From: Candidatus Melainabacteria bacterium
GTDB lineage: Bacteria > Cyanobacteriota > Vampirovibrionia > Obscuribacterales > Obscuribacteraceae
DNA: 64,000 bases
Direction of reading: 5' to 3'
Assembly (NCBI GenBank): GCA_003151275.1
Contig: PLXC01000086.1
Span: 28,514-92,513 of the forward strand
Shown: positions 1-64,000 of the stretch, piece by piece
Position numbering within the stretch: position 1 is the first letter of the stretch
Layout of the letters: each line of letters opens with the position of its first letter
Notes under the pieces: model-generated
Database searches by the model: none
Told to the model about the DNA's origin: nothing
What the model saw: only the letters and a program-made list of their open reading frames with translations
Made by a program: the position numbers and the translations under genes

Positions 1-1406
1 ATAACTATGAGCAGAATCATTGCCACACACCATGCAGCTTTGGCCAACTTAGGCGAATTGGCTACCCAGCTGGTTTTGTCGACCTTGCCCATGACGAGAT
101 GAGCGATCGCCAGCACCGGCAGCACAAAGTAAATTGCTGGATAAATGAGCGGATAGTTGATTGCAGGCAGATTCATGAGCAGCGGAGAGGCATGAGACTT
201 AAGCGCATCCAAGAAAAACATCTTTTCTAGAATTTGTCCGCAGCTGGCAATGTTTTCCGCTCTGAACAATACCCATCCAATACAGACCGCGTGGAACGTA
301 ATGAGCATTGAAAGCCATTTGCCAACCTCCGTGTTTAACGCTGCGGACAGCGTCGCAACTGATTTCTTGAAGCTCTGAAACTCTTTGTGCGCAACAAGTA
401 GGCATCCATGAAACAAGCCCCAGAGCAAATAGTGCATCGCTGCTCCATGCCACAGACCGCCGAGAGTCATCGTAATAATCAGATTGCGAGCGTTCATCCA
501 TTTCGGGCAACGTGACCCGCCTAGTGGAATGAAAAGATAGTCGCGTAGCCAGGTCGACAATGAGATGTGCCACCGATGCCAGAACTCTGCGATATTTGTC
601 GCGAGATAGGGAAGGTTGAAATTGATTGGAACTCTATATCCGAAAAGCATTGCTGAGCCGCGTGCGATATCGGTGTATCCGGAAAAGTCGAAGTAAATTT
701 GAAACGCAAAGGCATACGTGAATATCCACAGATCGAGACCGTGAAACAGCTCGGGGTGCGAAAACCCACCCTGGACAAAGAAGGCAAGATTATCCGCGAT
801 CAAAACTTTTTTGAACAATCCTAAGAGGATCAAGGCAATGCCGTCGTCAAAATGTTCAACGCAGAATTTTGCAGGCGACATAAATTGTGGAATGAAATCC
901 TGAAAGCGCTTGATTGGTCCGGCTATTTGCGTGGGGAAGAAACTCGCAAACAGGGCAAATGAGAGGAAAGATTTGATTGGTTCACTGCCACGATAAATAT
1001 CTGTGCAGTAGTGAATGAATTCGAAAACGAAAAACGAGATGCCTAATGGCAAGATGATGTCGAATGGAAGTTTTGAGACGGTGATGCCCAATGGTGCGAG
1101 CGCGCTTGCGGTGACATCATCAAAGAAGTACGCGTATTTGAAAAATGCCAGGGTGGAGAGATTGAGAACAATTGAAAGCGTCAGCCAAAGCTTTTTGCGT
1201 GATTCACTTTTCCAAATCGCGTAGCCAAGAAAATAGTTGACCACCGTCATGGCGATGATCAGCAAAATGAACGCTGGTCGCCACGCCATGTAGAAGATGT
1301 AGCTTGCAATCAGCAGGATTGGCACCCGCCATTTTTGAGGGCTGGCCCAAAAAAGAGCTACAACGATGGGCAGAAATAACGCGTACTTAAGTGAATTGAA
1401 AAGCAT
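1..1406 (-). CDS. MBOAT-family O-acyltransferase, AlgI-like (3' end outside window)
   Basis: This is a polytopic membrane protein of the AlgI/DltB-type MBOAT family. Such proteins move acyl groups, usually acetyl, across the membrane onto an extracellular polysaccharide. The frame is open from ATG 1406 to the window edge (468 codons), so only a short C-terminal piece is missing. Visible marks are an N-terminal hydrophobic stretch (MLFNSLKYALFLPIVVALFW), the family signature AGPIKRFQDF in the middle, WHRWHISLSTWLRD near residues 276-289, and GGLWHGAAMHY with the conserved MBOAT histidine near residue 320. The visible end is another hydrophobic segment (AKAAWCVAMILLIV). The substrate cannot be told from the sequence. 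An AlgJ/AlgX-like partner would be expected nearby but is not in the window. A repeat-like hairpin element lies just upstream. Confidence 0.88.
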   Translation of the reverse strand, partial: MLFNSLKYALFLPIVVALFWASPQKWRVPILLIASYIFYMAWRPAFILLIIAMTVVNYFLGYAIWKSESRKKLWLTLSIVLNLSTLAFFKYAYFFDDVTASALAPLGITVSKLPFDIILPLGISFFVFEFIHYCTDIYRGSEPIKSFLSFALFASFFPTQIAGPIKRFQDFIPQFMSPAKFCVEHFDDGIALILLGLFKKVLIADNLAFFVQGGFSHPELFHGLDLWIFTYAFAFQIYFDFSGYTDIARGSAMLFGYRVPINFNLPYLATNIAEFWHRWHISLSTWLRDYLFIPLGGSRCPKWMNARNLIITMTLGGLWHGAAMHYLLWGLFHGCLLVAHKEFQSFKKSVATLSAALNTEVGKWLSMLITFHAVCIGWVLFRAENIASCGQILEKMFFLDALKSHASPLLMNLPAINYPLIYPAIYFVLPVLAIAHLVMGKVDKTSWVANSPKLAKAAWCVAMILLIV

Positions 1407-1430
1407 GGCACCAGCTGGTTTCACAGTCTA

Positions 1431-1475
1431 TAAGTCGGGCGGCCTGCCGCATAGACTATCCTCGGACGGATATGC
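1431..1475 (-). repeat. Short copy (C) of a modular dispersed repeat
   Basis: On the minus strand the element starts GCATATCCG, continues GGATAGTCTATGC and ends CCGCCCGACTTAT. Its two ends match the ends of the longer elements at 10062-10222 and 21952-22044, which carry extra 19-bp and 17-bp units in the middle. It contains an imperfect hairpin (GCAT, ATCC / GGAT, ATGC). It sits about 25 bp upstream of the AlgI-like start codon, so it would be in that gene's leader. Confidence 0.55.
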
Positions 1476-1586
1476 TTGTCAATAATAACGAGAGCCGCTA
1501 TGGGACGCCTTAATCGAGACACATCTGCCCGGATTATGCTGAAAACTATTTAAGCATTGCCCGGTACTACATGTGGTGCAACAGCA

Positions 1587-1611
1587 AAACCCGGTCTTTT
1601 GGACCGGGTTT
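1587..1611 (-). terminator. Probable rho-independent terminator
   Basis: Perfect 10-bp inverted repeat AAACCCGGTC / GACCGGGTTT with a 5-nt loop. On the minus strand the stem itself ends in TTTT. It lies 40 bp downstream of the small thioredoxin-fold gene and would end its transcript. Confidence 0.6.
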
Positions 1612-1651
1612 CGACAAGGAGGAGGGAGGTTAAATGGGCTGCGGGTGGTTT

Positions 1652-1906
1652 CTAGGTGGTCAAAGGCTCGTGATTGATTTCCTTCCAACGGAGGGCAAGG
1701 AGATTTCTGAGGTGCTCAAAATGATGCTGGGCGGAATTGATTACATTGCCGTTAATGCGGATGGTGGGCGAACCTCCGATTTGTCCTAACTCCTCAATCA
1801 TTTCGATCGGAATCGGTAATCGTTCATCAGCTATTGCCATCTCCAATGTAGTCCTAGCCTTGCTAAAGCTAGTGCATCCTGGCGCATACAGAAGTTCAAC
1901 ACGCAT
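1652..1906 (-). CDS. Small thioredoxin/glutaredoxin-fold protein (84 aa)
   Basis: The 84-residue protein begins MRVELLYAPGCTSFSKARTT, the beta strand-Cys-helix start of minimal thioredoxin-like proteins. It later has GGSPTIRINGNVI, the cis-proline (SPT) strand typical of this fold. Only one cysteine is in the active-site position (PGCTSF), as in the small family often found near mercury or alkylmercury genes, though no such genes are visible here. The start is supported by an AAAGGAGG ribosome binding site 8-9 nt upstream. A hairpin terminator follows. A redox or metal-thiol role is inferred from fold only. Confidence 0.75.
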   Translation of the reverse strand: MRVELLYAPGCTSFSKARTTLEMAIADERLPIPIEMIEELGQIGGSPTIRINGNVINSAQHHFEHLRNLLALRWKEINHEPLTT

Positions 1907-2156
1907 AAGTTCGAACCCTCCTTTCTAGTGTGGAAAAGGGATGCCGTTTGCGGCTCCTAGTGGATACCGAGCGAAATGTAAATGAAACCTTAAGACCTCG
2001 CAACAGAAGTATAAGCGAAAGGAGTCTAAAGGCAATATTAAAGAGTGCTCTCTGGCGGTTAACATCTACTCATAGTCCGCAATCGCTTATGAATAGGAAA
2101 CTTTGACTGGCCCTGGTCGTCAATGGGTGGAGTCGTTGGAGAAAGCCGCCTGTAAT

Positions 2157-3104
2157 ATGCATAAGAGTGTTTGGAAAGTCTGGTCGGTTGGACCTTCATT
2201 TATCCTTTTGATTGGCGCACTTTCCGCGTCAGTGGCCTTCGCCGACTTGCCAAAAGACGCGTCCAAATCTGCTGTCAGTGAGCCTGCAGTTTCAAATTCC
2301 AAAAGCGCATTCTCTGATTCATTCGCTGATCTTGTCAAACAAAGCGACGCTCCACAAGATTTGCACGCATCATCAACTGCTCCATCCACGTCTCCTTCAC
2401 CGTCAACTTCGCCTGCACCACATTATGGAAAGCCGCTTGCAGACTCACTCAACGATGAAGCCGCTGCAACAGCGGAGCAGCCGGGTTCAGCCACACTGGC
2501 GCCTTTCAAACGTGCCGGCGGAGCGTTCGCTCCGCTGCACGGCATGATGTTGCCGCGTCCGATCAACCTCCCTGCCAACTCCAGCCCAAGCTTGAAACAA
2601 GCTGCCACTCTCATTTCTAACCTCTCAGTTGTTTCTCCGAACTTGATCCGCGGAGCGCAACCGACATCAGCGGCGCTTGGCTTGTTGAAATTTGCCGGCG
2701 TGAAAACAGTGATAAACCTTCGCAACGAAGAAGTGCTCGTTGCCCGCGAGGCCCAAGACGCTAAACGAGCGGGTTTGAACTATGTCAACATTCCTATGAC
2801 CTTGTTTGGATCGCCGACGAGACAACAATTTCAAAGGTTTCTCGATACCGTTGATATGGCCGGACCGGTTTTCGTTCACTGTCAACTCGGTGAAGATCGC
2901 ACCGGCACCATGGTCGCCATTTATAGAATGTCAAAAGAGGGATGGGACGCCAATCGCGCCTATCAAGAAATGACCGCAATGGGATTCAAATCTTATCTAG
3001 GCTCGTTGAGTGGCGCTGTCTATGACTACTCGGCCAGCCTGGGACGTCCAGCTCGACGTCCGATGCCCGACCTGGGCGGGTTTACTTCGATTCTAAAACA
3101 TTAG
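2157..3104 (+). CDS. Secreted dual-specificity/tyrosine phosphatase-like protein
   Basis: The protein has an N-terminal signal peptide (MHKSVWKVWSVGPSFILLIG... ending SVAFA). A Ser/Pro/Thr-rich low-complexity region of about 120 residues follows, then a C-terminal phosphatase domain. The catalytic P-loop HCQLGEDRTG is complete: the Cys codon is at 2880-2882 and the Arg six residues later (CX5R). The general layout (NLRNEE strand before the P-loop) matches bacterial DSP/phytase-like phosphatases. It probably acts in the periplasm or outside the cell; the substrate is unknown. An upstream in-frame TTG at 2103 with AGGA close by is an alternative start and would add 18 residues before the signal peptide. 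The gene is convergent with aspS. Confidence 0.8.
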   Translation: MHKSVWKVWSVGPSFILLIGALSASVAFADLPKDASKSAVSEPAVSNSKSAFSDSFADLVKQSDAPQDLHASSTAPSTSPSPSTSPAPHYGKPLADSLNDEAAATAEQPGSATLAPFKRAGGAFAPLHGMMLPRPINLPANSSPSLKQAATLISNLSVVSPNLIRGAQPTSAALGLLKFAGVKTVINLRNEEVLVAREAQDAKRAGLNYVNIPMTLFGSPTRQQFQRFLDTVDMAGPVFVHCQLGEDRTGTMVAIYRMSKEGWDANRAYQEMTAMGFKSYLGSLSGAVYDYSASLGRPARRPMPDLGGFTSILKH

Positions 3105-3184
3105 GCCGGTCTGAAAACCAAACATACGTCGATCCGTTTCCTCGAGCAGCCGAGCTGCTTATGGTTGGATTCAATGTCTGGACT

Positions 3185-4492
3185 CTACGGGGTGAGGCGA
3201 TTGCGGTCCCGCGGAAAGAGCACAGCGAGCTTGACTGTGGGCAAATTAAGAAGCTGCTTGGTGAGCCGCTCCAGACCAATTGCCAGCCCACCATGTGGTG
3301 GCATGCCATAGCGGAAGCATTGCAAATAATCCGTGAAGCTATCGGGCTCCAAACCACGTAGCTTCATTGATTCAATTAGTTCATCTGCTCGGTGCAAACG
3401 TTGACCGCCTGTAGTTACCTCTAGCCCTCTGAAAAGCAAGTCAAAGCTGTGACTCAACCCAGCAGAAGTCGGCATCGCATAGAAGGGACGGACTGATCGA
3501 GGATAGTGAGTCAGGTAAACGAGATCAGTGTTTTCTTTCTCCGAGAAGTATTGGCACAATAATCTTTCACCTTCCGGATCGAGATCTGTTGTTTCCGCTC
3601 CCGGTTTCCAATTCAATTTGGACGTCAGCAATTCTTGCGCTTCGTGCAGCTTGAGTTGCGGTATCGACTCGAAGCGTGGCACCTTAACTCCGTACATCTG
3701 CAATTCTGCAGCGCAAGTCTCTTCAACGTGCGCAAAGATGTGCTGCATTAGTCTAATTTGCATGGCAATTAGATCTTGCTCGCTTTCGATAAATCCCATT
3801 TCAAAGTCGAGGCTGACGTATTCGTTCAGGTGTCTGGTTGTATCGTGCTCTTCGGCTCGGTAGACCGGGCCCACTTCGAAAACACGCTCAAACACGCCCA
3901 CCATCATCTGTTTATAGAATTGAGGACTTTGCGCAAGAAATGCTTCTTTGCCAAAGTAGTCCAACTTAAACAAGTTGGCACCACCTTCGGTTCCAGTCGA
4001 AACGATCTTAGGCGAATGAATTTCAACGAATTCTTCGGTGGTGAGAAAGTTTGCAAAGGCCCGACAAATCGCCGCTTGCACTTTGAATATGGCGCGCACT
4101 TTTGGACTTCGCAATGTCAGTGGGCGATAATCCAGCATCGCAGTCAGCGATAAACTGTCCATCTTGGATTGTTTCGAAATTTCTACTGGTGGCACTTCGT
4201 TTGGTCCCGACAAAATGACAATGGAATCGGCATGCACTTCAGCCAGTGCATTCCTCTGCGGCGATTGCACCACGGATCCGGTGATCAGCACCGCTGCTTC
4301 GGGAGACAGCCCATTCGCTTGCTCAATGATTGATTTGTCATCAACTACAACTTGGACACAGCCGGTGCGGTCGCGCACATTGATGAACATCAGATTGCCA
4401 AGATTGCGAACCGCTTGGGCATGGCCCCTCAGTTCTACCCGCTCGCCGATGTGCGCCTGTATCTGTTGACTCTGAATCTCTACTGAATGCAT
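3185..4492 (-). CDS. aspS: Aspartyl-tRNA synthetase, archaeal/short type (probably non-discriminating)
   Basis: Class II aminoacyl-tRNA synthetase of about 435 residues, the length of archaeal-type AspRS (bacterial AspRS is near 590). An N-terminal OB-fold anticodon-binding domain (RVELRGHAQAVRNLGNLMFI) is followed directly by the catalytic core. Core signatures are LAQSPQFYKQMM, the motif-2 region VYRAEEHDTTRHLNEY and the C-terminal motif 3 GGLAIGLERLT. The bacterial GAD insertion is absent. ATG 4492 is preferred because GAGGTGATC lies just upstream; an in-frame start nine codons earlier lies in a terminator-like hairpin. Short AspRS enzymes in bacteria often also charge tRNA-Asn for GatCAB amidation. 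Non-discrimination is inferred here, not shown. An unusual leader region precedes the gene. Confidence 0.9.
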   Translation of the reverse strand: MHSVEIQSQQIQAHIGERVELRGHAQAVRNLGNLMFINVRDRTGCVQVVVDDKSIIEQANGLSPEAAVLITGSVVQSPQRNALAEVHADSIVILSGPNEVPPVEISKQSKMDSLSLTAMLDYRPLTLRSPKVRAIFKVQAAICRAFANFLTTEEFVEIHSPKIVSTGTEGGANLFKLDYFGKEAFLAQSPQFYKQMMVGVFERVFEVGPVYRAEEHDTTRHLNEYVSLDFEMGFIESEQDLIAMQIRLMQHIFAHVEETCAAELQMYGVKVPRFESIPQLKLHEAQELLTSKLNWKPGAETTDLDPEGERLLCQYFSEKENTDLVYLTHYPRSVRPFYAMPTSAGLSHSFDLLFRGLEVTTGGQRLHRADELIESMKLRGLEPDSFTDYLQCFRYGMPPHGGLAIGLERLTKQLLNLPTVKLAVLFPRDRNRLTP

Positions 4493-4511
4493 GATCACCT
4501 CATAAGCAAAA

Positions 4512-4590
4512 GACCGCAAGCTCTGTGTCTTGCGGTCGGTATATTGGATGGGTTTTTTATAACGCCAGCAATCCGACCGCTAGAGGCGGT
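4512..4590 (-). promoter_or_regulatory. Candidate aspS transcription attenuator
   Basis: In mRNA order (minus strand): segment 1 ACCGC (4586-4590) can pair with segment 2 GCGGT (start of 4573-4580). Segment 2, GCGGTCGG, is perfectly complementary over 8 bp to segment 3, CCGACCGC (4532-4539). Segment 3 also forms the 5' arm of a perfect 9-bp hairpin GACCGCAAG / CTTGCGGTC (4529-4537 with 4512-4520), followed by TCTTTTGCTT, which looks like an intrinsic terminator. The aspS ribosome binding site follows directly. The pairings are mutually exclusive, as in classical leader-peptide attenuators. The pairings are seen; the function is inferred. Confidence 0.65.
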
Positions 4591-4714
4591 TATCGTCGCT
4601 ATTGTTATTATTGAAAGCTGCCTGGACTGAACGGGCTGTCGTTTTTGACAGCTCTCTTAAATTTGCAATTGTCGAATGCAATTTCACAGTTCGTTCCAGC
4701 GCGCCCATGGACAT
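4580..4714 (-). CDS. Putative aspS leader peptide rich in Asn/Asp codons (44 aa)
   Basis: A 44-codon ORF starts at ATG 4714 (alternative ATG 4708, with GAGG about 8 nt upstream) and ends in TAG at 4580. Its end reads AAF-NNNN-S-DD-N-RL: seven of eight consecutive codons (4589-4612) are Asn or Asp. The stop codon lies at the start of attenuator segment 2, and the AAC-CGC codons form segment 1. A ribosome slowed for lack of charged Asn or Asp tRNA would therefore occupy segment 1. A promoter-like TTGACT-18-TAGTAT lies just upstream. The ORF is longer than most leader peptides, so it could also be an independent small protein. Confidence 0.55.
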   Translation of the reverse strand: MSMGALERTVKLHSTIANLRELSKTTARSVQAAFNNNNSDDNRL

Positions 4715-4911
4715 CGCCTCATACTACCGTAAGATCTTGTCATGAGTCAACATATTACTCGTAGTGATGTCCACATTAGAAACGGATTTCAAAGTCCAAA
4801 GTCTGGTGATGCTATTCCGGAATTTTCTGCGGGCGCAAACACTCTCAGCATATTCATTGCTACCATATTTGGTATCAATTCATTGTGCAGATTCGCCTGA
4901 CTGCCAGTCTG

Positions 4912-6294
4912 CTATTCGCGTGCGATCTTATTGCTGCTCTGATCGAACTGCAGAAGATCGGAGAGCATCCAATCGAAGATGTGCTTGCTGCCGGCGTCTG
5001 GATCCATCTCGTCGCGGATTTGAGAAGACGCATTAAGCGGTCGATAACCGTCTATAAACGTAAGGTGATCTATATTGCGGAATACGCGCGCGAGGTGCAC
5101 ATCCGTAATGCTCTTCAGTTTCGGCAACTCTGTTTCGCGAACGAGGGCAGCGCTTGCGCAAGCCTCTTGGGGCAGGAAAACCGCACTGGCCACCGGTGTT
5201 ATTCCGTCGTTGAGCTGGTAGACGAATTGCGAACCAGTTTTCAGCTGAGCTTCTTTCGATGGGATTATCGTTCCGATGTCGCGATTCAGCCATTTTAGAA
5301 CGGGATGCTCACGGCCAATGTGGGCCGGAGCTTGAATCGTTAGAATCGTATATGGTGCCATAACAGTTGTATCTATTTTGCGTTGCATCTCAGGCAGCAT
5401 AAACGGATTGAGTAAGTAGCCGCTGTAAGTAATCAACTTCTTCTTGTCGAAAGGCTGACTGTTTAGTTCAGCTAAGCGCTTGTTGACATCTCGCCCGATC
5501 GTTAAATCACCGTGAGGCCCAAGTGGCAGCTTCGAGTGAAAAGGTCCGACATTTGGAATTGAATCATCTGAGTTATCCCAGCCGAAATCTTTGACGAGAC
5601 CCGGGTTGTGATTGAAATAATACTTATAGGCTAATGAATGATCGATGCGCGTCCAGGGAAAAGAAAGATTTTTGTACACGCTGTACTGGAGCCAGTCCAT
5701 ACAAAACAGCGGTGAGCCTCTGAAAGGCGTGCCGAGGGTGAATGCCAGACGGATACTATCGTCTGTGGTTCTATCGTGCATACCCTCATAAACCAGATTG
5801 CCGCCAATGCTTAGAGCCAGAACCGTTATAGGGCGTTTCTGGGCGGCATTATAGAGAGAAGCGATGGCATTTCTAAATTGAGGTACGGTTTCATTCACCG
5901 ATGACAAAGAATCATGACGAAGGAGATAAACCTTGTACTTCCCGTCAAATTCAGGATTGCTCGTAAATTTCTTGATAATTTTTGCATAGCGAAACGTTGG
6001 GTAATATTCGCCCCGTAATCCATGTACGAACAAGAAGGGGCTGCGGTCACCGAGCGGCTTATCGTCCCACTGATAGACCTGAGCGAAACGTGGTATGCGC
6101 TTCAGTGCTTTATTAACGGGCAGGCCCGGGAAGTCAGCCGTGACAAAGTTGAGCTTGCCGGTCAAGGCAGTTTGGCTGGCTAATGGCACCTGATCGGCAT
6201 AACCGCTCGCTGCCTGCGCTGACCCGACCAATGCGGCGCAAAGAAAAGACATCATCGTGTTGCGCATGGTGAAATTTTTTGCAGAATGGTACAT
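4912..6294 (-). CDS. Secreted alpha/beta-hydrolase, lipase/esterase-like
   Basis: The 460-residue protein has a signal peptide (MRNTMMSFLCAALVGSAQA after a short leader; M10 is an alternative start). Its fold signatures are those of the lipase-type alpha/beta hydrolases: SPFLFVHGLRGEYYP gives the oxyanion-hole HG motif, and LALSIGGNLVYEG is the nucleophile elbow (AxSxG form, as in some lipases). LGTPFRGSPLF resembles the lipase strand after the nucleophile. A late DHLTFIDGY may supply the catalytic histidine. Substrate unknown; a periplasmic or extracellular lipid or ester substrate is plausible. It is transcribed divergently from the glycosyltransferase at 6397. Confidence 0.75.
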   Translation of the reverse strand: MYHSAKNFTMRNTMMSFLCAALVGSAQAASGYADQVPLASQTALTGKLNFVTADFPGLPVNKALKRIPRFAQVYQWDDKPLGDRSPFLFVHGLRGEYYPTFRYAKIIKKFTSNPEFDGKYKVYLLRHDSLSSVNETVPQFRNAIASLYNAAQKRPITVLALSIGGNLVYEGMHDRTTDDSIRLAFTLGTPFRGSPLFCMDWLQYSVYKNLSFPWTRIDHSLAYKYYFNHNPGLVKDFGWDNSDDSIPNVGPFHSKLPLGPHGDLTIGRDVNKRLAELNSQPFDKKKLITYSGYLLNPFMLPEMQRKIDTTVMAPYTILTIQAPAHIGREHPVLKWLNRDIGTIIPSKEAQLKTGSQFVYQLNDGITPVASAVFLPQEACASAALVRETELPKLKSITDVHLARVFRNIDHLTFIDGYRPLNASSQIRDEMDPDAGSKHIFDWMLSDLLQFDQSSNKIARE

Positions 6295-6396
6295 TAGTTA
6301 GGAATTTGCACTACGTAGGTTGGGATTCAAGAGCAGTATCCTAACCTGCATCAAAAAAAATAGCCAGTTGAGACCTCTGGGGAAACTTTAGAAACA

Positions 6397-7605
6397 ATGG
6401 CGAAATTTAAAATTGCGCTTTGCTTTTCCGACACAGGCGGCGGTCATAGAAGTGCGGTCGAGGCTATTGAAACGGGCATCCACGAGGTCGCAGCTAGCGA
6501 TGCGCGCGGACATCAGTTCGAGATCGTCACTGAAAATATCGTTGAAAACACTCATCCCTTAAATCGCAGATTTGTTGACTTTTATAATTATTTGTTGCGT
6601 CACAACCAGCAAGCGATGCAATTCTATTACTGGTTTATTAACGTTCTGAAGCCTAACGACTCTGAGTTCGGCTATAGGCTCTGCGCACCATATCTCGAAA
6701 AATTTCTAATTGATACGGAACCTAACGTAGTTGTATCGGTCCATCCGATGTCGAATCAATTCATTGCGCGGGCGATGCAAGAAACAAAACTCAACCAGAG
6801 CTCGAAATTGGTCACTGTGGTGACCGATCCCAATGGAGACTTCTGGCGGGGCTGGGCTTGCCCATCGGCTGATCTGACGATCGTGCCAAACGAACTTGGC
6901 CGGGAACAGCTGATTGCCTGGGGGGTGCCGGCCGATCGCGTAAGGACGCTCGGAATGGCTGTTCATCCGGACTTTCTTAAACCGCCAACGACAAGTAAGG
7001 AAGAGTTTCGCCACCATCTTGGATTACATCGGGATCGACTCACTGTTTGTATTAACGCCGGCTGGGCTGGCGGTGGCAATATGATGGCGATTTATCGCCA
7101 ACTGTCGCAAGTGCCGCGTCCTATCCAAGTCGTATTCTTATGTGGCCATAATCGATCACTGTATGAGAAAGCCAAACGAGCGGCTCGCAAATCAGACATA
7201 CCGACGGCTGTTCTGCCGTTCCACGATAAAATGTCCGATTTGATGAGTGCTGTAGATTTGATGGTCACCAAATCTGGTGGCTTAACCACGTTCGAAGCAA
7301 TAGCAAAGCGTGTGCCACTGGCGCTCGATATGCTGACCACGCCGATGCCACAAGAACTTGGCACCGCGAAAATGTTAATCCAGCATGGATTGGCGCAGGG
7401 TATTGAGTCAGTTCAGGATGTCTCCAAGATTGTTGAAGAACTGGTGCCTTGCTCTGATCGTTCACTTGTTAAACTGCCTACTGCTCTTTGTCTTGATCGA
7501 GCCGGCGCGATATTCGATATTGTGAGAAGCATCATGAGTTACTGCGATCCGCTCTATCAACCTAACCCGGAACATCGACCTGCGGTCGAGCGCCTCACTC
7601 AGTGA
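6397..7605 (+). CDS. MGDG-synthase/UgtP-like glycosyltransferase (GT28 type)
   Basis: The 402-residue protein has the N-terminal MGDG-synthase domain start IALCFSDTGGGHRSAVEAI. This glycine-rich loop is typical of monogalactosyldiacylglycerol synthase and processive diacylglycerol glucosyltransferases. The C-terminal nucleotide-sugar-binding half includes INAGWAGGGNM, VVFLCGHN and VTKSGGLTTFEAIAKRVPL, the GT28 donor-site pattern. It probably transfers a hexose from a UDP-sugar to diacylglycerol at the membrane face. Donor sugar and product (galacto- or glucolipid) cannot be told from the sequence. The downstream hydrolase starts 7 nt after its stop, so the two are probably one operon. Confidence 0.85.
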   Translation: MAKFKIALCFSDTGGGHRSAVEAIETGIHEVAASDARGHQFEIVTENIVENTHPLNRRFVDFYNYLLRHNQQAMQFYYWFINVLKPNDSEFGYRLCAPYLEKFLIDTEPNVVVSVHPMSNQFIARAMQETKLNQSSKLVTVVTDPNGDFWRGWACPSADLTIVPNELGREQLIAWGVPADRVRTLGMAVHPDFLKPPTTSKEEFRHHLGLHRDRLTVCINAGWAGGGNMMAIYRQLSQVPRPIQVVFLCGHNRSLYEKAKRAARKSDIPTAVLPFHDKMSDLMSAVDLMVTKSGGLTTFEAIAKRVPLALDMLTTPMPQELGTAKMLIQHGLAQGIESVQDVSKIVEELVPCSDRSLVKLPTALCLDRAGAIFDIVRSIMSYCDPLYQPNPEHRPAVERLTQ

Positions 7606-7612
7606 GTCAATC

Positions 7613-8362
7613 GTGAAATTGACTGTAACCACGTCTGGCGACGTAGGCATCAACAAGGGCCACAACTCTGATGTTGTGCTGATCCATGGCACCGGATCTG
7701 GTGCGGAAATGTGGAAACCGCAAGTGGAGATGCTCGTTTCTCGAGGCTATCGATGTTTCGTTCCAGACTTGCGCGGGCATGGCTTGACTGCTGATCCTGG
7801 TGAGCACACGGATCTCGAAGTTCACTTGCGAGATGTCGAAGAAACGTTGAAGACCTTGGATATTCAATATCCTGCAATATTCATCGGACATTCACTCGGT
7901 GCAATTATCTCCCTCACTCTGGCTGAGCGGAGACCGGAGTTGTTTCAACAAGTTTTTGCCGTGGGCATGCCCGGCAAGGTGTTACCGCCAGTCTCCGTGG
8001 CCTTTAGGCTGTTCTTAAACGCGCCGTTTGAAAAATTGCGTGGCACCACTTTTCATGAAAGATTGCCGTGGCGCCCGCGCACCATGATCAGTACTCACCG
8101 CAATGCTCTAACTCAGATTGTGGATAATTTTGGCAGTCTGGATTTTGTTTCTCGTGCGCTCGAAGTGACCTGCCCGGTGCATTTTGCTGTGGGCAGGTGG
8201 GATCCGGTCGCACCACTTTACTTTGTCGAGAAAATGCATCGTGCGCTTCCCGGTTCAACACTGCACGTTTTCGAGTGGGCCGGTCACAATATGATGGACC
8301 AGTATCCCGAACAGTTTAATGACTGGCTATTGCGACATCTGACAAATCGCGAAATTGATTAG
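7613..8362 (+). CDS. Alpha/beta-fold hydrolase
   Basis: The 249-residue cytosolic protein has a complete alpha/beta-hydrolase core. VVLIHGTGSGAEMW is the oxyanion-hole HG motif, FIGHSLGAIISL is the GxSxG nucleophile elbow, and HFAVGRWDPVAP gives the acid residue. VFEWAGHNMMDQ holds the catalytic histidine near the C-terminus. The start codon is GTG, 7 nt after the stop of the glycosyltransferase, with no strong ribosome binding site; translational coupling is likely. The context suggests a role in lipid or ester metabolism, but the substrate is unknown. Confidence 0.85.
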   Translation: MKLTVTTSGDVGINKGHNSDVVLIHGTGSGAEMWKPQVEMLVSRGYRCFVPDLRGHGLTADPGEHTDLEVHLRDVEETLKTLDIQYPAIFIGHSLGAIISLTLAERRPELFQQVFAVGMPGKVLPPVSVAFRLFLNAPFEKLRGTTFHERLPWRPRTMISTHRNALTQIVDNFGSLDFVSRALEVTCPVHFAVGRWDPVAPLYFVEKMHRALPGSTLHVFEWAGHNMMDQYPEQFNDWLLRHLTNREID

Positions 8363-8382
8363 CTGCAGCAATGGATACTGCA

Positions 8383-10329
8383 CTAGATTTTGAGAGCGCC
8401 TTTTAGCCAGCCCCAGAAGCTTTGGGACTTGCCCATTAAGTCGTTTACTTGGAAATTTGGTGCGCTTTGTTGTTGCTGTTCTGGTTTTGCTGTGACGGCG
8501 GACTGTCCTTGCTCATTTTGTTTGGGCATCAATTTGGCCAGAAGAGATAAGTTGTACAACAAATCGTCAGGCGTCAAAATATCGGGACGGCGCTGTTTCA
8601 CTACCTCTTGGGCATCACGAGGAAGGTAGATCGTTCTGCGCACCGTCTGCCCATCTGAAAGAAATAACGTCGCTTCGCCGCTTTCTTCCGAGAACATAAA
8701 TGCCTCGCCCTCTTTAAGCGTACCAGTGCCGTGGTCGGCTAAATAACGTAGTCTAACGGACCATGGATCGTCACTGTTCGGCGCGATTTGCGGCTTATTG
8801 TCTTTAGGTTCTTCAAGACTGAGGTTGGTGTGAGAGTCATTGGTTACCGAAGTGGTGCTGGCGCCAAGAGTGTTGAATAAGCTCGAACTCGCCATTGGCA
8901 GGTTTGGTATTTGGAACGCAGTTTTTCCAGCCGATGAGATCACCGCAGTGGCCAAAGCTGCTACCTTTTCGATCATTGCCTTGGGTTCATCAGGCTTCTG
9001 GAATGTTTCAACTTGAGCTGGTATTTCAGAAGCTTGTTCGACTTTTAAAGCTGCGGCACCATTGGCAGTTGCAGACTCGACCGCAGGCGGAACCGTCTGA
9101 ACCGCAGGCTGATCATCAAGCACCGTCAACCAGCGCGAAAGCCAAGGCTTCTTGCTACGCTTTTGGCGCTTTTTCGCACTGACTTTTGGGTCTGATGTTT
9201 GTTCTTGTGTTGCTTCTGCTGGTGGTGATTTGGGAAGCTGTGAGACCTCAGTGTTCGTGTTGTTCTCAACCTTTTCTTCGACCGCTTTGGTTGAGGGCCA
9301 GAACAAATGCAACGGGTTTGGAATGTGTAATCCAAACGATGAATCAGCAATTTCTTTGTTCGCTTCTGGCTCCGCTATTCGGACAGCGTCTGTCTTTTTC
9401 GCATCCAGCTGCGGAAGGTTGTTTGAGTCCGCTTTGCCTTTTACTTTTAAATTGGCAGCCGTCAATTTCTGTTCTGGTTTGGTCGCGGATTTGAACGGCT
9501 GCTTAGAAGATGAAGTACTCTTTCGGGCAGCGATCTTTCCAATTTCTTTGGTGATACTTTCTGGCAGCAGCGAGTGCAGAGACTGAAGAACCGTTGGCAA
9601 AGGCAATTGCTCTTGCTCTTGCTTTTCACCAGCAGTGGTGCCAAGCGAGATACCCAGCGACTGGCCCAGTTGCTGCATGGCAGCGCCGATGTTGCCTTGC
9701 TGAATCTGTAAGGTGGCAAGCAACATGCGACCTTCTTGATAGTTTGGTTTAGCGGCTAGGGCCTGTTCAAGTGATGATTGGGCAAGCTTCAGATAGCCAC
9801 GCTCTCGAAAAATCAAGGCTTGTTCGTAGAACGCTTTGACGAGGCGGGGATTCTGTTGGGTTGCTTTTAAAAATTCAACGAGAGCAGACGATTTATCGCC
9901 GTTCTGTTTAAAATACAACGCTTTTTGATAATGGCTGCTTGGATATGCCGCTTGAACCATTTTCTTTGCTACCCGTCGCTTCAATTTGAGCTGCAAGCGT
10001 GAGGGCAGCACCATTGGCGGTGCCAAAGGAAATGGACCTGGACCCAAAGCAATTGCCTTTTTATCCGAGGATAGTCTATCCGAGGAGGGCCTATGCACAC
10101 TAGTGGGGTCTGTGCACACTAGTGGGGTCTGTGCACACGAGTGGGGTCTATGCAGCAAGCTGCCCGACTCCGCAAGCTGCCCGACTCCGCAAGCTGCCCG
10201 ACTCCGCAAGCTGCTCGACTTACGAGGCGATGGAGGCGGGGCGCCGTTTTCCTGGGCCAAACTAAGTGAGCCTATCAATGCGCACGATGTGGCTATAAGT
10301 GTATATGCAACCGGCCTATTCAACGTCAA
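8383..10329 (-). CDS. Secreted TPR-repeat protein carrying an inserted repeat element
   Basis: The 648-residue protein starts at TTG with a signal peptide (MTLNRPVAYTLIATSCALIG...). Three TPR-like helical repeats span roughly residues 130-235 (YQKALYFKQNGDKSSALVEF, VKAFYEQALIFRERGYLKLA, and a third). A long Ser/Lys/Gln-rich region follows, then a compact C-terminal domain (WSVRLRYLADHGTGTLKEGE, ATLFLSDGQTVRRTIYLPRD). Residues about 35-90 (RSRAACGVGQLAESGSLLHR and on) are not TPR-like: they are the translation of the tandem repeat at 10062-10222, which keeps the frame open. The function is unknown, probably as an envelope scaffold. The downstream strand ends convergently with the hydrolase operon. 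Confidence 0.75.
   Translation of the reverse strand: MTLNRPVAYTLIATSCALIGSLSLAQENGAPPPSPRKSSSLRSRAACGVGQLAESGSLLHRPHSCAQTPLVCTDPTSVHRPSSDRLSSDKKAIALGPGPFPLAPPMVLPSRLQLKLKRRVAKKMVQAAYPSSHYQKALYFKQNGDKSSALVEFLKATQQNPRLVKAFYEQALIFRERGYLKLAQSSLEQALAAKPNYQEGRMLLATLQIQQGNIGAAMQQLGQSLGISLGTTAGEKQEQEQLPLPTVLQSLHSLLPESITKEIGKIAARKSTSSSKQPFKSATKPEQKLTAANLKVKGKADSNNLPQLDAKKTDAVRIAEPEANKEIADSSFGLHIPNPLHLFWPSTKAVEEKVENNTNTEVSQLPKSPPAEATQEQTSDPKVSAKKRQKRSKKPWLSRWLTVLDDQPAVQTVPPAVESATANGAAALKVEQASEIPAQVETFQKPDEPKAMIEKVAALATAVISSAGKTAFQIPNLPMASSSLFNTLGASTTSVTNDSHTNLSLEEPKDNKPQIAPNSDDPWSVRLRYLADHGTGTLKEGEAFMFSEESGEATLFLSDGQTVRRTIYLPRDAQEVVKQRRPDILTPDDLLYNLSLLAKLMPKQNEQGQSAVTAKPEQQQQSAPNFQVNDLMGKSQSFWGWLKGALKI
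10062..10222 (+). repeat. Modular dispersed repeat, long copy (A), inside a coding sequence
   Basis: The element begins TTATCCGAGGATAGTCT. It then holds three tandem 19-bp units (GCACACTAGTGGGGTCTGT and variants, 10095-10151), the triplet GCA, and four 17-bp units (GCAAGCTGCCCGACTCC, 10155-10222). The last unit ends CTGCTCGACTTA. The copy at 21952-22044 has one 19-mer and three 17-mers in the same order and the same ending. It lies in the TPR gene on the opposite strand, and the frame stays open through it. Confidence 0.85.
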
Positions 10330-10424
10330 TCCCGCATGATTGGTAATTCTCAGGGTCTAAAGAGACGAATGAGCAACTCCAAACTAACGCAATCCAGGTC
10401 CATTTTCAAGCGGACACTTTCAAG

Positions 10425-10910
10425 TTACGACTTGATGAAGCATCTCTCTAATTTTCTGAAGAAGAGAATCCAAGCAGGCTCGTTCATCGTCTTTAGAGGC
10501 CAAACCAGAACAGTTTTCATGCCGGCGCGCTGTCCACCCCAGACATCCGTCAGTGGTCGATCGCCAATTACAGCAACTTGATCGGCGCGCAATTGAAACA
10601 TTTCAAGCACTTGTAGAAACAGCTTAGTACTTGGTTTTGCCGCCCGTCCCAGCACAGTCATATTGAGGTGCTCTTGTACCTGTTTTATATATGGATCCGA
10701 CTTGTTGTTGCTGACGACGGCAAGTTGAAAGCGATTCCTGGCAAGTTCTAACCATGTCGCGGTCTCGGCGGTAATTTTGCCTGAGCGTGGCGCCATTATC
10801 GTGCTGTCGAGATCGAAAATTATGCCTTTGATGCCGTCTCTTGCTAACATGTCGAGATCGATATCTGTTACATCACCATCAATGAGATAGGTTGGACGGA
10901 TGACTACCAT
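10425..10910 (-). CDS. YqeG-family HAD phosphatase
   Basis: This protein of about 161 residues is of the HAD superfamily, subfamily IIIA, YqeG type. Motif I GIIFDLDSTIM holds the two catalytic aspartates, motif II AVVSNNKSD carries the Ser/Asn step, and motif IV VIGDRPLTDVWGGQRAGM gives the metal-binding Asp. The YqeG hallmark is the N-terminal RPTYLIDG... before a loop-short HAD core. Substrate unknown; the family is near-universal in cyanobacteria-related and Firmicute genomes. The start is uncertain: a GTG six codons upstream (10928) is also in frame. It is divergent from uppS. Confidence 0.8.
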   Translation of the reverse strand: MVVIRPTYLIDGDVTDIDLDMLARDGIKGIIFDLDSTIMAPRSGKITAETATWLELARNRFQLAVVSNNKSDPYIKQVQEHLNMTVLGRAAKPSTKLFLQVLEMFQLRADQVAVIGDRPLTDVWGGQRAGMKTVLVWPLKTMNEPAWILFFRKLERCFIKS

Positions 10911-11134
10911 AAATCCAAGAATATTCACCTAAGCCAATTCTGTCCATAGCAGAGTTGTTGATCAACTTGTCGCTAAGGTTCGTTTTAAGTCTGCTCAAGC
11001 TTTGAAACCTAGGCGAAAGCGGCGCTTTCATCTAAGTAAGGAATTCTTTATATGGCATTATTTGAAACAGTCTGTTCATTAGACCAAGCGTCGGCTCTCC
11101 AAGCCGGTTACAATGAGTTCGAACACTAGTCACG

Positions 11135-11911
11135 ATGGACAAGAGCTTGGCTAAGGCGCCATCAAAACAGAAAGTCGATAATAAACCGATCGTCGAGAAT
11201 GCTCGCGAAGGCGCCGCCTTACCGCTTGAGCATGTTGCCATTATCATGGACGGCAATCGGCGTTGGGCCGCAGATCGTAGCCAACCCCGAATGATGGGTC
11301 ACAAAGCTGGCGTCAAAACTTTGAAGCAGCTCGTAAGACATGTTGGGCGCCTGCGTTTGAAATTTCTAACTGTGTACGCGTTCTCCAGTGAGAATTGGCA
11401 GCGCAGCAAGGAAGAAGTCGGTTTTCTGCTTGACCTCTTCCAAAATGTGCTCATGACCGAATTGGAAGAGCTCGCTGAGAACGACGTCAAGCTCACTTTT
11501 CTTGGTGACTTGGCTCAATTGCCGGAAAGTCTGCAAACTTCCATGCGCCGAGCCATGGACAAAACCCGTGCTAACACCGGGCTAGCGTTGCAGGTAGCAA
11601 TTAATTATGGCTCCCGCCTAGAGATTACCGAAGCTGTGAAAAAGATTGCTGCTGAGGTTGTGGCTGGAAGAATTCAAGTTGAGCAAATTACAGACGATCT
11701 GATTAGCTCTTTCTTGTACACGAATGGAATGCCGGATCCCTCCCTCTTAATCCGAACCGGCGGCGAAATGCGCCTTTCGAATTATCTGCTCTGGCAGTCC
11801 GCCTACACTGAACTTTATGTGACACCAACTCTTTGGCCGGATTTCACACCAGAAGAGTTCGACAAAGCGATAGTGGAATTCTGTTCCCGCCAACGCCGCT
11901 GGGGCACCTAA
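11135..11911 (+). CDS. uppS: Isoprenyl transferase / undecaprenyl diphosphate synthase
   Basis: The 258-residue cis-prenyltransferase condenses isopentenyl diphosphate onto a farnesyl-type primer. It makes the C55 carrier lipid used for peptidoglycan and O-polysaccharide. Conserved elements are AIIMDGNRRWA with the catalytic Asp near residue 39, GHKAGVKTLK, FLTVYAFSSENW, and the C-terminal DLLIRTGGE-type motif, here PSLLIRTGGEMRLSNYLLWQ. YTELYVTPTLWPDF follows it. An N-terminal tail of about 30 polar residues precedes the core. Length and all signatures are normal for the family. The SLH protein on the opposite strand ends 1 bp after this stop. Confidence 0.95.
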   Translation: MDKSLAKAPSKQKVDNKPIVENAREGAALPLEHVAIIMDGNRRWAADRSQPRMMGHKAGVKTLKQLVRHVGRLRLKFLTVYAFSSENWQRSKEEVGFLLDLFQNVLMTELEELAENDVKLTFLGDLAQLPESLQTSMRRAMDKTRANTGLALQVAINYGSRLEITEAVKKIAAEVVAGRIQVEQITDDLISSFLYTNGMPDPSLLIRTGGEMRLSNYLLWQSAYTELYVTPTLWPDFTPEEFDKAIVEFCSRQRRWGT

Positions 11912-11912
11912 C

Positions 11913-13688
11913 TTATTGCTGCTGTTGCTGGGGAGGATAATAGCCGTTTGGCGGCTGTTGAGCTGGATATGCTTGGGGCGGATAACCTTGCTGAGGTGGT
12001 GCGTATCCCTGGGGATAGCCGCCATATTGCGGCGGGTAAGGCTGTCCATATGCTGGTGGCGCTGCTCCTGTAACCTGCATAGACGCGTCTAATTGCACAG
12101 GCAAAGGGGATCCTGCCTTGATCTTGATCTCCGCGCCTTTTCGCACTCCAGCCCCAACCAATCCCACGCCGCCACCAAGAGCGGTGCCGAAAACGGCTCC
12201 CATTCCAGTCGATCTTCCCACTTGTCCACGCCCCGTGGCTCCCACAATCGCACCAAGAGCGGTGCCCAGTGCAGCGCCTCCGCCGGCGCCAACACCTGTG
12301 GTGAGTAAGCTCTTGCCGACTCGACCGGCAGTCGTGCCACCGGTAAGGTGCAGCTGATTTTCGTCGATCGAAGCGTTGAGAGGAACTTTTCTTCCGTCAG
12401 GAGTTTCAACCGAGGTGAATTTGATATCGATTTTGCCATTGGCACCAAACTTGAAACGCTTCGCCGAAATCACGTTCGTAACACTTCCTAACACCCTACT
12501 GCCGGCGGGTATTACTTCAACTCCGCCGGACAAAATAGGTGATGCTAAGGTTCCCTCAACTGGTTCGCCTACTACTGTCGTTTCAGAATCAAGACTGTTT
12601 TTCAATGCCGCCTGGAATTTTGTTCCGGCGTCCACCGTTGATACTCGGCCTTGCAAGGCACCGCCTGGTGGCGGATATGGTGCCTGCTGCGCATAACCAC
12701 CTTGCAGCGGTGGATAGCCTTGGTTCGGCTGCACATAAGCGCCGGCTTGATACGGTTGTTGTGGATATTGTGGTTGGTACTGAGGCGGCGGTTGTTGAAA
12801 CGGCGGCGGTGGTGGGGCGTATATTGGCACGTTGGGAGAGGTCTGTTCGATGACGCGTCCTTGATACTGCTGCGGTGGATAGCCGTAACCTTGACCCTGC
12901 ATTGGTGCGCCTGGTGCACCATAGACCGGAGGTGGGGATCCATAAGGTTGCGCATAGCCTGCTTGAGGTCCAGGTGGTGCCCCTGAAGCCAGAGGCGCTC
13001 CGTTGCCCGGCGGCGCGGATGCCGCCGCAGTCGCTTCATCCGTTGTGTCTTTAATTGTCTGATGCGTAACGTATTGGTTCAACCGATAGAGCAATGCCGC
13101 CGTGTCGCCGCGAGAGCAAATCTTGGTCGCTTCAAGCAGTTTAGGGTTTTGACCAATCACTATTTTCGCGATCGTCGCTTGGGCGACGCCAACTTTTGCC
13201 CATTCCGGGATTTTGCTTTTGTCTGTGTAATTCAGCAGAGCTTTTTCGACTGCCGCTTTATCCGGAGTCGGCGCATTGAGCGTGCGAGCGATGATTGAAA
13301 TTACTTCTGCCTTTTGGATCAATTGATTCGGTCTAAAGCCATCGGCATAACCCGATATGTAGTTATTCTGGCGAATGATTTCAACTGGCTTGTAGCACCA
13401 GTCAGTCGTCTTCACATCGGCAAAACTAGGCTTCGAGGAAACTGGCTGCGAATCTAATCCCAGCACTTTGACGAGCCAGTAAGCAAACACTGCTCGGGTC
13501 ACCGGTTGACCAGGCAAAAACTTTCCATCGGGCTCGGCACCGATCACACCTTGATCCGATAGCATGTTGATATATTTTTCTGACCAAAATCCGCTCACAT
13601 CAATGAATCGCGCCGCGAAAGAGGCTTGGGCGATGAAAGAGCAACAAATAGCTGCGCACAACGTTTTAGTTAGTGAGTGTGGACGCAT
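11913..13688 (-). CDS. SLH-domain envelope protein with Pro/Gln/Tyr-rich linker
   Basis: The 591-residue secreted protein has a signal peptide (SLTKTLCAAICCSFIAQASFA). Three SLH-type repeats follow: FIDVSGFWSEKYINMLSDQG, SFADVKTTDWCYKPVEIIRQ and YTDKSKIPEWAKVGVAQATI. Next is a linker of about 150 residues of Pro/Gln/Tyr/Gly (residues about 220-355). The C-terminal domain (GTKFQAALKNSLDSETTVVG ... VIPAGSRVLGSVTNV ... glycine-zipper-like AALGTALGAIVGA) resembles the protein at 61784-62605. SLH domains bind peptidoglycan-linked polymers in cyanobacteria-like envelopes, so an envelope-tethering role is likely. The C-terminal domain has an unknown role. A GC-rich inverted repeat CTCGCGC/GCGCGAG lies just upstream of the start. 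Confidence 0.82.
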   Translation of the reverse strand: MRPHSLTKTLCAAICCSFIAQASFAARFIDVSGFWSEKYINMLSDQGVIGAEPDGKFLPGQPVTRAVFAYWLVKVLGLDSQPVSSKPSFADVKTTDWCYKPVEIIRQNNYISGYADGFRPNQLIQKAEVISIIARTLNAPTPDKAAVEKALLNYTDKSKIPEWAKVGVAQATIAKIVIGQNPKLLEATKICSRGDTAALLYRLNQYVTHQTIKDTTDEATAAASAPPGNGAPLASGAPPGPQAGYAQPYGSPPPVYGAPGAPMQGQGYGYPPQQYQGRVIEQTSPNVPIYAPPPPPFQQPPPQYQPQYPQQPYQAGAYVQPNQGYPPLQGGYAQQAPYPPPGGALQGRVSTVDAGTKFQAALKNSLDSETTVVGEPVEGTLASPILSGGVEVIPAGSRVLGSVTNVISAKRFKFGANGKIDIKFTSVETPDGRKVPLNASIDENQLHLTGGTTAGRVGKSLLTTGVGAGGGAALGTALGAIVGATGRGQVGRSTGMGAVFGTALGGGVGLVGAGVRKGAEIKIKAGSPLPVQLDASMQVTGAAPPAYGQPYPPQYGGYPQGYAPPQQGYPPQAYPAQQPPNGYYPPQQQQQ

Positions 13689-13798
13689 TGAGCAATTCTC
13701 TCAGATCTCGCGCTCGCGCGACGGCAGGCGCGAGGCAAGTACTATATACCCATAATGGATAAAGCCCGCAGCTTGCCGGTCGTTTCTTTGAGCTTAAC

Positions 13799-14164
13799 CT
13801 AAACCATCTTGGACAGCGATTTGCCTTGTTCTTCTACTGAGCGAATTAAGCCTTCTAAGTTGATGCGCTGACCTTTTGCGGTGAGCACGACAAGGAAATG
13901 TCCATTCGCTTCGTAAAAGTGCAGAATTCCTTGGTCCGTCAGCAGTGTCATTTGCACCAGGTTGCCACGGTTCATTCTCTGGATGGAGACATCATTGTTT
14001 GAAAACAAAGTCGCACTCAGGGCTCCGATCATGTGGACGTCGACTTCAGGGGGCAATGACGACGAAACCACAGTGCCGTCTCTGGCCACTAACAGGCAAC
14101 CGAGGATTCCATGCTTGCCGTTTAGTGAGGATAGAAGAGCCTGTATTTGTGCGGCATCTGACAT
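13799..14164 (-). CDS. Roadblock/LC7-domain protein
   Basis: The 121-residue protein starts at ATG 14164 (MSDAAQIQALLSSL). An upstream in-frame TTG is possible, but the GGGAG ribosome binding site lies nearer the ATG. The whole protein fits one Roadblock/LC7 domain: an N-terminal helix, the strand GILGCLLVARDGTVVSSSLP, a second helix with SATLFSNNDVSIQ, and strands VQMTLLTDQGILHFYEANGH and FLVVLTAKGQ. In bacteria these proteins act as regulators of small GTPases such as MglA. No GTPase gene is adjacent here, so its partner is unknown. Confidence 0.78.
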   Translation of the reverse strand: MSDAAQIQALLSSLNGKHGILGCLLVARDGTVVSSSLPPEVDVHMIGALSATLFSNNDVSIQRMNRGNLVQMTLLTDQGILHFYEANGHFLVVLTAKGQRINLEGLIRSVEEQGKSLSKMV

Positions 14165-14220
14165 GTAATTAAGTTCTCCCTGAAACAACGTTTACCGTTG
14201 CAATTATTAGCTGCCTAATT

Positions 14221-14868
14221 CTAAGGCTTTACGTCCTTGCCTTTGATTTCAACTTCAGTATCGCCTGCCTTCTTCTCTTTTTCCTTGTCTTTTTCTTTTT
14301 CTTCAGCGATCTTCTTGTCTTCCGGGGCAGCTTTCAATAGTTTTAGGCGCAGCACATCAACCCAGGGCTCATCCAGGGCAGTGTTGAATACTTTGCCCGT
14401 GATCTCAAGTTGATCGCCGTCTTTTAGCTTGGCTAACAGTGTGTTTTCGGCATCTTTCTCTTTCGGAATAGCCATAGCAAGCTTCAGTTCAGAAAGTGGA
14501 ATGTGGCTGTTGTCTTTCAAAACCAGGAATGACAAGTGCGTCTTGGCTGGTCTCAGAGCTGGTTTGTAATCAAGCGCCAGACTGCTGAAGGCGAAAAAAT
14601 TAGCGACGAACTTGACGTTCTTATTTAAGTAATCATGCGGCTTGTCAACGAGCTGCTCAGCGTTGACGTTCTGTACGTTTTCGATCACTGGCTCAGGTGT
14701 CGGCTTGGCAGCTTTCTCGGCAGCCTTCTCAACTGGTTTCTCTGCCGGCTTCGTCGTGGTTGGTTTTGTTGTTGCAGCGGGGGCAGCATGGAGCGGTCGA
14801 ACCCCGACAGAACCAAGCGCCATGATCGCCACTGCGATCGTTGCTGTTCGAAAAGTAATTTTGTTCAT
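14221..14868 (-). CDS. Secreted protein of unknown function with charged tail
   Basis: About 215 residues if started at the ATG that begins a good signal peptide (MNKITFRTATIAVAIMALGS ... LHAAPA). An in-frame upstream ATG at 14952 would put 28 polar residues before it. After a Pro/Thr/Lys/Glu-rich linker comes a compact domain (NVNAEQLVDKPHDYLNKNVK, VKFVANFFAFSSLALDYK, DGDQLEITGKVFNTALDEPW). Its strand pattern is reminiscent of an OB fold of the kind that follows a DGDxVxVxGxV motif. The C-terminus is almost purely Lys/Glu. I do not recognise the family; a periplasmic role is inferred from the signal peptide. Confidence 0.65.
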   Translation of the reverse strand: MNKITFRTATIAVAIMALGSVGVRPLHAAPAATTKPTTTKPAEKPVEKAAEKAAKPTPEPVIENVQNVNAEQLVDKPHDYLNKNVKFVANFFAFSSLALDYKPALRPAKTHLSFLVLKDNSHIPLSELKLAMAIPKEKDAENTLLAKLKDGDQLEITGKVFNTALDEPWVDVLRLKLLKAAPEDKKIAEEKEKDKEKEKKAGDTEVEIKGKDVKP

Positions 14869-15071
14869 ATTTAAATGCCGTAAATAAATGCCTGAGCCAT
14901 CTTTAATCATCAACTTGTTGATCTGCCTCATTGATATGTCTGAACCTCCCATATTACCAGAAGCTTATTATCGAAGCCGGGTTTCAGACTGTAATATTGA
15001 GCCTTGTGTCTGAGTCTGTCTTCGCTTGAAGCAGAGGGCGCTAGAAGTTTCAAGTAGAGGACCCTTAAGAC

Positions 15072-17681
15072 GTGCAAGACGAGTCTGCAGCCAGCGCGCA
15101 GCTTTCGCCCTTAATGCGCCAATATTGGGATATCAAGTCTCAAAACCCTGACGCGCTTTTGTTTTTCAGGGTGGGCGATTTTTATGAGATGTTCGATACA
15201 GACGCTCATGTCGCCTCTCGCGAGCTGGACATTACCCTGACCAGTCGTCCAGAGCCGACTTATCCCAACGGGCGCATGCCGATGGCCGGTGTGCCGGCCC
15301 GAGCAGCGGATTTGTATTTAGGCAGATTGGTTGCAAAGGGCTACTCTGTGGCTATCTGTGATCAAGTCGGCGTCGTCGGCGCCGAAAAGGGGCCAGTTGA
15401 AAGACAGGTGACTCGCATCTTGACACCAGGGACGGTGCTAGAGTCTCATCTGCTTCCCCAACGCGAAAACAACTATTTGCTTGCAATTGTGCGCGGCGGC
15501 AATCTCTGGGGATTGGCTTGTGTCGACGCTTCTTGCGGGGAATTTTTTGTTACCCAGTTAACTGAAGAACAATTGGTCTTGGAAGTAGGCAGGCTCGAAC
15601 CAAAGGAAATTTTGGTGGCCAAGAAAATGGTCAAGCCCGGACCAAACGAAGTGATGCCCAAAGAAGTGCTTGATGTGCCAGACGCGCTGCTCGGTGCTTA
15701 TCGTTTCACTGGACGGCCAAGCATGTTCTTTCAATTTGAACCGGCGCAAAGGAGAATTTTGCAGACATTCGCAGTGGCCACATTAGAAGGATTTGGCTGC
15801 CAATCATTGCCTTTGGCTGTCAGTGCCGCAGGGGCCGTGCTTGAATATCTGGAAAAGACCCAAGCCGCACAGATGCCGAAGTTCGCCGGCATTTCGTCCT
15901 ACACGCTTGATGGCCATTTAACGCTGGATTCCAACACGCGCCGCAACCTCGAATTGACTGAAACTTCTCGCGACCGTGGTTTTGATGGAAGCTTGCTTTG
16001 GACTTTGGATCAAACACGCTCGGGCATGGGCAGTCGGATGCTAAGAAAGTGGCTGCTCAAGCCGCTCTTCTCGGTGCCTGCCATTTGGGAACGCCAGGAC
16101 GCGATTGCTGAACTTTCACGTCATGCAAGCAAACGGGAAGTTATCGGCAACGCGCTGGCCAAACTTTCAGACGTCGAGCGTTTATCTGTAAAGCTTTCCT
16201 CGGCCACAGTCTGTCCCCGTGACTTGATGGCAATACAGCTGTCAATCGAGGCGTTAGAGCCGATTAGCCACGCCGTCGCAGATTCCACCAATCCATATTT
16301 ACATTCACTACATGCGGTGCCGGCTAAATTGACCGAATTGGCACAAATGATTGCGCAAGCAATCGGCGAGGAGGCGCCGCGAGAATTAACCGACGGAGGC
16401 ATCTTCTGCACTGGATACAACGCGGAGATCGATGAGATTCGCGCCTTGCTTGGTGGTGGCAGGCAGTGGATTGAGGATTTCCAGAAGCTTGAACAAGACA
16501 GAACAGGCGTAAAAAGTTTGAAGGTGAACTTCAATCGGAATTTTGGCTATTTCATTGAAATAACCAACTCCAATAAAGGTTCGGTGCCGGCCGATTATAT
16601 TCGCAAGCAAACCCTGACAAATGCTGAGCGTTTCATCACGCCGGAACTAAAGGAATACGAAGCTAAAATTCTCAACGCTGAGAAAAATCAAAACGACGTC
16701 GAGTACAAATTGTTCCTGGAGTTCAGACAAAGTCTGGTCCAGTTTGGACCGGAACTTTTGCAGTTTGCTACCCGATTAGCCAGTCTGGATGCGCTTCTTT
16801 CCCTTGCACAAGTGGCCATTGAACGTCATTATGTTCGACCGACTGTGGACGATTCTTTAACCCTGGACATCAAGCAAGGTCGCCATCCAGTCTTGGAAAA
16901 AATCTTGCCGATGGGACGGTACGTGGCCAACGATACGCGCCTTGAAGGCGACAGTGAAGATCATCAAATGATCATTCTTACTGGTCCAAATATGTCTGGA
17001 AAATCGAGCCTATTGCGCCAGATCGCACATATCGTCATCCTCTCCCAAATGGGATCGTTTGTGCCTGCAGAGAAGGCGCATATTGGTGTTGTTGATCGGA
17101 TTTTCACCCGCATTGGTGCGGTGGATGATCTAACCCAAGGGCAGTCGACATTCCTTGTTGAAATGGCTGAAACGACACAATGCTGCCTATCTGCGACGCC
17201 GCGCTCTTTGATCCTTCTAGATGAGGTCGGTCGGGGCACAAGCACGTACGACGGTGTGGCGATTGCCTGGTCGGTAGCGGAGTATTTGGCGCGGGATGTT
17301 CGGTCCAGAACAGTTTTCGCCACTCACTATCATGAGCTCAATGGCTTGGCTAGCTTCTTTCCACAGATCGAAAATTATCAGGTGCTGGTGCGCGAATTGG
17401 ATGGACACGTGGAGTTTATCCGCTCTGTTGTGCCTGGTGGTGCCAGTCGAAGTTACGGAGTTCAAGTTGCTCGCATGGCTGGACTGCCTGCCAGTGTGAT
17501 CGACCGAGCTCAGTACATAATGGGTCAGATGGAAAAGAAAAGTGCCGCCGGAAAAATATTGGATGGTCCAAAGTTCCGCAATATTCCGATGGACGAAGTC
17601 ATGCAATTGTCGCTTTTCGAGGCAAAATCACGCCAGAAGGTGGATAATGTCGCTTTGATGAGTGGTGTAGAAGATCAGTAA
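15072..17681 (+). CDS. mutS: DNA mismatch repair protein MutS
   Basis: The 869-residue protein is of standard MutS1 length. The mismatch-binding N-terminal domain contains the signature DFYEMFDTDA (the F-x-E loop that contacts the mismatch, here FYEMF). The connector, lever and clamp domains follow. The ATPase domain has Walker A GPNMSGKSS near residues 638-646, STFLVEMAET, Walker B SLILLDEVGRGTSTYDG and the ATHYHEL signature. The C-terminal dimerisation helices close the protein. It recognises mismatches and recruits MutL. GTG is used as start, with GAGGACCC upstream. The TPR gene begins 13 nt after the stop, so the two may be cotranscribed. Confidence 0.97.
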   Translation: MQDESAASAQLSPLMRQYWDIKSQNPDALLFFRVGDFYEMFDTDAHVASRELDITLTSRPEPTYPNGRMPMAGVPARAADLYLGRLVAKGYSVAICDQVGVVGAEKGPVERQVTRILTPGTVLESHLLPQRENNYLLAIVRGGNLWGLACVDASCGEFFVTQLTEEQLVLEVGRLEPKEILVAKKMVKPGPNEVMPKEVLDVPDALLGAYRFTGRPSMFFQFEPAQRRILQTFAVATLEGFGCQSLPLAVSAAGAVLEYLEKTQAAQMPKFAGISSYTLDGHLTLDSNTRRNLELTETSRDRGFDGSLLWTLDQTRSGMGSRMLRKWLLKPLFSVPAIWERQDAIAELSRHASKREVIGNALAKLSDVERLSVKLSSATVCPRDLMAIQLSIEALEPISHAVADSTNPYLHSLHAVPAKLTELAQMIAQAIGEEAPRELTDGGIFCTGYNAEIDEIRALLGGGRQWIEDFQKLEQDRTGVKSLKVNFNRNFGYFIEITNSNKGSVPADYIRKQTLTNAERFITPELKEYEAKILNAEKNQNDVEYKLFLEFRQSLVQFGPELLQFATRLASLDALLSLAQVAIERHYVRPTVDDSLTLDIKQGRHPVLEKILPMGRYVANDTRLEGDSEDHQMIILTGPNMSGKSSLLRQIAHIVILSQMGSFVPAEKAHIGVVDRIFTRIGAVDDLTQGQSTFLVEMAETTQCCLSATPRSLILLDEVGRGTSTYDGVAIAWSVAEYLARDVRSRTVFATHYHELNGLASFFPQIENYQVLVRELDGHVEFIRSVVPGGASRSYGVQVARMAGLPASVIDRAQYIMGQMEKKSAAGKILDGPKFRNIPMDEVMQLSLFEAKSRQKVDNVALMSGVEDQ

Positions 17682-17694
17682 TGCCGAGGAATAG

Positions 17695-20271
17695 ATGACA
17701 TCAAGAGAACTAAGCACCAGACGCCTGATCGCCAAGGCTCTAACTTATGTTTGCGCTATTGGATCGATAAACAGCTACTTGCAACCGTGCGTTAGTGCAA
17801 TAGCCAAAGACAAGTCGAGCAGTTCGGCTCATTCTTCAGACAAGAAGGATAAGAGCCACAGCAAATCCTCTGATCAGAGTTCGAAACATCATAAATCTTC
17901 TAAACACCAAAAGAATGCTGTCTCATCAACCGGTCTCGATCAAACCACTCTTGATCTAATCAATAGAGGTGATTGGAAAGCCGCTGCCGAGCACCTTGAG
18001 ACTTTGACCGCCGGTCGAAGGGAGATTGGAAAAGAGGAAACATGGTTAGCTTTTACCTACATGTTTCTGGCTAAATGCGATCAGTTGAAAGCGCTGGCAA
18101 CAAAAGCTGGCATCACCGAGCCTGTCGAGGTAAAGACAAAAACGGAAGTGGGCGTCTCGACTTTAGGAGATAGTAAGACTGCCGCGGATGGTAAGACTGT
18201 CCCCGCTGCGAACGGAAACTCCTCAACGACAGAAAAGGTTGTTGTCGCCACAGTTGAACCGGCGCGCTCAAGCAACATCCATGTTGTCTTGATCAAGGCT
18301 TACAATGAGATGTGTCAGCAAAGACTCGATCTTGCCGATAAGACCTTACAAAATATTCCCGATCAATATGCAAATGATCCAACTGTATTTTTTGCTCTGG
18401 CTGCAATTGCAGGCAAGCAGGGACGCGCATCATCTGCAGTTGAGTATGCGCAGCGCACAGTCGAATTGGCACCAGATTTTGCCTGGGGGTTTCGCACCAT
18501 CGGTTTCTTGGAGCAGCGATTTCTAAAAGATACCAAAAAGGCTGACGCGGCATTTGCGCAAGCCTTCGAGATCGAGCCGCGTATGCGCGAGGCTGCAGAA
18601 GCTTTAATCGACTTGAGATTGTCCACTAACAATTTTGACGGAGCTCTTGATATCGCTCAACAAGCTCTGAGAGAAAACCTAAAAGATTCTGCCAACTATT
18701 ACCGTGTTGCCCAAATCTACATTCAACAGTGGCGTCTACGCGAAGCCCTTGCAGAGCTGCAGCAAGCCATCTCGCTAGATGCAAAAGACCCGCGTTTTTA
18801 CAGAAGTCGTGCTTCGATCAGACGCTATCAAGGCGATTTGACAGCTGCCATTGCGGATCAGACCAAGGCAGTAGAGTTCAGCAATGACAAAGCCTTCGAG
18901 CTGGGTGAACTGGCAACGATGAACTTGTTGGCCGGCAATAAAAATCGTGCTATCGATAATTTGCAAGAATCGTTGAAGCTTGATGTTAAAAATCAGTCTG
19001 TACGAGACAGGCTTGCTTCCTTGCTTACAGAAGAAAAAAGGTATGAAGACCTGGCCACATTCTACAAGCAAGAGCTTGTTACTAAAGAGAAGGACGCCAA
19101 ATTGCATCTTGGGTTAGCCAACGTGTTGGTCCTGCTTGGCAGAAGCGATCAGGCTGTAGAAGAGTTCAAACTGGCAGCCAATCTTGATCCCAGTGACGCC
19201 GAACCGCACCGATCACTTGGTGCTATGAGGATCAAACAAAAGGACTATGCTGCTGCGGCGAAGGAATTCACACGGGCCTTGAATATCAATCCAAGTTCGG
19301 TGCAAGATCTCGTGGCCCTAGGTTATTGTTATGCGCTGAATGACGATTATTTACAAGCAGAAGCGGCCTTGGTTACTTCTTTAGCGCTACAACAGTTGAC
19401 TCAGGCAAACACACCGAATGCTGTTCCGACCCGGCTGCAGATCAATCGCTCCCTGGCCGATCTGCTATTCACAGAAGGACGATACAGCGACGCAGCTGCT
19501 AACTTCGAAGCGATTTATGCGACGAGCAAAAATACCGCGGACGGACCGATGGACAGTTTTACGCTTGCAGAAGCAAAGGCGCTCAGAGACTTGACCGCCA
19601 CTTCGGCTGATGCGTTTGTAACTGCTTACAACGCACTGAATGCAAACCAAAAAGCTGAAAACAAGAGTGCGATTGTCGCCAGTCTACTTAAGATCGGTAA
19701 AATTGAACAGGCGTTAGATATTGCCGGATCGGCTGAATCAGATGATGCCAACCTCAATCTAGATCTGGCCAAAGCCGCCCGTTTAAAGAGCGACTTCACA
19801 AAGGCTGAAGCGATTGCATCACATGTGGTGGCAAGTGCAAAGTCCACCGCCGAGCAAAAATCGAATGCGCAAGAAGAATTGGCGCAAATTATGCTTGCTC
19901 AAGGCAATGCCGAGAAAGCAGATGAATGGGCACGCAAAGCGGTAGAAAGCTACAGCAAGAACTTTGAAGCGTATGAAACAATTGGACGAGTGTATTTGAA
20001 GAAATCAGACGCCAAGAGTGCGATGGATGCAGCTAATAAATCGACGGGGATCAACCCGTACTTCGCCAAAGCCTATCTTCTGCTCGGTGACGCTCAGCAA
20101 TCCGCCGGGCTGATGAAGGAAGCATCCCTGAGTTATCGCAAAGCTTCTGAGCTTTATCCCGGGCTGCTAGAGGCGCATAAATCCTTGTTGCAAACTTTGC
20201 AAAAGCTGTCGTTAAAAGAAGAAGCGCGCAAAGAAGCAGAGCAAATTGCCCAAATGGAAAAGCAGCACTAG
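17695..20271 (+). CDS. Large secreted TPR-repeat protein
   Basis: The 858-residue protein starts at ATG 17695, five nt after GAGG. A hydrophobic signal-like segment (AKALTYVCAIGSINSYLQP) is followed by a Ser/Lys/His-rich stretch (residues about 40-75). The rest is built of at least 15 TPR repeats, for example AAAEHLETLTAGRREIGKEE, FFALAAIAGKQGRASSAVEY and YYRVAQIYIQQWRLREALAE. The final repeats end QKLSLKEEARKEAEQIAQ. No enzymatic domain is visible. TPR solenoids bind partner proteins; the partner is unknown. The gene sits right behind mutS but has no obvious functional link with it. Confidence 0.82.
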   Translation: MTSRELSTRRLIAKALTYVCAIGSINSYLQPCVSAIAKDKSSSSAHSSDKKDKSHSKSSDQSSKHHKSSKHQKNAVSSTGLDQTTLDLINRGDWKAAAEHLETLTAGRREIGKEETWLAFTYMFLAKCDQLKALATKAGITEPVEVKTKTEVGVSTLGDSKTAADGKTVPAANGNSSTTEKVVVATVEPARSSNIHVVLIKAYNEMCQQRLDLADKTLQNIPDQYANDPTVFFALAAIAGKQGRASSAVEYAQRTVELAPDFAWGFRTIGFLEQRFLKDTKKADAAFAQAFEIEPRMREAAEALIDLRLSTNNFDGALDIAQQALRENLKDSANYYRVAQIYIQQWRLREALAELQQAISLDAKDPRFYRSRASIRRYQGDLTAAIADQTKAVEFSNDKAFELGELATMNLLAGNKNRAIDNLQESLKLDVKNQSVRDRLASLLTEEKRYEDLATFYKQELVTKEKDAKLHLGLANVLVLLGRSDQAVEEFKLAANLDPSDAEPHRSLGAMRIKQKDYAAAAKEFTRALNINPSSVQDLVALGYCYALNDDYLQAEAALVTSLALQQLTQANTPNAVPTRLQINRSLADLLFTEGRYSDAAANFEAIYATSKNTADGPMDSFTLAEAKALRDLTATSADAFVTAYNALNANQKAENKSAIVASLLKIGKIEQALDIAGSAESDDANLNLDLAKAARLKSDFTKAEAIASHVVASAKSTAEQKSNAQEELAQIMLAQGNAEKADEWARKAVESYSKNFEAYETIGRVYLKKSDAKSAMDAANKSTGINPYFAKAYLLLGDAQQSAGLMKEASLSYRKASELYPGLLEAHKSLLQTLQKLSLKEEARKEAEQIAQMEKQH

Positions 20272-21770
20272 GCCCGGCTAACCTTCTCTTTGATCCAGCG
20301 CGCACTTGCTTTCATATGCTCGGCTTCAGCTTCGCGATACGTCATCGAAAGCAACATCGCATAACCCTCAAGTGAGGCTGCCACATCGGGGTGGTTTGGT
20401 CCAAGCACCTTTTGTCTGATCGCTAGCGCGCGTTGATATAACGGCTCTGCTTGGTCATAACGGGCGTCGAACCTCAGCGTCTCAGCCATGTAGTGCAGAC
20501 ATGCCGCGACGTCCGGATGGTCAGGTCCTAACTCTTGTTCGCGTACATCAAGCAGATGCCGCCACATAATTTCTGATTCTTTGTATTTGCCTTGCTGGAA
20601 CGTGGCCATCGCTAGATTGCCCAGGCAGTTATAAATTTCTTCCTGATTGGCCAGCGTTTTTTCTTTCAAAGCTTTCAATCGACGCCAATAAGGCTCGGCT
20701 TTGGCGTATCTGCCGCTGCGTTGATACAGCGTTGCCAAATTCATAATGCTCATCTGTACATCAGCATGTTCAGGGGCCAATGATTTTTCGCAGATAGCGA
20801 GCGACTCTTTGTACAAAGATTCAGCTTGTGCAAATTTCTGCTGAGCCTGGTAGACCATCGCTAAGTTCGCTAAATTGCCTGCAATCTGGGGACTCAGGCG
20901 GCCGACCGAGCGCTCCTTCATCGATAAGACTCGCTTGTAGAGCCGCTCTGCTTCATCGAGCCGGCCTTGATGAAAATGGAAGATTGCCAGTTGATCGAGT
21001 GAGCTGACAACGTCTGGATGGGTCGGGCCCAAATTGATTTCTTTGATCGCCACAAGCTGCTGATAATATGGCGCTGCTTGCGCTTCTTTGCCTTGCGCTT
21101 TGAGCACCGCAACAAGGTTGTTCAATGTGTCGGACAAGTCTGAACTTTCGGCTCCCAGAGCCGCTTCCAGTGTAGTCAAAGCTCTCTCGTAGAGGAGTTC
21201 GGCTTCACCATATTTGAGCTGGTCGTGATACAAACCCGCTAAGTGATTCAAGCTGACGCCGACATCTTGGTGATCGGAACCGAGCGCTTTTTCCATAATC
21301 AAAAGTGCTCTTTTGAAAACCTGTTCTGCTTCCTGATATTTGTGCTGAGCTTTGAGAAGAAGCGCCAGATTATTTAAACTGGTCGCTACTTCCGGGTGGT
21401 CTTCACCGAGGACGTTTTCGTAGATCGCCGTCAATTGCCGGCAAAGAGGTTCAGCATCAGCATGTTTTTCTTGAAAGAAGTAAAGAGCTGAGAGGTTATT
21501 CAAACTGGCGACGATATCTTCGTGTTCAGGCTCAAGCGTGCGCTCCCGGATGGTCAGTGAGCGCTGGTAGAGCGGTTCTGCTTTGTCGTATTTGCCCTGC
21601 TCGAAGAATACTTCGGCGAGATTGTCGAGACTCAGCGCCACTTTCATGTCGTCGCCCAAGGATTCAGCTTCCATGAGGGATGCATGCATGAAATTTTCGG
21701 CGTCGCTAAATCGACCCTCCTGAAAAGCCGTGGCGCCGGATTCGACGTACTCTTCCCAATTTTTGCTCAT
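20268..21770 (-). CDS. Kinesin-light-chain-like TPR protein (TPR_10/TPR_12 repeats)
   Basis: The 500-residue protein starts at ATG 21770 (MSKNWEEYVESGATAFQEGR); upstream in-frame non-ATG starts are less likely. It has eleven or so 42-residue repeats of the kinesin-light-chain type, each with the pattern A-E-P/x-L-Y-x-R-A-L ... LGxxHPDVAxSLNNLA. Examples are EDHPEVATSLNNLALLLKAQ, GPTHPDVVSSLDQLAIFHFH and GPDHPDVAACLHYMAETLRF. There is no signal peptide and no second domain, so a cytosolic scaffold is likely. Such stand-alone arrays are abundant in cyanobacteria-related genomes. Function unknown. Confidence 0.85.
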   Translation of the reverse strand: MSKNWEEYVESGATAFQEGRFSDAENFMHASLMEAESLGDDMKVALSLDNLAEVFFEQGKYDKAEPLYQRSLTIRERTLEPEHEDIVASLNNLSALYFFQEKHADAEPLCRQLTAIYENVLGEDHPEVATSLNNLALLLKAQHKYQEAEQVFKRALLIMEKALGSDHQDVGVSLNHLAGLYHDQLKYGEAELLYERALTTLEAALGAESSDLSDTLNNLVAVLKAQGKEAQAAPYYQQLVAIKEINLGPTHPDVVSSLDQLAIFHFHQGRLDEAERLYKRVLSMKERSVGRLSPQIAGNLANLAMVYQAQQKFAQAESLYKESLAICEKSLAPEHADVQMSIMNLATLYQRSGRYAKAEPYWRRLKALKEKTLANQEEIYNCLGNLAMATFQQGKYKESEIMWRHLLDVREQELGPDHPDVAACLHYMAETLRFDARYDQAEPLYQRALAIRQKVLGPNHPDVAASLEGYAMLLSMTYREAEAEHMKASARWIKEKVSRA

Positions 21771-21951
21771 AGTCACCGTTTGAAACAACACCCTCGTAAA
21801 CAAGATGCCCCGAAATGACGAAAATATCCTGACTGATAATGCGATCTAGTCGCCGGGCAGCTGTCTGCCGAAATCGACGTGGACCTCGGGATCGTGGATT
21901 CCAGGGTCAGTATCCTAGGATAGCCTATCTAATCGTTAGGCTATGCCCTCA

Positions 21952-22044
21952 GCATATCCGTGGATAGTCTGGCACACTAGTGGGGTCTATGCAGCAAGCT
22001 GCCCGACTCCCAAAGCTGCCCGACTCCGCAAGCTGCTCGACTTA
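21952..22044 (+). repeat. Modular dispersed repeat, copy B, with neighbouring palindromes
   Basis: The element starts GCATATCCGTGGATAGTCT. It holds one 19-mer (21972-21990), GCA, and three 17-mers (21994-22044), ending CTGCTCGACTTA as copy A does. Just upstream lie a perfect 12-bp palindrome TATCCTAGGATA (21911-21922) and the inverted pair TAGCCTA / TAGGCTA (21921-21943). It fills the intergenic space before the epimerase gene and even supplies the A of an in-frame ATG at 22044. Confidence 0.85.
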
Positions 22045-22148
22045 TGATTCTGGCATATTTTCTGGCGCTTGCCATCTGTTTCGCGCTAAAAGTGAGACGG
22101 CGGTGTGTCTGCCCGGGGAGTGTTCGAAGTTGTTGCTACACTTGCATT

Positions 22149-23543
22149 GTGAGTCGAGAAAAATTTGTCTACAAATCTTTGATACCGGCCCCTGCAAAAG
22201 AGGTCTTCAATTGGCATAAAAGAGCTGGTGCCTTTGAAAGACTAGCTCCCCCCTGGGTCGATTTAAAAATTTTGAACCGACAGGGCGGCATTGAAGATGG
22301 TGCTTTTGTAGAACTGGCAATTAGCAACGGTCCGATCACCATAAAGTGGACACTCGAGCATAAAGATTACGTTGAAGGAAGACAGTTTTGCGACTATCAA
22401 GTTGAAGGTCCATTTGCCTTTTGGGAGCAGGTCCACAGGGTTGAGCCTGAAAGTGATAATTCCTGCTATTTGCAGGACACCGTTGAGTACGAACTCCCTG
22501 CCGGGGGACTAGGAGATCTTGCTGGTGGGCGGATTATTCATCATGAACTCGAGAACTTGTTCAAATTTCGACACCGCACGCTGATTCAAGACATCGTCTA
22601 CGCAAAAGAAGCGAACATCCGGCCGATCCGGGTCTTGGTGACAGGATCAACCGGACTGATTGGCTCTGCCCTGGTTCCTTATTTGACGTCACAAGGGCAC
22701 GAGGTGACGCGCTTGTTGCGCAACGGCTCTAAAATCTCGGATCACGATCACAACGAGCGCATTCGCTGGGATCCTTACGAACCAAAGATCGATACGAACA
22801 GACTGGAAGGCTATGACGCCGTTGTTCACTTGGCTGGCGACAACATTGGCTCTGAGCGGTGGACTGACGCCAAGAAAAAGAAATTGATCTACAGCCGACT
22901 TAAACCGACGCAGGTGTTATGTCAGGCGCTCAACCAACTTGAGAGACCTCCCTCAGTGCTAATATCCGCTTCCGCAATTGGCATCTATGGTGATCGTGGT
23001 GTTGAGAACCTTGTCGAGGAAAGCCCGTCAGGGGAAGGATTTCTAGCTGATACATGTATGCAGTGGGAGGCTGCCGCGCGTGGTGTAGATCCGGATATCC
23101 GCTTGGTCAATTTGCGTTTTGGCGTTGTTCTTAGCCCCAAGGGTGGTGCGCTACATAAAATGCTTTTGCCATTTCAAATGGGTGGCGGCGGGCCAATTGG
23201 CTCAGGCCAACAGTTTTTTAGTTGGATAGATATAGACGATGCCCTGGGTGCAATATTTCACTCGATCATTAACGGCACAGTTTCTGGACCGGTAAATGCG
23301 GTCTCACCATATCCGGTGCCGAATGCCGATTTTGCTCGTGTGCTCGGTAAAATTGTTGGCCGGCCTGCGCTTGTGCCGATGCCTGCTTTTGCTGCTCGGG
23401 CCATGTTTGGTCAAATGGCTGATGAATGTTTGTTGGCCAGTCAAAAGGTTTTGCCTGGAAGACTTACCGAGACAAATTACGAATTCAGATATCCATATTT
23501 GGAACCATCTTTGCGACACGTGCTCGGCAAACTCGTGGACTGA
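22149..23543 (+). CDS. TIGR01777-family NAD(P)-dependent epimerase with N-terminal SRPBCC domain
   Basis: The N-terminal SRPBCC/cyclase-like domain (residues about 1-155) begins REKFVYKSLIPAPAKEVFNW and includes GAFERLAPPWV. A C-terminal SDR-type Rossmann domain of the SDR39U1 family follows: VLVTGSTGLIGSALVPYL nucleotide loop, VVHLAGDNI, SASAIGIYGDRG and the LRFGVVLSPKGGAL motif. GTG 22149 is chosen because the SRPBCC domain starts there. An in-frame ATG at 22044 would add a hydrophobic MILAYFLALAICFAL stretch, but that ATG is created by the repeat element. The enzyme's substrate is not known for this family. A strong terminator follows. Confidence 0.85.
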   Translation: MSREKFVYKSLIPAPAKEVFNWHKRAGAFERLAPPWVDLKILNRQGGIEDGAFVELAISNGPITIKWTLEHKDYVEGRQFCDYQVEGPFAFWEQVHRVEPESDNSCYLQDTVEYELPAGGLGDLAGGRIIHHELENLFKFRHRTLIQDIVYAKEANIRPIRVLVTGSTGLIGSALVPYLTSQGHEVTRLLRNGSKISDHDHNERIRWDPYEPKIDTNRLEGYDAVVHLAGDNIGSERWTDAKKKKLIYSRLKPTQVLCQALNQLERPPSVLISASAIGIYGDRGVENLVEESPSGEGFLADTCMQWEAAARGVDPDIRLVNLRFGVVLSPKGGALHKMLLPFQMGGGGPIGSGQQFFSWIDIDDALGAIFHSIINGTVSGPVNAVSPYPVPNADFARVLGKIVGRPALVPMPAFAARAMFGQMADECLLASQKVLPGRLTETNYEFRYPYLEPSLRHVLGKLVD

Positions 23544-23547
23544 AAAA

Positions 23548-23574
23548 AGAGAGCTGCAGTAATTGCAGCTCTCT
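23548..23574. terminator. Bidirectional terminator between convergent genes
   Basis: Perfect 11-bp stem AGAGAGCTGCA / TGCAGCTCTCT with loop GTAAT, preceded by six A and followed by CTCGTTTCT. It can stop the epimerase transcript on plus and, with its T run, the cpaB transcript on minus. Confidence 0.85.
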
Positions 23575-23601
23575 CTCGTTTCTAACAGTGATGCAAGCGA
23601 T

Positions 23602-24549
23602 CTATTTTTCAGGTACCGAAATCACATCTTTCTTCGAACCAGCCCAAGCTTCGACTTCGTAAAGAGGTCTGGGCGGAGGGGTGGCAGACGAATTGCGATC
23701 GAGAATTGGATTTGATGAATCCACCCCGATCATTGGAGGCATGGTTGGATAGGGCACCAAACTTGCTACCTCGCCGTTGCTACTCGCTGCCGGTGCTTTC
23801 GCAAACAGTGAGGTCACATCAACAGTGGCAACGGGTGTATGATCCAAATTATTGCGCAATGAAAGATAAATCTTGCTTGCTAGAATTGCTCGGATCAGTT
23901 TTTGCGCATCGTCAGTCGGCACGGCAACTGTTACTGAACTCGCCGGCACCGCTTGTGTTGTGCCAGGCGACTTTTGATACGTTTGCCCAACTGCGATTAC
24001 CTCAACATCAGACAAAACCGGTTTGGCTTTTGTATCCGGTCCTGAGCCAACCATACTGATGATGTCCACGTGACTTTCAGGGGCAACAAAGCCAGCCACG
24101 CCGGAGTTATTGTCGACTGCAAAAGTCACAGCTCTCATTCCTGGTTTCAAGCGTGATTCGAAACCCATTGAGATTTGCTGGGGCAGCAAGTCGTGTTGCG
24201 AGACGATTTGTCCCGTCGAGATACCGTATTTGGAGACTCGACCAGCCGCCAAGGTTGAACCACTGAGTGCATCTTCTGGTTGTTTCGATGCTTCTATTTG
24301 GCGCTCCTCAAGCGCTTCTGACGGAATCGTTTGCCCTTCCGGAATATCTTTGATAGCGTAAACCACAGTTGATTTTGCAGACATTTTGCGGTTCATAGCG
24401 TCCGTTTTGTTTTTATAATCGTCCTCTTGCACCTTGAGTCGGTCGGTGACTAAGAACGTGACACCAACTGCCAATCCCACGATCATCGCGAGCATGATGG
24501 CTGGTGGCATGCGAGAGATGCCCATGAACAATGCGCGTAATGGATTCAT
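23602..24549 (-). CDS. CpaB/RcpC-like Flp pilus assembly protein (copy 1)
   Basis: The 315-residue protein has one N-terminal membrane segment (PPAIMLAMIVGLAVGVTFLV). A SAF domain follows (VVYAIKDIPEGQTIPSEALE ... GRVSKYGISTGQIVSQHDL), then the RcpC domain (RLKPGMRAVTFAVDNNSGVA, GFVAPESHVDIISMV, LSDVEVIAVGQTY). This is the full CpaB layout. CpaB works with the CpaC secretin in Tad/Flp pilus export at the outer membrane. A Pro-rich tail ends the protein. GGGGGACC lies upstream of the ATG. It is followed upstream by a close paralogue, but no other Tad genes adjoin; TadE/TadG-like genes lie 20-30 kb away. Confidence 0.85.
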   Translation of the reverse strand: MNPLRALFMGISRMPPAIMLAMIVGLAVGVTFLVTDRLKVQEDDYKNKTDAMNRKMSAKSTVVYAIKDIPEGQTIPSEALEERQIEASKQPEDALSGSTLAAGRVSKYGISTGQIVSQHDLLPQQISMGFESRLKPGMRAVTFAVDNNSGVAGFVAPESHVDIISMVGSGPDTKAKPVLSDVEVIAVGQTYQKSPGTTQAVPASSVTVAVPTDDAQKLIRAILASKIYLSLRNNLDHTPVATVDVTSLFAKAPAASSNGEVASLVPYPTMPPMIGVDSSNPILDRNSSATPPPRPLYEVEAWAGSKKDVISVPEK

Positions 24550-24712
24550 TACGGTCCCCCTTGGTGAGGAGAAAGACTAACCAATTCCATTGTTCTGCCG
24601 CGGTTCCAAAGCGGTAACAGGGAAAACCCTAGTAAAGAAGTCAGGCTTTCATAAATCAAAATTCATAGTCGGGCAACGCGTTGGCCCTGAAACCGCATAA
24701 TTCCAAAAACGA

Positions 24713-24738
24713 AAAGCACGCCGCAATGGGCGTGCTTT
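24713..24738 (-). terminator. Terminator of cpaB copy 2
   Basis: 10-bp stem AAAGCACGCC / GGCGTGCTTT with a 6-nt loop. On the minus strand it is followed by TCGTTTTTGG. It lies 23 bp after the stop of the gene at 24761. Confidence 0.8.
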
Positions 24739-24760
24739 CGATGTTTCGAGACTTTGACGA

Positions 24761-25714
24761 TTACCGTTCCGGAACGACGATTAAGTCTTTTTTGCCTGCC
24801 GACCAAGCTTCAATTTGGTGAGCTGGTCTTGATGGCGCATCCGCGGAAGCAAGAGCTGGACGCGGTCCATCGTTATCGTAGTCTGAATCGGAAGGTCGTG
24901 GCATCGCCGCTGGTGGTGCGGGAACAGCAAAGTTCATGTTTGATACTTGCGCTGTTCTGGATTTGTTGTAGAGCGCAGTCACATCAACTGTAGCCACTGG
25001 AGCGTGATCGGTGCTATTTCGCAGCGATAAGTAGAGCTTGCTAGCCAGGACAGCTTTGATCAATTTGGTTGTGTCTGCCGGTGTCACCGCTACGGTAACT
25101 GAGCTAGCAGGCACCGCAGATGATGCGCCGGCACTGCGTTGAAAAGTTTGTCCAACGGCTATCACTTCCACGTCAGAAAGAATTGGATTTGCCCTGGTAT
25201 CAGCGCCAGCGCCGACCATACCGATGATATCAATATGACTTTCTGGGCTGATGAAACCAGCCACGCCACTGTTGTTGTCTACAGCGAAAGTGACTGCCCG
25301 GAATCCTGTTTTCAAGCGGGCATCGAAACTGAGATTGGCGCTTTGGGCCTGCAAGTCATGTTGAGAAACGATCTGACCTGCGGTGATTCCGTATTTGGAA
25401 GTGCGCCCGGTGGCTAGTGTTATAGATGCAAGAGCGTCTTCCGGTGACTTAGATTGTTCGATTTGTCGCTCTTCAAGAGCTTCTGAAGGGATTGTTTGAC
25501 CTTCAGGAATATCTTTGATCGCATAAACAACCGTTGCTTTGGCCGAATATTTGGCATCCATTTCGCGTTGCTTTTCAGCATAAACTTGTTCGCCGGAGCT
25601 AATTCTGTTTGTCACCATCCATGCCACCACGAAAGCGAGAGCGACAATTGCCGCTATAAGGAACGCCGGGGGCACACGAGTGATGCTCATGAAAATTGAG
25701 CGTAATGGTTTCAT
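24761..25714 (-). CDS. CpaB/RcpC-like Flp pilus assembly protein (copy 2)
   Basis: The 317-residue paralogue of the neighbouring CpaB has the same order: N-terminal membrane segment (PPAFLIAAIVALAFVVAWMV), SAF domain (VVYAIKDIPEGQTIPSEALE, identical to copy 1), and RcpC domain (AVTFAVDNNSGVAGFISPES, LSDVEVIAVGQTF). The two differ most in the stretch after the membrane segment and in the Pro-rich tail. ATG 25714 is chosen (AGGT 9 nt upstream); an in-frame start 14 codons earlier adds MGTFVFLFLAGKHP. Each copy has its own terminator, so they are probably separate transcripts from a tandem duplication. Confidence 0.85.
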   Translation of the reverse strand: MKPLRSIFMSITRVPPAFLIAAIVALAFVVAWMVTNRISSGEQVYAEKQREMDAKYSAKATVVYAIKDIPEGQTIPSEALEERQIEQSKSPEDALASITLATGRTSKYGITAGQIVSQHDLQAQSANLSFDARLKTGFRAVTFAVDNNSGVAGFISPESHIDIIGMVGAGADTRANPILSDVEVIAVGQTFQRSAGASSAVPASSVTVAVTPADTTKLIKAVLASKLYLSLRNSTDHAPVATVDVTALYNKSRTAQVSNMNFAVPAPPAAMPRPSDSDYDNDGPRPALASADAPSRPAHQIEAWSAGKKDLIVVPER

Positions 25715-25829
25715 CGGATGTTTACCTGCTAGAAACAGAAAGACAAAAGTACCCATACATTGTACTTCGGCAAGCTCTCACGATTAAAGTGAAATCCCTC
25801 TGACACAGCCAGCGTAAATAAATTACTTA

Positions 25830-26396
25830 TCAGTGTTGGAAGTAATACATCAAAAAGGCGATTCCTGAGATCGCCAGGAATGTACCCCAAAATGCCGCTG
25901 CACGCAGTCGCATCGTGCGATTTTCCCAAGTTGTTAATTGCACGAAAGTTTCTTTGTCGATCAACGCTTCTTCAGTCGGGATTTCGCCAACTTCGAAGCT
26001 GCGCATCCGATTGAGGGTGTTGGCTCCCATCAACTCTTCCAGCTGCACAGGCAGTGAAGGCAGTTTGTTAATCAGTTGTGTTAAACGAATTTTCAGGCCG
26101 TTATTTAATTCAGGCGTATCGATTTCGCTATAGTCCAGGTACTGAAACGTGCCATCCTTAAGGCTTAGCAGCGTTCTGATCGCCTCGTAGCCGCTGCTTT
26201 TGCCATTCTTCATTTTGCCACCAACGACAAATATTCCGTTGTGTATGCAAATATCGCCGACCAGGCTCTCGGAGGGTCCGACGATATGAAGAACGCCCAC
26301 GGCGATCTTTTTGTACTTCATCACGGTCCACAAGATCTCTCTGGTGGTTCTGTTAGCCCATATTTTTCCCTGGGTAAGCAGCCGAATTTTAGCCAT
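25830..26396 (-). CDS. DUF4388/PatA-N-like protein with C-terminal membrane anchor
   Basis: The 188-residue protein shows a middle segment GDICIHNGIFVVGGKMKNGK, then SGYEAIRTLLSLKDGTFQYL. This matches the PatA-N/DUF4388 pattern, in which a glycine-rich strand turn is followed by a helix and a GxF/WxGxF-like strand (here KDGTFQYLDY). Further on are a helical stretch (RLTQLINKLPSLPVQLEELM) and a single C-terminal membrane segment (AAAFWGTFLAISGIAFLMYY) ending FQH. In cyanobacteria and relatives such domains occur in signalling proteins. No output domain is visible here, so the role is unknown. Confidence 0.68.
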   Translation of the reverse strand: MAKIRLLTQGKIWANRTTREILWTVMKYKKIAVGVLHIVGPSESLVGDICIHNGIFVVGGKMKNGKSSGYEAIRTLLSLKDGTFQYLDYSEIDTPELNNGLKIRLTQLINKLPSLPVQLEELMGANTLNRMRSFEVGEIPTEEALIDKETFVQLTTWENRTMRLRAAAFWGTFLAISGIAFLMYYFQH

Positions 26397-26564
26397 AGGT
26401 TTTTACGTTTTCCTGTCGCGTAACAAATATATGCCCACAAAGGTCATGGCAGTCTGCTCGATTTAGTGGTGCAAAGGGGGCACTGGCGTGTGCTTGCTAT
26501 TTAACCTGATTGCTTGGGCAAAGTTATAGAGACAAACGCTTAAAATCCCGTCTCTTCATAGGGA

Positions 26565-26598
26565 AAAGGGCAGTGAGCACTTGCTCATTGCCCTTTTT
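26565..26598. terminator. Strong hairpin terminator downstream of ald
   Basis: 15-bp stem AAAAGGGCAGTGAGC / GCTCATTGCCCTTTT (one G-T wobble) with a 4-nt loop and a T6 tract on plus. On minus the stem ends in TTTT and would terminate the alanine dehydrogenase transcript, which ends about 60 bp upstream. Confidence 0.85.
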
Positions 26599-26659
26599 TA
26601 GTTGTTGCGAATCTTTATCCTAGGCACCCAGAGATGCTCGCCCCAGGATAGCGCTCGAA

Positions 26660-27760
26660 TTAAGCTGTCGCTACAACATTGCCGACAGCTTCAGCTACGC
26701 CTGCGTGAACGATTTCACCTTGGTGAATGTTGACGCCTCGGTGCAATGAAGGATCGTCTAAAACGGCTTGGTAGCCGAATTTAGCGAGTTTGAGCACATA
26801 CGGCATCGTGGCGTTAGTCAACGCCCGAGTTGATGTCCACGGCACGGCACCAGGAATATTAGCGACGGCGTAGTGAAGCACGCCTTCGCAAACATAGGTT
26901 GGATCCGAGTGTGTCGTTGAATGGATCGTCTCGATGCAACCACCCTGGTCGACGCTAACATCGACTATTACGGAGCCTGGCTTCATCTTCTTGACCATCT
27001 CTCTGGTGACGATTCTCGGCGCTGTTTTGCCTGGAATCAACACTGCACCGATGACGAGATCGGCTGTAGGTAGAACTTGCGCCAGATAATGTCCGACTGA
27101 GAAAACGGTGCGCAATTGCCCGTTGAAGACGTCATCCAAATATCTCAATCTCTCCAAAGAGCGATCGAATATTGTCACGCGAGCGCCCAATCCTAAAGCG
27201 ATCTTCGCGGCATTGGTGCCGACGATTCCGCCGCCGATGATTACGACTTCGCCTGGCTCAACACCAGGTACGCCACCAAGCAACACGCCTCGTCCGCCCA
27301 TTGGACGCTCGAGATAAGTAGCACCGATCTGAGTTGCAAGCCGACCAGCGATTTCGCTCATCGGTGTCAACAAAGGCAGGTAGCCGGTTTCGGTCTGCAC
27401 AGTTTCATAGGCAATGCATGTTGCACCAGTCTTTGCCAGGTCCACAGCTAGCTTGGGATGAGCAGCAAGGTGCAAATAAGTAAACAACAATTGGTTCTTG
27501 CGGAGAAGGGAAATTTCCTTGGTTTGAGGCTCCTTCACCTTTAGGATCAGGTCTGCCTCGGCGAAGACACTTGCAGCATCAGGCAAAATCTTTGCGCCTG
27601 CTGCGACGTACTCTTCATCAGTGATACCACTACCAACACCAGCATTTTTCTCAATGTAGACGGTGCTGCCGTCTGCCACGAGCGCGCTTGTCCCTGCCAG
27701 TGTCAATGCGACACGGTACTCGTTATCCAAAATCTCTTTTGGCACTCCAACCTTAGCCAA
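26660..27760 (-). CDS. ald: Alanine dehydrogenase
   Basis: The 366-residue protein interconverts L-alanine and pyruvate plus ammonia with NAD. Signatures are the N-terminal [20 protein letters not shown], the substrate-loop [12 protein letters not shown], the Rossmann nucleotide site [20 protein letters not shown], and [20 protein letters not shown]. The length and order are normal for the AlaDH/PNT family; the closely related transhydrogenase alpha subunit lacks the C-terminal part seen here. It is divergent from the thiolase gene, with about 150 bp between them. It could help recycle nitrogen or feed pyruvate. Confidence 0.95.
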
Positions 27761-27909
27761 GGTTCAGCCCTCCATTTATACAAAAGCTTGTAAAGACACC
27801 TGAAAAAGTTAATTCTAGCCCGATAGTATGACGTTTTAATATGCTCTTGATACTTGTTTTAGCTTTCAGTTCTAGTTGTTGGCAACCCTTTTAGTAAAAG
27901 TGAGGAAAT

Positions 27910-29085
27910 ATGAGCGGCGATCTGGTCATCGTAAATGGCGCCCGTACGGCGTTTGGCGCATTTGGCGGAGGCTTGGCGAGTCAATCTGCCACCGACCTTG
28001 CCGTTGTCGCATCCAAAGAAGCAATAAAAAGATCGGCTGTGGATCCAGAGCTGATCGGTCACGTGATTATGGGAAATGTGATTCAGACGAGCAAAGACGC
28101 GATCTACCTAGCCAGGCATGTGGCGCTTCGGTCGGGGCTCAAGACTTCCACCCCTGGAATCGTCATCAATCTACTTTGTGGTTCGGGCGTACAGGCTGTG
28201 GCCAACGCGGAGATGTTGATTGATGCCGGACATGCCGAAGTCGTTCTGGCTGGCGGCACGGACGCTCTGTCGCAGACGCCCTATGTGTCATGGTCGATGC
28301 GTTGGGGCGGACGAATGGGGACGGCCGAGCTCTGGGATGGACTTGATATCCGAGACACATTAGCTAACTGCTCTATGGGTGAAACCGCCGAAAATTTGCG
28401 GGAGAAATACAACATCACTCGTGAAGAGCAAGATCAATTCGCCTTGGAAAGTCAGCAGAAAGCCAAAGCAGCATTAGACAAAGGTCATCTTGCCGACGAA
28501 ATTGTATCTATAGAGATCAAAGAGAAGAAGGGCGTCAAGAAAATATCTGTGGATGAACACGCTAGACCCGATACGACGCTCGAAGCTTTGGCAAAGCTCA
28601 AACCGGCGTTTCGCAAAGACGGCTCTGTTACTGCCGGAAATGCTTGCGGTATCGTCGATGGTGCTGCCGCATTAATCGTAACGAAACTCAAAACTGCTGA
28701 GAGACTGAACTTGAAGCCCTTGACCAGAGTGGTATCTTGGGCGGTGACCGGTGTGGCGCCGGAAATTATGGGGATCGGGCCAGTGCCTGCTATTCCAATG
28801 GCTTTGGAACGGGCGGGACTGACGCTCGATCAAATGGACTTGATCGAAATTAACGAAGCTTTTGCGGCTCAATATCTGGCTTGCGAAAAAGAATTGAAAT
28901 TAGACAGATCAAAAGTTAACGTAAATGGTGGGGCGATTGCCTTGGGTCATCCGTTTGGCGCTACAGGAGCCAGATTGTTGCTCAGCACCTCGCTCGAATT
29001 GCACAGACGTAAAGCCCGATACAGCATCGTCAGTGCCTGCATCGGCGGTGGCATGGGTATCGCCATGATTTTGGAAAGATTGTAG
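27910..29085 (+). CDS. Acetyl-CoA acetyltransferase (thiolase family)
   Basis: The 391-residue thiolase has all catalytic elements: nucleophile Cys90 (NLLCGSGVQAV), the NEAFAAQ motif, His347 in ALGHPFGATGAR and the acid/base Cys377 in SACIGGGMGIAM. The N-terminal ARTAFGAFGGGLASQSATDL is typical of biosynthetic acetoacetyl-CoA thiolases (AtoB/PhaA type), but the degradative class cannot be excluded. No other polyhydroxyalkanoate or beta-oxidation gene is adjacent. GAGG lies 5 nt upstream of the ATG. A bidirectional terminator follows. Confidence 0.92.
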   Translation: MSGDLVIVNGARTAFGAFGGGLASQSATDLAVVASKEAIKRSAVDPELIGHVIMGNVIQTSKDAIYLARHVALRSGLKTSTPGIVINLLCGSGVQAVANAEMLIDAGHAEVVLAGGTDALSQTPYVSWSMRWGGRMGTAELWDGLDIRDTLANCSMGETAENLREKYNITREEQDQFALESQQKAKAALDKGHLADEIVSIEIKEKKGVKKISVDEHARPDTTLEALAKLKPAFRKDGSVTAGNACGIVDGAAALIVTKLKTAERLNLKPLTRVVSWAVTGVAPEIMGIGPVPAIPMALERAGLTLDQMDLIEINEAFAAQYLACEKELKLDRSKVNVNGGAIALGHPFGATGARLLLSTSLELHRRKARYSIVSACIGGGMGIAMILERL

Positions 29086-29101
29086 AAATACTAAACAAAA
29101 A

Positions 29102-29119
29102 GAGCCGCGTAAGCGGCTC
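29102..29119. terminator. Bidirectional terminator after the thiolase gene
   Basis: 7-bp stem GAGCCGC / GCGGCTC with GTAA tetraloop, five A before and CTTTC after. On minus the hairpin is followed by TTTTTGTTT, so it serves the small secreted-protein gene as well. Confidence 0.82.
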
Positions 29120-29142
29120 CTTTCATATAACTTGTTTTCGAT

Positions 29143-29171
29143 GCGGGACTGGAGTCCCGCGCTCCATTTCG
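29143..29171 (+). repeat. Single REP-like unit (half of the REPIN-like element)
   Basis: Hairpin GCGGGACT-GG-AGTCCCGC followed by GCTCCATTTCG. This equals the right arm of the 76-bp elements at 33116 and 59375 (their hairpins read GCGACTGT/ACAGTCGC and GCGGCTGT/ACAGCCGC). The paired changes keep the stem. Confidence 0.75.
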
Positions 29172-29175
29172 CGTT

Positions 29176-29529
29176 CTATGTCTTGTTATGCAAGTAAGTG
29201 ATCACATAACGATTCGATTGCGTTTTAACATCACGTACTACGCGCGGCATATCACCTGCATCGCGGGTGAAGATGTATTTCTTGTACGGATTCTCTGGTG
29301 GCTTTTCAGCTATTGCTTCCGTTACCTCAGGTTCGATTCGTACACGAGCAATAGTTTCAGGCAAGATCGAAGGTGCATATGGAGGAGGTGGTGGCACAAA
29401 ATATGCTCCGCGTCCTTGTGCTATGTGTCTCTTGGTTTTCGCCAGTGCCGGCTGATTGATTCCCACTGATACTAGCGCTGAGGCGACCATAGTCGCGGAC
29501 AGAAGCATGTTGAATATTTTGCGTGCCAT
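29176..29529 (-). CDS. Small secreted protein of unknown function
   Basis: The 117-residue protein, starting at ATG 29529, has a clear signal peptide (MARKIFNMLLSATMVASALV ... PALA). After cleavage it is basic and Pro-rich (YFVPPPPPYAPSILPETIAR). It ends in a short structured stretch (NPYKKYIFTRDAGDMPRVVR, VKTQSNRYVITYLHNKT). There are no cysteines in the mature part. I do not recognise the family. A longer start at 29598 is in frame but has no merit. It ends just before a REP-like unit and terminator. Confidence 0.65.
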   Translation of the reverse strand: MARKIFNMLLSATMVASALVSVGINQPALAKTKRHIAQGRGAYFVPPPPPYAPSILPETIARVRIEPEVTEAIAEKPPENPYKKYIFTRDAGDMPRVVRDVKTQSNRYVITYLHNKT

Positions 29530-29604
29530 TAAAAGACCCCCGTACTTAGGATTCGAGGCAAAAAAAGTCGTCGTGTTTGACCTAGTGGATCTTACCACTG
29601 GCGA

Positions 29605-30030
29605 TCATTTATCAAACCCAGGGCCTTTGTCGAACCACTTGACTTGGCGCGCCTTGTTGCGCGTGTCCGCCGAGGTGACGTTTTTGCCGTCTGTGTCAGG
29701 ATCCCAAGTGGCCAGTGAATCTCCCCACCAAGACTTCAGATCCGTGACTGTGCCATCGCCTGCTCGGCGCAGCTTCGGTTCTGGTGGATGAATAGCGCTT
29801 TCGTCTTTCTTGACGGCTTTGGCCAGATCATTAACGAGTTGAGTGATTTCGTCATGTTCTTTAGCTGTTGTTATTGAAACAACTTCATTCTTACGTTCAT
29901 TGGCAAGCCTTGCCAAATCGGCTTCCCAGGGGTTTACGGGCGTTCCTTGATCTTTTACTTTCGGAGCCGTGAACGCGCCTTTGATAAGGGCTACGGAACG
30001 GATTAATTTCACACGAACAAATCTAAACAT
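29605..30030 (-). CDS. Hypothetical protein (about 141 aa)
   Basis: Start ATG 30030 is chosen because GGAG lies 9 nt upstream; the frame is open further up. The protein begins MFRFVRVKLIRSVALIKGAF, an amphipathic basic segment. A helical charged region follows (WEADLARLANERKNEVVSIT, TQLVNDLAKAVKKDESA), then a Trp/Asp-rich end (LKSWWGDSLATWDPDTDGKN, WFDKGPGFDK). No family is recognised. It lies between tdk and the small secreted protein on the same strand; all three may be cotranscribed. Confidence 0.6.
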   Translation of the reverse strand: MFRFVRVKLIRSVALIKGAFTAPKVKDQGTPVNPWEADLARLANERKNEVVSITTAKEHDEITQLVNDLAKAVKKDESAIHPPEPKLRRAGDGTVTDLKSWWGDSLATWDPDTDGKNVTSADTRNKARQVKWFDKGPGFDK

Positions 30031-30120
30031 GGGAAGTTTCTCCAGAAACATGAGCCTTCCACGACTCATCATCTCTGTGATATGCCCATGACAACCGAGC
30101 GGTAACGCCAAAAGGTTAGA

Positions 30121-30810
30121 TTAGCGCTGATTTATATTAACCAGCGGTAATATTTCGCCGCTTGATTCATCGTCTGGTCCGAAATTTTCGACCAATGAAA
30201 GTTGGGGAGAGGCGACATAGTCCTGGCTCAGCGTTGATTCTGGCAAACTCAGTTTTAACTGATATTCGTAGGGCGCTTCGAAACAATGTAAGCAACGAGC
30301 TTCGTATTGCGCATCACCGACCAGTATTTGTTCGCTTGAGTGGACAAGGCGTTGAGTTCGACAGGCGAAATCGGAGCCACATTTCCTACAGACAGCAAGC
30401 AGCTTATCAACCCGGTCAGCAAGCGCCAATAAATGCGGCACTGGTCCAAACGGTTTACCTTTGTAATCCAGGTCTAGTCCCGACGCAATCAATTTCTTCT
30501 TCTGACTTAAAAGGATTTGAACGACATCGACAATATCTTCTGAAAAGAATTGGCATTCGTCGATGCCGATAACCACCGCTTGGGTTGCGTATTTCAGCAT
30601 GTCGCGGGGGCTTTCGACAACAATCGCCTGCGAAGCCAGACCATTTCTTGATTCAACCAAATTAGGTTTTGAACGAGTATCTGTTGCCGGTCGCACGATG
30701 ATGGTAGGAAGATAGGCTAGCCTGGCGCGTTCTATGCGGCGGATGAGCTCACTCGATTTGCCTGACCTCATACAGCCGACAATCATTTCAAACCGATATC
30801 CAGTTAGCAT
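30121..30810 (-). CDS. tdk: Thymidine kinase
   Basis: The 229-residue type II thymidine kinase makes dTMP from thymidine and ATP. The P-loop GCMRSGKSSELIRRI is near the N-terminus, VIGIDECQFF is the Walker-B-like DE motif with the catalytic Glu, and ASGLDLDYKGKPFGP is the typical dinucleotide-binding stretch. Two cysteine pairs (CRKCG and CLHC) form the zinc site of the lasso domain. The C-terminal 30 residues extend beyond the usual end and are low in pattern. The window also encodes two thymidylate-kinase-like proteins at 59-61 kb. Confidence 0.93.
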   Translation of the reverse strand: MLTGYRFEMIVGCMRSGKSSELIRRIERARLAYLPTIIVRPATDTRSKPNLVESRNGLASQAIVVESPRDMLKYATQAVVIGIDECQFFSEDIVDVVQILLSQKKKLIASGLDLDYKGKPFGPVPHLLALADRVDKLLAVCRKCGSDFACRTQRLVHSSEQILVGDAQYEARCLHCFEAPYEYQLKLSLPESTLSQDYVASPQLSLVENFGPDDESSGEILPLVNINQR

Positions 30811-30973
30811 AAAAACGTTTCCCCACGACCGAGTAAATGGTTGTTTAGCGCGGTGCTATATCTGCTTGCGTTGATGCCAATATAGTCTAAATATCTTGAT
30901 CTTGAAGCGATGTATTCTGCAACGCGCCTCATATCGTAACCAAAAAGGATGGCGATAAATCGATGCGCGAGTT

Positions 30974-32236
30974 TCACATTTCTTTATGTCTGATTCCGCT
31001 TTTATCTAGCAATTCGTTGCATTTAATAGTATCGGCCGTTACGCCGGCAAGACATTTTTGATTAAAGGGATTGATCGCGTTTCTCAACAGATCAAGTGAT
31101 TGCAGCAAGTTGTGGATGATCAATGGAGTCATAGAATTCGCTTCTAATTGACCAGATTGAGCGGCCAGCGTAACCGTAAAGTCGTTGCCTAAAACCTGAT
31201 AACAAGCCATTAGCAGACACTCTGGCAGGTGTGGAAGAGCCTGATCCGGGTAGTAGCCAGGACGAAGAGATGACTGCTGTGGTTGAACGACCGGCAGGGC
31301 GATTTCACCAAATCCGCCACCAGGTCCAGAAGCCAAAAGTTTTAGATCATTGCAGATTTTGATCAGGTCAACTGCCAGCCCACGCAGTGATGATGAGAAC
31401 TCCAGGAAGTCAGACATGCTCTGACTGACCCGAAACAGATCTTCTGCTTGGCGCAAGCGCAGATTTGTCATTTGCGACAGACGTTCGATCATTTTCTTGC
31501 CCAGGTTTGGATCTGCACCATATCCGGTGCCGGTCTCGGCGCTGCCTAGATTTAGTTCGAGCAGGCTTTGACTGGACTCTTTGATCCGTCTGACGCTTCG
31601 TTCAACCGAAGATCCATAGGCATTGAACTCTTGACCAAGGGTGACGGGTGAGCAATCTTGTAAGTGGGTGCGGCCAACTTTTACGACTCTGTCAAATTCC
31701 AAAGATTTGCGCCTGAGCAATCGCTCTAAATCAACTAATGTCGGTTCAAGTTGTCTCAAGCTAAGCAGCAACGCAATGCGCATTGCCGTTGGGTAGACGT
31801 CGTTGCTGCAATGTCCAAAATTGACATGGGCAGTTGGGTTGAGAAAATCATATGTACCGACACTGCCGCCAACTATTTCAGCGCCGCGATTAGCCAGCAC
31901 TTCATTTACGTTAGCGTTCAAGCCCTCACCAGCTCCCCAATGAAATGCGTCGGCGACGAACTGTTCCTTCCATTGGCCGCTGGCGATTTCGTCACAAGAC
32001 TGCACAATGGCGCGGCTTGTTGCAGTCTCTAGATTGTCTAACTCACCGTTGGTGATGGCAGCAGCTTTTTTAACGAGCACCAGTGCTTCGACTAGTTTGC
32101 GGTGTGTGTTCAGCCCGCTCACGGCCAGGTGTTCTTTGGTTCTTGCTGTTTGCGCACCCCAATACGCACCGACTGGGATTTGAACTTCTCCCAGGCTGTC
32201 ACGCTCAATTCTCAGGTCCAGTTTTTTATTGACCAT
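30974..32236 (-). CDS. Aspartase/fumarase-superfamily protein with altered catalytic loop and short C-terminus
   Basis: The roughly 420-residue protein aligns in order with aspartate ammonia-lyase/fumarase: DSLGEVQIPVGAYWGAQTAR, the HCSNDVYPTAMRIA stretch, VGRTHLQDCSPVTLGQEF and ICNDLKLLASGPGGGFGEIA. The mobile catalytic loop, normally GSSIMPxKxNP, reads QSSLRPGYYPD: the Met is Arg and the conserved Lys and Asn are both Tyr. The protein stops at CLAGVTADTIKCNELLDKSG, where aspartases go on for another 60-70 residues (small C-terminal domain). The start MVNKKLDLRIERDSLGEV (32236) is used because the upstream in-frame extension is made of the repeat at 32245-32295. It may have changed activity or be a pseudoenzyme. 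Confidence 0.8.
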   Translation of the reverse strand: MVNKKLDLRIERDSLGEVQIPVGAYWGAQTARTKEHLAVSGLNTHRKLVEALVLVKKAAAITNGELDNLETATSRAIVQSCDEIASGQWKEQFVADAFHWGAGEGLNANVNEVLANRGAEIVGGSVGTYDFLNPTAHVNFGHCSNDVYPTAMRIALLLSLRQLEPTLVDLERLLRRKSLEFDRVVKVGRTHLQDCSPVTLGQEFNAYGSSVERSVRRIKESSQSLLELNLGSAETGTGYGADPNLGKKMIERLSQMTNLRLRQAEDLFRVSQSMSDFLEFSSSLRGLAVDLIKICNDLKLLASGPGGGFGEIALPVVQPQQSSLRPGYYPDQALPHLPECLLMACYQVLGNDFTVTLAAQSGQLEANSMTPLIIHNLLQSLDLLRNAINPFNQKCLAGVTADTIKCNELLDKSGIRHKEM

Positions 32237-32244
32237 TATCTTTA

Positions 32245-32295
32245 ATAAGCGCTCCGTCGCCTTCAGTACCTTCGGCTCCTCCGCGCAGACCCGCT
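32245..32295 (-). repeat. 51-bp direct repeat, proximal copy
   Basis: This copy is identical over 51 bp to 32348-32398; both read ATAAGCGCTCCGTCGCC at the plus-strand left end. It lies directly upstream of the aspartase-like gene and keeps its reading frame open. Confidence 0.9.
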
Positions 32296-32347
32296 CACTG
32301 CGCGCGTACATGCCGCGCTTCGCTCGCTACATCTCCGCAATCTTTCT

Positions 32348-32398
32348 ATAAGCGCTCCGTCGCCTTCAGTACCTTCGGCTCCTCCGCGCAGACCCGCT
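32348..32398 (-). repeat. 51-bp direct repeat, distal copy
   Basis: This is a perfect copy of 32245-32295, separated from it by 52 bp of GC-rich sequence (CGCTTCGCTCGC). No other copy was seen in the window. Confidence 0.9.
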
Positions 32399-32471
32399 TC
32401 GCATACTATTTATAAGCATACATATTTGACGCAGGGCGCATGGTTAAAAGCTCTCAAGGTTAGAGAGGCTG

Positions 32472-33158
32472 TTATTGGCGCTTTAGCTCTGATTCTAAGG
32501 CGAGGGCTCGTTGCAGGAGGGGCGGATTTTGTAATGTTCGTTGCTCGGAGCTGAGGAACGACTGAATTTGTTTCAATGCGTCAGTGCGCGCGCCAAGCCC
32601 GGCTAGAGCGAGAGCACGAAGATATCCTGCTTCTGGCATTGACATTGCATGAGTAGCGCAGAAATCCAACTCGCGCATGGCGCCAGGCCAATCCTTAGTT
32701 TCAATATAAGCTCGGGCCAGGCACATATGAGCTACAGTCAATGAGGGATCAACTGAAAGTGCGCGCTTGTAATCGTAAATTGCCTCTTTAAAATAGTTCA
32801 ACCTGCACAGAGTGTTGCCGAGGTCGATGCGCAGTTCGGCTGAATCCATTCCATGCAATTTCGCCGCGTCGATGCAGTCCGCATATGCCTTGACGGCGCC
32901 GTTCAAGTCGCCACTTCGCTCTAAGCAAAACCCAATCCAGAAATATGGACGGGCATCGGTTGGTTGAAATCGTTGTGCCGCCCGGAAGGAAGAAAGTGCG
33001 CCTGGAATGTCATTGTTGGTCACTGATTGCCTGCCGCGATTGATGGCGCTGTAACAGTCCTCATCGGCTTGCAGAGCGTGCGCGCTGGATGCAAAACCAA
33101 TTAAGGTGAATGCAACGAAATGGAGCGCGACTGTCCACAGTCGCCCAGAATCACGCAT
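32472..33158 (-). CDS. Secreted TPR protein whose start lies inside a REPIN-like element
   Basis: The 228-residue protein starts at ATG 33158 and has a signal-peptide-like core (VALHFVAFTLIGFASSAHA). Four TPR repeats follow (CYSAINRGRQSVTNNDIPGA, RPYFWIGFCLERSGDLNGAV, LRIDLGNTLCRLNYFKEAIY, TVAHMCLARAYIETKDWPGA), then a fifth degenerate one. The first 14 codons (MRDSGRLWTVALHF) are the translation of the right half of the repeat at 33116-33191. The element has therefore supplied the start codon and the n-region. The frame stays open further upstream, but there it overlaps the nucleotidase gene. Confidence 0.72.
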   Translation of the reverse strand: MRDSGRLWTVALHFVAFTLIGFASSAHALQADEDCYSAINRGRQSVTNNDIPGALSSFRAAQRFQPTDARPYFWIGFCLERSGDLNGAVKAYADCIDAAKLHGMDSAELRIDLGNTLCRLNYFKEAIYDYKRALSVDPSLTVAHMCLARAYIETKDWPGAMRELDFCATHAMSMPEAGYLRALALAGLGARTDALKQIQSFLSSEQRTLQNPPLLQRALALESELKRQ

Positions 33159-33191
33159 CAAGGCGAGTCTGGAGACCCGCGCTCCATTTCG
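33116..33191 (-). repeat. REPIN-like 76-bp element
   Basis: Inverted GAAATGGAGCGC ends bound two hairpins (GCGGGTCT/AGACTCGC and GCGACTGT/ACAGTCGC) and a short spacer. The element at 59375-59450 has the same length and order, with paired changes in the stems. The layout is that of two inverted REP sequences. It overlaps the start of the TPR gene. Confidence 0.85.
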
Positions 33192-33282
33192 ACGTGGCAA
33201 GCGAATATGGTTAGGCGCGCCCCCTTGCACTACTTCCCAAAAATGACAGAGGGATCGACGAAGGAGCCGCACGAGCGATTTG

Positions 33283-35817
33283 TTACGATTGGTGCTGCTT
33301 TTCAGGATCATTCTCCGTTGGCGTTTCTCGCGCCGCCAGAGCCGAAAAGCCAACAATTGAATGTTGAGGACGTAGACCTATGGTTTGCGTAATAGGCGTG
33401 GCGTTCGTCACTCGGCCTTCGACTTTGGAATCAACTAGTGGATTTAGCGTCCGCCCCTGGATGTGCTCACCCAGAAGCTCGACTTGTGATACTTCGATCG
33501 GTTTACCATTCAACTTAACATAAATCTGATCTTGCGAAATATTGTCGCCAAACAATCCAGCCTTGGTCCATTTATCAATCGGATGGAATCGTGTCACGAC
33601 CTTATATTGCTCGCCTGCTAGCATCGGAGTATAAGTTCCATCTGCAGTTTTGACATTGACGTCGGTGACTCGGTTCCATGGCTGTTTCGTAAGATCGAAA
33701 GAATACTTCATGCCGCTTACCTGAACGAAATTTCCTGGTTCATCAAATTTGGTATTAGAAGGTTTTGCGAACATATCGATTAACTGTTTTGACAGCGAAG
33801 GTTTTTCAGCGAGAGGATATTCCCTGATTCCATATTCGATAGAATCGCGAATATTTTTTCCGCTCATTGTCACCATCACTAGTTCTTGTTTCTCGCCCTC
33901 TGCTTGTCCCGCATTCATAAATACGTTAGCTGCTTCTTGTCTCGTCAGCGGTTGACCGGCTGGAATTCCAGAGCGAATGCCACCAGAGTGAACCATGGCA
34001 ATTTGTGGTGCTTCTTCACCCATGCGCTTTTGGAGCCCCGTTAGCGTGGCGTCAGCAATCAAGTTGCCTAGCGCTGTTTCACGATTGCGAGCGTTGGTCA
34101 AAGTGTATGGTTGAGAGGCAGTCGCATCGTAAGTCGTTGCCTTAAGTGCGCTTATTTCTGCTGTTTGAGAATCAATAAACTGCTTTAGATTCGGATCAGG
34201 CGTGACGTCTTGCATTGCATGTAAACGTCCAGTCGTCAGCCATCGGTTCGCCGATCCATTAGCATTGAAGACGATGTGATTTTCAGACAAATAATTACCG
34301 CTCGAACCAGCTTGCGTAATCGGAATTTCAACAGTCGGCTTCCAGAACTTAAGTTTCTCGACGAGACTTTCTTTGTTGCTAACCCAAAGCGGGCTGGCGA
34401 CAATATCGTGAGTGTGTCCGCCTGAAATTTTTGCCACTATGAGATTATTATCGAGTAGAGCACGCGCTAGTTTCTGATCCTCGTCAAGACCAAGGTGAGT
34501 AAGAAGCTTGATGTTCTTTATGCCTTGCGCATTGAGTTCTTTGACAGTCCGTATTGCCACTTGGGCAGCGTCTTCATAGCGAATGTTTCCGACTGCACCT
34601 TCCTCGGTGATCAGACCGACTGTTGCTACTTTCTCTACACCATTCGGTCCCTGTATTTCATGCACCACATATGGTTTCACTAGGGCCTGATATTCGGGAT
34701 ATGCGGAAACGTCTAAATTTGCATTTAGAAGCGAAATGTGGGGGTTTTCCTTGAGGATTGGTGCCATCACCTTTGGATAGCGTTCTGGAATGAAACGTCC
34801 ACCTGGTACGTCATATTCATGATTACCAGGGATAATGTTTTTCAGTCCCATCTTAACCAGCGCTTGATTTTCAACTTCGCCGCCTCTAGTGTAAGCGAAA
34901 TTTACGTGACCTGATAAAGCATCTCCAGCGACGTTGAATTCACTAGGTACGCCTGCCGCCGTTGAAATCGCCGTGCGCTCATTCAACTTGGTTTGTAACT
35001 GAGGGAGGCGATCGAGGTTGCTATGAAAATCGTTGATCGCGAATTCATTCAACTTCAAATACCCGGCGTCACCTTTTATTTTAGCGATGCTCTGGCTGAC
35101 GATTTCAGGTGAGCGGTGCAACGCTGTTAATGTGCCGCCAAATATGCCGCCTGCCGCTGTTCCAATTGCTGTGTCTATTGCAACACCTTTGACTGTATTC
35201 GTTAGTCCACTTAAGGGGTCAGATTTTATTTGCTCCCAATGATCGTGAGTTTGGTGGAATGTGCTCCAGGTCGCACTGCCTGCAGCGCCACCGACTAAGC
35301 CGCGAACAACGTTGTGACTGATCGCTTTCAAAGCCGAACCTTCGACGAGTTGCTTGCCTGCCAATTCTGCTGTGTCTAGGGTGATGCTTTGTCCAAGTTC
35401 CTTTTTGCCGGTTGCTCGCAAGAATGCTGTAGATGCTCTTTGATCGGCCAAACTGGCGCTAACACCCGCCAGTCCATCCACAGCTCCCCAAGCCAGGTCG
35501 GTTGTGGAAAGGGTATGATCTTTTTGATCCAGGAAGATTTCTTGCAGTCCGTCTTTGGCACCATATTTGGTGAGTCCGCCGGCAATCATGGCGACTGGAA
35601 CACTGAGCGCTTTTCCGTATGGTCCTGCAGCTGAAAGCAAACCGAAGGCGATTGCTCCGCTCGTACCAGCAGCGATGCTGCTCACCATTTCGGAGGCTGC
35701 CTGGCGAAAGTGGACGCTTCCCAGTTCTGAGCGCCATATTTCGCTGGAGTTGGCGACTCCGTTTGGCGTCTTAGCCTCATTAACTGTAATAATGTCGACC
35801 GCTGGCACCTTACTCAC
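33283..35817 (-). CDS. 5'-nucleotidase/UshA-like metallophosphatase fused to an N-terminal glycine-rich module
   Basis: Residues about 270-560 form a calcineurin-like metallophosphatase domain: AINDFHSNLDRLP, VAGDALSGH, IIPGNHEYDVPG, LLTHLGLDED and ISGGHTHDIVA hold the two-metal ligands. Residues about 570-800 form the 5'-nucleotidase C-terminal domain (NLIADATLTG, MVHSGGIRSGIPAGQ, VSGMKYSFD). The first about 265 residues are a Gly/Ala-rich module with hydrophobic segments (AGTSGAIAFGLLSAAGPYGK, LVGGAAGSATW, IDTAIGTAAGGIFGGTL), similar in style to the protein at 57560. There is no classical signal peptide. It probably hydrolyses nucleotides or related phosphate esters; the N-terminal module may direct export or membrane association. 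Confidence 0.85.
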   Translation of the reverse strand: MSKVPAVDIITVNEAKTPNGVANSSEIWRSELGSVHFRQAASEMVSSIAAGTSGAIAFGLLSAAGPYGKALSVPVAMIAGGLTKYGAKDGLQEIFLDQKDHTLSTTDLAWGAVDGLAGVSASLADQRASTAFLRATGKKELGQSITLDTAELAGKQLVEGSALKAISHNVVRGLVGGAAGSATWSTFHQTHDHWEQIKSDPLSGLTNTVKGVAIDTAIGTAAGGIFGGTLTALHRSPEIVSQSIAKIKGDAGYLKLNEFAINDFHSNLDRLPQLQTKLNERTAISTAAGVPSEFNVAGDALSGHVNFAYTRGGEVENQALVKMGLKNIIPGNHEYDVPGGRFIPERYPKVMAPILKENPHISLLNANLDVSAYPEYQALVKPYVVHEIQGPNGVEKVATVGLITEEGAVGNIRYEDAAQVAIRTVKELNAQGIKNIKLLTHLGLDEDQKLARALLDNNLIVAKISGGHTHDIVASPLWVSNKESLVEKLKFWKPTVEIPITQAGSSGNYLSENHIVFNANGSANRWLTTGRLHAMQDVTPDPNLKQFIDSQTAEISALKATTYDATASQPYTLTNARNRETALGNLIADATLTGLQKRMGEEAPQIAMVHSGGIRSGIPAGQPLTRQEAANVFMNAGQAEGEKQELVMVTMSGKNIRDSIEYGIREYPLAEKPSLSKQLIDMFAKPSNTKFDEPGNFVQVSGMKYSFDLTKQPWNRVTDVNVKTADGTYTPMLAGEQYKVVTRFHPIDKWTKAGLFGDNISQDQIYVKLNGKPIEVSQVELLGEHIQGRTLNPLVDSKVEGRVTNATPITQTIGLRPQHSIVGFSALAARETPTENDPEKQHQS

Positions 35818-35912
35818 GCTCCTGTACTGTAGATGTAGAGTAAGTGAAGGATTGGAGGAAGTAAGCCAGGAAAGTACGAAGCCCGCAACGTACTTATCCC
35901 ATCGCCTTTATC

Positions 35913-36230
35913 ATGGAAGAGCTGTCACAGTCGGTCGAAGGCGCCCCAGCGCACTGTTCTCAGTGCGGAGCCAGTTTATGCCTGCGCAAGCAGGTGATTA
36001 ATCTTTCTCTTGGCAACACCGACTCGATGTTTTGCCTGAACTGTTTGGCGAAAAGTGACCGTTGCCAGCCCGAAAGCCTTATCTCTGGGACGGTTGGATA
36101 CATTATGGGGCGCGACTGCTTTCGCAAAGAATGGGTGCGGTACCTGAACGTCAACTATTGTCCCGAGCCAGGATCATGTTTCCCACAAACCTGTTTCAAG
36201 AGCGAGGGAAGCGTTAATGAACAAGCATGA
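35913..36230 (+). CDS. Small cysteine-rich protein upstream of TusA
   Basis: The 105-residue protein has ten cysteines, including CSQCGASLC and FCLNCL pairs that look like a zinc ribbon, then CFRKEWVRYLNVNYC and CFPQTCF. Its stop overlaps the tusA start by 14 nt, so translation is probably coupled. No family is recognised. The pairing with a sulfur-carrier protein suggests a role in thiol or sulfur handling or in metal binding; this is inference. Confidence 0.65.
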   Translation: MEELSQSVEGAPAHCSQCGASLCLRKQVINLSLGNTDSMFCLNCLAKSDRCQPESLISGTVGYIMGRDCFRKEWVRYLNVNYCPEPGSCFPQTCFKSEGSVNEQA

Positions 36231-36444
36231 GCTGGATCTGCGTGGTGTTGCCTGTCCAATGAACTTTGTTAAGACGAGGCTTTTCCTCGATAAAGTGGCT
36301 GCAGGCGACTTATTGGAAGTTCTGCTCGATGATGGTGAGCCTGTGGAAAGTGTTTCATCCAGCATCGGTGCCGAGGGACACACAATTGAGCGACAGATAA
36401 AATGCGCAGAAGGGCACTATATCTTGAGTATTCGCAAAGTATGA
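36217..36444 (+). CDS. TusA/SirA-family sulfur carrier protein
   Basis: The 75-residue protein has the full TusA pattern: ELDLRGVACPMNFVKTRLFL with the active Cys in CPMN(x)VK, then VAAGDLLEVLLDDGEPVESV and a final IKCAEGHYILSIRK strand. TusA-like proteins pass persulfide sulfur between partners. GAGG lies 9 nt before the ATG, inside the end of the upstream Cys-rich gene. The family also has members without a known partner, so the exact path is unknown. Confidence 0.88.
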   Translation: MNKHELDLRGVACPMNFVKTRLFLDKVAAGDLLEVLLDDGEPVESVSSSIGAEGHTIERQIKCAEGHYILSIRKV

Positions 36445-36532
36445 GTCGTCTCCTGTTGACAAAACAGCAAAAAGCTAGGACTATAGCCGCGTTCTTGATG
36501 ATATTTCGAGACGTTCTAGGAGTCCGCTAGCC

Positions 36533-37252
36533 TTGCATTATTCTGGTGAGGCCGATCAAAGCAATAACGATTTGTGGGGGACCGTTCTACGGAGCTCCGC
36601 GTTGGCTTTCGCGTCTTTTCTGCTCTTCAGTTCGAGTTCGGCTGGTGCCCAGGAGCAGTCCGCACCTTCGTCCTCTGAAGCGGCAATTGAAACGGCCCGC
36701 CAAATTGTGCAGCAATCGCCTGAAAATGCCAAAGCTCGCTACGACCTCGGTCGAGCGCTACGTCTGAGCGGAAAGCAGCAAGAAGCAGCCTCCGAGTTGC
36801 TTGAAGCGACCTCCATGGATCCTTCCCTGTACGTTGCTTATCACGAACTGTCGCTCACCAAAGCTCGCCCCGCCCAAATCGACGAGGCGATCGAGCGCTT
36901 AACGATGCTCAAAGAGCAAAAACCAAAGGATTTGATGTTGCGCGTTGCCCTTTCTGAGCTGCTAGAACAGAACGGCAAGACTTATCAAGCTGCACGCATG
37001 CTGGTCGATCTCGTTTATCAAAACGCCGTGCCCGAAAAGTACGTCGCTCGGGTCAACGCCCGCATTCACTACTTGCTCTCGAAAGCAAAAGATGCCCACG
37101 CTTCTGAAAAGGTGGCCAGCGACGATGCCACAGAGGAAGACACCTTGGCGCCTCCTTTGCCTGAATCGAGCCTCCGTCGCAATCTATCTGCATCAAAAAT
37201 CAAAGAACCGAAAGTTATGCAAGGGTTCGGGCATGCGCCCCTTTTGCCGTAA
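36533..37252 (+). CDS. Secreted TPR protein
   Basis: The 239-residue protein uses a TTG start with AGGAG about 10 nt upstream. It has a signal-like hydrophobic segment (SSALAFASFLLFSSSSAGAQ). TPR repeats follow (NAKARYDLGRALRLSGKQQE, SLYVAYHELSLTKARPAQID, DLMLRVALSELLEQNGKTYQ). The C-terminus is Lys/Pro-rich and unstructured. Function unknown; it may share a transcript with the lipoprotein downstream. Confidence 0.72.
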   Translation: MHYSGEADQSNNDLWGTVLRSSALAFASFLLFSSSSAGAQEQSAPSSSEAAIETARQIVQQSPENAKARYDLGRALRLSGKQQEAASELLEATSMDPSLYVAYHELSLTKARPAQIDEAIERLTMLKEQKPKDLMLRVALSELLEQNGKTYQAARMLVDLVYQNAVPEKYVARVNARIHYLLSKAKDAHASEKVASDDATEEDTLAPPLPESSLRRNLSASKIKEPKVMQGFGHAPLLP

Positions 37253-37353
37253 AGCTAGTCATCGTTAATCTACGAACAGCGAGCTTATCCACTGCCTTCG
37301 CTGCTATGCTTTATCTCGTGGGCAATGCGTTTTGCCTGTCACAGGATGATGAA

Positions 37354-38034
37354 ATGAAACGATCAAGCCTCTGGTGCTTTGGCGTTGCAACGCTGCTTTT
37401 GGGTAGTGGTTGCGCCAAAACGATTAGCACTTTGGACGCTTCTAAAAATCCTCAAGCTGGTGAGAATGCTTACTATGCGAAGAATGGCGCACCACCGCCA
37501 ATCCGGCCAAGAGAAACAGCTTCTCTTGCCAGTGCACAGAATCAACAACTTTCTGGATTTAACGCCGAAGTTGAAACAGCCGTGGCCGATCAAAGTCTGA
37601 TCGCCTGGAGAAAGGCAACCGGCGGTGACGAAAAAGGCGCACTAGCGATGTTGGACGACCTCGATCGCAAGTATCCGGACATCCTCACCTTAAAGTTCAT
37701 GCGCGGACAAGTGCTCGAGCACTTCGGGCGGAAGAAAGAAGCGCTTAAGTATTATCAGCAAGCAGTGACTGGAAATGAATTCAGTTCGCTCAAACTTTTT
37801 AAACTTGCGGAAATTAAACGCACTACTGGTGATGCTAAAGGATCGCTGGAAGACTACAAAAGGCTGATTCAGAGAGCGCCGGCATTCATGCCTGCAAAGC
37901 TTGGACTGGCTCAGTCTCTTATCACTCTCGACAAGAATTCGCCGGAGGCAAGAAAATTGATCGATGAAGTCCTGGCAAGTGAGCCGGAAAACAAAGAGGC
38001 AAAGTCCTTACAGTTGAAGTTCAAAAACAAGTGA
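37354..38034 (+). CDS. TPR-containing lipoprotein
   Basis: Start ATG 37354 is chosen: AGGA is 7 nt upstream, and the protein then opens MKRSSLWCFGVATLLLGSGC, a short lipoprotein signal with the Cys at residue 20. TPR-like repeats fill the rest (KFMRGQVLEHFGRKKEALKY, KLFKLAEIKRTTGDAKGSLE, MPAKLGLAQSLITLDKNSPE). The lipobox is imperfect (LGSGC). Likely anchored in the envelope. hppD starts 12 nt after the stop, so the two share a transcript. Confidence 0.75.
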   Translation: MKRSSLWCFGVATLLLGSGCAKTISTLDASKNPQAGENAYYAKNGAPPPIRPRETASLASAQNQQLSGFNAEVETAVADQSLIAWRKATGGDEKGALAMLDDLDRKYPDILTLKFMRGQVLEHFGRKKEALKYYQQAVTGNEFSSLKLFKLAEIKRTTGDAKGSLEDYKRLIQRAPAFMPAKLGLAQSLITLDKNSPEARKLIDEVLASEPENKEAKSLQLKFKNK

Positions 38035-38046
38035 GAGGGTTGGTGA

Positions 38047-39171
38047 ATGTCCAAAAATTCGGCAGAACTTGAGAAAGCACAATCAATAAACGAGATTGCT
38101 GTTGACGGTTTCGATCATATCGAGTTTTATGTAGGCAATGCTTTGCAGGCTTGCTACTACTACCATCACGGTTTCGGATTTGATTTGGTAGGCTATCGTG
38201 GACTGGAGACAGGCGATAGAACCAAAGTTTCTTATGTTCTCAAACAAGATCACGTCTATCTGATTTTGACTGGTTCTCTGAATGCGACAAGCGATGTTGC
38301 TGAGCACGTGCACCAGCATGGCGACGGCGTTAAGGCCGTTGGTTTTAGAGTGCGAGATGCAAAAGCCGCTTATGAGACTGCCATCGCCCGTGGTGCTAAG
38401 TGCGCCGGCAAACCAGTTGAACATAAAGATGAACATGGCACATTTATATCTGCTTCCGTGCAAACTTATGGTGAGACTGTTCATACTTTTGTTCAGCGTG
38501 CCGACTATAAAGGCGCATTCATGCCTGGTTTCACCGCCACGCATGAAAAGAAAGGAAAGGCACTTGGTTTGGCTGCCATCGATCATGTTGTTGGCAATGT
38601 CGAGATCGACAACATGGAAACTTGGGTCAAGTACTATCAAGACGTGTTCGGATTCTATGTGTACCAATATTTTGATGCCAGTGACATCAGCACACAGTAT
38701 TCTGCTCTGGTATCAAAGGTAATGGCGAATAAGAGCGGTTCGGTGAAAATGCCGCTTAACGAACCAGCAGAAGGAAAACGCAAGTCGCAAATTCAAGAAT
38801 ATCTCGACTATTACACTGCGCCCGGCGTGCAACATATTGCCATTGCCACTCGTGACATTATCGCCACGGTCGGAGAACTGCGCAACCGAGGTATTGAATT
38901 CTTGACCGTGCCGCAGTCATATTACGACGCCTTGCCGGCGCGTGTTGGCGCCATCGATGAAGATATGAGTAAGTTAGCCGCTTTAGGCATTCTGGTGGAT
39001 AGAGAATCTGAAGGGTATTTGCTTCAAATATTCACGAAGCCTGTGCAAGATCGTCCAACTCTATTTTTTGAAGTGATTCAGCGTAAGGGTGCCAAAGGTT
39101 TCGGAAAAGGCAACTTCCAGGCGCTATTTGAATCGATTGAGCGTGATCAAGCCAAACGCGGGAATTTGTAA
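38047..39171 (+). CDS. hppD: 4-hydroxyphenylpyruvate dioxygenase
   Basis: The 374-residue Fe(II) enzyme turns 4-hydroxyphenylpyruvate into homogentisate. The two vicinal-oxygen-chelate halves are visible. Iron ligands are in AIDHVVGNVEIDNM, PGVQHIAIATRDI and LFFEVIQRKGAKGFGKGNF, the last being the classic C-terminal HPPD signature. N-terminal GFDHIEFYVGNALQACYYY is also typical. Homogentisate may feed tyrosine breakdown or, in cyanobacteria-like cells, tocopherol or quinone synthesis; no partner gene is adjacent. Confidence 0.94.
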   Translation: MSKNSAELEKAQSINEIAVDGFDHIEFYVGNALQACYYYHHGFGFDLVGYRGLETGDRTKVSYVLKQDHVYLILTGSLNATSDVAEHVHQHGDGVKAVGFRVRDAKAAYETAIARGAKCAGKPVEHKDEHGTFISASVQTYGETVHTFVQRADYKGAFMPGFTATHEKKGKALGLAAIDHVVGNVEIDNMETWVKYYQDVFGFYVYQYFDASDISTQYSALVSKVMANKSGSVKMPLNEPAEGKRKSQIQEYLDYYTAPGVQHIAIATRDIIATVGELRNRGIEFLTVPQSYYDALPARVGAIDEDMSKLAALGILVDRESEGYLLQIFTKPVQDRPTLFFEVIQRKGAKGFGKGNFQALFESIERDQAKRGNL

Positions 39172-39241
39172 ACCTGCTAGAGCTGCAGCGGCGTGGACTC
39201 ATGCCCATGCTACGATTCGCATGAATTTTGAGGGAACAAAA

Positions 39242-40783
39242 ATGGTTGGTATCAAGCGCAAGTTTTTTTTGCTGCTTCTACTTGTTTCAGGCATCGCCGG
39301 CTTTTGCTTTCCGGCAGAAGCCAACATCAGATTGCCTGCAATTTTTTCTGATGGCATGGTCCTGCAGCGCGACAAGCCAATTCGGATTTGGGGCGCCTCT
39401 GAGCCTGGCGAAATTATTGGTATCAAATTTGGTGATCAGGCGGCCGTTGCTACCGCGGACAAAAAAGGAAAATGGTGGGCGACACTTAAACCTGTTCCGG
39501 CCGGTGGACCGTTCGAGTTAACGGTACATGGAAAAAACGAAATTATCATCAGAGACGTCTTGGTCGGCGAAGTTTGGCTCTGCGCGGGACAATCCAACAT
39601 GGGTTTGCCGTACATCAAAACCGACTACACGGATCGCGACACAATTGACGCCAATCATGCAAACATTCGCCTTTTCAAAGTGAATGATGATGAGAGCGCC
39701 TTCGTTCCGCGGACCAACCCTAATGTTCATTGGACAGCCTCCGACAAAGAGAACGTAGAAAAGTTTTCCGGAATAGGGATGTTTTTTGCTCTGGAGATGT
39801 ACCGGGCGCTCAATATCCCAATTGGCATGATTGAATCTGCGCACGGCGGGGCTGCGATCGAGACATTTGTCAGTCGCAAGAGCATCGATGAATCTAATGA
39901 ATTCAAGTCCATTGGTGTGAATTCCGACAACGCATTCGCCGCTTACAAGGAAGCCACAGCAAAGTACAAACTCGATGTGGAAGCGTGGTTTGCGGGCGGC
40001 AAGAAGACAGACAAACCTGAAGAACCGATACTGCCAAAAATGAAGAAGGCATCTAGTGCATTTGACGCTTTGATTGCTCCGATCGCTCCGTTTGCGATGC
40101 GTGGAATTATTTTCTATCAAGGAGAAGCTGACGTCTACTTATCGGCGTTGAGATACAGACGGCTTTTCGCTCTCATGGTTCAAGACTGGAGAACTCAGTT
40201 CAAAGATGCGATTCTGCCGATTGTGTATGTGCAGCTACCGAATTACGGTAGGAAACAAAAAGCTCCAGAAGACAGCGATTGGGCGATTATGCGGGAGACA
40301 CAATCAATTTGCAGGCGAATACCTTATGCTTACATGGTTGTAACGCTCGATACCATTCCTGGTGCTGAAGCGGGCATGCACCCTACCGAAAAAAGGGAGA
40401 TCGCTCATCGTTTGGCAGCAGCAGCATTGGCTACGCAGTATAAGATTTCCACGCCTTACGCCAGTCCCATTTACGATTCAATGGAAGTGCTCGATCGCAA
40501 GATCCGAGTCAAATTTAGATATGCCGATAAAGGTTTGATTTCTAGATCACTGCCTGTGGTTGGTTTTGAAATTGCCGGTGAAAATCAAAAATGGACAACT
40601 GCGGATGCACAAGTCGATGGCGCTAGCGTCTTGGTTTCCAGTCCCAGAGTTCCTCGTCCAACAGCAGTGCGATATGGATGGGCAGACAATCCCACTGTGA
40701 ACTTATACAGCGCTGATAAGTTACCTGTTTCACCATTTCGCACTGACGACTGGCCCCGTCTAAATCCGAAGAAGAGCTTCTAA
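39242..40783 (+). CDS. Secreted sialate O-acetylesterase-like SGNH hydrolase
   Basis: The 513-residue protein starts at ATG 39242 (GAGG 8 nt upstream; the longer in-frame version overlaps hppD). A signal peptide (KRKFFLLLLLVSGIAGFCFP) is followed by an Ig-like strand domain (LPAIFSDGMVLQRDKPIRIW), then a SASA/SGNH domain. EVWLCAGQSNMGLPY has the nucleophile Ser, RGIIFYQGEAD is block-III-like, and GMHPTEKREIAHRLAAAA holds the catalytic His. It probably removes O-acetyl groups from sugars outside the cytoplasm. That links loosely to the AlgI-like acyltransferase of this window, but the substrate is unknown. Confidence 0.87.
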   Translation: MVGIKRKFFLLLLLVSGIAGFCFPAEANIRLPAIFSDGMVLQRDKPIRIWGASEPGEIIGIKFGDQAAVATADKKGKWWATLKPVPAGGPFELTVHGKNEIIIRDVLVGEVWLCAGQSNMGLPYIKTDYTDRDTIDANHANIRLFKVNDDESAFVPRTNPNVHWTASDKENVEKFSGIGMFFALEMYRALNIPIGMIESAHGGAAIETFVSRKSIDESNEFKSIGVNSDNAFAAYKEATAKYKLDVEAWFAGGKKTDKPEEPILPKMKKASSAFDALIAPIAPFAMRGIIFYQGEADVYLSALRYRRLFALMVQDWRTQFKDAILPIVYVQLPNYGRKQKAPEDSDWAIMRETQSICRRIPYAYMVVTLDTIPGAEAGMHPTEKREIAHRLAAAALATQYKISTPYASPIYDSMEVLDRKIRVKFRYADKGLISRSLPVVGFEIAGENQKWTTADAQVDGASVLVSSPRVPRPTAVRYGWADNPTVNLYSADKLPVSPFRTDDWPRLNPKKSF

Positions 40784-40816
40784 TCTAGTTTTAAATCGAA
40801 GAAGAGCTTCTAATCT
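40761..40816 (+). repeat. Tandem duplication of the 3' end of the esterase gene
   Basis: TAAATCCGAAGAAGAGCTTC plus TAATCT (40761-40786) recurs at 40792-40816 with one base missing. The first copy contains the last codons and the TAA stop; the second lies beyond it. Confidence 0.85.
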
Positions 40817-40817
40817 C

Positions 40818-40845
40818 GAGAAATGGAGCGCCCGCATCCTGCGTG
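40818..40845 (-). repeat. Decayed half REPIN
   Basis: GAAATGGAGCGC (40820-40831) followed by CCGCATCCTGCGTGC, a weak hairpin. This is the outer arm of the REPIN-like family without its partner arm. Confidence 0.6.
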
Positions 40846-40947
40846 CTTCGATTTACGGGACACTATCATTGCCTGTACCGCCGCAAGATTGCTCGATCGA
40901 AATTTCATGAAATGGATTTATAGAGTGCTCGAAATCCAGACGTTAAA

Positions 40948-40971
40948 AAGGGCAGCCGTGAAGCTGCCCTT
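40948..40971 (-). terminator. Terminator of the gene at 40994
   Basis: 9-bp stem AAGGGCAGC / GCTGCCCTT with loop CGTGA. On minus it is followed by TTTTTAACG. Confidence 0.85.
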
Positions 40972-40993
40972 CTAATTTCTTGCTTGGCTGAAA

Positions 40994-41479
40994 TTACTTT
41001 GTGAAAGTAACTGTGCAAACCTTTTCGGCGAATTTTACATCGGTCTTGAGACCAAATGCTTTGCCAGTTTCCATTACGCAATGTTGGAAAGAAGCACCAG
41101 CTTTTTCTTCTTGTTCTGGTGTCATTTTGCCCATCATTTTTTCCATCTGATTCTTCAGCGCGCACTGGATGTAGTTCATTGTTGCTGAATGGTCGTTGCC
41201 GCTGATTTCGATTTGGCTACCGAACACATTGGTTTCGGTTTCAGCCATAGCTTTAACCAAATCCATAGGGGTCTTAACACCGAGAGTTTTGTAGTGCTCG
41301 ATTTTGCCTTTGCGAACTGTGTTTTCGTACTCAGCTAGCAAAGCTTGATCGCCGTGCTTTGTGAGAACGCTCTTTGCGGAGAAACACATATTTGCGACGA
41401 TAGCAGCAGCAGCTTCTTGGATTTGTTTTGTTGTCCAAGTTGCTTCTACAAGTTTCTTTGTTGGTGTTGTGGTTGACAT
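40994..41479 (-). CDS. Hypothetical protein (about 161 aa)
   Basis: Start ATG 41479 (MSTTTPTKKLVEATWTTKQI). The protein is soluble and helix-rich: IQEAAAAIVANMCFSAKSVL, YENTVRKGKIEHYKTLGVKT, a Met-rich stretch (NQMEKMMGKMTPEQEEKAGA), and a C-terminal ASFQHCVMETGKAFGLKTDV then VCTVTFTK. Its end recalls the C-x-x-C/strand ending of some small hydrolase or 4-vinyl-reductase-like folds, but I cannot assign it. It has its own terminator. An earlier TTG is in frame. Confidence 0.6.
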   Translation of the reverse strand: MSTTTPTKKLVEATWTTKQIQEAAAAIVANMCFSAKSVLTKHGDQALLAEYENTVRKGKIEHYKTLGVKTPMDLVKAMAETETNVFGSQIEISGNDHSATMNYIQCALKNQMEKMMGKMTPEQEEKAGASFQHCVMETGKAFGLKTDVKFAEKVCTVTFTK

Positions 41480-41817
41480 ATTTTTTTTACGCTCCAATCT
41501 GGGGTATGTGCAAGATTGTATGCCGCTTTTGATTAGAATGAGCCCGCTTTAAGAGAAGCTTCCGTATTCTTCTTGGCATCCTTGTGGTACTTATTTCCGT
41601 CAATGCTGGTTTTGCAAAGATGGGATGAGACCTGGGTTTACTCTTTGCTCAGCTGTTACACCTGGAAGCCACGGCAACCTTGCCGACAGTACGTAGCAAA
41701 GCACACATTTTTGGTCACGATGAACGAGAACACGATGGACGGCGAACTTCGACGCATACCGTCAAGTCCGGACTATGGGCTTAACAACCCTGCTCCTTTT
41801 CGTACGTAACGTATAGT
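41480..41817. other. Intergenic, no supported gene
   Basis: About 340 bp between two minus-strand genes. A plus-strand ORF of 78 codons exists but shows no domain or ribosome binding site. I see no RNA gene. Confidence 0.5.
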
Positions 41818-43008
41818 CTACGCGCCCGCTTGGGGCATCGTTGGGACAACCGCTCTCAATCCCTTTATAAGCAATTCGTTTTCTTCTGGCTTGCCAATCG
41901 TTATTCTGATGCACGTAGGCAATCCAAACGCGGTTAGCGGGCGGATCGCTATGCCGTGTCGCAGCAACCCTTCGTGCAGTTGAGTAACGCGCTCTGCGCT
42001 ATCTAGCTCAACAAGAATGAAGTTGCCATGGGACGGAACACGCATCAAGCCCAGCCGATCGAGTTCATGTGTTATCAGGTGCATGCCTGCTTTGTTGTTC
42101 GCGAGTGTTCTTTCAAGGAAATCATCATCGGCCAAAGCCGCTAAGCCAGCAGCTTGTGCCAAGCAGTTAGGTTCGAACGGCAACTTGATTCGATTAACAA
42201 AATCGATCAGGTATTCGTGCCCAAGTCCATACCCAAGACGAATTCCGGCCATCGCGTAGGCTTTGGAGAAAGTTCGCAACGTCAGCACGTTGTCGAGCCG
42301 GTAGCTCATCGAATCAGGAAATGCTGGGTTGTCCCCGCTGAATTCGTAATACGCTTCGTCGAGAATGACCAGAACGTGCTCAGGCACTTTTTTGATGAAG
42401 TCGTCGAATTGGTTGCGCGTGATGATCGTGCCGGTAGGATTATTTGGATTGCATAGGTAAATAATCTTGGTACGTTCGTTGATCGCCTCAGCGATTGCGT
42501 CGAGATCGAAGGCATAATTTTTCAGGGGCACCATGTTTAGCTTAACGCCCTGAGCGCGGACTAAAACATAGAGACCAATAAATGTTCCTTGCGACGTGAG
42601 GACTTCGTCGTCTCCATGCAGGAATGCACGCACGATGTTAGCCATCGTACTTTCTGAACCACTCCCAAGAGCAACATTTTCTACTTTGACGTTATAACGT
42701 TCCGCCAATGCTGCTCTAAGTTTCATGCCACCCATCTCTGGATAGCGGTTCATTTCAGGCAAGGCTTCTTGGATTGCCGCGAGTGCACTCGCCGGTGGTC
42801 CGAGTGGATTCTCGTTTGATGCGAGATTGATAAAGCGCTCAATGCCGAGCTCTTTCTTCAGTTGCTCAGGCGGCCGGCCTGGCTGATAAGGTTTCAGCGC
42901 TTCAATATGTGGGGGGACAAGTCTCTTTGGAATTGACTGCCCAGCGGTAGAAGCTGACATCTGGCTTGGGTCTGACATTGCCGCAAGACGTTGGATTAGT
43001 GTAACCAT
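41818..43008 (-). CDS. hisC: Histidinol-phosphate aminotransferase
   Basis: The 396-residue class II aminotransferase has FINLASNENPLGPPASAL near the start, LGSGSESTMANIVRAF, YLCNPNNPTGTIITR, VLVILDEAYYEFSG (PLP-binding Asp and Tyr), the PLP lysine in LRTFSKAYAMAGIRLGYG, and a C-terminal PTCIRITIGKPEEN. This is the HisC profile. Related enzymes act on aromatic amino acids, so substrate range is less sure. ATG 43008 has AAGG 5 nt upstream. It is not in a his operon here. Confidence 0.88.
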   Translation of the reverse strand: MVTLIQRLAAMSDPSQMSASTAGQSIPKRLVPPHIEALKPYQPGRPPEQLKKELGIERFINLASNENPLGPPASALAAIQEALPEMNRYPEMGGMKLRAALAERYNVKVENVALGSGSESTMANIVRAFLHGDDEVLTSQGTFIGLYVLVRAQGVKLNMVPLKNYAFDLDAIAEAINERTKIIYLCNPNNPTGTIITRNQFDDFIKKVPEHVLVILDEAYYEFSGDNPAFPDSMSYRLDNVLTLRTFSKAYAMAGIRLGYGLGHEYLIDFVNRIKLPFEPNCLAQAAGLAALADDDFLERTLANNKAGMHLITHELDRLGLMRVPSHGNFILVELDSAERVTQLHEGLLRHGIAIRPLTAFGLPTCIRITIGKPEENELLIKGLRAVVPTMPQAGA

Positions 43009-43284
43009 GGATACCTTAGCAAAGTGAAGTTCCTAAAACAACAGAATCCAGTCGCCTGGAAGACCTAGTTCCTGAGCGACGTTTATCAATTTATATACGA
43101 TAAGCTATCACCATAGAGTGCTCTAAGACAAATTAAACACAGGTGTTTTCGGGGTTTATCATAAAACCTTAATTTTTATTGTAACGGCTGAGATTCTCTC
43201 GACAAGCGCCATTTGAAGGTTTGATGTCAAGCATAATTGTGTAAAGTAAAAACTGGTGCCACTTTTGCAACTCTTTGAATGGCT
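43009..43284. other. Intergenic region between hisC and the tRNA-Gly promoter
   Basis: AT-rich and without a credible ORF. It should hold the hisC promoter on minus; I see no attenuator-type hairpin or leader peptide with His codons. Confidence 0.5.
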
Positions 43285-43313
43285 TTACAACCCACTTCTA
43301 TTATCTATATGAT
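43285..43313 (+). promoter_or_regulatory. Promoter of tRNA-Gly
   Basis: TTTACA-17 bp-TATGAT, each one mismatch from the sigma-70 consensus, with the -10 ending 15 bp before the mature tRNA. An overlapping TTGAAT-18-TATTAT (43275-43304) is an alternative. Confidence 0.65.
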
Positions 43314-43328
43314 AGGATTGGCACCTAT

Positions 43329-43402
43329 GCGGGTGTAGTTCAATGGTAGAACGGCAGCCTTCCAAGCTGCACACGCGGGTTCGATTCCCGCTACCCGCTC
43401 CA
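43329..43402 (+). tRNA. tRNA-Gly (anticodon UCC)
   Basis: This 74-nt cloverleaf has acceptor GCGGGTG / TACCCGC, D-arm GTTCAATGGTAGAAC, anticodon stem GCAGC/GCTGC with loop CTTCCAA (anticodon TCC at 43361-43363), the TTCGATT T-loop and an encoded CCA (43400-43402). It decodes GGA and GGG. Confidence 0.96.
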
Positions 43403-43470
43403 GTATTATTGTTAGATGTATTAGCTAAAGAGATGGTGTTCCGCCACTCTTGTTTCGGTGGGCCACGAAT

Positions 43471-44463
43471 ATGCCTGAAGACAAAATTTGCCTGAGCGAC
43501 ATTCTGATTGCTAAGAATCGAATTGCTAAATACGTTGCCAACACACCATTCATTAAGAGTGCATGGTTGAGTAACCTCACAGGCGCAGATGTGTACATGA
43601 AGCTAGAGAATGTCCAAGTGACAGGCTCATTCAAGTACAGAGGCGCTCTGAATGCGCTCACGTGGGCAAAAGAGAATCACATCAACAAAGTATTCACGGC
43701 GTCGGCGGGCAATCATGGATTGGGCATTGCGGAAGCGGCCGTGCATACCGAAACCGAGGCGACGGTATGTTTGCCATTGACAGCATCCCCGATCAAAAGA
43801 CAAAAACTTCAAGCCTACAGCATCTCGCTAATCCAACACGGCGAAGAGTGCGACGTGACTGAGGCATATGCCCGCCGTCTAGCGAATGAAAAGAAGGGTT
43901 TCTATGTTTCACCCTACAACAATAGAGAGATGATCGCTGGTGCCGGCACAGTAGCGTTAGAGATGTTGGAAGTGATTCCGACGCTATCGACAATTATTGT
44001 GGCTGTCGGTGGTGGCGGTTTGGCCAGTGGTGTGGCGATAGCAGCGAAGGCTATCAACCCGGATATCAAAGTGATCGGAGTAGTCGCTGCCAACTCTCCC
44101 GTGATGAGCACATCGGTTGTGGCTGGACGAGTAGTGCGCGCATTTCAGGATAAGACCATTGCTGATGGCATTGCCGGAAACATCGAACCGGATTCGATCA
44201 CTTTCGACTTGGTGCGCGAATTGGTTGATGATTGGATCACGGTTGACGAACAAGATATCGTCTCCAACGTTTTCGAGTTTCTCGACAACGAGGGCATGCT
44301 GATCGAAGGCGCAGCATCGGCTGCAGTCGCTGCAATCAGTCGCAAGTTGCTGACATTCAATCCCAAAGAAAAAGTGGGAATTGTTATTTGCGGTGGCAAC
44401 ATCGCCCGCAACGAATGGCGCGAGATCCTCGTGCAACACCTGGTCGGCGCCAAGAAAGCGTAG
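43471..44463 (+). CDS. Threonine dehydratase-like PLP enzyme (fold type II)
   Basis: About 330 residues. The PLP lysine is in VTGSFKYRGALNAL, the Asn-loop in SAGNHGLGIAEAAV, and the phosphate-binding glycine loop in VAVGGGGLASGVAIA. The end reads VGIVICGGNIARNEW, with the Ser/Gly pattern common to threonine ammonia-lyase and serine racemase/dehydratase. There is no ACT domain, as in the catabolic or racemase-like class. It begins 68 bp after tRNA-Gly and may share its promoter. ATG 43471 is preferred over an in-frame TTG at 43450. Confidence 0.85.
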   Translation: MPEDKICLSDILIAKNRIAKYVANTPFIKSAWLSNLTGADVYMKLENVQVTGSFKYRGALNALTWAKENHINKVFTASAGNHGLGIAEAAVHTETEATVCLPLTASPIKRQKLQAYSISLIQHGEECDVTEAYARRLANEKKGFYVSPYNNREMIAGAGTVALEMLEVIPTLSTIIVAVGGGGLASGVAIAAKAINPDIKVIGVVAANSPVMSTSVVAGRVVRAFQDKTIADGIAGNIEPDSITFDLVRELVDDWITVDEQDIVSNVFEFLDNEGMLIEGAASAAVAAISRKLLTFNPKEKVGIVICGGNIARNEWREILVQHLVGAKKA

Positions 44464-44473
44464 TGGTTATAAG

Positions 44474-44692
44474 TCACATAGCTGGATTTGTCACGATCAC
44501 GCGGACAATCATTGAGCCATGGTTCATATAATAGATCCCAGGCTGATCGTTAAATCGAAACGCGACATATCCTGATCCAACTGGGGGGACGAAATTCAGC
44601 TGACTGCTGCCAGAATTGTATGGTTTGCCGGATTCGCCTAGACGTCCTTCAAGCGCGCCAGCTGGCATTTTGTCAATCACTAGCGGAGAAAA
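44474..44692 (-). pseudogene. Displaced C-terminal half of a LecA-like lectin domain (in frame after the TAG)
   Basis: Directly after the TAG of the gene at 44693 the same frame continues FSPLVIDKMPAGALEGRLGE ... SGYVAFRFNDQPGIYYMNHG ... VRVIVTNPAM and stops. It aligns with the last 60 residues of the complete lectin domain next to it, including FRFNDQPG, but lacks the first half. It has no start of its own (GTG 44680 at best). It looks like the old lectin tip left behind when a new tip was put in front. Readthrough of the TAG would make a protein with one and a half lectin domains. Confidence 0.7.
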
Positions 44693-45124
44693 CTAACCAG
44701 GCCGAGTGACAATGACTCGCACAATCTGCCGTCCAAGGTTGTTACCATATTGGCCTGGCTGATCGTTGAATCTGAATTGAACAAAACCTGAGCCCTGAGG
44801 CGTAAAGTTCAGTTTGAATTTGCCTGCGAAATAAGCTACTCCTGCATCTCCGGCTCTAGCTTCGAGCCCTGAAGAGGGCAAGCCGTCATTGAGATCACCC
44901 ATCCCTGCGCCGTCAGCACTTAAACCAACATAAGGAATGGAACCATTACTCCAGATGCCATCGGAACGTGAATCAACCCAAACATTTTCACCAGATCCTG
45001 CAAACGCGGTAGAGACAGTCCACTTTTCGTTAATCGCGTCGACTATCAGAACATCGTTTGCGACAACGACCTGTCCAGAAACGGCAATCAACTGATAGAT
45101 GTTGGGATAGTTCCAGTCACCGCC
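44685..45124 (-). repeat. 440-bp lectin-domain block, copy 1
   Basis: Differs from 46241-46680 at only five of 440 positions by my comparison. Sequence on either side, in the same two genes and their remnants, is far more diverged. The borders are sharp, at GGAGAAAACTAACC on one side and CAGTCACCGCC on the other. Confidence 0.88.
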
Positions 45125-45751
45125 TATAGGATCAGTTGTGCCTACAGGAGGAGAAGATCCGTTTGTGATACCAGCGAACGAAATGCTTTTCGCTGATTGG
45201 CTTGAAGTGAGTTTAAACTTCTGCAAGTGTTCGATTGCCCGGCAGGCGCTGAAGCTTAATGTAGCCGGTTTTCCCAACCCTGGGACCTCACTTAGGATTG
45301 GCACTGATTCCATAGTCACGAATGGTCCAACTTTGTAAATGCACTGAACTGTATACTCGTAAACATTCTCCAGAACATCTGGTTGTTCTTGTGGAGGCAG
45401 GTTCGGACCGATCGTTTCAGTTTTGCCTGTATGGAAATTTGTGATTGTGAGATATAAGTCGACGCCTGATTTTTTGTACCCGCCTGCTGGTTGGAGTTTG
45501 AGGAATCGTCCCAGATTTGAATTGAGAAATGAATCCGCGGTTTTCACAGCCGCCGAAAGTGAGCCATTAAAATCTTGTTGCACAGCAGCCGCATTGACTG
45601 TCTCGTGGGCGAGCAGCGTCAACGAGGCCGCCGCTGTGGCAGTTCCCAATAAGTTCAGCAGAGGAAACAAGCACATGATCAGTAGCACAAAAAGCGTCAA
45701 CGAAAACTCTATAAACAAATGACCGTGTTTTGATCGCATGTTTTTAACCAT
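44693..45751 (-). CDS. TadE-like membrane protein with C-terminal LecA/PA-IL-like lectin domain (copy 1)
   Basis: The 352-residue protein begins with a TadE-like pilin segment (HGHLFIEFSLTLFVLLIMCL), with the Glu expected in TadE-like proteins. A helical and strand region follows (residues about 35-215), then a C-terminal lectin domain (about 220-352). The end of that domain (GKFKLNFTPQGSGFVQFRFN, DQPGQYGNNLGRQIVRVIV) fits Pseudomonas LecA well: LecA has YNDVPGTYGNNSG, where Asp and the two Asn bind calcium, and all three are present here. A surface structure binding galactose-like sugars is inferred. A Pho-box-like promoter lies 190-240 bp upstream. Domain identity is recalled, not searched. 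Confidence 0.75.
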   Translation of the reverse strand: MVKNMRSKHGHLFIEFSLTLFVLLIMCLFPLLNLLGTATAAASLTLLAHETVNAAAVQQDFNGSLSAAVKTADSFLNSNLGRFLKLQPAGGYKKSGVDLYLTITNFHTGKTETIGPNLPPQEQPDVLENVYEYTVQCIYKVGPFVTMESVPILSEVPGLGKPATLSFSACRAIEHLQKFKLTSSQSAKSISFAGITNGSSPPVGTTDPIGGDWNYPNIYQLIAVSGQVVVANDVLIVDAINEKWTVSTAFAGSGENVWVDSRSDGIWSNGSIPYVGLSADGAGMGDLNDGLPSSGLEARAGDAGVAYFAGKFKLNFTPQGSGFVQFRFNDQPGQYGNNLGRQIVRVIVTRPG

Positions 45752-45937
45752 TGATTATATTGTGCTACCCGTTGACCGAGTTCGTTTCGAGTGCTTGGTC
45801 CGTTGCCATTTTTGTTACTTCTATGAGACTGCGCCGGCACTGCAAGCGTGTAACCGCATGTGGTGCTGAATGCATGGAACCGGAGATCGGATAGTAATAT
45901 GCGAATCGCATAATGGCAGTGCGCTTTCAATAAGACT

Positions 45938-45992
45938 AAGATAGTCTTGCTGTGTGACATAGTTATGGCACTTCTGTGGCAGTAACGTGTCG
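45938..45992 (-). promoter_or_regulatory. Site 1: four 11-bp-phased repeats plus -10 element
   Basis: Minus strand: CGACACGTTAC, TGCCACAGAAG, TGCCATAACTA, TGTCACACAGC, then TATCTT starting 15 nt after the first base of GTCAC. It points toward the lectin-pilin gene at 45751. The repeat spacing (one helical turn) is that used by OmpR/PhoB-type regulators. Confidence 0.72.
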
Positions 45993-46050
45993 TTAGTTCA
46001 AGCAGCTGGAGCAGTCACGTGTCGTTAGTTCAAGCAGCTGGAGCAGTCAC
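45987..46050. repeat. 32-bp perfect tandem duplication
   Basis: GTGTCGTTAGTTCAAGCAGC with its next 12 bases occurs twice in direct succession (45987-46018 and 46019-46050). It contains the end of the lectin remnant and touches regulatory site 1. Confidence 0.92.
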
Positions 46051-46248
46051 TATCACTCGTACTATCATTGAGCCCCGGTTCATGTAAAACACCCAGGCTG
46101 ATCGTTGAAGCGAAATTCAACATATCCCGAGCCGCTTGGTGGTGAGAAATTCAGTTGACTGCTGCCGGATAGATATGGTTTGCTGATTCGCCCTAAACGT
46201 CCTTCAAGTGCGCCAACTGGCATTCCGTCAATCATTGGCGGGAGAAAA
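46030..46248 (-). pseudogene. Frameshifted half-lectin remnant after copy 2
   Basis: Homologous to the remnant at 44474. It reads VGALEGRLGRISKPYLSGSS and YVEFRFNDQPG, then loses frame by one base and resumes FYMNRGSMIVRVIVTAPAA before a stop. An extra G at the border with the full gene also puts it out of frame with that gene. It is clearly not a functional domain now. Confidence 0.75.
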
Positions 46249-46680
46249 CTAACCAGGCCGAGTGACAATGACTCGCACAATCTGCCTTCCAAGGTTGTTA
46301 CCATATTGGCCTGGCTGATCGTTGAATCTGAATTGAACAAAACCTGAGCCCTGAGGCGTAAAGTTCAGTTTGAATTTGCCTGCGAAATAAGCTACTCCTG
46401 CATCTCCGGCTCTAGCTTCGAGCCCTGAAGAGGGCAAGCCGTCATTGAGATCACCCATCCCTGCGCCGTCGGCACTTAAACCAACATAAGGAATGGAACC
46501 ATTACTCCAGATGCCATCGGAACGTGAATCAACCCAAACATTTTCACCAGATCCTGCAAACGCAGTAGAGACAGTCCACTTTTCGTTAATCGCGTCGACT
46601 ATCAGAACATCGTTTGCGACAACGACCTGTCCAGAATCGGAAATCAACTGATAGATGTTGGGATAGTTCCAGTCACCGCC
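46241..46680 (-). repeat. 440-bp lectin-domain block, copy 2
   Basis: Near-identical partner of 44685-45124 (five differences seen). It encodes the whole lectin domain and the stop codon of the gene at 46249. Confidence 0.88.
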
Positions 46681-47271
46681 AGTAGGGTCAGTGTCTAGAG
46701 TACTGGAATTGTTAGAGCCGCCGCCACCGCCACTTGAGCTCAATAAGGAATTTTTGGCCAACGCCAGTCCGTCGACATGTTCAACGGCTCTGCTGGCGTA
46801 GAAACTAAGAGTTGCTGGCTTACCTAGACCGGGCACTTGCGAAAGAAACGGTACCGCAGCGAGTGACACAACCGGTCCAACTTCGTAGGTACTCTTAGTT
46901 GTGTACTCATAAACATTAGCCAAAATATCCGGAGGTGCGGGCAGCGGAGCGTTAGGACCTACAGTGGTGTTCTTGTAAGTGTGAAAGTCGGTAACATTTA
47001 TGTATAGATCAATACCTGATTGGTTGTAGCCACCGACAGGCTTCATTCGCACAAAGTTTGAAATTCCCAAACTCAAGAACGAGGTAGCCTCTGAGCTGAC
47101 TGCGTCCAACGCACCGGAGAACTTCTGTCTAGCAGCAGCCGCAGACGCGGCTTGATGCGCAAGTAGACCGATACTGACTGAGGCAATGACCAGACCAAGT
47201 AAGTCTATTAGCGGATAAATCGCCAGGAAGAAAACAATGAAGAGCACGATGGCTAGCTCAGACTCTGTCAA
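46249..47271 (-). CDS. TadE-like membrane protein with C-terminal LecA/PA-IL-like lectin domain (copy 2)
   Basis: The 340-residue paralogue of the gene at 44693 has the same layout: TadE-like hydrophobic start (LTESELAIVLFIVFFLAIYP), middle region (VRMKPVGGYNQSGIDLYINV, VPFLSQVPGLGKPATLSFYA), a Gly/Ser linker (SSSGGGGGSNNSS) and the lectin domain. The middle regions of the two proteins are only moderately alike, while the lectin domains are almost identical. The only in-frame start is TTG 47271, since a TGA lies six codons before it. No minus-oriented regulatory site precedes it; its promoter is unclear. Confidence 0.75.
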   Translation of the reverse strand: MTESELAIVLFIVFFLAIYPLIDLLGLVIASVSIGLLAHQAASAAAARQKFSGALDAVSSEATSFLSLGISNFVRMKPVGGYNQSGIDLYINVTDFHTYKNTTVGPNAPLPAPPDILANVYEYTTKSTYEVGPVVSLAAVPFLSQVPGLGKPATLSFYASRAVEHVDGLALAKNSLLSSSGGGGGSNNSSTLDTDPTGGDWNYPNIYQLISDSGQVVVANDVLIVDAINEKWTVSTAFAGSGENVWVDSRSDGIWSNGSIPYVGLSADGAGMGDLNDGLPSSGLEARAGDAGVAYFAGKFKLNFTPQGSGFVQFRFNDQPGQYGNNLGRQIVRVIVTRPG

Positions 47272-47361
47272 GTTACGCTTTCGTTGTCAGAATCTAATTA
47301 AATAGATTATTCATAGTCAAAGATCCGCGCCAAAGCGGAGTTATTTCAACAAAAGGTGGCC

Positions 47362-47416
47362 GGTTATGAAACTGCCACAAACATGCCATTTGGGAGTCAC
47401 TAGGTGGCATTATCCT
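47362..47416 (+). promoter_or_regulatory. Site 2: four 11-bp-phased repeats plus -10 element
   Basis: GGTTATGAAAC, TGCCACAAACA, TGCCATTTGGG, AGTCACTAGGT, then TATCCT 15 nt after the first base of GTCAC. It points to the GH5-like gene at 47655. Nearly the same string is seen at site 4. Confidence 0.75.
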
Positions 47417-47444
47417 GATTAAGTTGCAGGAAGCGATCGAGGCT

Positions 47445-47500
47445 TGTTATACATTAGCCACAACGATGCCACGACGAAGCCAGCTTCTATCCCCTATTCT
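47445..47500 (+). promoter_or_regulatory. Site 3: four 11-bp-phased repeats plus -10 element
   Basis: TGTTATACATT, AGCCACAACGA, TGCCACGACGA, AGCCAGCTTCT, then TATTCT (spacing one base longer than in the other sites). A second copy of the array lies 83 bp upstream in the same orientation, so the GH5-like gene has two. Confidence 0.68.
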
Positions 47501-47578
47501 CTACATACGTTCTAGCCTCGCCTCTTTCGTAATGCCTATAAGCTAATACGTTTAAGAGTCTTACTAATTACACAATCA

Positions 47579-47650
47579 ATGCAGATCGAATGCACCAAAT
47601 GCGGTTCTACCAATTCGCGTTCGTTTTGTTTAACCCTAGCGCGGAGATAA
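47579..47650 (+). CDS. Conserved 23-codon upstream ORF
   Basis: Encodes MQIECTKCGSTNSRSFCLTL-ARR and stops at TAA within the ribosome binding site region of the GH5-like gene, 4 nt before its ATG. The CxxCG start looks like half a zinc ribbon. The ORF is kept in the second gene copy (49364-49435) with two differences. It could be a leader that couples translation, or a relic. Confidence 0.42.
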   Translation: MQIECTKCGSTNSRSFCLTLARR

Positions 47651-47654
47651 GCAC

Positions 47655-49283
47655 ATGTCATCAGCAACAGATCAAGCTCAAGCTCAAGCTCTCGATGCTC
47701 CACTGAAACCCGCCGACAAAGCGAACGATTCGAACAACGCTACAATGGCGGCCAGCCAGTGGGAAAGCAACGGTTTTCACAAGTCGATTAGCGCTATGCA
47801 GCCAGCTGACAGCAGCGCAGGTGTTCTACCGAATCTCACAATCGACAACACCGGAAGCGGAAACGTCACTATAAATTTCAACTCTAGTGGGTCTGATCGC
47901 GGAAACTCCGATGGGAATCTAGGCAACAACCCGCTTTCCGGCATGAGCGCTCGGCTACAACAGGCAGAAGCTCCCGGTGGTGCTTTGAGTTCCATCGCTC
48001 CAGAGCTATTGAAAAACCTAAACGGGGACATGCAATCCCTTCAAAATGATTTCGGTAAATTTCAAGGTGATTTAAATCAATTGACCGGGAAGGACAACAC
48101 AGGCACTACACTCGGTGGCACGGCTAACCAGGGCGACAAAGGCACTCACTCCTGTGGAACCGATAACACGGGCAACACAGGCACTACACCCGGTGGAGCC
48201 GATAACACGGGCAACACAGGCACTACACCCGCTGGAACCGATAACACGGGCAACCCTATCACTACACCCGCTGGAACTGATAACACGGGCAATCCTATCA
48301 CTACACCCGCAGAAGTGACCCCGCCTGTAGTGACAGCTCCTGGCGTTGCCACCGGCAATTTCTCTGTGCAAAATGGAAAAATCATGGGACCAGATGGGCA
48401 ACCATTTGTAGCTAAAGGTGTAGCGGTCTATGCAGCAGATGCAGCGAATCAAGCACAGGCTATTTTTGCTGCGACGCCCAATTTAAACTTTATTAGACTG
48501 GCTGCGACTCCATCAACCGATTCTCCGGCCAGTGTTCAAGCGGCTATTCAAGCGATTCATGCTCTGAATCCGCAGGCCGTGGTCGAGGTTGAAGATCATA
48601 CATCCCCAGGCACTGACGGTACCACCAGTAATGTTTTGAGCGGCGACGCACTCACAGCTGAAACTAACTGGTATGCGCAGATCGCAGCTGCTAACAAAGA
48701 TAATCCTTATGTCTGGTACGGCACAGCAAACGAGCCAAACAATCCAGGCGACCAACAAGCAGTCGTGAATCAAGAAACGGCGATTTACAACTCTGTTCGC
48801 GGCGCCGGTGCGCAGAACATGATGATGCTTGAATCTGCTGGTGGTTGGGATTCTTCGCCTATGCAAGCGAACCCTGGTGCCTATGCTAATATGTCAAACG
48901 TAGCTTGGGATGTTCATTACTACGGTTGGAAGAGCAACGGTTCAACTTCCCTCGCCGATAACGTGAATGCGTTACAGCAGATGGTGGGAAGTTTCAACGG
49001 CATAACAGAGGCTGGGGGTCAAGCTATGCCGGTTCTGGTTGGTGAATACGGCAATTCGACCACCGGTCAAGGAGTTGATAATAACGGCACTGCCGCCGTT
49101 GACGCCGTTCAAACGGCCACCAACCAAGGGATTGTGCAGGGTGCAGTTGCCTGGGTTTGGGATGGCGGTAACAACCCGGGCGGTGATTCCATCACTCAAG
49201 ACGGAACCATGAACACTCTAACTCCATACGGGCAGGAGATAATTAACTACAACAACACCGGTGCGACGGGCCCGGCAAACTAG
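47655..49283 (+). CDS. GH5-like glycoside hydrolase with repeat linker, intact copy
   Basis: The 542-residue protein has an N-terminal module (residues about 1-145) nearly shared with the next gene: SSATDQ..., LDAPLKPADKANDSNNAT, VLPNLTIDNTGSGNVTINFN. A linker has four copies of a 13-residue unit of the type GTDNTGNPITTPA. A TIM-barrel domain (about 235-540) follows, with YGTANEPNNPGDQQ (acid/base Glu of GH5-like enzymes) and MPVLVGEYGNSTTG (nucleophile Glu). VAWDVHYYGWKSNG and VAWVWDGG also fit. There is no classical signal peptide, although such enzymes normally act outside. GGAG lies 8 nt before the ATG. Two Pho-box-like sites lie upstream. Confidence 0.8.
   Translation: MSSATDQAQAQALDAPLKPADKANDSNNATMAASQWESNGFHKSISAMQPADSSAGVLPNLTIDNTGSGNVTINFNSSGSDRGNSDGNLGNNPLSGMSARLQQAEAPGGALSSIAPELLKNLNGDMQSLQNDFGKFQGDLNQLTGKDNTGTTLGGTANQGDKGTHSCGTDNTGNTGTTPGGADNTGNTGTTPAGTDNTGNPITTPAGTDNTGNPITTPAEVTPPVVTAPGVATGNFSVQNGKIMGPDGQPFVAKGVAVYAADAANQAQAIFAATPNLNFIRLAATPSTDSPASVQAAIQAIHALNPQAVVEVEDHTSPGTDGTTSNVLSGDALTAETNWYAQIAAANKDNPYVWYGTANEPNNPGDQQAVVNQETAIYNSVRGAGAQNMMMLESAGGWDSSPMQANPGAYANMSNVAWDVHYYGWKSNGSTSLADNVNALQQMVGSFNGITEAGGQAMPVLVGEYGNSTTGQGVDNNGTAAVDAVQTATNQGIVQGAVAWVWDGGNNPGGDSITQDGTMNTLTPYGQEIINYNNTGATGPAN
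48156..48311 (+). repeat. Four 39-bp tandem coding repeats
   Basis: 13 codons each (GTDNTGNTGTTPG, GADNTGNTGTTPA, then two GTDNTGNPITTPA). The same type of unit is found in the next gene, where a one-base insertion breaks the frame. Shorter GTDQ units occur in the zincin gene. Confidence 0.9.
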
Positions 49284-49363
49284 CAGCATTTTTAAATCAG
49301 TCCATTTAAAGGCCGGTAGGCTTTAAGCTAACACGTTTAAGAGTCTTACTAATTACACAATCA

Positions 49364-49435
49364 ATGCAGATCGAACGCACCAAATGCGGTTCTACCAATT
49401 CGCGTTCGTTTTGTTTAACCTTAGCGCGGAGATAA
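49364..49435 (+). CDS. Upstream ORF, second copy
   Basis: 23 codons matching 47579-47650 except Cys5 to Arg (MQIERTKCGSTNSRS) and a silent change. It ends 4 nt before the ATG of the next gene. The whole 110 bp upstream of the two GH5 genes is nearly identical, but the Pho-box-like arrays are not included. Confidence 0.38.
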   Translation: MQIERTKCGSTNSRSFCLTLARR

Positions 49436-49439
49436 ACAT

Positions 49440-50006
49440 ATGTCATCAGCGACAGATCAAGCTCTCGATGCTCCACTGAAACCCGCCGACAAAGCGAACG
49501 ATTCGAACAACGCTACATTGTCCGCTAGCCAGTGGCAAAGCGGAGGTTTTCAAAATTCGATTAGGGCTATGCAGCCAGCTGACAGCAGCGCAGGAGTTCT
49601 ACCGAATCTCACAATCGACAACACCGGAAGCGGAAACGTCACTATAAATTTCAACTCTAGTGGGTCTGATCGCGGAAACTCCGATGGGAATCGAGGCAAC
49701 ATGGGTCCGTCAGGCGATTCTCCGATGCCTGCCAACAACCCGCTCTCCGGCATGATCACTCAGCTACAACAGGCAGAAGGTTCCGGTGCGTTGGGTGCCA
49801 TCGCTCCAGAGCTATTGAAAAACCTGAACGGGGACATGCAATCTCTTCAAAAAGATTTCGGTAAATTCGAAGGTGATTTAAATCAATTGATCGGAAACCC
49901 TATCACTACACCCGCTGGAACCGATAACATGGGCAACCCTATCCCTACACCCGGTGGAGCCGATAACACAGGCAATCCAATCACTACACCCGGTGGCAGC
50001 CGATAA
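49440..50006 (+). CDS. GH5-like gene copy 2, 5' part (before frameshift)
   Basis: 188 codons repeating the N-terminal module of the gene at 47655 (LDAPLKPADKANDSNNATLS, VLPNLTIDNTGSGNVTINFN, ELLKNLNGDMQSLQKDF), then linker repeats. It ends at TAA 50004-50006 because of one extra C near 49997: GGTGGCAGCC stands where the neighbouring repeats have GGTGGAGCC. Taking this base out restores a protein of about 545 residues, the size of copy 1. It could be a real frameshift, slippage-type variation or a sequencing error. Confidence 0.75.
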   Translation: MSSATDQALDAPLKPADKANDSNNATLSASQWQSGGFQNSIRAMQPADSSAGVLPNLTIDNTGSGNVTINFNSSGSDRGNSDGNRGNMGPSGDSPMPANNPLSGMITQLQQAEGSGALGAIAPELLKNLNGDMQSLQKDFGKFEGDLNQLIGNPITTPAGTDNMGNPIPTPGGADNTGNPITTPGGSR

Positions 50007-51078
50007 CACAGGCAACCCTATCCCTACACCCGGTGGAACCGATAACACAGGCATTGGCAACTTGCCTACGCCCGTCACCAACAACCCCAGCGACGGCAGC
50101 GGTTTTCAGATCCAAAACGGGAAGCTGCTTATTGGCGGAAAACTCTTAAGTGGAGTTGCAGTAACTGGACAATACGCACAACAGGTCGGTCCGGACCAGC
50201 TTGCAAATGAGATTGCAACTAAGTTTCCAAACATCAATGTGGTGCGTTTATCTACGAGTCCTGAAGGTGGTGCCTTTACTAACGGGGGGCAGGCCCAAAA
50301 TGGGGAGACCATCGATAACATAGACCAGACTATAAAGGCACTCAACGCGAAGGGGATTGGAGTAGTACTAGACAACCACGGTTCAGACGCTAACACTGCT
50401 GACAATGTGTCTCAGACCGGAGCAGAACCCGCTTGGTTCGCGCAAATTGCGAAAGATAATCTGAACAACAATATGGTGATGTTCCAGCCTTTAAACGAAC
50501 CGATAGGGAGTGACGCTGCCATTGCTCAAGAACAGAAGGCTGCCTATGATGCTATTCGAGGCACAGGATCTAACGCAGTCGTAGCATTCGACTTAGCAGG
50601 AGGCAGCGGCGCAACGCCGATGCTATCGAATCCCGACATGTACAACCAGATGAGTAACTATGTGATCGATGCACACTCTTATGCGGCAGGCAGCTCAGAT
50701 CCGGCCTCAGCTTTGCAGTCCGAAGTAGCGCAATTGAGTTCTCTAAGGGAAGCAGGCGGTGGAGCTGTGCCTGTATATATCGGCGAAACCGGCAACTCCA
50801 TAGATGGATCTAATCCAGATCCAGCTGCTACGGCAGAACTAAACGCAGTATGGTCTGGCGGAACTGGAGGTATAGCGTGGCTCTATGATGGGGCTGCCAC
50901 AGGCTTCAATGGTGTCGACCATCTCACAAATCCAGACGGTAGCTTGACAGGGTACGGTCAGGAAATAGCTGGACTTATACAAAATGGCGCTTCGTACACT
51001 GAAAGACGAAACGGTAATTTAACAACGTTTGGTGAGCAGATCGATTCAGGTTCAGGACCCATTCGAAGGGAGGAATGA
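50007..51078 (+). CDS. GH5-like gene copy 2, catalytic part (after frameshift)
   Basis: Frame +1 relative to the 5' part and open from upstream of the shift; an ATG at 49954 is the first start in this frame. It encodes linker repeats and a full GH5-like barrel: VMFQPLNEPIGSDAAIAQEQ (acid/base Glu), VIDAHSYAAGSS, GAVPVYIGETGNSIDG (nucleophile Glu), GGTGGIAWLYDGAATGF. The sequence shows no further damage, which argues against a long-dead gene. The barrel differs clearly from that of copy 1 although the N-terminal modules are alike, so the two catalytic ends may have different substrates. Its stop overlaps the next start (ATGA). Confidence 0.75.
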
Positions 51079-51080
51079 TG

Positions 51081-51263
51081 ATGGACGACCGAGCATTTAA
51101 CGTTGTTAAAATGTCGGACAACACTGCCCAAAGCAGTGACAGTCCGAACGCACTAGGACAATGGAACTTGAAGGATTGGCAACAATTTCCTCACCGCATC
51201 TGCACACTTACCAAGCATGTCGCTCACAGACGGGGAATCGAACGAAAGTGGTGGAGAAAATGA
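51081..51263 (+). CDS. 5' part of the zincin gene (separate frame)
   Basis: Starts at one of three ATGs (51075, 51078, 51081) behind a very good GGGAGG site and overlaps the end of the GH5-like gene. It reads MSDNTAQSSDSPNALGQWNL-KDW, which recalls the N-terminal modules of the GH5 proteins (SNNAT.ASQW). The frame then ends. The next frame, open from 51168, continues into the zincin; a one-base shift between 51168 and 51263 would join them. Confidence 0.5.
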   Translation: MDDRAFNVVKMSDNTAQSSDSPNALGQWNLKDWQQFPHRICTLTKHVAHRRGIERKWWRK

Positions 51264-52041
51264 AAAGGAGGAACACCACCGCCACCACCACCATGGCCGC
51301 GGAGAAGCTGCGAAGCCGCCTACTTTAGGCTCGCCAGGCACCGACCAGCCAGTTACCCCCTCTGGCACAGACCAGACGCCAGTTACCACCCCAGCCGGCA
51401 CCGACCAGCCAGTGACCAACCCAGCCGGCACCGACCAGACGCCAGTTACCACCCCAGCCGGCACCGACCAGATGCCTCCAATCGCGACGCCGGGGTCGCT
51501 CCCAGCTAATACGGCATCTTTGAATCAGGCACTCTCGCAAGTGACTTTTGATTCCGGTGTCAGTCAAGCGACGCAGCAACAAGTCCTGAACACGTTTCAG
51601 AACAGTCCTCAGTCGATGATCGATGCCTTCAACGCTATGGGAACCAAGATGGTGATCAGCTCGCAAGGCATTGGATCAGGAATAGGCGGGTATTTTGACC
51701 CAGGCAGTAACCAGGTCGTCATCGACGGTTCCAGTCCCAATGACATACGGGAAACCGTCGACCACGAACTCTTCCACGTAGCAGACCAGCAGCTTGGCAT
51801 AACCGGATCTGCGCAATGGCAGCAGATGTCCGCCGCAGATTTCGCGCGCGTCGATCCGAACAGCCTGGGTCTACCGGTTCAGTTTGTCGATGCTCCTGTG
51901 ATCGCTGGCGTGGGCAGTAGTGATGTCGCCGCTGAGCTAACAGCCTTCGCTGCCGGCAATGATCAAACGGGCACCGGAAGCGCTCTGGCGCAGACCTATC
52001 CAGATCTTTACCAGTACATTAAGCAGTCGCTCGGCGCATAG
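51217..52041 (+). CDS. HExxH metalloprotease-like (zincin) protein with repeat linker
   Basis: 274 codons from ATG 51217, which has no ribosome binding site; the true N-terminus is probably the piece at 51081. A His/Glu/Gly-rich start (KEEHHRHHHHGRG) is followed by repeats of GTDQPVT / GTDQTPVTTPA. The last about 190 residues contain RETVDHELFHVADQQLGI, a complete HExxH zinc motif with a downstream Asp (HELFHVAD), then a segment with DVAAELTAFAAG that may give the third ligand Glu. No signal peptide. The shared linker type links it to the GH5-like genes. Confidence 0.72.
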   Translation: MSLTDGESNESGGENEKEEHHRHHHHGRGEAAKPPTLGSPGTDQPVTPSGTDQTPVTTPAGTDQPVTNPAGTDQTPVTTPAGTDQMPPIATPGSLPANTASLNQALSQVTFDSGVSQATQQQVLNTFQNSPQSMIDAFNAMGTKMVISSQGIGSGIGGYFDPGSNQVVIDGSSPNDIRETVDHELFHVADQQLGITGSAQWQQMSAADFARVDPNSLGLPVQFVDAPVIAGVGSSDVAAELTAFAAGNDQTGTGSALAQTYPDLYQYIKQSLGA

Positions 52042-52169
52042 ACAAGGGCACCAGTGGTGATGCCTAGCCACGTCGTTTTTCGACCATGTCAAAACGTTCT
52101 AGGTACAAAGCAAAAGGACCGTAATCGTAAGAGGAATTGCCCATTCACGCCGTTTTTCTCCGAGACGGA

Positions 52170-52224
52170 TGTTATAAAACTGCCACAATGATGCCATCAT
52201 ATCGTCACCTAGTTTTACTATCAT
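52170..52224 (+). promoter_or_regulatory. Site 4: four 11-bp-phased repeats plus -10 element
   Basis: TGTTATAAAAC, TGCCACAATGA, TGCCATCATAT, CGTCACCTAGT, then TATCAT 15 nt after the first base of GTCAC. It is followed 30 nt later by the small ORF at 52255 and further on by the gene at 52530. The first two repeats differ little from the enterobacterial Pho box. Confidence 0.78.
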
Positions 52225-52254
52225 CAACGACACTCAGGAGGTCGTGAAATCGCG

Positions 52255-52383
52255 GTGACAACAAGATTAGGTTCGTACTCTTCACAAGCTTTCAGTCCAA
52301 ATCATTTTCTCAAGATGTGCCAAAGACTGTGCGATCATGACTGCGGTGGTTCAATTTGTGTTGGCTACACAACAAAATCTTAG
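52255..52383 (+). CDS. Possible small cysteine-containing protein (42 aa)
   Basis: GTG start, AGGAGG 13 nt upstream (a bit far), reading MTTRLGSYSSQAFSPNHFLK then MCQRLCDHDCGGSICVGYTTKS. Four cysteines in the last 22 residues and a position right behind site 4 make it a fair candidate. No homologue is known to me. Confidence 0.38.
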   Translation: MTTRLGSYSSQAFSPNHFLKMCQRLCDHDCGGSICVGYTTKS

Positions 52384-52529
52384 TTTCAGTTCACAGGCGC
52401 ATCACAAGAAAAACAGATTTGCTCAGTAATATGAAATTCTGAAGCAGGACCTTATTAATTTACCAAATCCGATCCCGATCAACTGGTCATCGAAACATAG
52501 ATGATCTATCCATATTAATGAGGAAGCTT

Positions 52530-53222
52530 ATGCACCCAACATTTGTGTCGTCGAATCACGTTTTACCGACCAAGTCTTATTCGTACTCTAATTACTCCAG
52601 GCAAGCATATGACTTCAGCGAAGTAACTTTAGCACTGAATCTTTCTCACGAATCAGCTGACTCTGGTCGACTGACCGAACCGATGCAGCATCTGCTTGCT
52701 GAGATTCTAGTCAAGGCTGGCATTATTTCTCACTGTGATGTCTTGAATGCTCGACACGTAGGCCGTTCGGAGGAGGCAAAGAAAAGCTTCGCTGAGATTG
52801 TCGACATGTTCAGCGAAAGAGTTTTGACTCTCGAGCAAGCTATCGTGGCAATTAATCACATTCATCTTACCGACGCACCTCTCTGCGAGGCGCTCTCACT
52901 TGTTTGCAAAAGACAGCCTTCACGAGTTGTTTGCGAATCAGTGATCGATTTTCTTAAGCAGACAGGTTTGGTCACAGACAATGCAATAGAGGGTCTAAAG
53001 CTCGAAAAAGCTGTTGAGCCAAAGGTACTTTGCCGGGCACTTCTTTCTGCATCCGTAATTGACAGCGAAACTTTACGGAACGCAACCAGACTCAGATATC
53101 TTCTGAACAAAGGTGAGCTGGATGTTGAGCAAGCGAAAGAAGCGATGCGCTTCTGCATAAGCCACAACATTGATGTTGAGCAATGCGTCGATGTCTGCCA
53201 TCTTCCCGTCGGCACCGGGTAA
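52530..53222 (+). CDS. Helical-repeat protein, possibly GspE-N/MshEN-like
   Basis: Start ATG 52530 is chosen (GAGG 6 nt upstream); an ATG 12 bp earlier has no such site. After a Ser/Tyr-rich head (KSYSYSNYSRQAYDFSEVTL) the 230-residue protein has four or so helical units, each of the form LxxxLxxxGxIxxxxLxxA: LLAEILVKAGIISHCDVLNA, VIDFLKQTGLVTDNAIEGLK, LCRALLSASVIDSETLRNA. This resembles the N-terminal domains of type II/IV secretion ATPases, some of which bind c-di-GMP. No ATPase part is present. It would be transcribed from site 4. Confidence 0.65.
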   Translation: MHPTFVSSNHVLPTKSYSYSNYSRQAYDFSEVTLALNLSHESADSGRLTEPMQHLLAEILVKAGIISHCDVLNARHVGRSEEAKKSFAEIVDMFSERVLTLEQAIVAINHIHLTDAPLCEALSLVCKRQPSRVVCESVIDFLKQTGLVTDNAIEGLKLEKAVEPKVLCRALLSASVIDSETLRNATRLRYLLNKGELDVEQAKEAMRFCISHNIDVEQCVDVCHLPVGTG

Positions 53223-53255
53223 GCGCGTGAATAGTGTGGCAAACACATCACGCGT

Positions 53256-53942
53256 TCAAATCAGAATTGAATCATCGAGAACGTAGCCGACCCGGTGTAC
53301 TGTGCGGAGCAGCGAATTTTCGGCGTTCGGGGTGTCGAGTTTTTTCCGCAGGCGAGCGATGCACATACGTACCGCATCGGCGGATTGGTCGGAATCGCTT
53401 TCCCAGACGTTATTGAGTAACGAATCGATGGAGAAGACTTCGTTTGGATGGCGGATGAAGAATTCCAACAAGGCAAACTCTCTGCGATTGAGGTCGAGCT
53501 CTAGATTCTCTTTTAAAATGCATCGTTTTGCTAAATCAAGTTGCAGTCCAGCGCACTCAAACATGTTCGAACATGAACTCACCGCACGCCTTAGCAGTGC
53601 TCTGATTCTTGCCAGAAGCTCTTGGTTGCTAAAAGGTTTGACTAAGTAATCATCTGCACCCAAATCCAGCCCGGTAGTCTTGTCGTCGATTGATCCACGC
53701 CCGGTCAGCATGAGGATTGGCGTGGTCGAGTCATGTTTTCTCAGTTCTCGACAGATTTCCATGCCATTTTTTCCAGGCAATTCGATATCGAGTAATATTA
53801 TCGAAAACGACGAACACAGAGCGATTTCCAGACCGTCAATCCCGTTGGATGCGTATTCGACAGTAAATTTTTCGTGCTCTAAGACGGCAATGACCAGGTC
53901 GGCAAGCTCCTCATTATCCTCGACGAAAAGTAATTTAGGCAT
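53256..53942 (-). CDS. OmpR/PhoB-family response regulator
   Basis: The 228-residue protein has an N-terminal receiver domain (LLFVEDNEELADLV acidic pair, ILLDIELPGKNGMEI phosphoacceptor Asp, LMLTGRGS Thr, DDYLVKPF Lys) and a C-terminal winged helix (LDLNRREFALLEFFIRHPNE, DAVRMCIARLRKKLD, LLRTVHRVGYVLDD). Both are complete. It starts 12 nt after the TadG-like gene (GGAG 6 nt before the ATG) and so belongs to the operon led by site 5. OmpR/PhoB regulators bind direct repeats about 11 bp apart, which is the period of the five arrays in this cluster. That makes it the prime candidate to bind them. Confidence 0.92.
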   Translation of the reverse strand: MPKLLFVEDNEELADLVIAVLEHEKFTVEYASNGIDGLEIALCSSFSIILLDIELPGKNGMEICRELRKHDSTTPILMLTGRGSIDDKTTGLDLGADDYLVKPFSNQELLARIRALLRRAVSSCSNMFECAGLQLDLAKRCILKENLELDLNRREFALLEFFIRHPNEVFSIDSLLNNVWESDSDQSADAVRMCIARLRKKLDTPNAENSLLRTVHRVGYVLDDSILI

Positions 53943-53954
53943 TCAGACTCCGTT

Positions 53955-55565
53955 TCATCTGGCTCGGAAGGTAATATCGACAGCGCTAGCCGGCTTTTGA
54001 TATGTTTGTCGAACCGCTCCTGAGGCTGGGCCGAAGGGGAAGTTGACAGCGGTGGTTGGACGGAGACCAGGATTCTTAGTAACCGTGGGCGGTGCAGCAA
54101 GGTTCTCTAGAGGCATTGGTTCGCCTGCATGCAAACCACCTTTGCTGCGGCCACTTTGATAGACATAGTCCTTCAATAACAAATCGTATACGCTGTGGTT
54201 ACTGCTGTTTACGGCGCCGCCACTCACGGCAAGCAGCTGATTTTGACTGACTGGCAAAACAGCATTTTGCACTGCTTGTGGTGGCAAGACAATATTTCCA
54301 GTTTGATCCTTTTCGAGCATAAACATCCGCCCGGAAGCGATAGTCAAAGGATTTTGCAATGCTGCCATCAGCGACCCGATGTTCAGCGCCGGACCCGCTC
54401 GTCGGATCCAATTGTATAGCGCAAGCCTCATAATGCTTCCTACTTTGGGATGAGAGTCATCAAACTGGGCTACTTTTAGATCACTAAGTGAGGCGGAGGG
54501 AGTATCGCCTGCAGATGGAGTTTGTAAAAGATCAGTCGGTGAACTAGCGAACATAGGACTGGCAAAAACATCAAATAGCGTTTTTAGCTCTGGTATCGAA
54601 GGTCCAACAACTTGAATGGTCAAAGCTCCCGAAGCTGGTCTGCTGTCAATCAAGCACGCTGGTTGAGCGCAAGCAACCGCATGGACGATCATTTGGGATG
54701 GTTTACCAAATTGATCCGTTTCGTTGTATTCTTCATCGCCTTCGCATTTGACTATGGACGGAATCACATACGGAAGCGTCTGGATGTTGGGCTGGAACTG
54801 TTTGAAGTCAACGAGTGTGACGCTATCGGATGCTGGTGCGAATACAAAATCTTGCTGGTCGTACTTCACATTGGTGCAAGATTTATAAAAGCCGTTATCT
54901 TGCTCATTGTTGGAGACGCTGGCGTAGGTATCAGGTTGTGGAATCGGAAGATTACTCGTTAGGTTCGGCACACAACCGAGAGAAAGTTTGAGGCTGCCTG
55001 CGCGAAGTCTGTTCTTCGGGCCACAAATGCGAATAACATTAGCTTCGTAAGCCGTTTTCGCATCAGCTAATGGATCGACAATATTGCCATCGATATCGGT
55101 GAAGGGAGTGCCCATATCAATTGATTGTCGGAGGGCTCGAACCAAATTATCCTTTGCTGAGATCGCATTTTTGTAATCTTCCAATGCCAGTTTTTTCATC
55201 AAATCGTCGTTTAGTCGATCCGCAACGATCATATCTAAGCGCACGGTGCCGAGTACGCAATTGATACTCTGTGCAGAAAGAAAGTAATTGTCTCGAGCCA
55301 TGGTGGCTTTACCGACTGGCGCGTAGTCGGACAAAGAGACAAAGCCCAAGTTGGGATCATCAATCACAATTTTGCTCAGATCGTGTGCTGCCGCGAGCGC
55401 TGCTGCTTCGATAGCGGTTTTTTGTTCCTGATGCGTGGCTAGAATTCGACAAAAACGCAAGGCAAAAAAGCCGACTCCAACGACCGTCATTATCGCTGCC
55501 ACGACGAGAATTAAAGCGCTGCCTTGCTCCACTCTTCGGATTTTTTTCTGGTTCATCCTAGGCAT
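53955..55565 (-). CDS. TadG-like pilus-associated protein
   Basis: The 536-residue protein starts MPRMNQKKIRRVEQGSALIL. The QGSALILVVAAIMTVVGVGF segment is the Tad-like N-terminal hydrophobic helix, and IEAAALAAAHDLSKI after it is the classical TadG/TadE_like continuation (A-x-D-x-A-A-L-A-A-A). The long extracellular part holds several Cys (CVLGTVRL, CGPKNRL, CVPNLTSN, CAQPACLID) and no von Willebrand domain that I can see. Likely a surface or pilus-linked protein. AAGG lies 7 nt upstream of the ATG and site 5 about 100 bp upstream. Confidence 0.75.
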   Translation of the reverse strand: MPRMNQKKIRRVEQGSALILVVAAIMTVVGVGFFALRFCRILATHQEQKTAIEAAALAAAHDLSKIVIDDPNLGFVSLSDYAPVGKATMARDNYFLSAQSINCVLGTVRLDMIVADRLNDDLMKKLALEDYKNAISAKDNLVRALRQSIDMGTPFTDIDGNIVDPLADAKTAYEANVIRICGPKNRLRAGSLKLSLGCVPNLTSNLPIPQPDTYASVSNNEQDNGFYKSCTNVKYDQQDFVFAPASDSVTLVDFKQFQPNIQTLPYVIPSIVKCEGDEEYNETDQFGKPSQMIVHAVACAQPACLIDSRPASGALTIQVVGPSIPELKTLFDVFASPMFASSPTDLLQTPSAGDTPSASLSDLKVAQFDDSHPKVGSIMRLALYNWIRRAGPALNIGSLMAALQNPLTIASGRMFMLEKDQTGNIVLPPQAVQNAVLPVSQNQLLAVSGGAVNSSNHSVYDLLLKDYVYQSGRSKGGLHAGEPMPLENLAAPPTVTKNPGLRPTTAVNFPFGPASGAVRQTYQKPASAVDITFRAR

Positions 55566-55665
55566 TATTGACCTTCTCTCTGACCTTGAGGACGGGAGAT
55601 TCCTGCTTCAGCGAATCTGCGATTGCTTTTAATTTGTCCAAGACCGCACAACTAGTAACTACTGG

Positions 55666-55720
55666 AGGTTAATTCACCAGTGTGGCTGTGTTATGGCTGC
55701 TCTGTGGCAAAGTTATGACC
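55666..55720 (-). promoter_or_regulatory. Site 5: four 11-bp-phased repeats plus -10 element
   Basis: Minus strand: GGTCATAACTT, TGCCACAGAGC, AGCCATAACAC, AGCCACACTGG, then TAACCT 15 nt after the first base of GCCAC. It overlaps the last codons of the histidine kinase and points at the TadG-like and response-regulator genes, so the regulator could control itself. Confidence 0.72.
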
Positions 55721-57515
55721 GGGCCGGCAAGCGCACCCAAAACCGGCTACCTGTCCCACTTGCAGAGCTTTCGACGCCAATTGAACCTTTATGTTGTTCG
55801 ACAATCGCTTTGCAAATAGCCAAGCCTAGACCGGTGCCTTTTCCCCGTTTGTTATCGCTCTGTTCAATTTGTTTGAATCGCTCAAATATTATTATTCGGA
55901 ATTCTTCTGGAACGCCGCGGCCTTCGTCTTGCACTGATATTTCTAATTCATCGCCGTAATTTTTTGTGCCAATGTCGATCCTCCCTCCCGCCGGCGAATA
56001 CTTGATCGCATTGGAGAGCAAGTTGATAAATACTTGCGTCAGGCGCTCAGAGTCAGCTGAGATCACTTCCCCAGATTCGGCGAAAGTGATGTTCACTTCA
56101 GTTTGTTTGGCCAGGTTTTTCAAAGTTTCAATAGAGTCAAGCAACACTGTATCGATGCTGGTATTTGCATACTCAAGTTGAAAGGTACCGCTTTCAAACT
56201 TTTCAATGTCGAGAAGGTCGTTGACCAATGCAATCAACCTGTCCGTGTTTCGCAGTGCCACTGGTGTGAAGCGAGCTAACTTTTCTGAGACTTCGCCGTA
56301 GACTCCAGATTCCAGTGACTCAAAATAGACATGTATCGCAGATAGTGGCGAACGTAAATCATGTCCGACCATGGCAACAAACTGTTGCTTGATCAAGTCC
56401 ATCCGTTTACGCTCGGAGATATCATGCGCGGTGCAAAAGAATGCCTTTTCCTGTTTCGACCATGAACAGGACCAGAACATATCTAGAGTCGAAAGTCGCG
56501 ATTTGACCTTGTTTTCGTATGAGACGACAGCAGAGTTGTTTAGGGCCGCTTTCATTTGCTGATCGGTGGCATTGCGATCTGATTCGTCAATAATGTCTAG
56601 ATAGTGAGTACCGACCAATTCTGATGGTTTAGTACCCCATTGAATCTGGCTAGCAGGACTAACCTCAATAAATCGGCCCTGCTCGTCTATTGAGCAAATT
56701 ACATCGACTGCGTTATCTATGATTGCTCGCTCACGTCGAGACATTTCCTGCAACGTGTTGGCTACAGAATGCAATGTCTTGTCTAGAGTCGAGATCTCAT
56801 CGTTCCCCGGTAGTGGCTTGAGCAGTGATTCTCTGCGAGTCAAGCGCATGGAATTTTCTGAAATGATAAGCAAGCGATTAGCAATTGCTTTGGTGAATAG
56901 GAGAATCAAAATCAGAGCGCTGACAATATTTAGTGCTACACCATAAGCAAGTTGTACCTTGATGGCTTCACGAGCCTCGGGCAACGCTTGTTTGGGATCG
57001 ACCGATTGTATAGAACGTTCATCCTCCAGAAGCGCACGCCTCAAGCGGGGAATTTCATCGGTGATTGTTTTCAGCTCCGGATATTCGAGAATTGCTTGCG
57101 TTGAATTTGACGGGCTCAATTCATTTAATCGGCTAAGTAATTTGCTGCTCAATGCACTAAGCTTTTCTATTTTCTCCACTTGAGATGGATTTGCTGTAAA
57201 AATCTGGCGTAAAGCGGTTAGTTGTTTGGGAACTCCCAACTTAGCTTGTTCGTAGAGTCGCTCATAAGCTTGATTTGGATCTTGATTTCTGTCACTTCCG
57301 AGCCTGCCAAGCACGGCATTGTCAAGCAATGCGTATAGCCAATTCAGATGACCAACTACGGTTCTCGATCTTGCTTCTTGCCCTTCGAGGTTTTCGAGAT
57401 GCTTTACCAGCTGCCCGTATTCGATGAACAATCCGATCTGAACTAGAAAAGTAATTGATAATAGCGCTATGGCTTTATGGTAAAGCGACAATTTCAAAGT
57501 TTCGCCGTCTCGCAA
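55713..57515 (-). CDS. Sensor histidine kinase with PAS domain
   Basis: About 600 residues. An N-terminal membrane helix (AIALLSITFLVQIGLFIEY), a periplasmic helical sensor domain, and a second membrane helix (YGVALNIVSALILILLFTKA) come first. A HAMP-like segment, PAS domain (AVDVICSIDEQGRFIEVSPA), HisKA (FVAMVGHDLRSPLSAIHVYF, phospho-acceptor His) and HATPase_c (LLSNAIKYSPAGGRIDIG, DEGRGVPEEF, GKGTGLGLAICKAIVEQH) follow. All kinase motifs are intact. The start is probably TTG 57515; later in-frame starts exist. It most likely pairs with the response regulator two genes on. Confidence 0.9.
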   Translation of the reverse strand: MRDGETLKLSLYHKAIALLSITFLVQIGLFIEYGQLVKHLENLEGQEARSRTVVGHLNWLYALLDNAVLGRLGSDRNQDPNQAYERLYEQAKLGVPKQLTALRQIFTANPSQVEKIEKLSALSSKLLSRLNELSPSNSTQAILEYPELKTITDEIPRLRRALLEDERSIQSVDPKQALPEAREAIKVQLAYGVALNIVSALILILLFTKAIANRLLIISENSMRLTRRESLLKPLPGNDEISTLDKTLHSVANTLQEMSRRERAIIDNAVDVICSIDEQGRFIEVSPASQIQWGTKPSELVGTHYLDIIDESDRNATDQQMKAALNNSAVVSYENKVKSRLSTLDMFWSCSWSKQEKAFFCTAHDISERKRMDLIKQQFVAMVGHDLRSPLSAIHVYFESLESGVYGEVSEKLARFTPVALRNTDRLIALVNDLLDIEKFESGTFQLEYANTSIDTVLLDSIETLKNLAKQTEVNITFAESGEVISADSERLTQVFINLLSNAIKYSPAGGRIDIGTKNYGDELEISVQDEGRGVPEEFRIIIFERFKQIEQSDNKRGKGTGLGLAICKAIVEQHKGSIGVESSASGTGSRFWVRLPARS

Positions 57516-57559
57516 TGCGTTGCCAATTTAGCAGAAAATCCGACAAGCGGACTCTCGAC

Positions 57560-58315
57560 CTATTCAGTTTGCGATCCGCCTAAGTTAAATGGCGAGGATA
57601 GTTGTCCCCTTTGCAAAATTGACCTACTCTCTCCCTTCACCGTAACATTTGCGATACCACCAGCGAGACCAGTCACAGCACGAACCTTTAGTCTGTCAGC
57701 CATCGTTTCCACAGAACCTGTGAAACTGCTTTCGACTTTTCCAACGACACCACCCATGGCGGCGCCACCGGCCCCGCCGATGGCTGCGGTTTCCAGGCGA
57801 TCGACCAAAGTGTTTCCGGTAGCACTTCGATCTGAAGTTGGGGTAAGTAGGCCGCCCTGTATCGCTCCAGCTTTCCCTAATGTGAGAGCGCTCGATGCCT
57901 CTGCTCCGGCGAAGCTGCTGACGGCTCCAGCGGTTAACACAAAATCAGCTGCAGTTCCGCCTACCATGCCGATTTTGCCTGCCCAAGATTTGTCCACTTC
58001 TGCTTGATTCGAGAACTCTAACTTTGGTAAATGCACGCCCGGAACAATGTTCACTAATTCTCTGACACCATTGATTGGATTTAAAACAGCACCAGTGACA
58101 AGTCCTTCACCCAATAATTTGCCTTGTTTTTCAACGTTGTCTGCGAATTTTACGATGCTTTTTCCTGCGCTCAAAAGGTCATGGGCCTCGTCGCGAAAGG
58201 CATCGCCAGCGGCATTAAAAGCTTTCACAGTGTGATGCGCAATTGAGTCTGACAATGCAATAGGAGCATTAATCAGATCGGCTGCGCCGTGTTCCACGGT
58301 TGACCAGAAACTCAT
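57560..58315 (-). CDS. Glycine-rich module protein of unknown function
   Basis: The 251-residue protein starts at ATG 58315 (AAGGA 5 nt upstream). It contains helical amphipathic segments (HGAADLINAPIALSDSIAHH, AHDLLSAGKSIVKFADNVEK) and Gly/Ala-rich hydrophobic stretches (VGGTAADFVLTAGAVSSFAG, AAIGGAGGAAMGGVVGKVES, AVTGLAGGIANVTVKG). The pattern is like the N-terminal module of the nucleotidase fusion at 33283. No signal peptide and no known domain. It lies directly upstream of the histidine kinase (44 bp) and is probably cotranscribed with it. Confidence 0.6.
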   Translation of the reverse strand: MSFWSTVEHGAADLINAPIALSDSIAHHTVKAFNAAGDAFRDEAHDLLSAGKSIVKFADNVEKQGKLLGEGLVTGAVLNPINGVRELVNIVPGVHLPKLEFSNQAEVDKSWAGKIGMVGGTAADFVLTAGAVSSFAGAEASSALTLGKAGAIQGGLLTPTSDRSATGNTLVDRLETAAIGGAGGAAMGGVVGKVESSFTGSVETMADRLKVRAVTGLAGGIANVTVKGESRSILQRGQLSSPFNLGGSQTE

Positions 58316-58574
58316 CTTGTTCCTTGAAGACAACAGCCGCTAAAGGCGGCAACGTAATAAATAATTTGGGCACATTCTATGGTAGCCCTTTTCCTGCTGT
58401 TGTCAAGACTTGTTTAGCTTCGCTCTTCCCGCTCTTTGGGCGTTTTGAAGATCCATCATCGGTTCGACTGATTTTTGTCTTGGTTCCAATTACACTAATA
58501 GGCAGCAATTGGATCATACAGATCCCGATCTGCCTGTATCTGGGATTGGATAAGGCACACAGTAAGGCGATAAA
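58316..58574. other. Intergenic region upstream of the gene at 58315
   Basis: About 260 bp. A plus-strand ORF of 104 codons covers it but has no ribosome binding site or domain. It probably holds the minus promoter; I find none of the GCCACA arrays here. Confidence 0.45.
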
Positions 58575-58608
58575 AAAGCCCTTCCGTTACCAGACGCGGA
58601 AAGGCTTT
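58575..58608 (-). terminator. Terminator of initiator tRNA
   Basis: Stem AAAGCC-TTCCG / CGGAA-GGCTTT with one mismatched pair between the two halves. On minus it is followed by a T6 run (GGGCTTTTTTATC). It lies 8 bp after the tRNA end. Confidence 0.82.
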
Positions 58609-58615
58609 CTCTAAT

Positions 58616-58692
<77 letters not shown>

Positions 58693-58873
58693 TAGTTATC
58701 CTAACGTAGTTGAGCCGATATTTCTCCCACCAAAATTTAAGAGCAGACCGGTCCTCTGATCGCTCCGAGATCTGGGTGGTAACATAAATCGCCAGTCCAT
58801 CGAGGATGGCGCCGAATCGGTCGGATCAGGGTGAGTGTTTTTTTGGCGTTAAAGGAGCGGTTAGTATCTCGTA

Positions 58874-59359
58874 ATGAAAGCAGTGTTGCAACGAGTTTTA
58901 GGGGCTTCCGTGACTGTTGACGGCGCCGTGATCGGCAAGGTCGGTAAGGGTCCAGGCGATGCTGAAGGAAAAGGACTGGTCGTGCTCTTGGGTGTTGAAG
59001 AAGGCGATTTGGATAAAGACAGCGTTTTTTTGGCGCAGAAGACTGCTGATCTGCGAATCTTTTCAGATAATGATGGAAAAATGAACTTATCGATTTCCGA
59101 TGTTGGCGGATCGGTGTTGGTCATATCTCAATTCACTTTAATTGCGGATTGGCGCAAAGGACGCAGACCGGGATTCTCAAGAGCCGCCGCTGCCAAGGAA
59201 GGCGAGAGGCTGTACGAGCATTATGTTCAGCAATTGCGAGCGGCTGGACTGCAAGTTGAAACTGGCTCGTTTGGTGCCCACATGGAAGTTGCACTTGTGA
59301 ATGATGGACCTGTAACTCTCCTTTTGGAAAGTCGCTTGTCTGTTGAAAATCCGGTCTGA
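58874..59359 (+). CDS. dtd: D-aminoacyl-tRNA deacylase
   Basis: The 161-residue protein removes D-amino acids and mis-charged glycine from tRNA. It starts [17 protein letters not shown], has the [11 protein letters not shown] motif (SQFTL, catalytic Thr region; here [19 protein letters not shown]) and the C-terminal [14 protein letters not shown] (NDGPVT, the Gly-cisPro partner). Length is slightly above the usual 145-150. A REPIN-like element follows. It is a housekeeping gene. Confidence 0.95.
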
Positions 59360-59374
59360 TCGCGTCTCACGAAG

Positions 59375-59450
59375 GAAATGGAAGCGCGGGTCTCTAGACC
59401 CGCCTCGATAAGTGATTATGGGCGGCTGTGGACAGCCGCGCTCCATTTCG
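59375..59450 (+). repeat. REPIN-like 76-bp element, copy 2
   Basis: GAAATGGAAGCGC at the left, GCGCTCCATTTCG at the right, with hairpins GCGGGTCT-CT-AGACCCGC and GCGGCTGT-GG-ACAGCCGC. Same length and order as 33116-33191. It fills the space between dtd and the kinase gene. Confidence 0.88.
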
Positions 59451-59456
59451 AGTGCC

Positions 59457-60188
59457 CTAACTTTGAGCAGGTGCAGTCTGATCAACAGCTATTGCGGGGG
59501 TGCTATCACCTTCCAACAGATCACGCACATGCTGGCGCAGGATTTTTTGCACCGTGTCGATTTGATCGTCTGCGGCGATAACTTTGAAGTCGTACTCGTC
59601 CACCATGCGTTCGTATTCGAGCAGGATTTGCGACTGATATAGCTTGAATGATTGATAAAGGTCCGTGGACATTCCGATGTCTCGTCCGGATTCGTAAAAA
59701 TCCAAGCCACCGCGGGTGGTGATAATGCGTCTTAACAAGGGTTCAAGAGGCATCTTCATGTAGAAGATCAAATCCGGCTCAACCGCGAATCCATAAACCT
59801 TACGCACCCATCTTGGATCGGCTCCTCGCACCACGTCTCGCGAAAATGCCGTGTAATAATAGCGATCCGCAATTACCACCAAACCAGCTCTCAGGGCCGG
59901 CAAAATAATATTGTGCAAGCGATCCGCCAAGTCCGTCGCATACAACAATGAGAAGGTAATTGTGTTGAGCGCGTTCTTTGATTTTGCTTTATCGATTACC
60001 CGAAAGATCAGTTCGGATGATTTCCACTCGGTAACGAGAACGCCATAACCTTCCACGGACAGCCAGTTTTGTAGGAGTTCGGCTTGCGTCGACCGTCCCA
60101 CACCATCTGTTCCTTCAAGCACGATCAGTTTACCGGCGAGATTGTGCGGCGTTTTTCTGATGCTGGATGGCTTGCTTGTAGAACCCAT
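59457..60188 (-). CDS. Thymidylate-kinase-like protein with Arg in the P-loop
   Basis: The 243-residue protein is clearly of the dTMP kinase fold: LIVLEGTDGVGRSTQAELLQ, YATDLADRLHNIILPALRAG, VVIADRYYYTAFSRDV. The Walker A sequence is GTDGVGRST, where the invariant Lys (GxGKST) is Arg. The adjacent paralogue has the normal Lys. The Lys helps bind the ATP phosphates, so activity may be low, altered or lost. The rest of the protein is intact and similar to the paralogue, including YESGRDIGMSTD. It may act with the paralogue as a pair. Confidence 0.8.
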   Translation of the reverse strand: MGSTSKPSSIRKTPHNLAGKLIVLEGTDGVGRSTQAELLQNWLSVEGYGVLVTEWKSSELIFRVIDKAKSKNALNTITFSLLYATDLADRLHNIILPALRAGLVVIADRYYYTAFSRDVVRGADPRWVRKVYGFAVEPDLIFYMKMPLEPLLRRIITTRGGLDFYESGRDIGMSTDLYQSFKLYQSQILLEYERMVDEYDFKVIAADDQIDTVQKILRQHVRDLLEGDSTPAIAVDQTAPAQS

Positions 60189-60198
60189 GGTTACGCCT

Positions 60199-60894
60199 CT
60201 ATACGTCGACTAATTTCGCTACTGTTTCTCTGAATATAAGTTGCTGTTCGTGAATTGGTCTTGTCGCGGTCATCGTGTGGAAGTTAAACTCTGAGACCAT
60301 CTTGTCGTATTCGTTGATAATCATGGTTTGAAAAAGTTGAAAAGACTCTTTGGGATCTCGCGAGAGTCCAATGTCCATTCCTGACTCATAGAAGCCTGGC
60401 ATGCGACTGTTAGCGATTCTTTCCAAAGAAACTTCAACAGGGACTTGAAAGTAAAATGTTCCGTCTGGTTGAATCGAAAAGCCGTATAAATTGCGCACCC
60501 ATTCTCGATCCACGCCTCGTGCGACATCTCTTGCAAAAGCCGTAAAACAGTAGCGATCGGCAAGAACAATTAGTCCAGCTTTAAGCGCCGGCACGATGAT
60601 ATTTTCCAGTCTGTCCGCAAAGTCAGTGGCATGCAAAATACTAAAAGTGACCGGTATCAAACTGTTTGAACGTTTCGCTTGTTTGATTGTCTTTGAAATT
60701 AGTTTAGATGAATTCCATTCAGTAAAAATCACGCTCTTCCCACGTGATTCAAGCCAATTGCGCAAAAGATCAAGTTGAGTGGATTTCCCCGAACCGTCTA
60801 CTCCTTCAACTACAAAGAGCTTTCCTGAAAACTCATGACGTTGGTATAGACGCAATTCAGTTCTCCCAATTTCAGCACAACAGTGTGCGAACAT
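60199..60894 (-). CDS. Thymidylate kinase-like protein, normal P-loop
   Basis: The 231-residue P-loop kinase has LFVVEGVDGSGKSTQLDLLR (complete Walker A), HATDFADRLENIIVPALKAG and IVLADRYCFTAFARDVARGV, as in dTMP kinases. It has no obvious LID Arg-rich motif of the usual bacterial Tmk; both paralogues show YESGxDIGxSxDxxxSFxLF in its place. The substrate is therefore probably dTMP, but other nucleotides or polyphosphate-type donors are possible. Its gene ends 10 bp before that of the Arg-variant copy, in the same direction. Confidence 0.82.
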   Translation of the reverse strand: MFAHCCAEIGRTELRLYQRHEFSGKLFVVEGVDGSGKSTQLDLLRNWLESRGKSVIFTEWNSSKLISKTIKQAKRSNSLIPVTFSILHATDFADRLENIIVPALKAGLIVLADRYCFTAFARDVARGVDREWVRNLYGFSIQPDGTFYFQVPVEVSLERIANSRMPGFYESGMDIGLSRDPKESFQLFQTMIINEYDKMVSEFNFHTMTATRPIHEQQLIFRETVAKLVDV

Positions 60895-60992
60895 TGCAGC
60901 AAGTGGTTTAACCCAGCTGTTTTAGCATCCAAGTATTATATAGTTTTCTGGTGATATACAAATTGGCTGAATTCAAACTATTAGGTAAAAGA

Positions 60993-61778
60993 ATGCGTCG
61001 TTTGGTTTTACTGTCACTGCTTGCCTCCGCCACAATGCTACAGCCCAGCTTGTGTAAGGATGAACTCGGCGAACATGGCAAGCATAGTAAGGACGAGAGC
61101 TTTCCAACTTCGTTCGAATCGCTGAGGCGGACTTCCGAGCCGTCGAAGAACGCGCCCCCCAAAAGCACGGACGACCCGCCGCTTGATATCACCAAGGCTG
61201 ATCCGGCGGTCCATGTGGCACTGTCTAAAAAGCTGACTGCGCAAAAGAAATATAGAGAAGCGCTTATAGAAGTCAACCGCGCTTTGCTTTGCAACAAAAA
61301 TGATTGGGACGCCCACTTTCAAGGTGCCCTTATCCTCCAGCTCGAGGGACGCACGAAAGAGGCAATTGATCGCTACAAGCGCTTTCTTGTGATTAAGCCG
61401 GATAACTTGCAGGCCCATATCAACTTGGGCGTGTTGCTGCGCAAGGAAGGCGAGATAGAAGAAGCTGAGGATGAGTATAAAAAGGCAATCGAAATTAAGT
61501 ATTACTCACTGCAGTCACACTACAATCTAGCCAATCTCTACATCGAGACACATCACTATGAGGATGCGCTTAAGGAACTGCGTATCTGCGTCAAACTCGC
61601 ACCAACAAATGCCTGGGTGCACAACAATCTAGGCGTTGTTTTCCAGCAGCGTGAATACTTCGAGGAAGCTGAAGAAGAGTTCTTGCGTGCTCTCAATCTA
61701 GAGCCCGCGAATAAGACATTCGAGAATAATCTTGCGATGATTCGTCAGCATCTGCGGAAAAAACCAATTAAAGCGTAA
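60993..61778 (+). CDS. Secreted TPR protein
   Basis: The 261-residue protein starts at ATG 60993 (AGGT 8 nt upstream). It has a signal peptide MRRLVLLSLLASATMLQPSL ending near C-K, a Lys/Ser-rich spacer, and five TPR repeats (HVALSKKLTAQKKYREALIE, WDAHFQGALILQLEGRTKEA, LQAHINLGVLLRKEGEIEEA, LQSHYNLANLYIETHHYEDA, AWVHNNLGVVFQQREYFEEA). Function unknown. It stands alone between two minus-strand operons. Confidence 0.82.
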   Translation: MRRLVLLSLLASATMLQPSLCKDELGEHGKHSKDESFPTSFESLRRTSEPSKNAPPKSTDDPPLDITKADPAVHVALSKKLTAQKKYREALIEVNRALLCNKNDWDAHFQGALILQLEGRTKEAIDRYKRFLVIKPDNLQAHINLGVLLRKEGEIEEAEDEYKKAIEIKYYSLQSHYNLANLYIETHHYEDALKELRICVKLAPTNAWVHNNLGVVFQQREYFEEAEEEFLRALNLEPANKTFENNLAMIRQHLRKKPIKA

Positions 61779-61783
61779 CTGCT

Positions 61784-62605
61784 TCAGTTTACCTGTAGAC
61801 CCAAATCATTCGTCAACAATACTTCTATTTCCTGTCCCGGCGTCAAGCTAACGTTATCGCCTGTCTTGAACAGGGCGATTGCCGAGCCACCAAGCACGGT
61901 GGCAACCGCGGGCGCGCCTAGAGTAGCAACGTTGACAGCCACAAGGGCACCTTTGGCGGTGCCTTTGGATGTGCCGCCTGTAACCGCTTTCAGGTTCGAG
62001 CCGACTCTTGTGCCAAAATTAGTGCCGGGATCGAGCTGTCCTTTAGCGTTAGTTTGACCTTTGTGAAACTCAAGGGCGGCATCGAGCGGAATGACTTCAC
62101 CTGAAGGAGTGTCGATCTGCTCTAGTTTGAGTCCGATTTTCGCGGCTCTGCTGATCCATTTTGGTTTTGTGACCTCATAAACGCGACCTCGAACGAGGCT
62201 GCCTTTGGGTAGCAGCAAGGTGCTGCCCAAGAAGAGGTCGTCGCGAACATGCGCTTCGAACAAATCACCAGGCACACTTACTTTTGCGTCCACAGGACTT
62301 TCTAAGACCAGTGTCAACTTTGTTTGAACGGGGATCATTGTCGCTCCAGCCTCTGCCTTTAGAGGCGTCCCGCTTGATTGGTCATTAATGTCGACGCGCG
62401 CTCCACTGGGGGCACCCGTGGTGGCAAAGTCAGGCAGATTTTTTGTTTCAATTGATCGACCAGCATTCGCGTCGGGAACGTAGGCGGGCGCATAGCGAGG
62501 TAATCTTGAATCGATCCGATTAGTTGCCATCGAGGGTAAGGTGACCGATAACGCCAGCATTGTTGCAAGTGTCGTCGCGATGTTTCTTTTTGATTTCATG
62601 CTCAT
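61784..62605 (-). CDS. Secreted protein with SLH-protein-like C-terminal domain
   Basis: About 273 residues from ATG 62605, with a signal peptide (SKRNIATTLATMLALSVTLP-SMA). After a polar linker a strand-rich domain follows: VQTKLTLVLESPVDAKVSVP, GSTLLLPKGSLVRGRVYEVT, IGLKLEQIDTPSGEVIPLDA. A Gly/Ala-rich segment and a last PGQEIEVLLTNDL come next. The order (S-P-V, PAGS/PKGS-x-V-x-G-x-V, then TPDG/TPSG, then glycine zipper, then a final strand) is the same as in the C-terminal half of the SLH protein at 11913. An envelope role is likely; no enzyme motif is seen. Confidence 0.72.
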   Translation of the reverse strand: MSMKSKRNIATTLATMLALSVTLPSMATNRIDSRLPRYAPAYVPDANAGRSIETKNLPDFATTGAPSGARVDINDQSSGTPLKAEAGATMIPVQTKLTLVLESPVDAKVSVPGDLFEAHVRDDLFLGSTLLLPKGSLVRGRVYEVTKPKWISRAAKIGLKLEQIDTPSGEVIPLDAALEFHKGQTNAKGQLDPGTNFGTRVGSNLKAVTGGTSKGTAKGALVAVNVATLGAPAVATVLGGSAIALFKTGDNVSLTPGQEIEVLLTNDLGLQVN

Positions 62606-62647
62606 CTCACTGATAGCCCGGCAATTTGAATACATACAAATTGTATG

Positions 62648-63409
62648 TCAAATGTGTAAAAGTTTCAGCGCTGATTCAATTTTCTCAACGTCTTCAGGGA
62701 CATCTACAGCCAGAGCCTGCGTTTTAAATTGGATCACTCTTATCTTAATTCCATTCTCCAGAGCCCGCAGTTGCTCTAAGCATTCGGCTTTCTCAAGGGG
62801 TGTAGGGGAAAGTGATGAGATCTTTAGTAAACAATCGCGCCTGTACACATAGATTCCAATGTGACCCAAATGAATCTGCTCTGAGATATCAATCGTATCG
62901 CGGTAAAAAGGAAGCGTCAGTCGCGAAAAATATAGAGCATTTTGAAATTGATCCACAACTACTTTGACAACCTGCGGGCTCTCAATTTCAGCAGGGTTTG
63001 AGAGCACTCTGGCAGCTGTTGCCATTTCAATAGATGACTCTAAGAGTGGTGTCACTACAGAGTCGACGGACTCAGGTTCGATCAAAGGTTCGTCACCTTG
63101 TATGTTCACGATGATATCGATGTCGGGCATTCGCTTTGCCACTTCTGCCAATCTGTCGGTGCCCGAGGCATGGTCATTGCGGGTCATTGCTACTTCCCCG
63201 CCAAACCCTCGCACTGCTTCGGCGATGCGCTCATCATCCGTAGCAACGATCACGCGACTGATCAGCTTGCACTTGGCCGCTTGCTGATAGACGCGTTCAA
63301 TCATTGTGACGCCGGCAATCTTAACGAGCGGCTTTCCCGGAAAGCGGGTAGAGGCATAACGGGCTGGGATGATCGCTGCAATCACAGGGGATTTGGCTGT
63401 TGGTGTCAC
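62648..63409 (-). CDS. kdsB: 3-deoxy-manno-octulosonate cytidylyltransferase
   Basis: The 253-residue protein activates KDO with CTP for LPS inner core assembly. It shows AAIIPARYASTRFPGKPLVK (nucleotide site), VIVATDDERIAEAVRGFGGE, AMTRNDHASGTDRLAEVA and IIVNIQGDEPLIEP (the NxQGDEP motif). Near the C-terminus are HLGHIGIYVYRRDCL and PLEKAECLEQLRALENG. It starts at GTG with GGAGAG 8 nt upstream. Its presence means the cell makes KDO and so very likely has an outer membrane. Other kds genes are not in the window. Confidence 0.96.
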   Translation of the reverse strand: MTPTAKSPVIAAIIPARYASTRFPGKPLVKIAGVTMIERVYQQAAKCKLISRVIVATDDERIAEAVRGFGGEVAMTRNDHASGTDRLAEVAKRMPDIDIIVNIQGDEPLIEPESVDSVVTPLLESSIEMATAARVLSNPAEIESPQVVKVVVDQFQNALYFSRLTLPFYRDTIDISEQIHLGHIGIYVYRRDCLLKISSLSPTPLEKAECLEQLRALENGIKIRVIQFKTQALAVDVPEDVEKIESALKLLHI

Positions 63410-63671
63410 GATATATCTCTCCGATGTCTGCTGACAGTCTGCCGGACCTATTCTGCAGCTACATTAATCCGATTTAATATATTTCTTTTGCCACCGCGCT
63501 GGGCTCAGCGTCCCATCTTTTCCGCTATTGCCAAGGGGCTCTGGCGTGCCGTCCTATTGTCAGATCGTGAGTTTTGAGTCATATATTTATAAGTGGGACC
63601 CCTAAAATGTTTTCTTCCATCAGTTGGGAAGTGTAGGGACACCTAATTTACTAAACGAAGAGGTACGCCAA

Positions 63672-64000
63672 TTGAGTTGTGGCTGTTTCGGAAGAGACCA
63701 TAGTGGTCAATTTATGCAGAAATTGAAATCTGTCGAAAGCGAGTTGGTCGACGTGGCTAAGCGTTTCTTGAAGACTGCGAGCGATCCATTCTCAGGAGTG
63801 ATCATTTACTTGCACGAGCGCCCCGAGAAGACTTCGATGCCCGGCTATTTGATCAACACTATTCTTCTTGACTCGTTTGGATCGCCAGAAAACATTCCGG
63901 GATTGATCCGTATTCTCTCTGGTCACGTAAGAGAAATTATCAGAACCGCAAACGTTATCGACATTATCAACGAACACCCGAGTGCGGAAAAATGGGGCAA
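63672..64000 (+). CDS. Unknown protein, 5' part only
   Basis: The frame is open from TTG 63672 (AGAGG 8 nt upstream) to the window edge; ATG 63714 is an alternative start. The visible 109 residues read SCGCFGRDHSGQFMQKLKSV, FLKTASDPFSGVIIYLHERP, TSMPGYLINTILLDSFG and RILSGHVREIIRTANVIDII. They suggest a soluble alpha/beta protein. I do not recognise the family. No signal peptide. Confidence 0.5.
   Translation, partial: MSCGCFGRDHSGQFMQKLKSVESELVDVAKRFLKTASDPFSGVIIYLHERPEKTSMPGYLINTILLDSFGSPENIPGLIRILSGHVREIIRTANVIDIINEHPSAEKWG

Follow-up and report, generated by a model that had tools for sequence, protein, structure and literature searches.

Phased GCCAC-type repeat arrays as candidate OmpR/PhoB-type promoters of a lectin-pilin, glycosidase and TadG gene cluster in Obscuribacterales

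Five arrays of four 11-bp direct repeats, each followed by a −10-like hexamer, lie within 10 kb around the response regulator (RR) gene at 53256 in the 64,000-nucleotide stretch of DNA analyzed here (the window). These arrays are real and, as judged from comparison of genome sequences, functional. Since the arrays are real, and since their period of 11 bp and their distance to the −10 hexamer recur in relatives and agree with the geometry of the E. coli pstS promoter, they most likely serve an OmpR/PhoB-type response regulator as activator promoters, a promoter type that is known in kind. We regard it as reasonably probable that they are operator-promoters read by a regulator of this family and that the likeliest candidate is the local RR 53256 together with the histidine kinase encoded at 55713.

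Five arrays around one response regulator gene

The first-pass annotation had described five four-unit arrays with −10-like hexamers, and all five were extracted in register (Table 1). As in tandem operators of the OmpR/PhoB family, each consists of four direct repeats with a period of 11 bp. Every array has GCCACA as its unit 2, and units 2 to 4 are of the GCCAC-, GCCAT-, GTCAC- or GCCAG-type; unit 1 of array A, GACACG, is compatible with the earlier description of the first unit as mostly GTTAT. Counted from the first base of unit 4, the −10-like hexamer starts at +15 (15 nt downstream) in four of the five arrays and at +16 in array C, and a fixed spacing of this kind between the last unit and the −10 characterizes PhoB-type (class II) activator promoters.

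Table 1. Repeat arrays and neighboring genes in the window, with −10-like hexamer offsets counted from the first base of unit 4.
Feature	Position	Strand	Unit starts and units in register, or basis of assignment	−10-like hexamer	Location or role
Array A	45938..45992	-	45991, 45980, 45969, 45958: GACACGTTACT / GCCACAGAAGT / GCCATAACTAT / GTCACACAGCA	TATCTT, 45943-45938, +15	upstream of lectin-pilin 1
Array B	47362..47416	+	47363, 47374, 47385, 47396: GTTATGAAACT / GCCACAAACAT / GCCATTTGGGA / GTCACTAGGTG	TATCCT, 47411-47416, +15	upstream of GH5 protein
Array C	47445..47500	+	47446, 47457, 47468, 47479: GTTATACATTA / GCCACAACGAT / GCCACGACGAA / GCCAGCTTCTA	TATTCT, 47495-47500, +16	second array upstream of GH5 protein
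Array D	52170..52224	+	52171, 52182, 52193, 52204: GTTATAAAACT / GCCACAATGAT / GCCATCATATC / GTCACCTAGTT	TATCAT, 52219-52224, +15	upstream of 234-aa protein
Array E	55666..55720	-	55719, 55708, 55697, 55686: GTCATAACTTT / GCCACAGAGCA / GCCATAACACA / GCCACACTGGT	TAACCT, 55671-55666, +15	upstream of TadG-RR pair
Lectin-pilin 1	44693..45751	-	long hydrophobic helix at the N-terminus; PA-IL/PllA-like lectin fold at the C-terminus		
Lectin-pilin 2	46249..47271	-	68% identical to lectin-pilin 1		
GH5 (cellulase-family) protein	47655..49283	+	Pfam PF00150		downstream of arrays B and C
234-aa protein	52518..53222	+	no Pfam match at E ≤ 0.01		downstream of array D
OmpR/PhoB-family response regulator (receiver + winged helix)	53256..53942	-	Pfam PF00072, PF00486		proposed array reader
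TadG-like protein	53955..55565	-	Pfam Tad E 0.007, below cut-off; homologues		
Sensor histidine kinase	55713..57515	-	Pfam PAS, HisKA, HATPase; CHASE3 below cut-off		proposed partner of RR 53256

The four-unit pattern matched the window four times in its strict and five times in its relaxed form, and 300 dinucleotide shuffles of the window contained no four-unit match. Scored with a core matrix (24 unit-core columns), the five arrays reached 32.8 to 36.8 bits, and no place in the 64 kb that does not overlap them scored above 10.6 bits (61853, plus strand), in agreement with the earlier statement that the window holds no further array. When each array in turn was left out of the matrix, at most five places in the window, the left-out array included, reached that array's score. 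The commonest base per column was found on average in 4.3 of the five sites in the cores, in 2.95 in the spacers, and in 2.4 and 2.8 in the two flanks. Since the cores are conserved and the spacers and flanks far less so, the five arrays did not arise by a single recent duplication. They are intergenic apart from overlaps at arrays E and A: at E, unit 1 shares bases with the kinase stop codon, and at A the array is overlapped by a mechanical 83-aa ORF (45709-45960), which was judged to be no gene.

Array E lies in the upstream region of the TadG-like gene, i.e. it heads a gene pair, as RR 53256 starts 12 bp behind TadG. Relatives of this TadG (E ≤ 1e-30) are present in 48 of 53 genomes of Obscuribacterales. 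Sequence evidence for the lectin domain is weak (Pfam E 0.02, below cut-off), and no PDB chain matched it below E 0.1; the fold match rests on a moderate structure model (pLDDT 73, pTM 0.47), with which Foldseek returned no match with E under 0.001. No signal peptide was seen by eye in the translation of the GH5 protein.

Recurrence and promoter geometry in related genomes

Relatives were sampled as 53 genomes of Obscuribacterales and 329 others of the class (382 in all). The four-unit pattern without mismatch occurred in 16 of the 53 genomes of the order (reversed control: 2), and ten of its matches belong to a tandem repeat in genome G003. A fuller pattern of the units alone, with at most two mismatches and a period of 11, yielded 41 matches in 24 of the 53 genomes, with a single match in the order for the reversed control. 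At least eight of the 41 matches are coding, all in one conserved gene; seven of these eight were fetched and confirmed as coding, the eighth (in G053) being assigned by likeness. Two of the 41 matches overlap within one array (G015:C53). With a period of 10, the control gave one match in one of the 53 genomes (its own reversed control: 7). The same fuller pattern had a match in ten of the other 329 genomes of the class and in two of 81 new genomes of a phylum sample, some of which may belong to the class. A period of 12 proved unfair as a control, as it gave at least 58 matches in 27 of the 53 genomes that by eye were mostly in-frame 12-bp repeats, with about 110 (summed) in the reversed control. 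A search for three TGCCA units at variable distances was likewise rejected, being swamped by apparent coding repeats among the matches listed.

For the distance to the −10 hexamer, the matches were merged into 63 distinct arrays picked by their units alone, none being dropped for a missing hexamer; arrays starting less than 40 nt from the start of a locus or less than 100 nt from its end were excluded, as were unfetched places (e.g. G053:C310, G205:C32). No stop-to-stop frame of 150 codons covered 44 of the 63 arrays, and the other 19 lie under a long ORF. Among the 44, TANNNT was found at +15 in 12 arrays and at +16 in three, with 0.5 expected per offset, and in zero to three arrays at the other offsets from 4 to 33. 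For the peak at +15, P is about 7e-14, and 2e-12 once the 30 offsets are corrected for. This count keeps orthologous arrays separate and includes nine arrays from gut genomes (L144-L152), none of which has the hexamer at +15; with one orthologous pair collapsed, 11 of 43 arrays remained (P 2e-12). TANNNT was present at neither +15 nor +16 in 29 of the 44, and at +15 in three of the 19 arrays with a long ORF.

In an alignment of 14 of the 15 arrays with the hexamer at +15 (L057 was left out), information is concentrated in the four cores and at three hexamer positions (T, A and T), the other columns carrying little. Since the set was selected in a way that makes the signal in cores and hexamer high, it is the blank spacers that are informative. 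In one orthologous pair of arrays, cores and hexamer are kept and the flanks have diverged; a second pair shows the same pattern upstream, but its leader is conserved too. The operator-promoter type proposed in the first-pass annotation is strengthened by this recurrence of the 11-bp phase and of the −10 distance in other genomes, by the equal distance in pstS, and by the array that the TadG-RR pair carries.

We also surveyed 30 array-neighboring proteins of relatives, mostly from the first gene downstream (the downstream proteins at L209 and L225 fell outside this survey and other proteins were taken in their place). No Pfam match at E ≤ 0.001 was obtained for 18 of them, and the families matched by the others include arginase-family, glutathionylspermidine-synthase-like, PP2C, Sel1, TPR, LysM, MoxR-type, SpoIIE and OmpR-type RR proteins; one neighbor has an EF-hand match below its cut-off. 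Six putatively array-controlled proteins from three genomes have an N-terminal domain in common, with no obvious signal peptide. An HMM of this domain found a seventh protein, whose gene stands second in line downstream of one of these arrays, and had no match among the proteins of the window.

Within the 382 genomes of the class, the closest TadG relatives (E ≤ 1e-110) occur in eight, with 44% identity at best; the nearest TadG proteins overall (94% and 61% identity) come from outside the genomes searched for arrays, and viral contigs held no close TadG relative. Clusters of TadG, pilin and kinase genes were found in relatives with an RR (L139, L140, L143) and without a listed RR (L142), and a strict scan together with inspection of 13 selected intergenic stretches revealed no four-unit array in them. 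Two GACAC pairs were seen by eye upstream of the pilins of L139. The first-pass annotation had proposed one regulon for adhesion and degradation. In the window, the arrays head a lectin-pilin, the GH5 protein, the 234-aa protein and the TadG-RR pair. Restriction of the regulon to these two functions is not a conserved rule, since in relatives arrays of the same unit stand at many other genes and none was found at TadG-pilin-kinase clusters.

The regulator and its signal

From the arrays, their phase, the −10 distance, the recurrence in relatives and the gene order, we infer a mechanism of binding and activation. Regulator molecules would sit head to tail on the four units, which have the core GCCAC and whose 11-bp period is close to one turn of the helix; the last of them would replace the −35 element, so that the bound regulator could hold the sigma factor over the −10 hexamer 15 nt downstream. 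RR 53256 with kinase 55713 would, through array E, raise its own transcription together with that of TadG, and would co-activate the lectin-bearing pilin, the GH5 glycosidase and the 234-aa protein.

RR 53256 is predicted as the likeliest reader from the window, where five arrays surround one RR gene and one of them heads its gene pair. In relatives, RR genes are not enriched near arrays: eight of the OmpR-type were counted in 334 kb of 41 loci, which is about the background density as estimated from looser first-look counts (e.g. 171 in 6.7 Mb). Even so, such a gene is found 105 bp from an array in L138 and 78 bp from one in L134. Close OmpR-type RRs (E ≤ 1e-48) number 0 to 50 per genome in the relatives and have similar recognition helices, and another RR could therefore read the arrays. 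It is accordingly conceivable, if somewhat unlikely, that the activator promoters serve another, perhaps more global RR, the local kinase-RR pair serving something else. This would agree with the recurrence of the array unit at scattered genes of relatives, mostly without an RR nearby, and with their array-free TadG-pilin-kinase clusters; it fits poorly with the window, in which the five arrays share a 10-kb stretch around RR 53256, one at the head of its gene pair, and the rest of the 64 kb has none.

On a broader scale, we tentatively suggest, as a possibility for which the odds are somewhat below even, that Obscuribacterales may have one lineage-wide promoter code, consisting of phased GCCAC-type arrays that end 15 nt before the −10. 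Its readers would be OmpR-type RRs, a large set specific to the lineage and separated by spacer and edge preferences, and it would control surface lectins, glycosidases, the leaderless family with the common N-terminal domain (some members with LysM) and some regulator operons.

Improbably, the arrays might repress, or act on divergent promoters, rather than activate the gene in front. In two arrays common to G006, G015 and G018, TANNNT is missing at +15 (in one of the two, the G015 copy contains an additional unit and then TATATC at +15), and both have a sigma-70-like promoter that faces the opposite way (TTGCCA, or TTGCAA in one copy, then N17 and TATTGT; alignments by eye). In the window, arrays B and C are also upstream of the divergent lectin-pilin 2, which has no array in its own direction. 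However, the activator geometry is found in all five window arrays, and the +15 peak across genomes is strong.

A phosphate response behind the arrays, as had been suggested at first, is unlikely, and the view that they are true Pho boxes through which a PhoB orthologue couples the cluster to phosphate starvation is very improbable. Units 1 and 2 of array D (TGTTATAAAACTGCCACA) do resemble a Pho box, and the 11-bp phase and the −10 distance match those of E. coli pstS. However, RR 53256 and kinase 55713, at 187 bits each, fall short of the equivalog cut-offs of PhoB (296 bits) and PhoR (334 bits), respectively; among the best 25 models, no curated cut-off was reached by either protein. The window units, with their core GCCAC, also differ from the CTTAACCT-like units given for the SphR box (PMC1906773). 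An array (at most four mismatches) was found at none of 27 PstS-like loci of relatives, only one of which passes the family cut-off and which reach at most 1.5 kb out, and no phosphate gene is among the downstream proteins with a Pfam match. Phosphate is therefore not supported as the cue.

Finally, a chance or repeat artefact, in which low-complexity or coding repeats have an accidental period of 11, would be in line with the coding matches in relatives (eight of 41 in one gene, ten in the G003 tandem repeat, 19 of 63 arrays under a long ORF) and is practically negligible in view of the shuffles, the period-10 control, the reversed control with its one match in the order, the mostly noncoding position and the −10 peak.

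Significance and comparison with known promoters

Regulation in uncultured, non-photosynthetic relatives of cyanobacteria seems to be almost undescribed in the literature surveyed on Obscuribacter, Obscuribacterales and Melainabacteria, largely judged by title. A sequence rule with fixed promoter geometry would make regulons readable from genomes alone. Here, it would bring a lectin pilin of the PA-IL type and a glycosidase together with a two-component system, as a single circuit that can be tested.

The PhoB-dependent pstS promoter of E. coli resembles the window arrays in its tandem 11-bp units, four in a row, and in the offset of 15 nt from the G of its last unit to the hexamer TATTTT, which we take to be the −10. 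It differs in its unit, TGTCA in place of GCCAC, and in its targets, and RR 53256 is no PhoB orthologue by the curated cut-off. For PhoB, the literature describes sites that overlap the −35 (PMC3348028), a strict spacing to the core promoter (PMC10294691) and boxes 10 bp before the −10 (PMC1906773).

The PhoP operators of M. tuberculosis and Streptomyces likewise have a 7-bp motif plus 4 bp, i.e. 11-bp repeats, in more than two units and read by an RR of the OmpR/PhoB family. M. tuberculosis PhoP is reported to bind in tandem to 7-bp motifs with 4-bp spacers, and more tightly when three and four motifs are present (PMC4832192). Both PhoP systems differ from the window arrays in their core motif, which is GTTCACC in Streptomyces, and in their genes. 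The SphR Pho box of cyanobacteria (PMC1906773) belongs to the same phylum and is also built of tandem repeats, which are of 8 bp with at least three in tandem; its core is CTTAACCT in contrast to GCCAC, and it stands at phosphate genes, whereas the arrays described here stand at surface genes.

Arrays beside arginase-family and two-component genes in relatives

In two relatives (G015 and G006), an array stands in front of an arginase-family gene, behind which come an OmpR-type response regulator and a kinase; this kinase shows whole-length similarity (36%) to the sensor histidine kinase of the window (55713..57515, minus strand). At the G018 locus, the distance from the array to the response regulator is 370 bp, and the match of the kinase to the window kinase is only partial.

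Similar period-11 GCCA arrays of four to five units recur in gut relatives of the same class (L144-L152), where they were found outside any long frame and had no hexamer at +15 from the first base of unit 4. They are perhaps located at the gene start, L147 being the single one inspected.

Putatively array-controlled proteins and a further protein of the window

An uncharacterised N-terminal domain is common to the putatively array-controlled proteins of three relatives (G041, G042, and G043). These proteins are without an obvious signal peptide, and in two of them the domain is followed by a LysM domain.

One protein of the window, whose N-terminal half is of low complexity and rich in Thr, Pro and Gly, contains a DHELFH motif and weakly matches the putative metallopeptidase DUF6782.

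The lectin-pilin pair and array A

Lectin-pilin 1 and 2 share 68% identity, and their C-terminal parts are nearly identical. By eye, there are stretches behind both genes that resemble additional truncated lectin-domain copies. Immediately upstream of array A, a 32-bp sequence occurs in two tandem copies, the first of which overlaps unit 1 of the array.

Positions of the features in the window and in loci from relatives' genomes
Feature	Genome	Locus or position
Array with response regulator and kinase	G015, G006, G018	L202, L203, L205
Proteins with uncharacterised N-terminal domain		L066 (2081-2614), L137, L213, L214, L216, L218, L219
Protein with DHELFH motif	window	51217-52041
Apparent truncated lectin-domain copies	window	44475-44690, 46020-46250
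Tandem 32-bp copies	window	45985-46048
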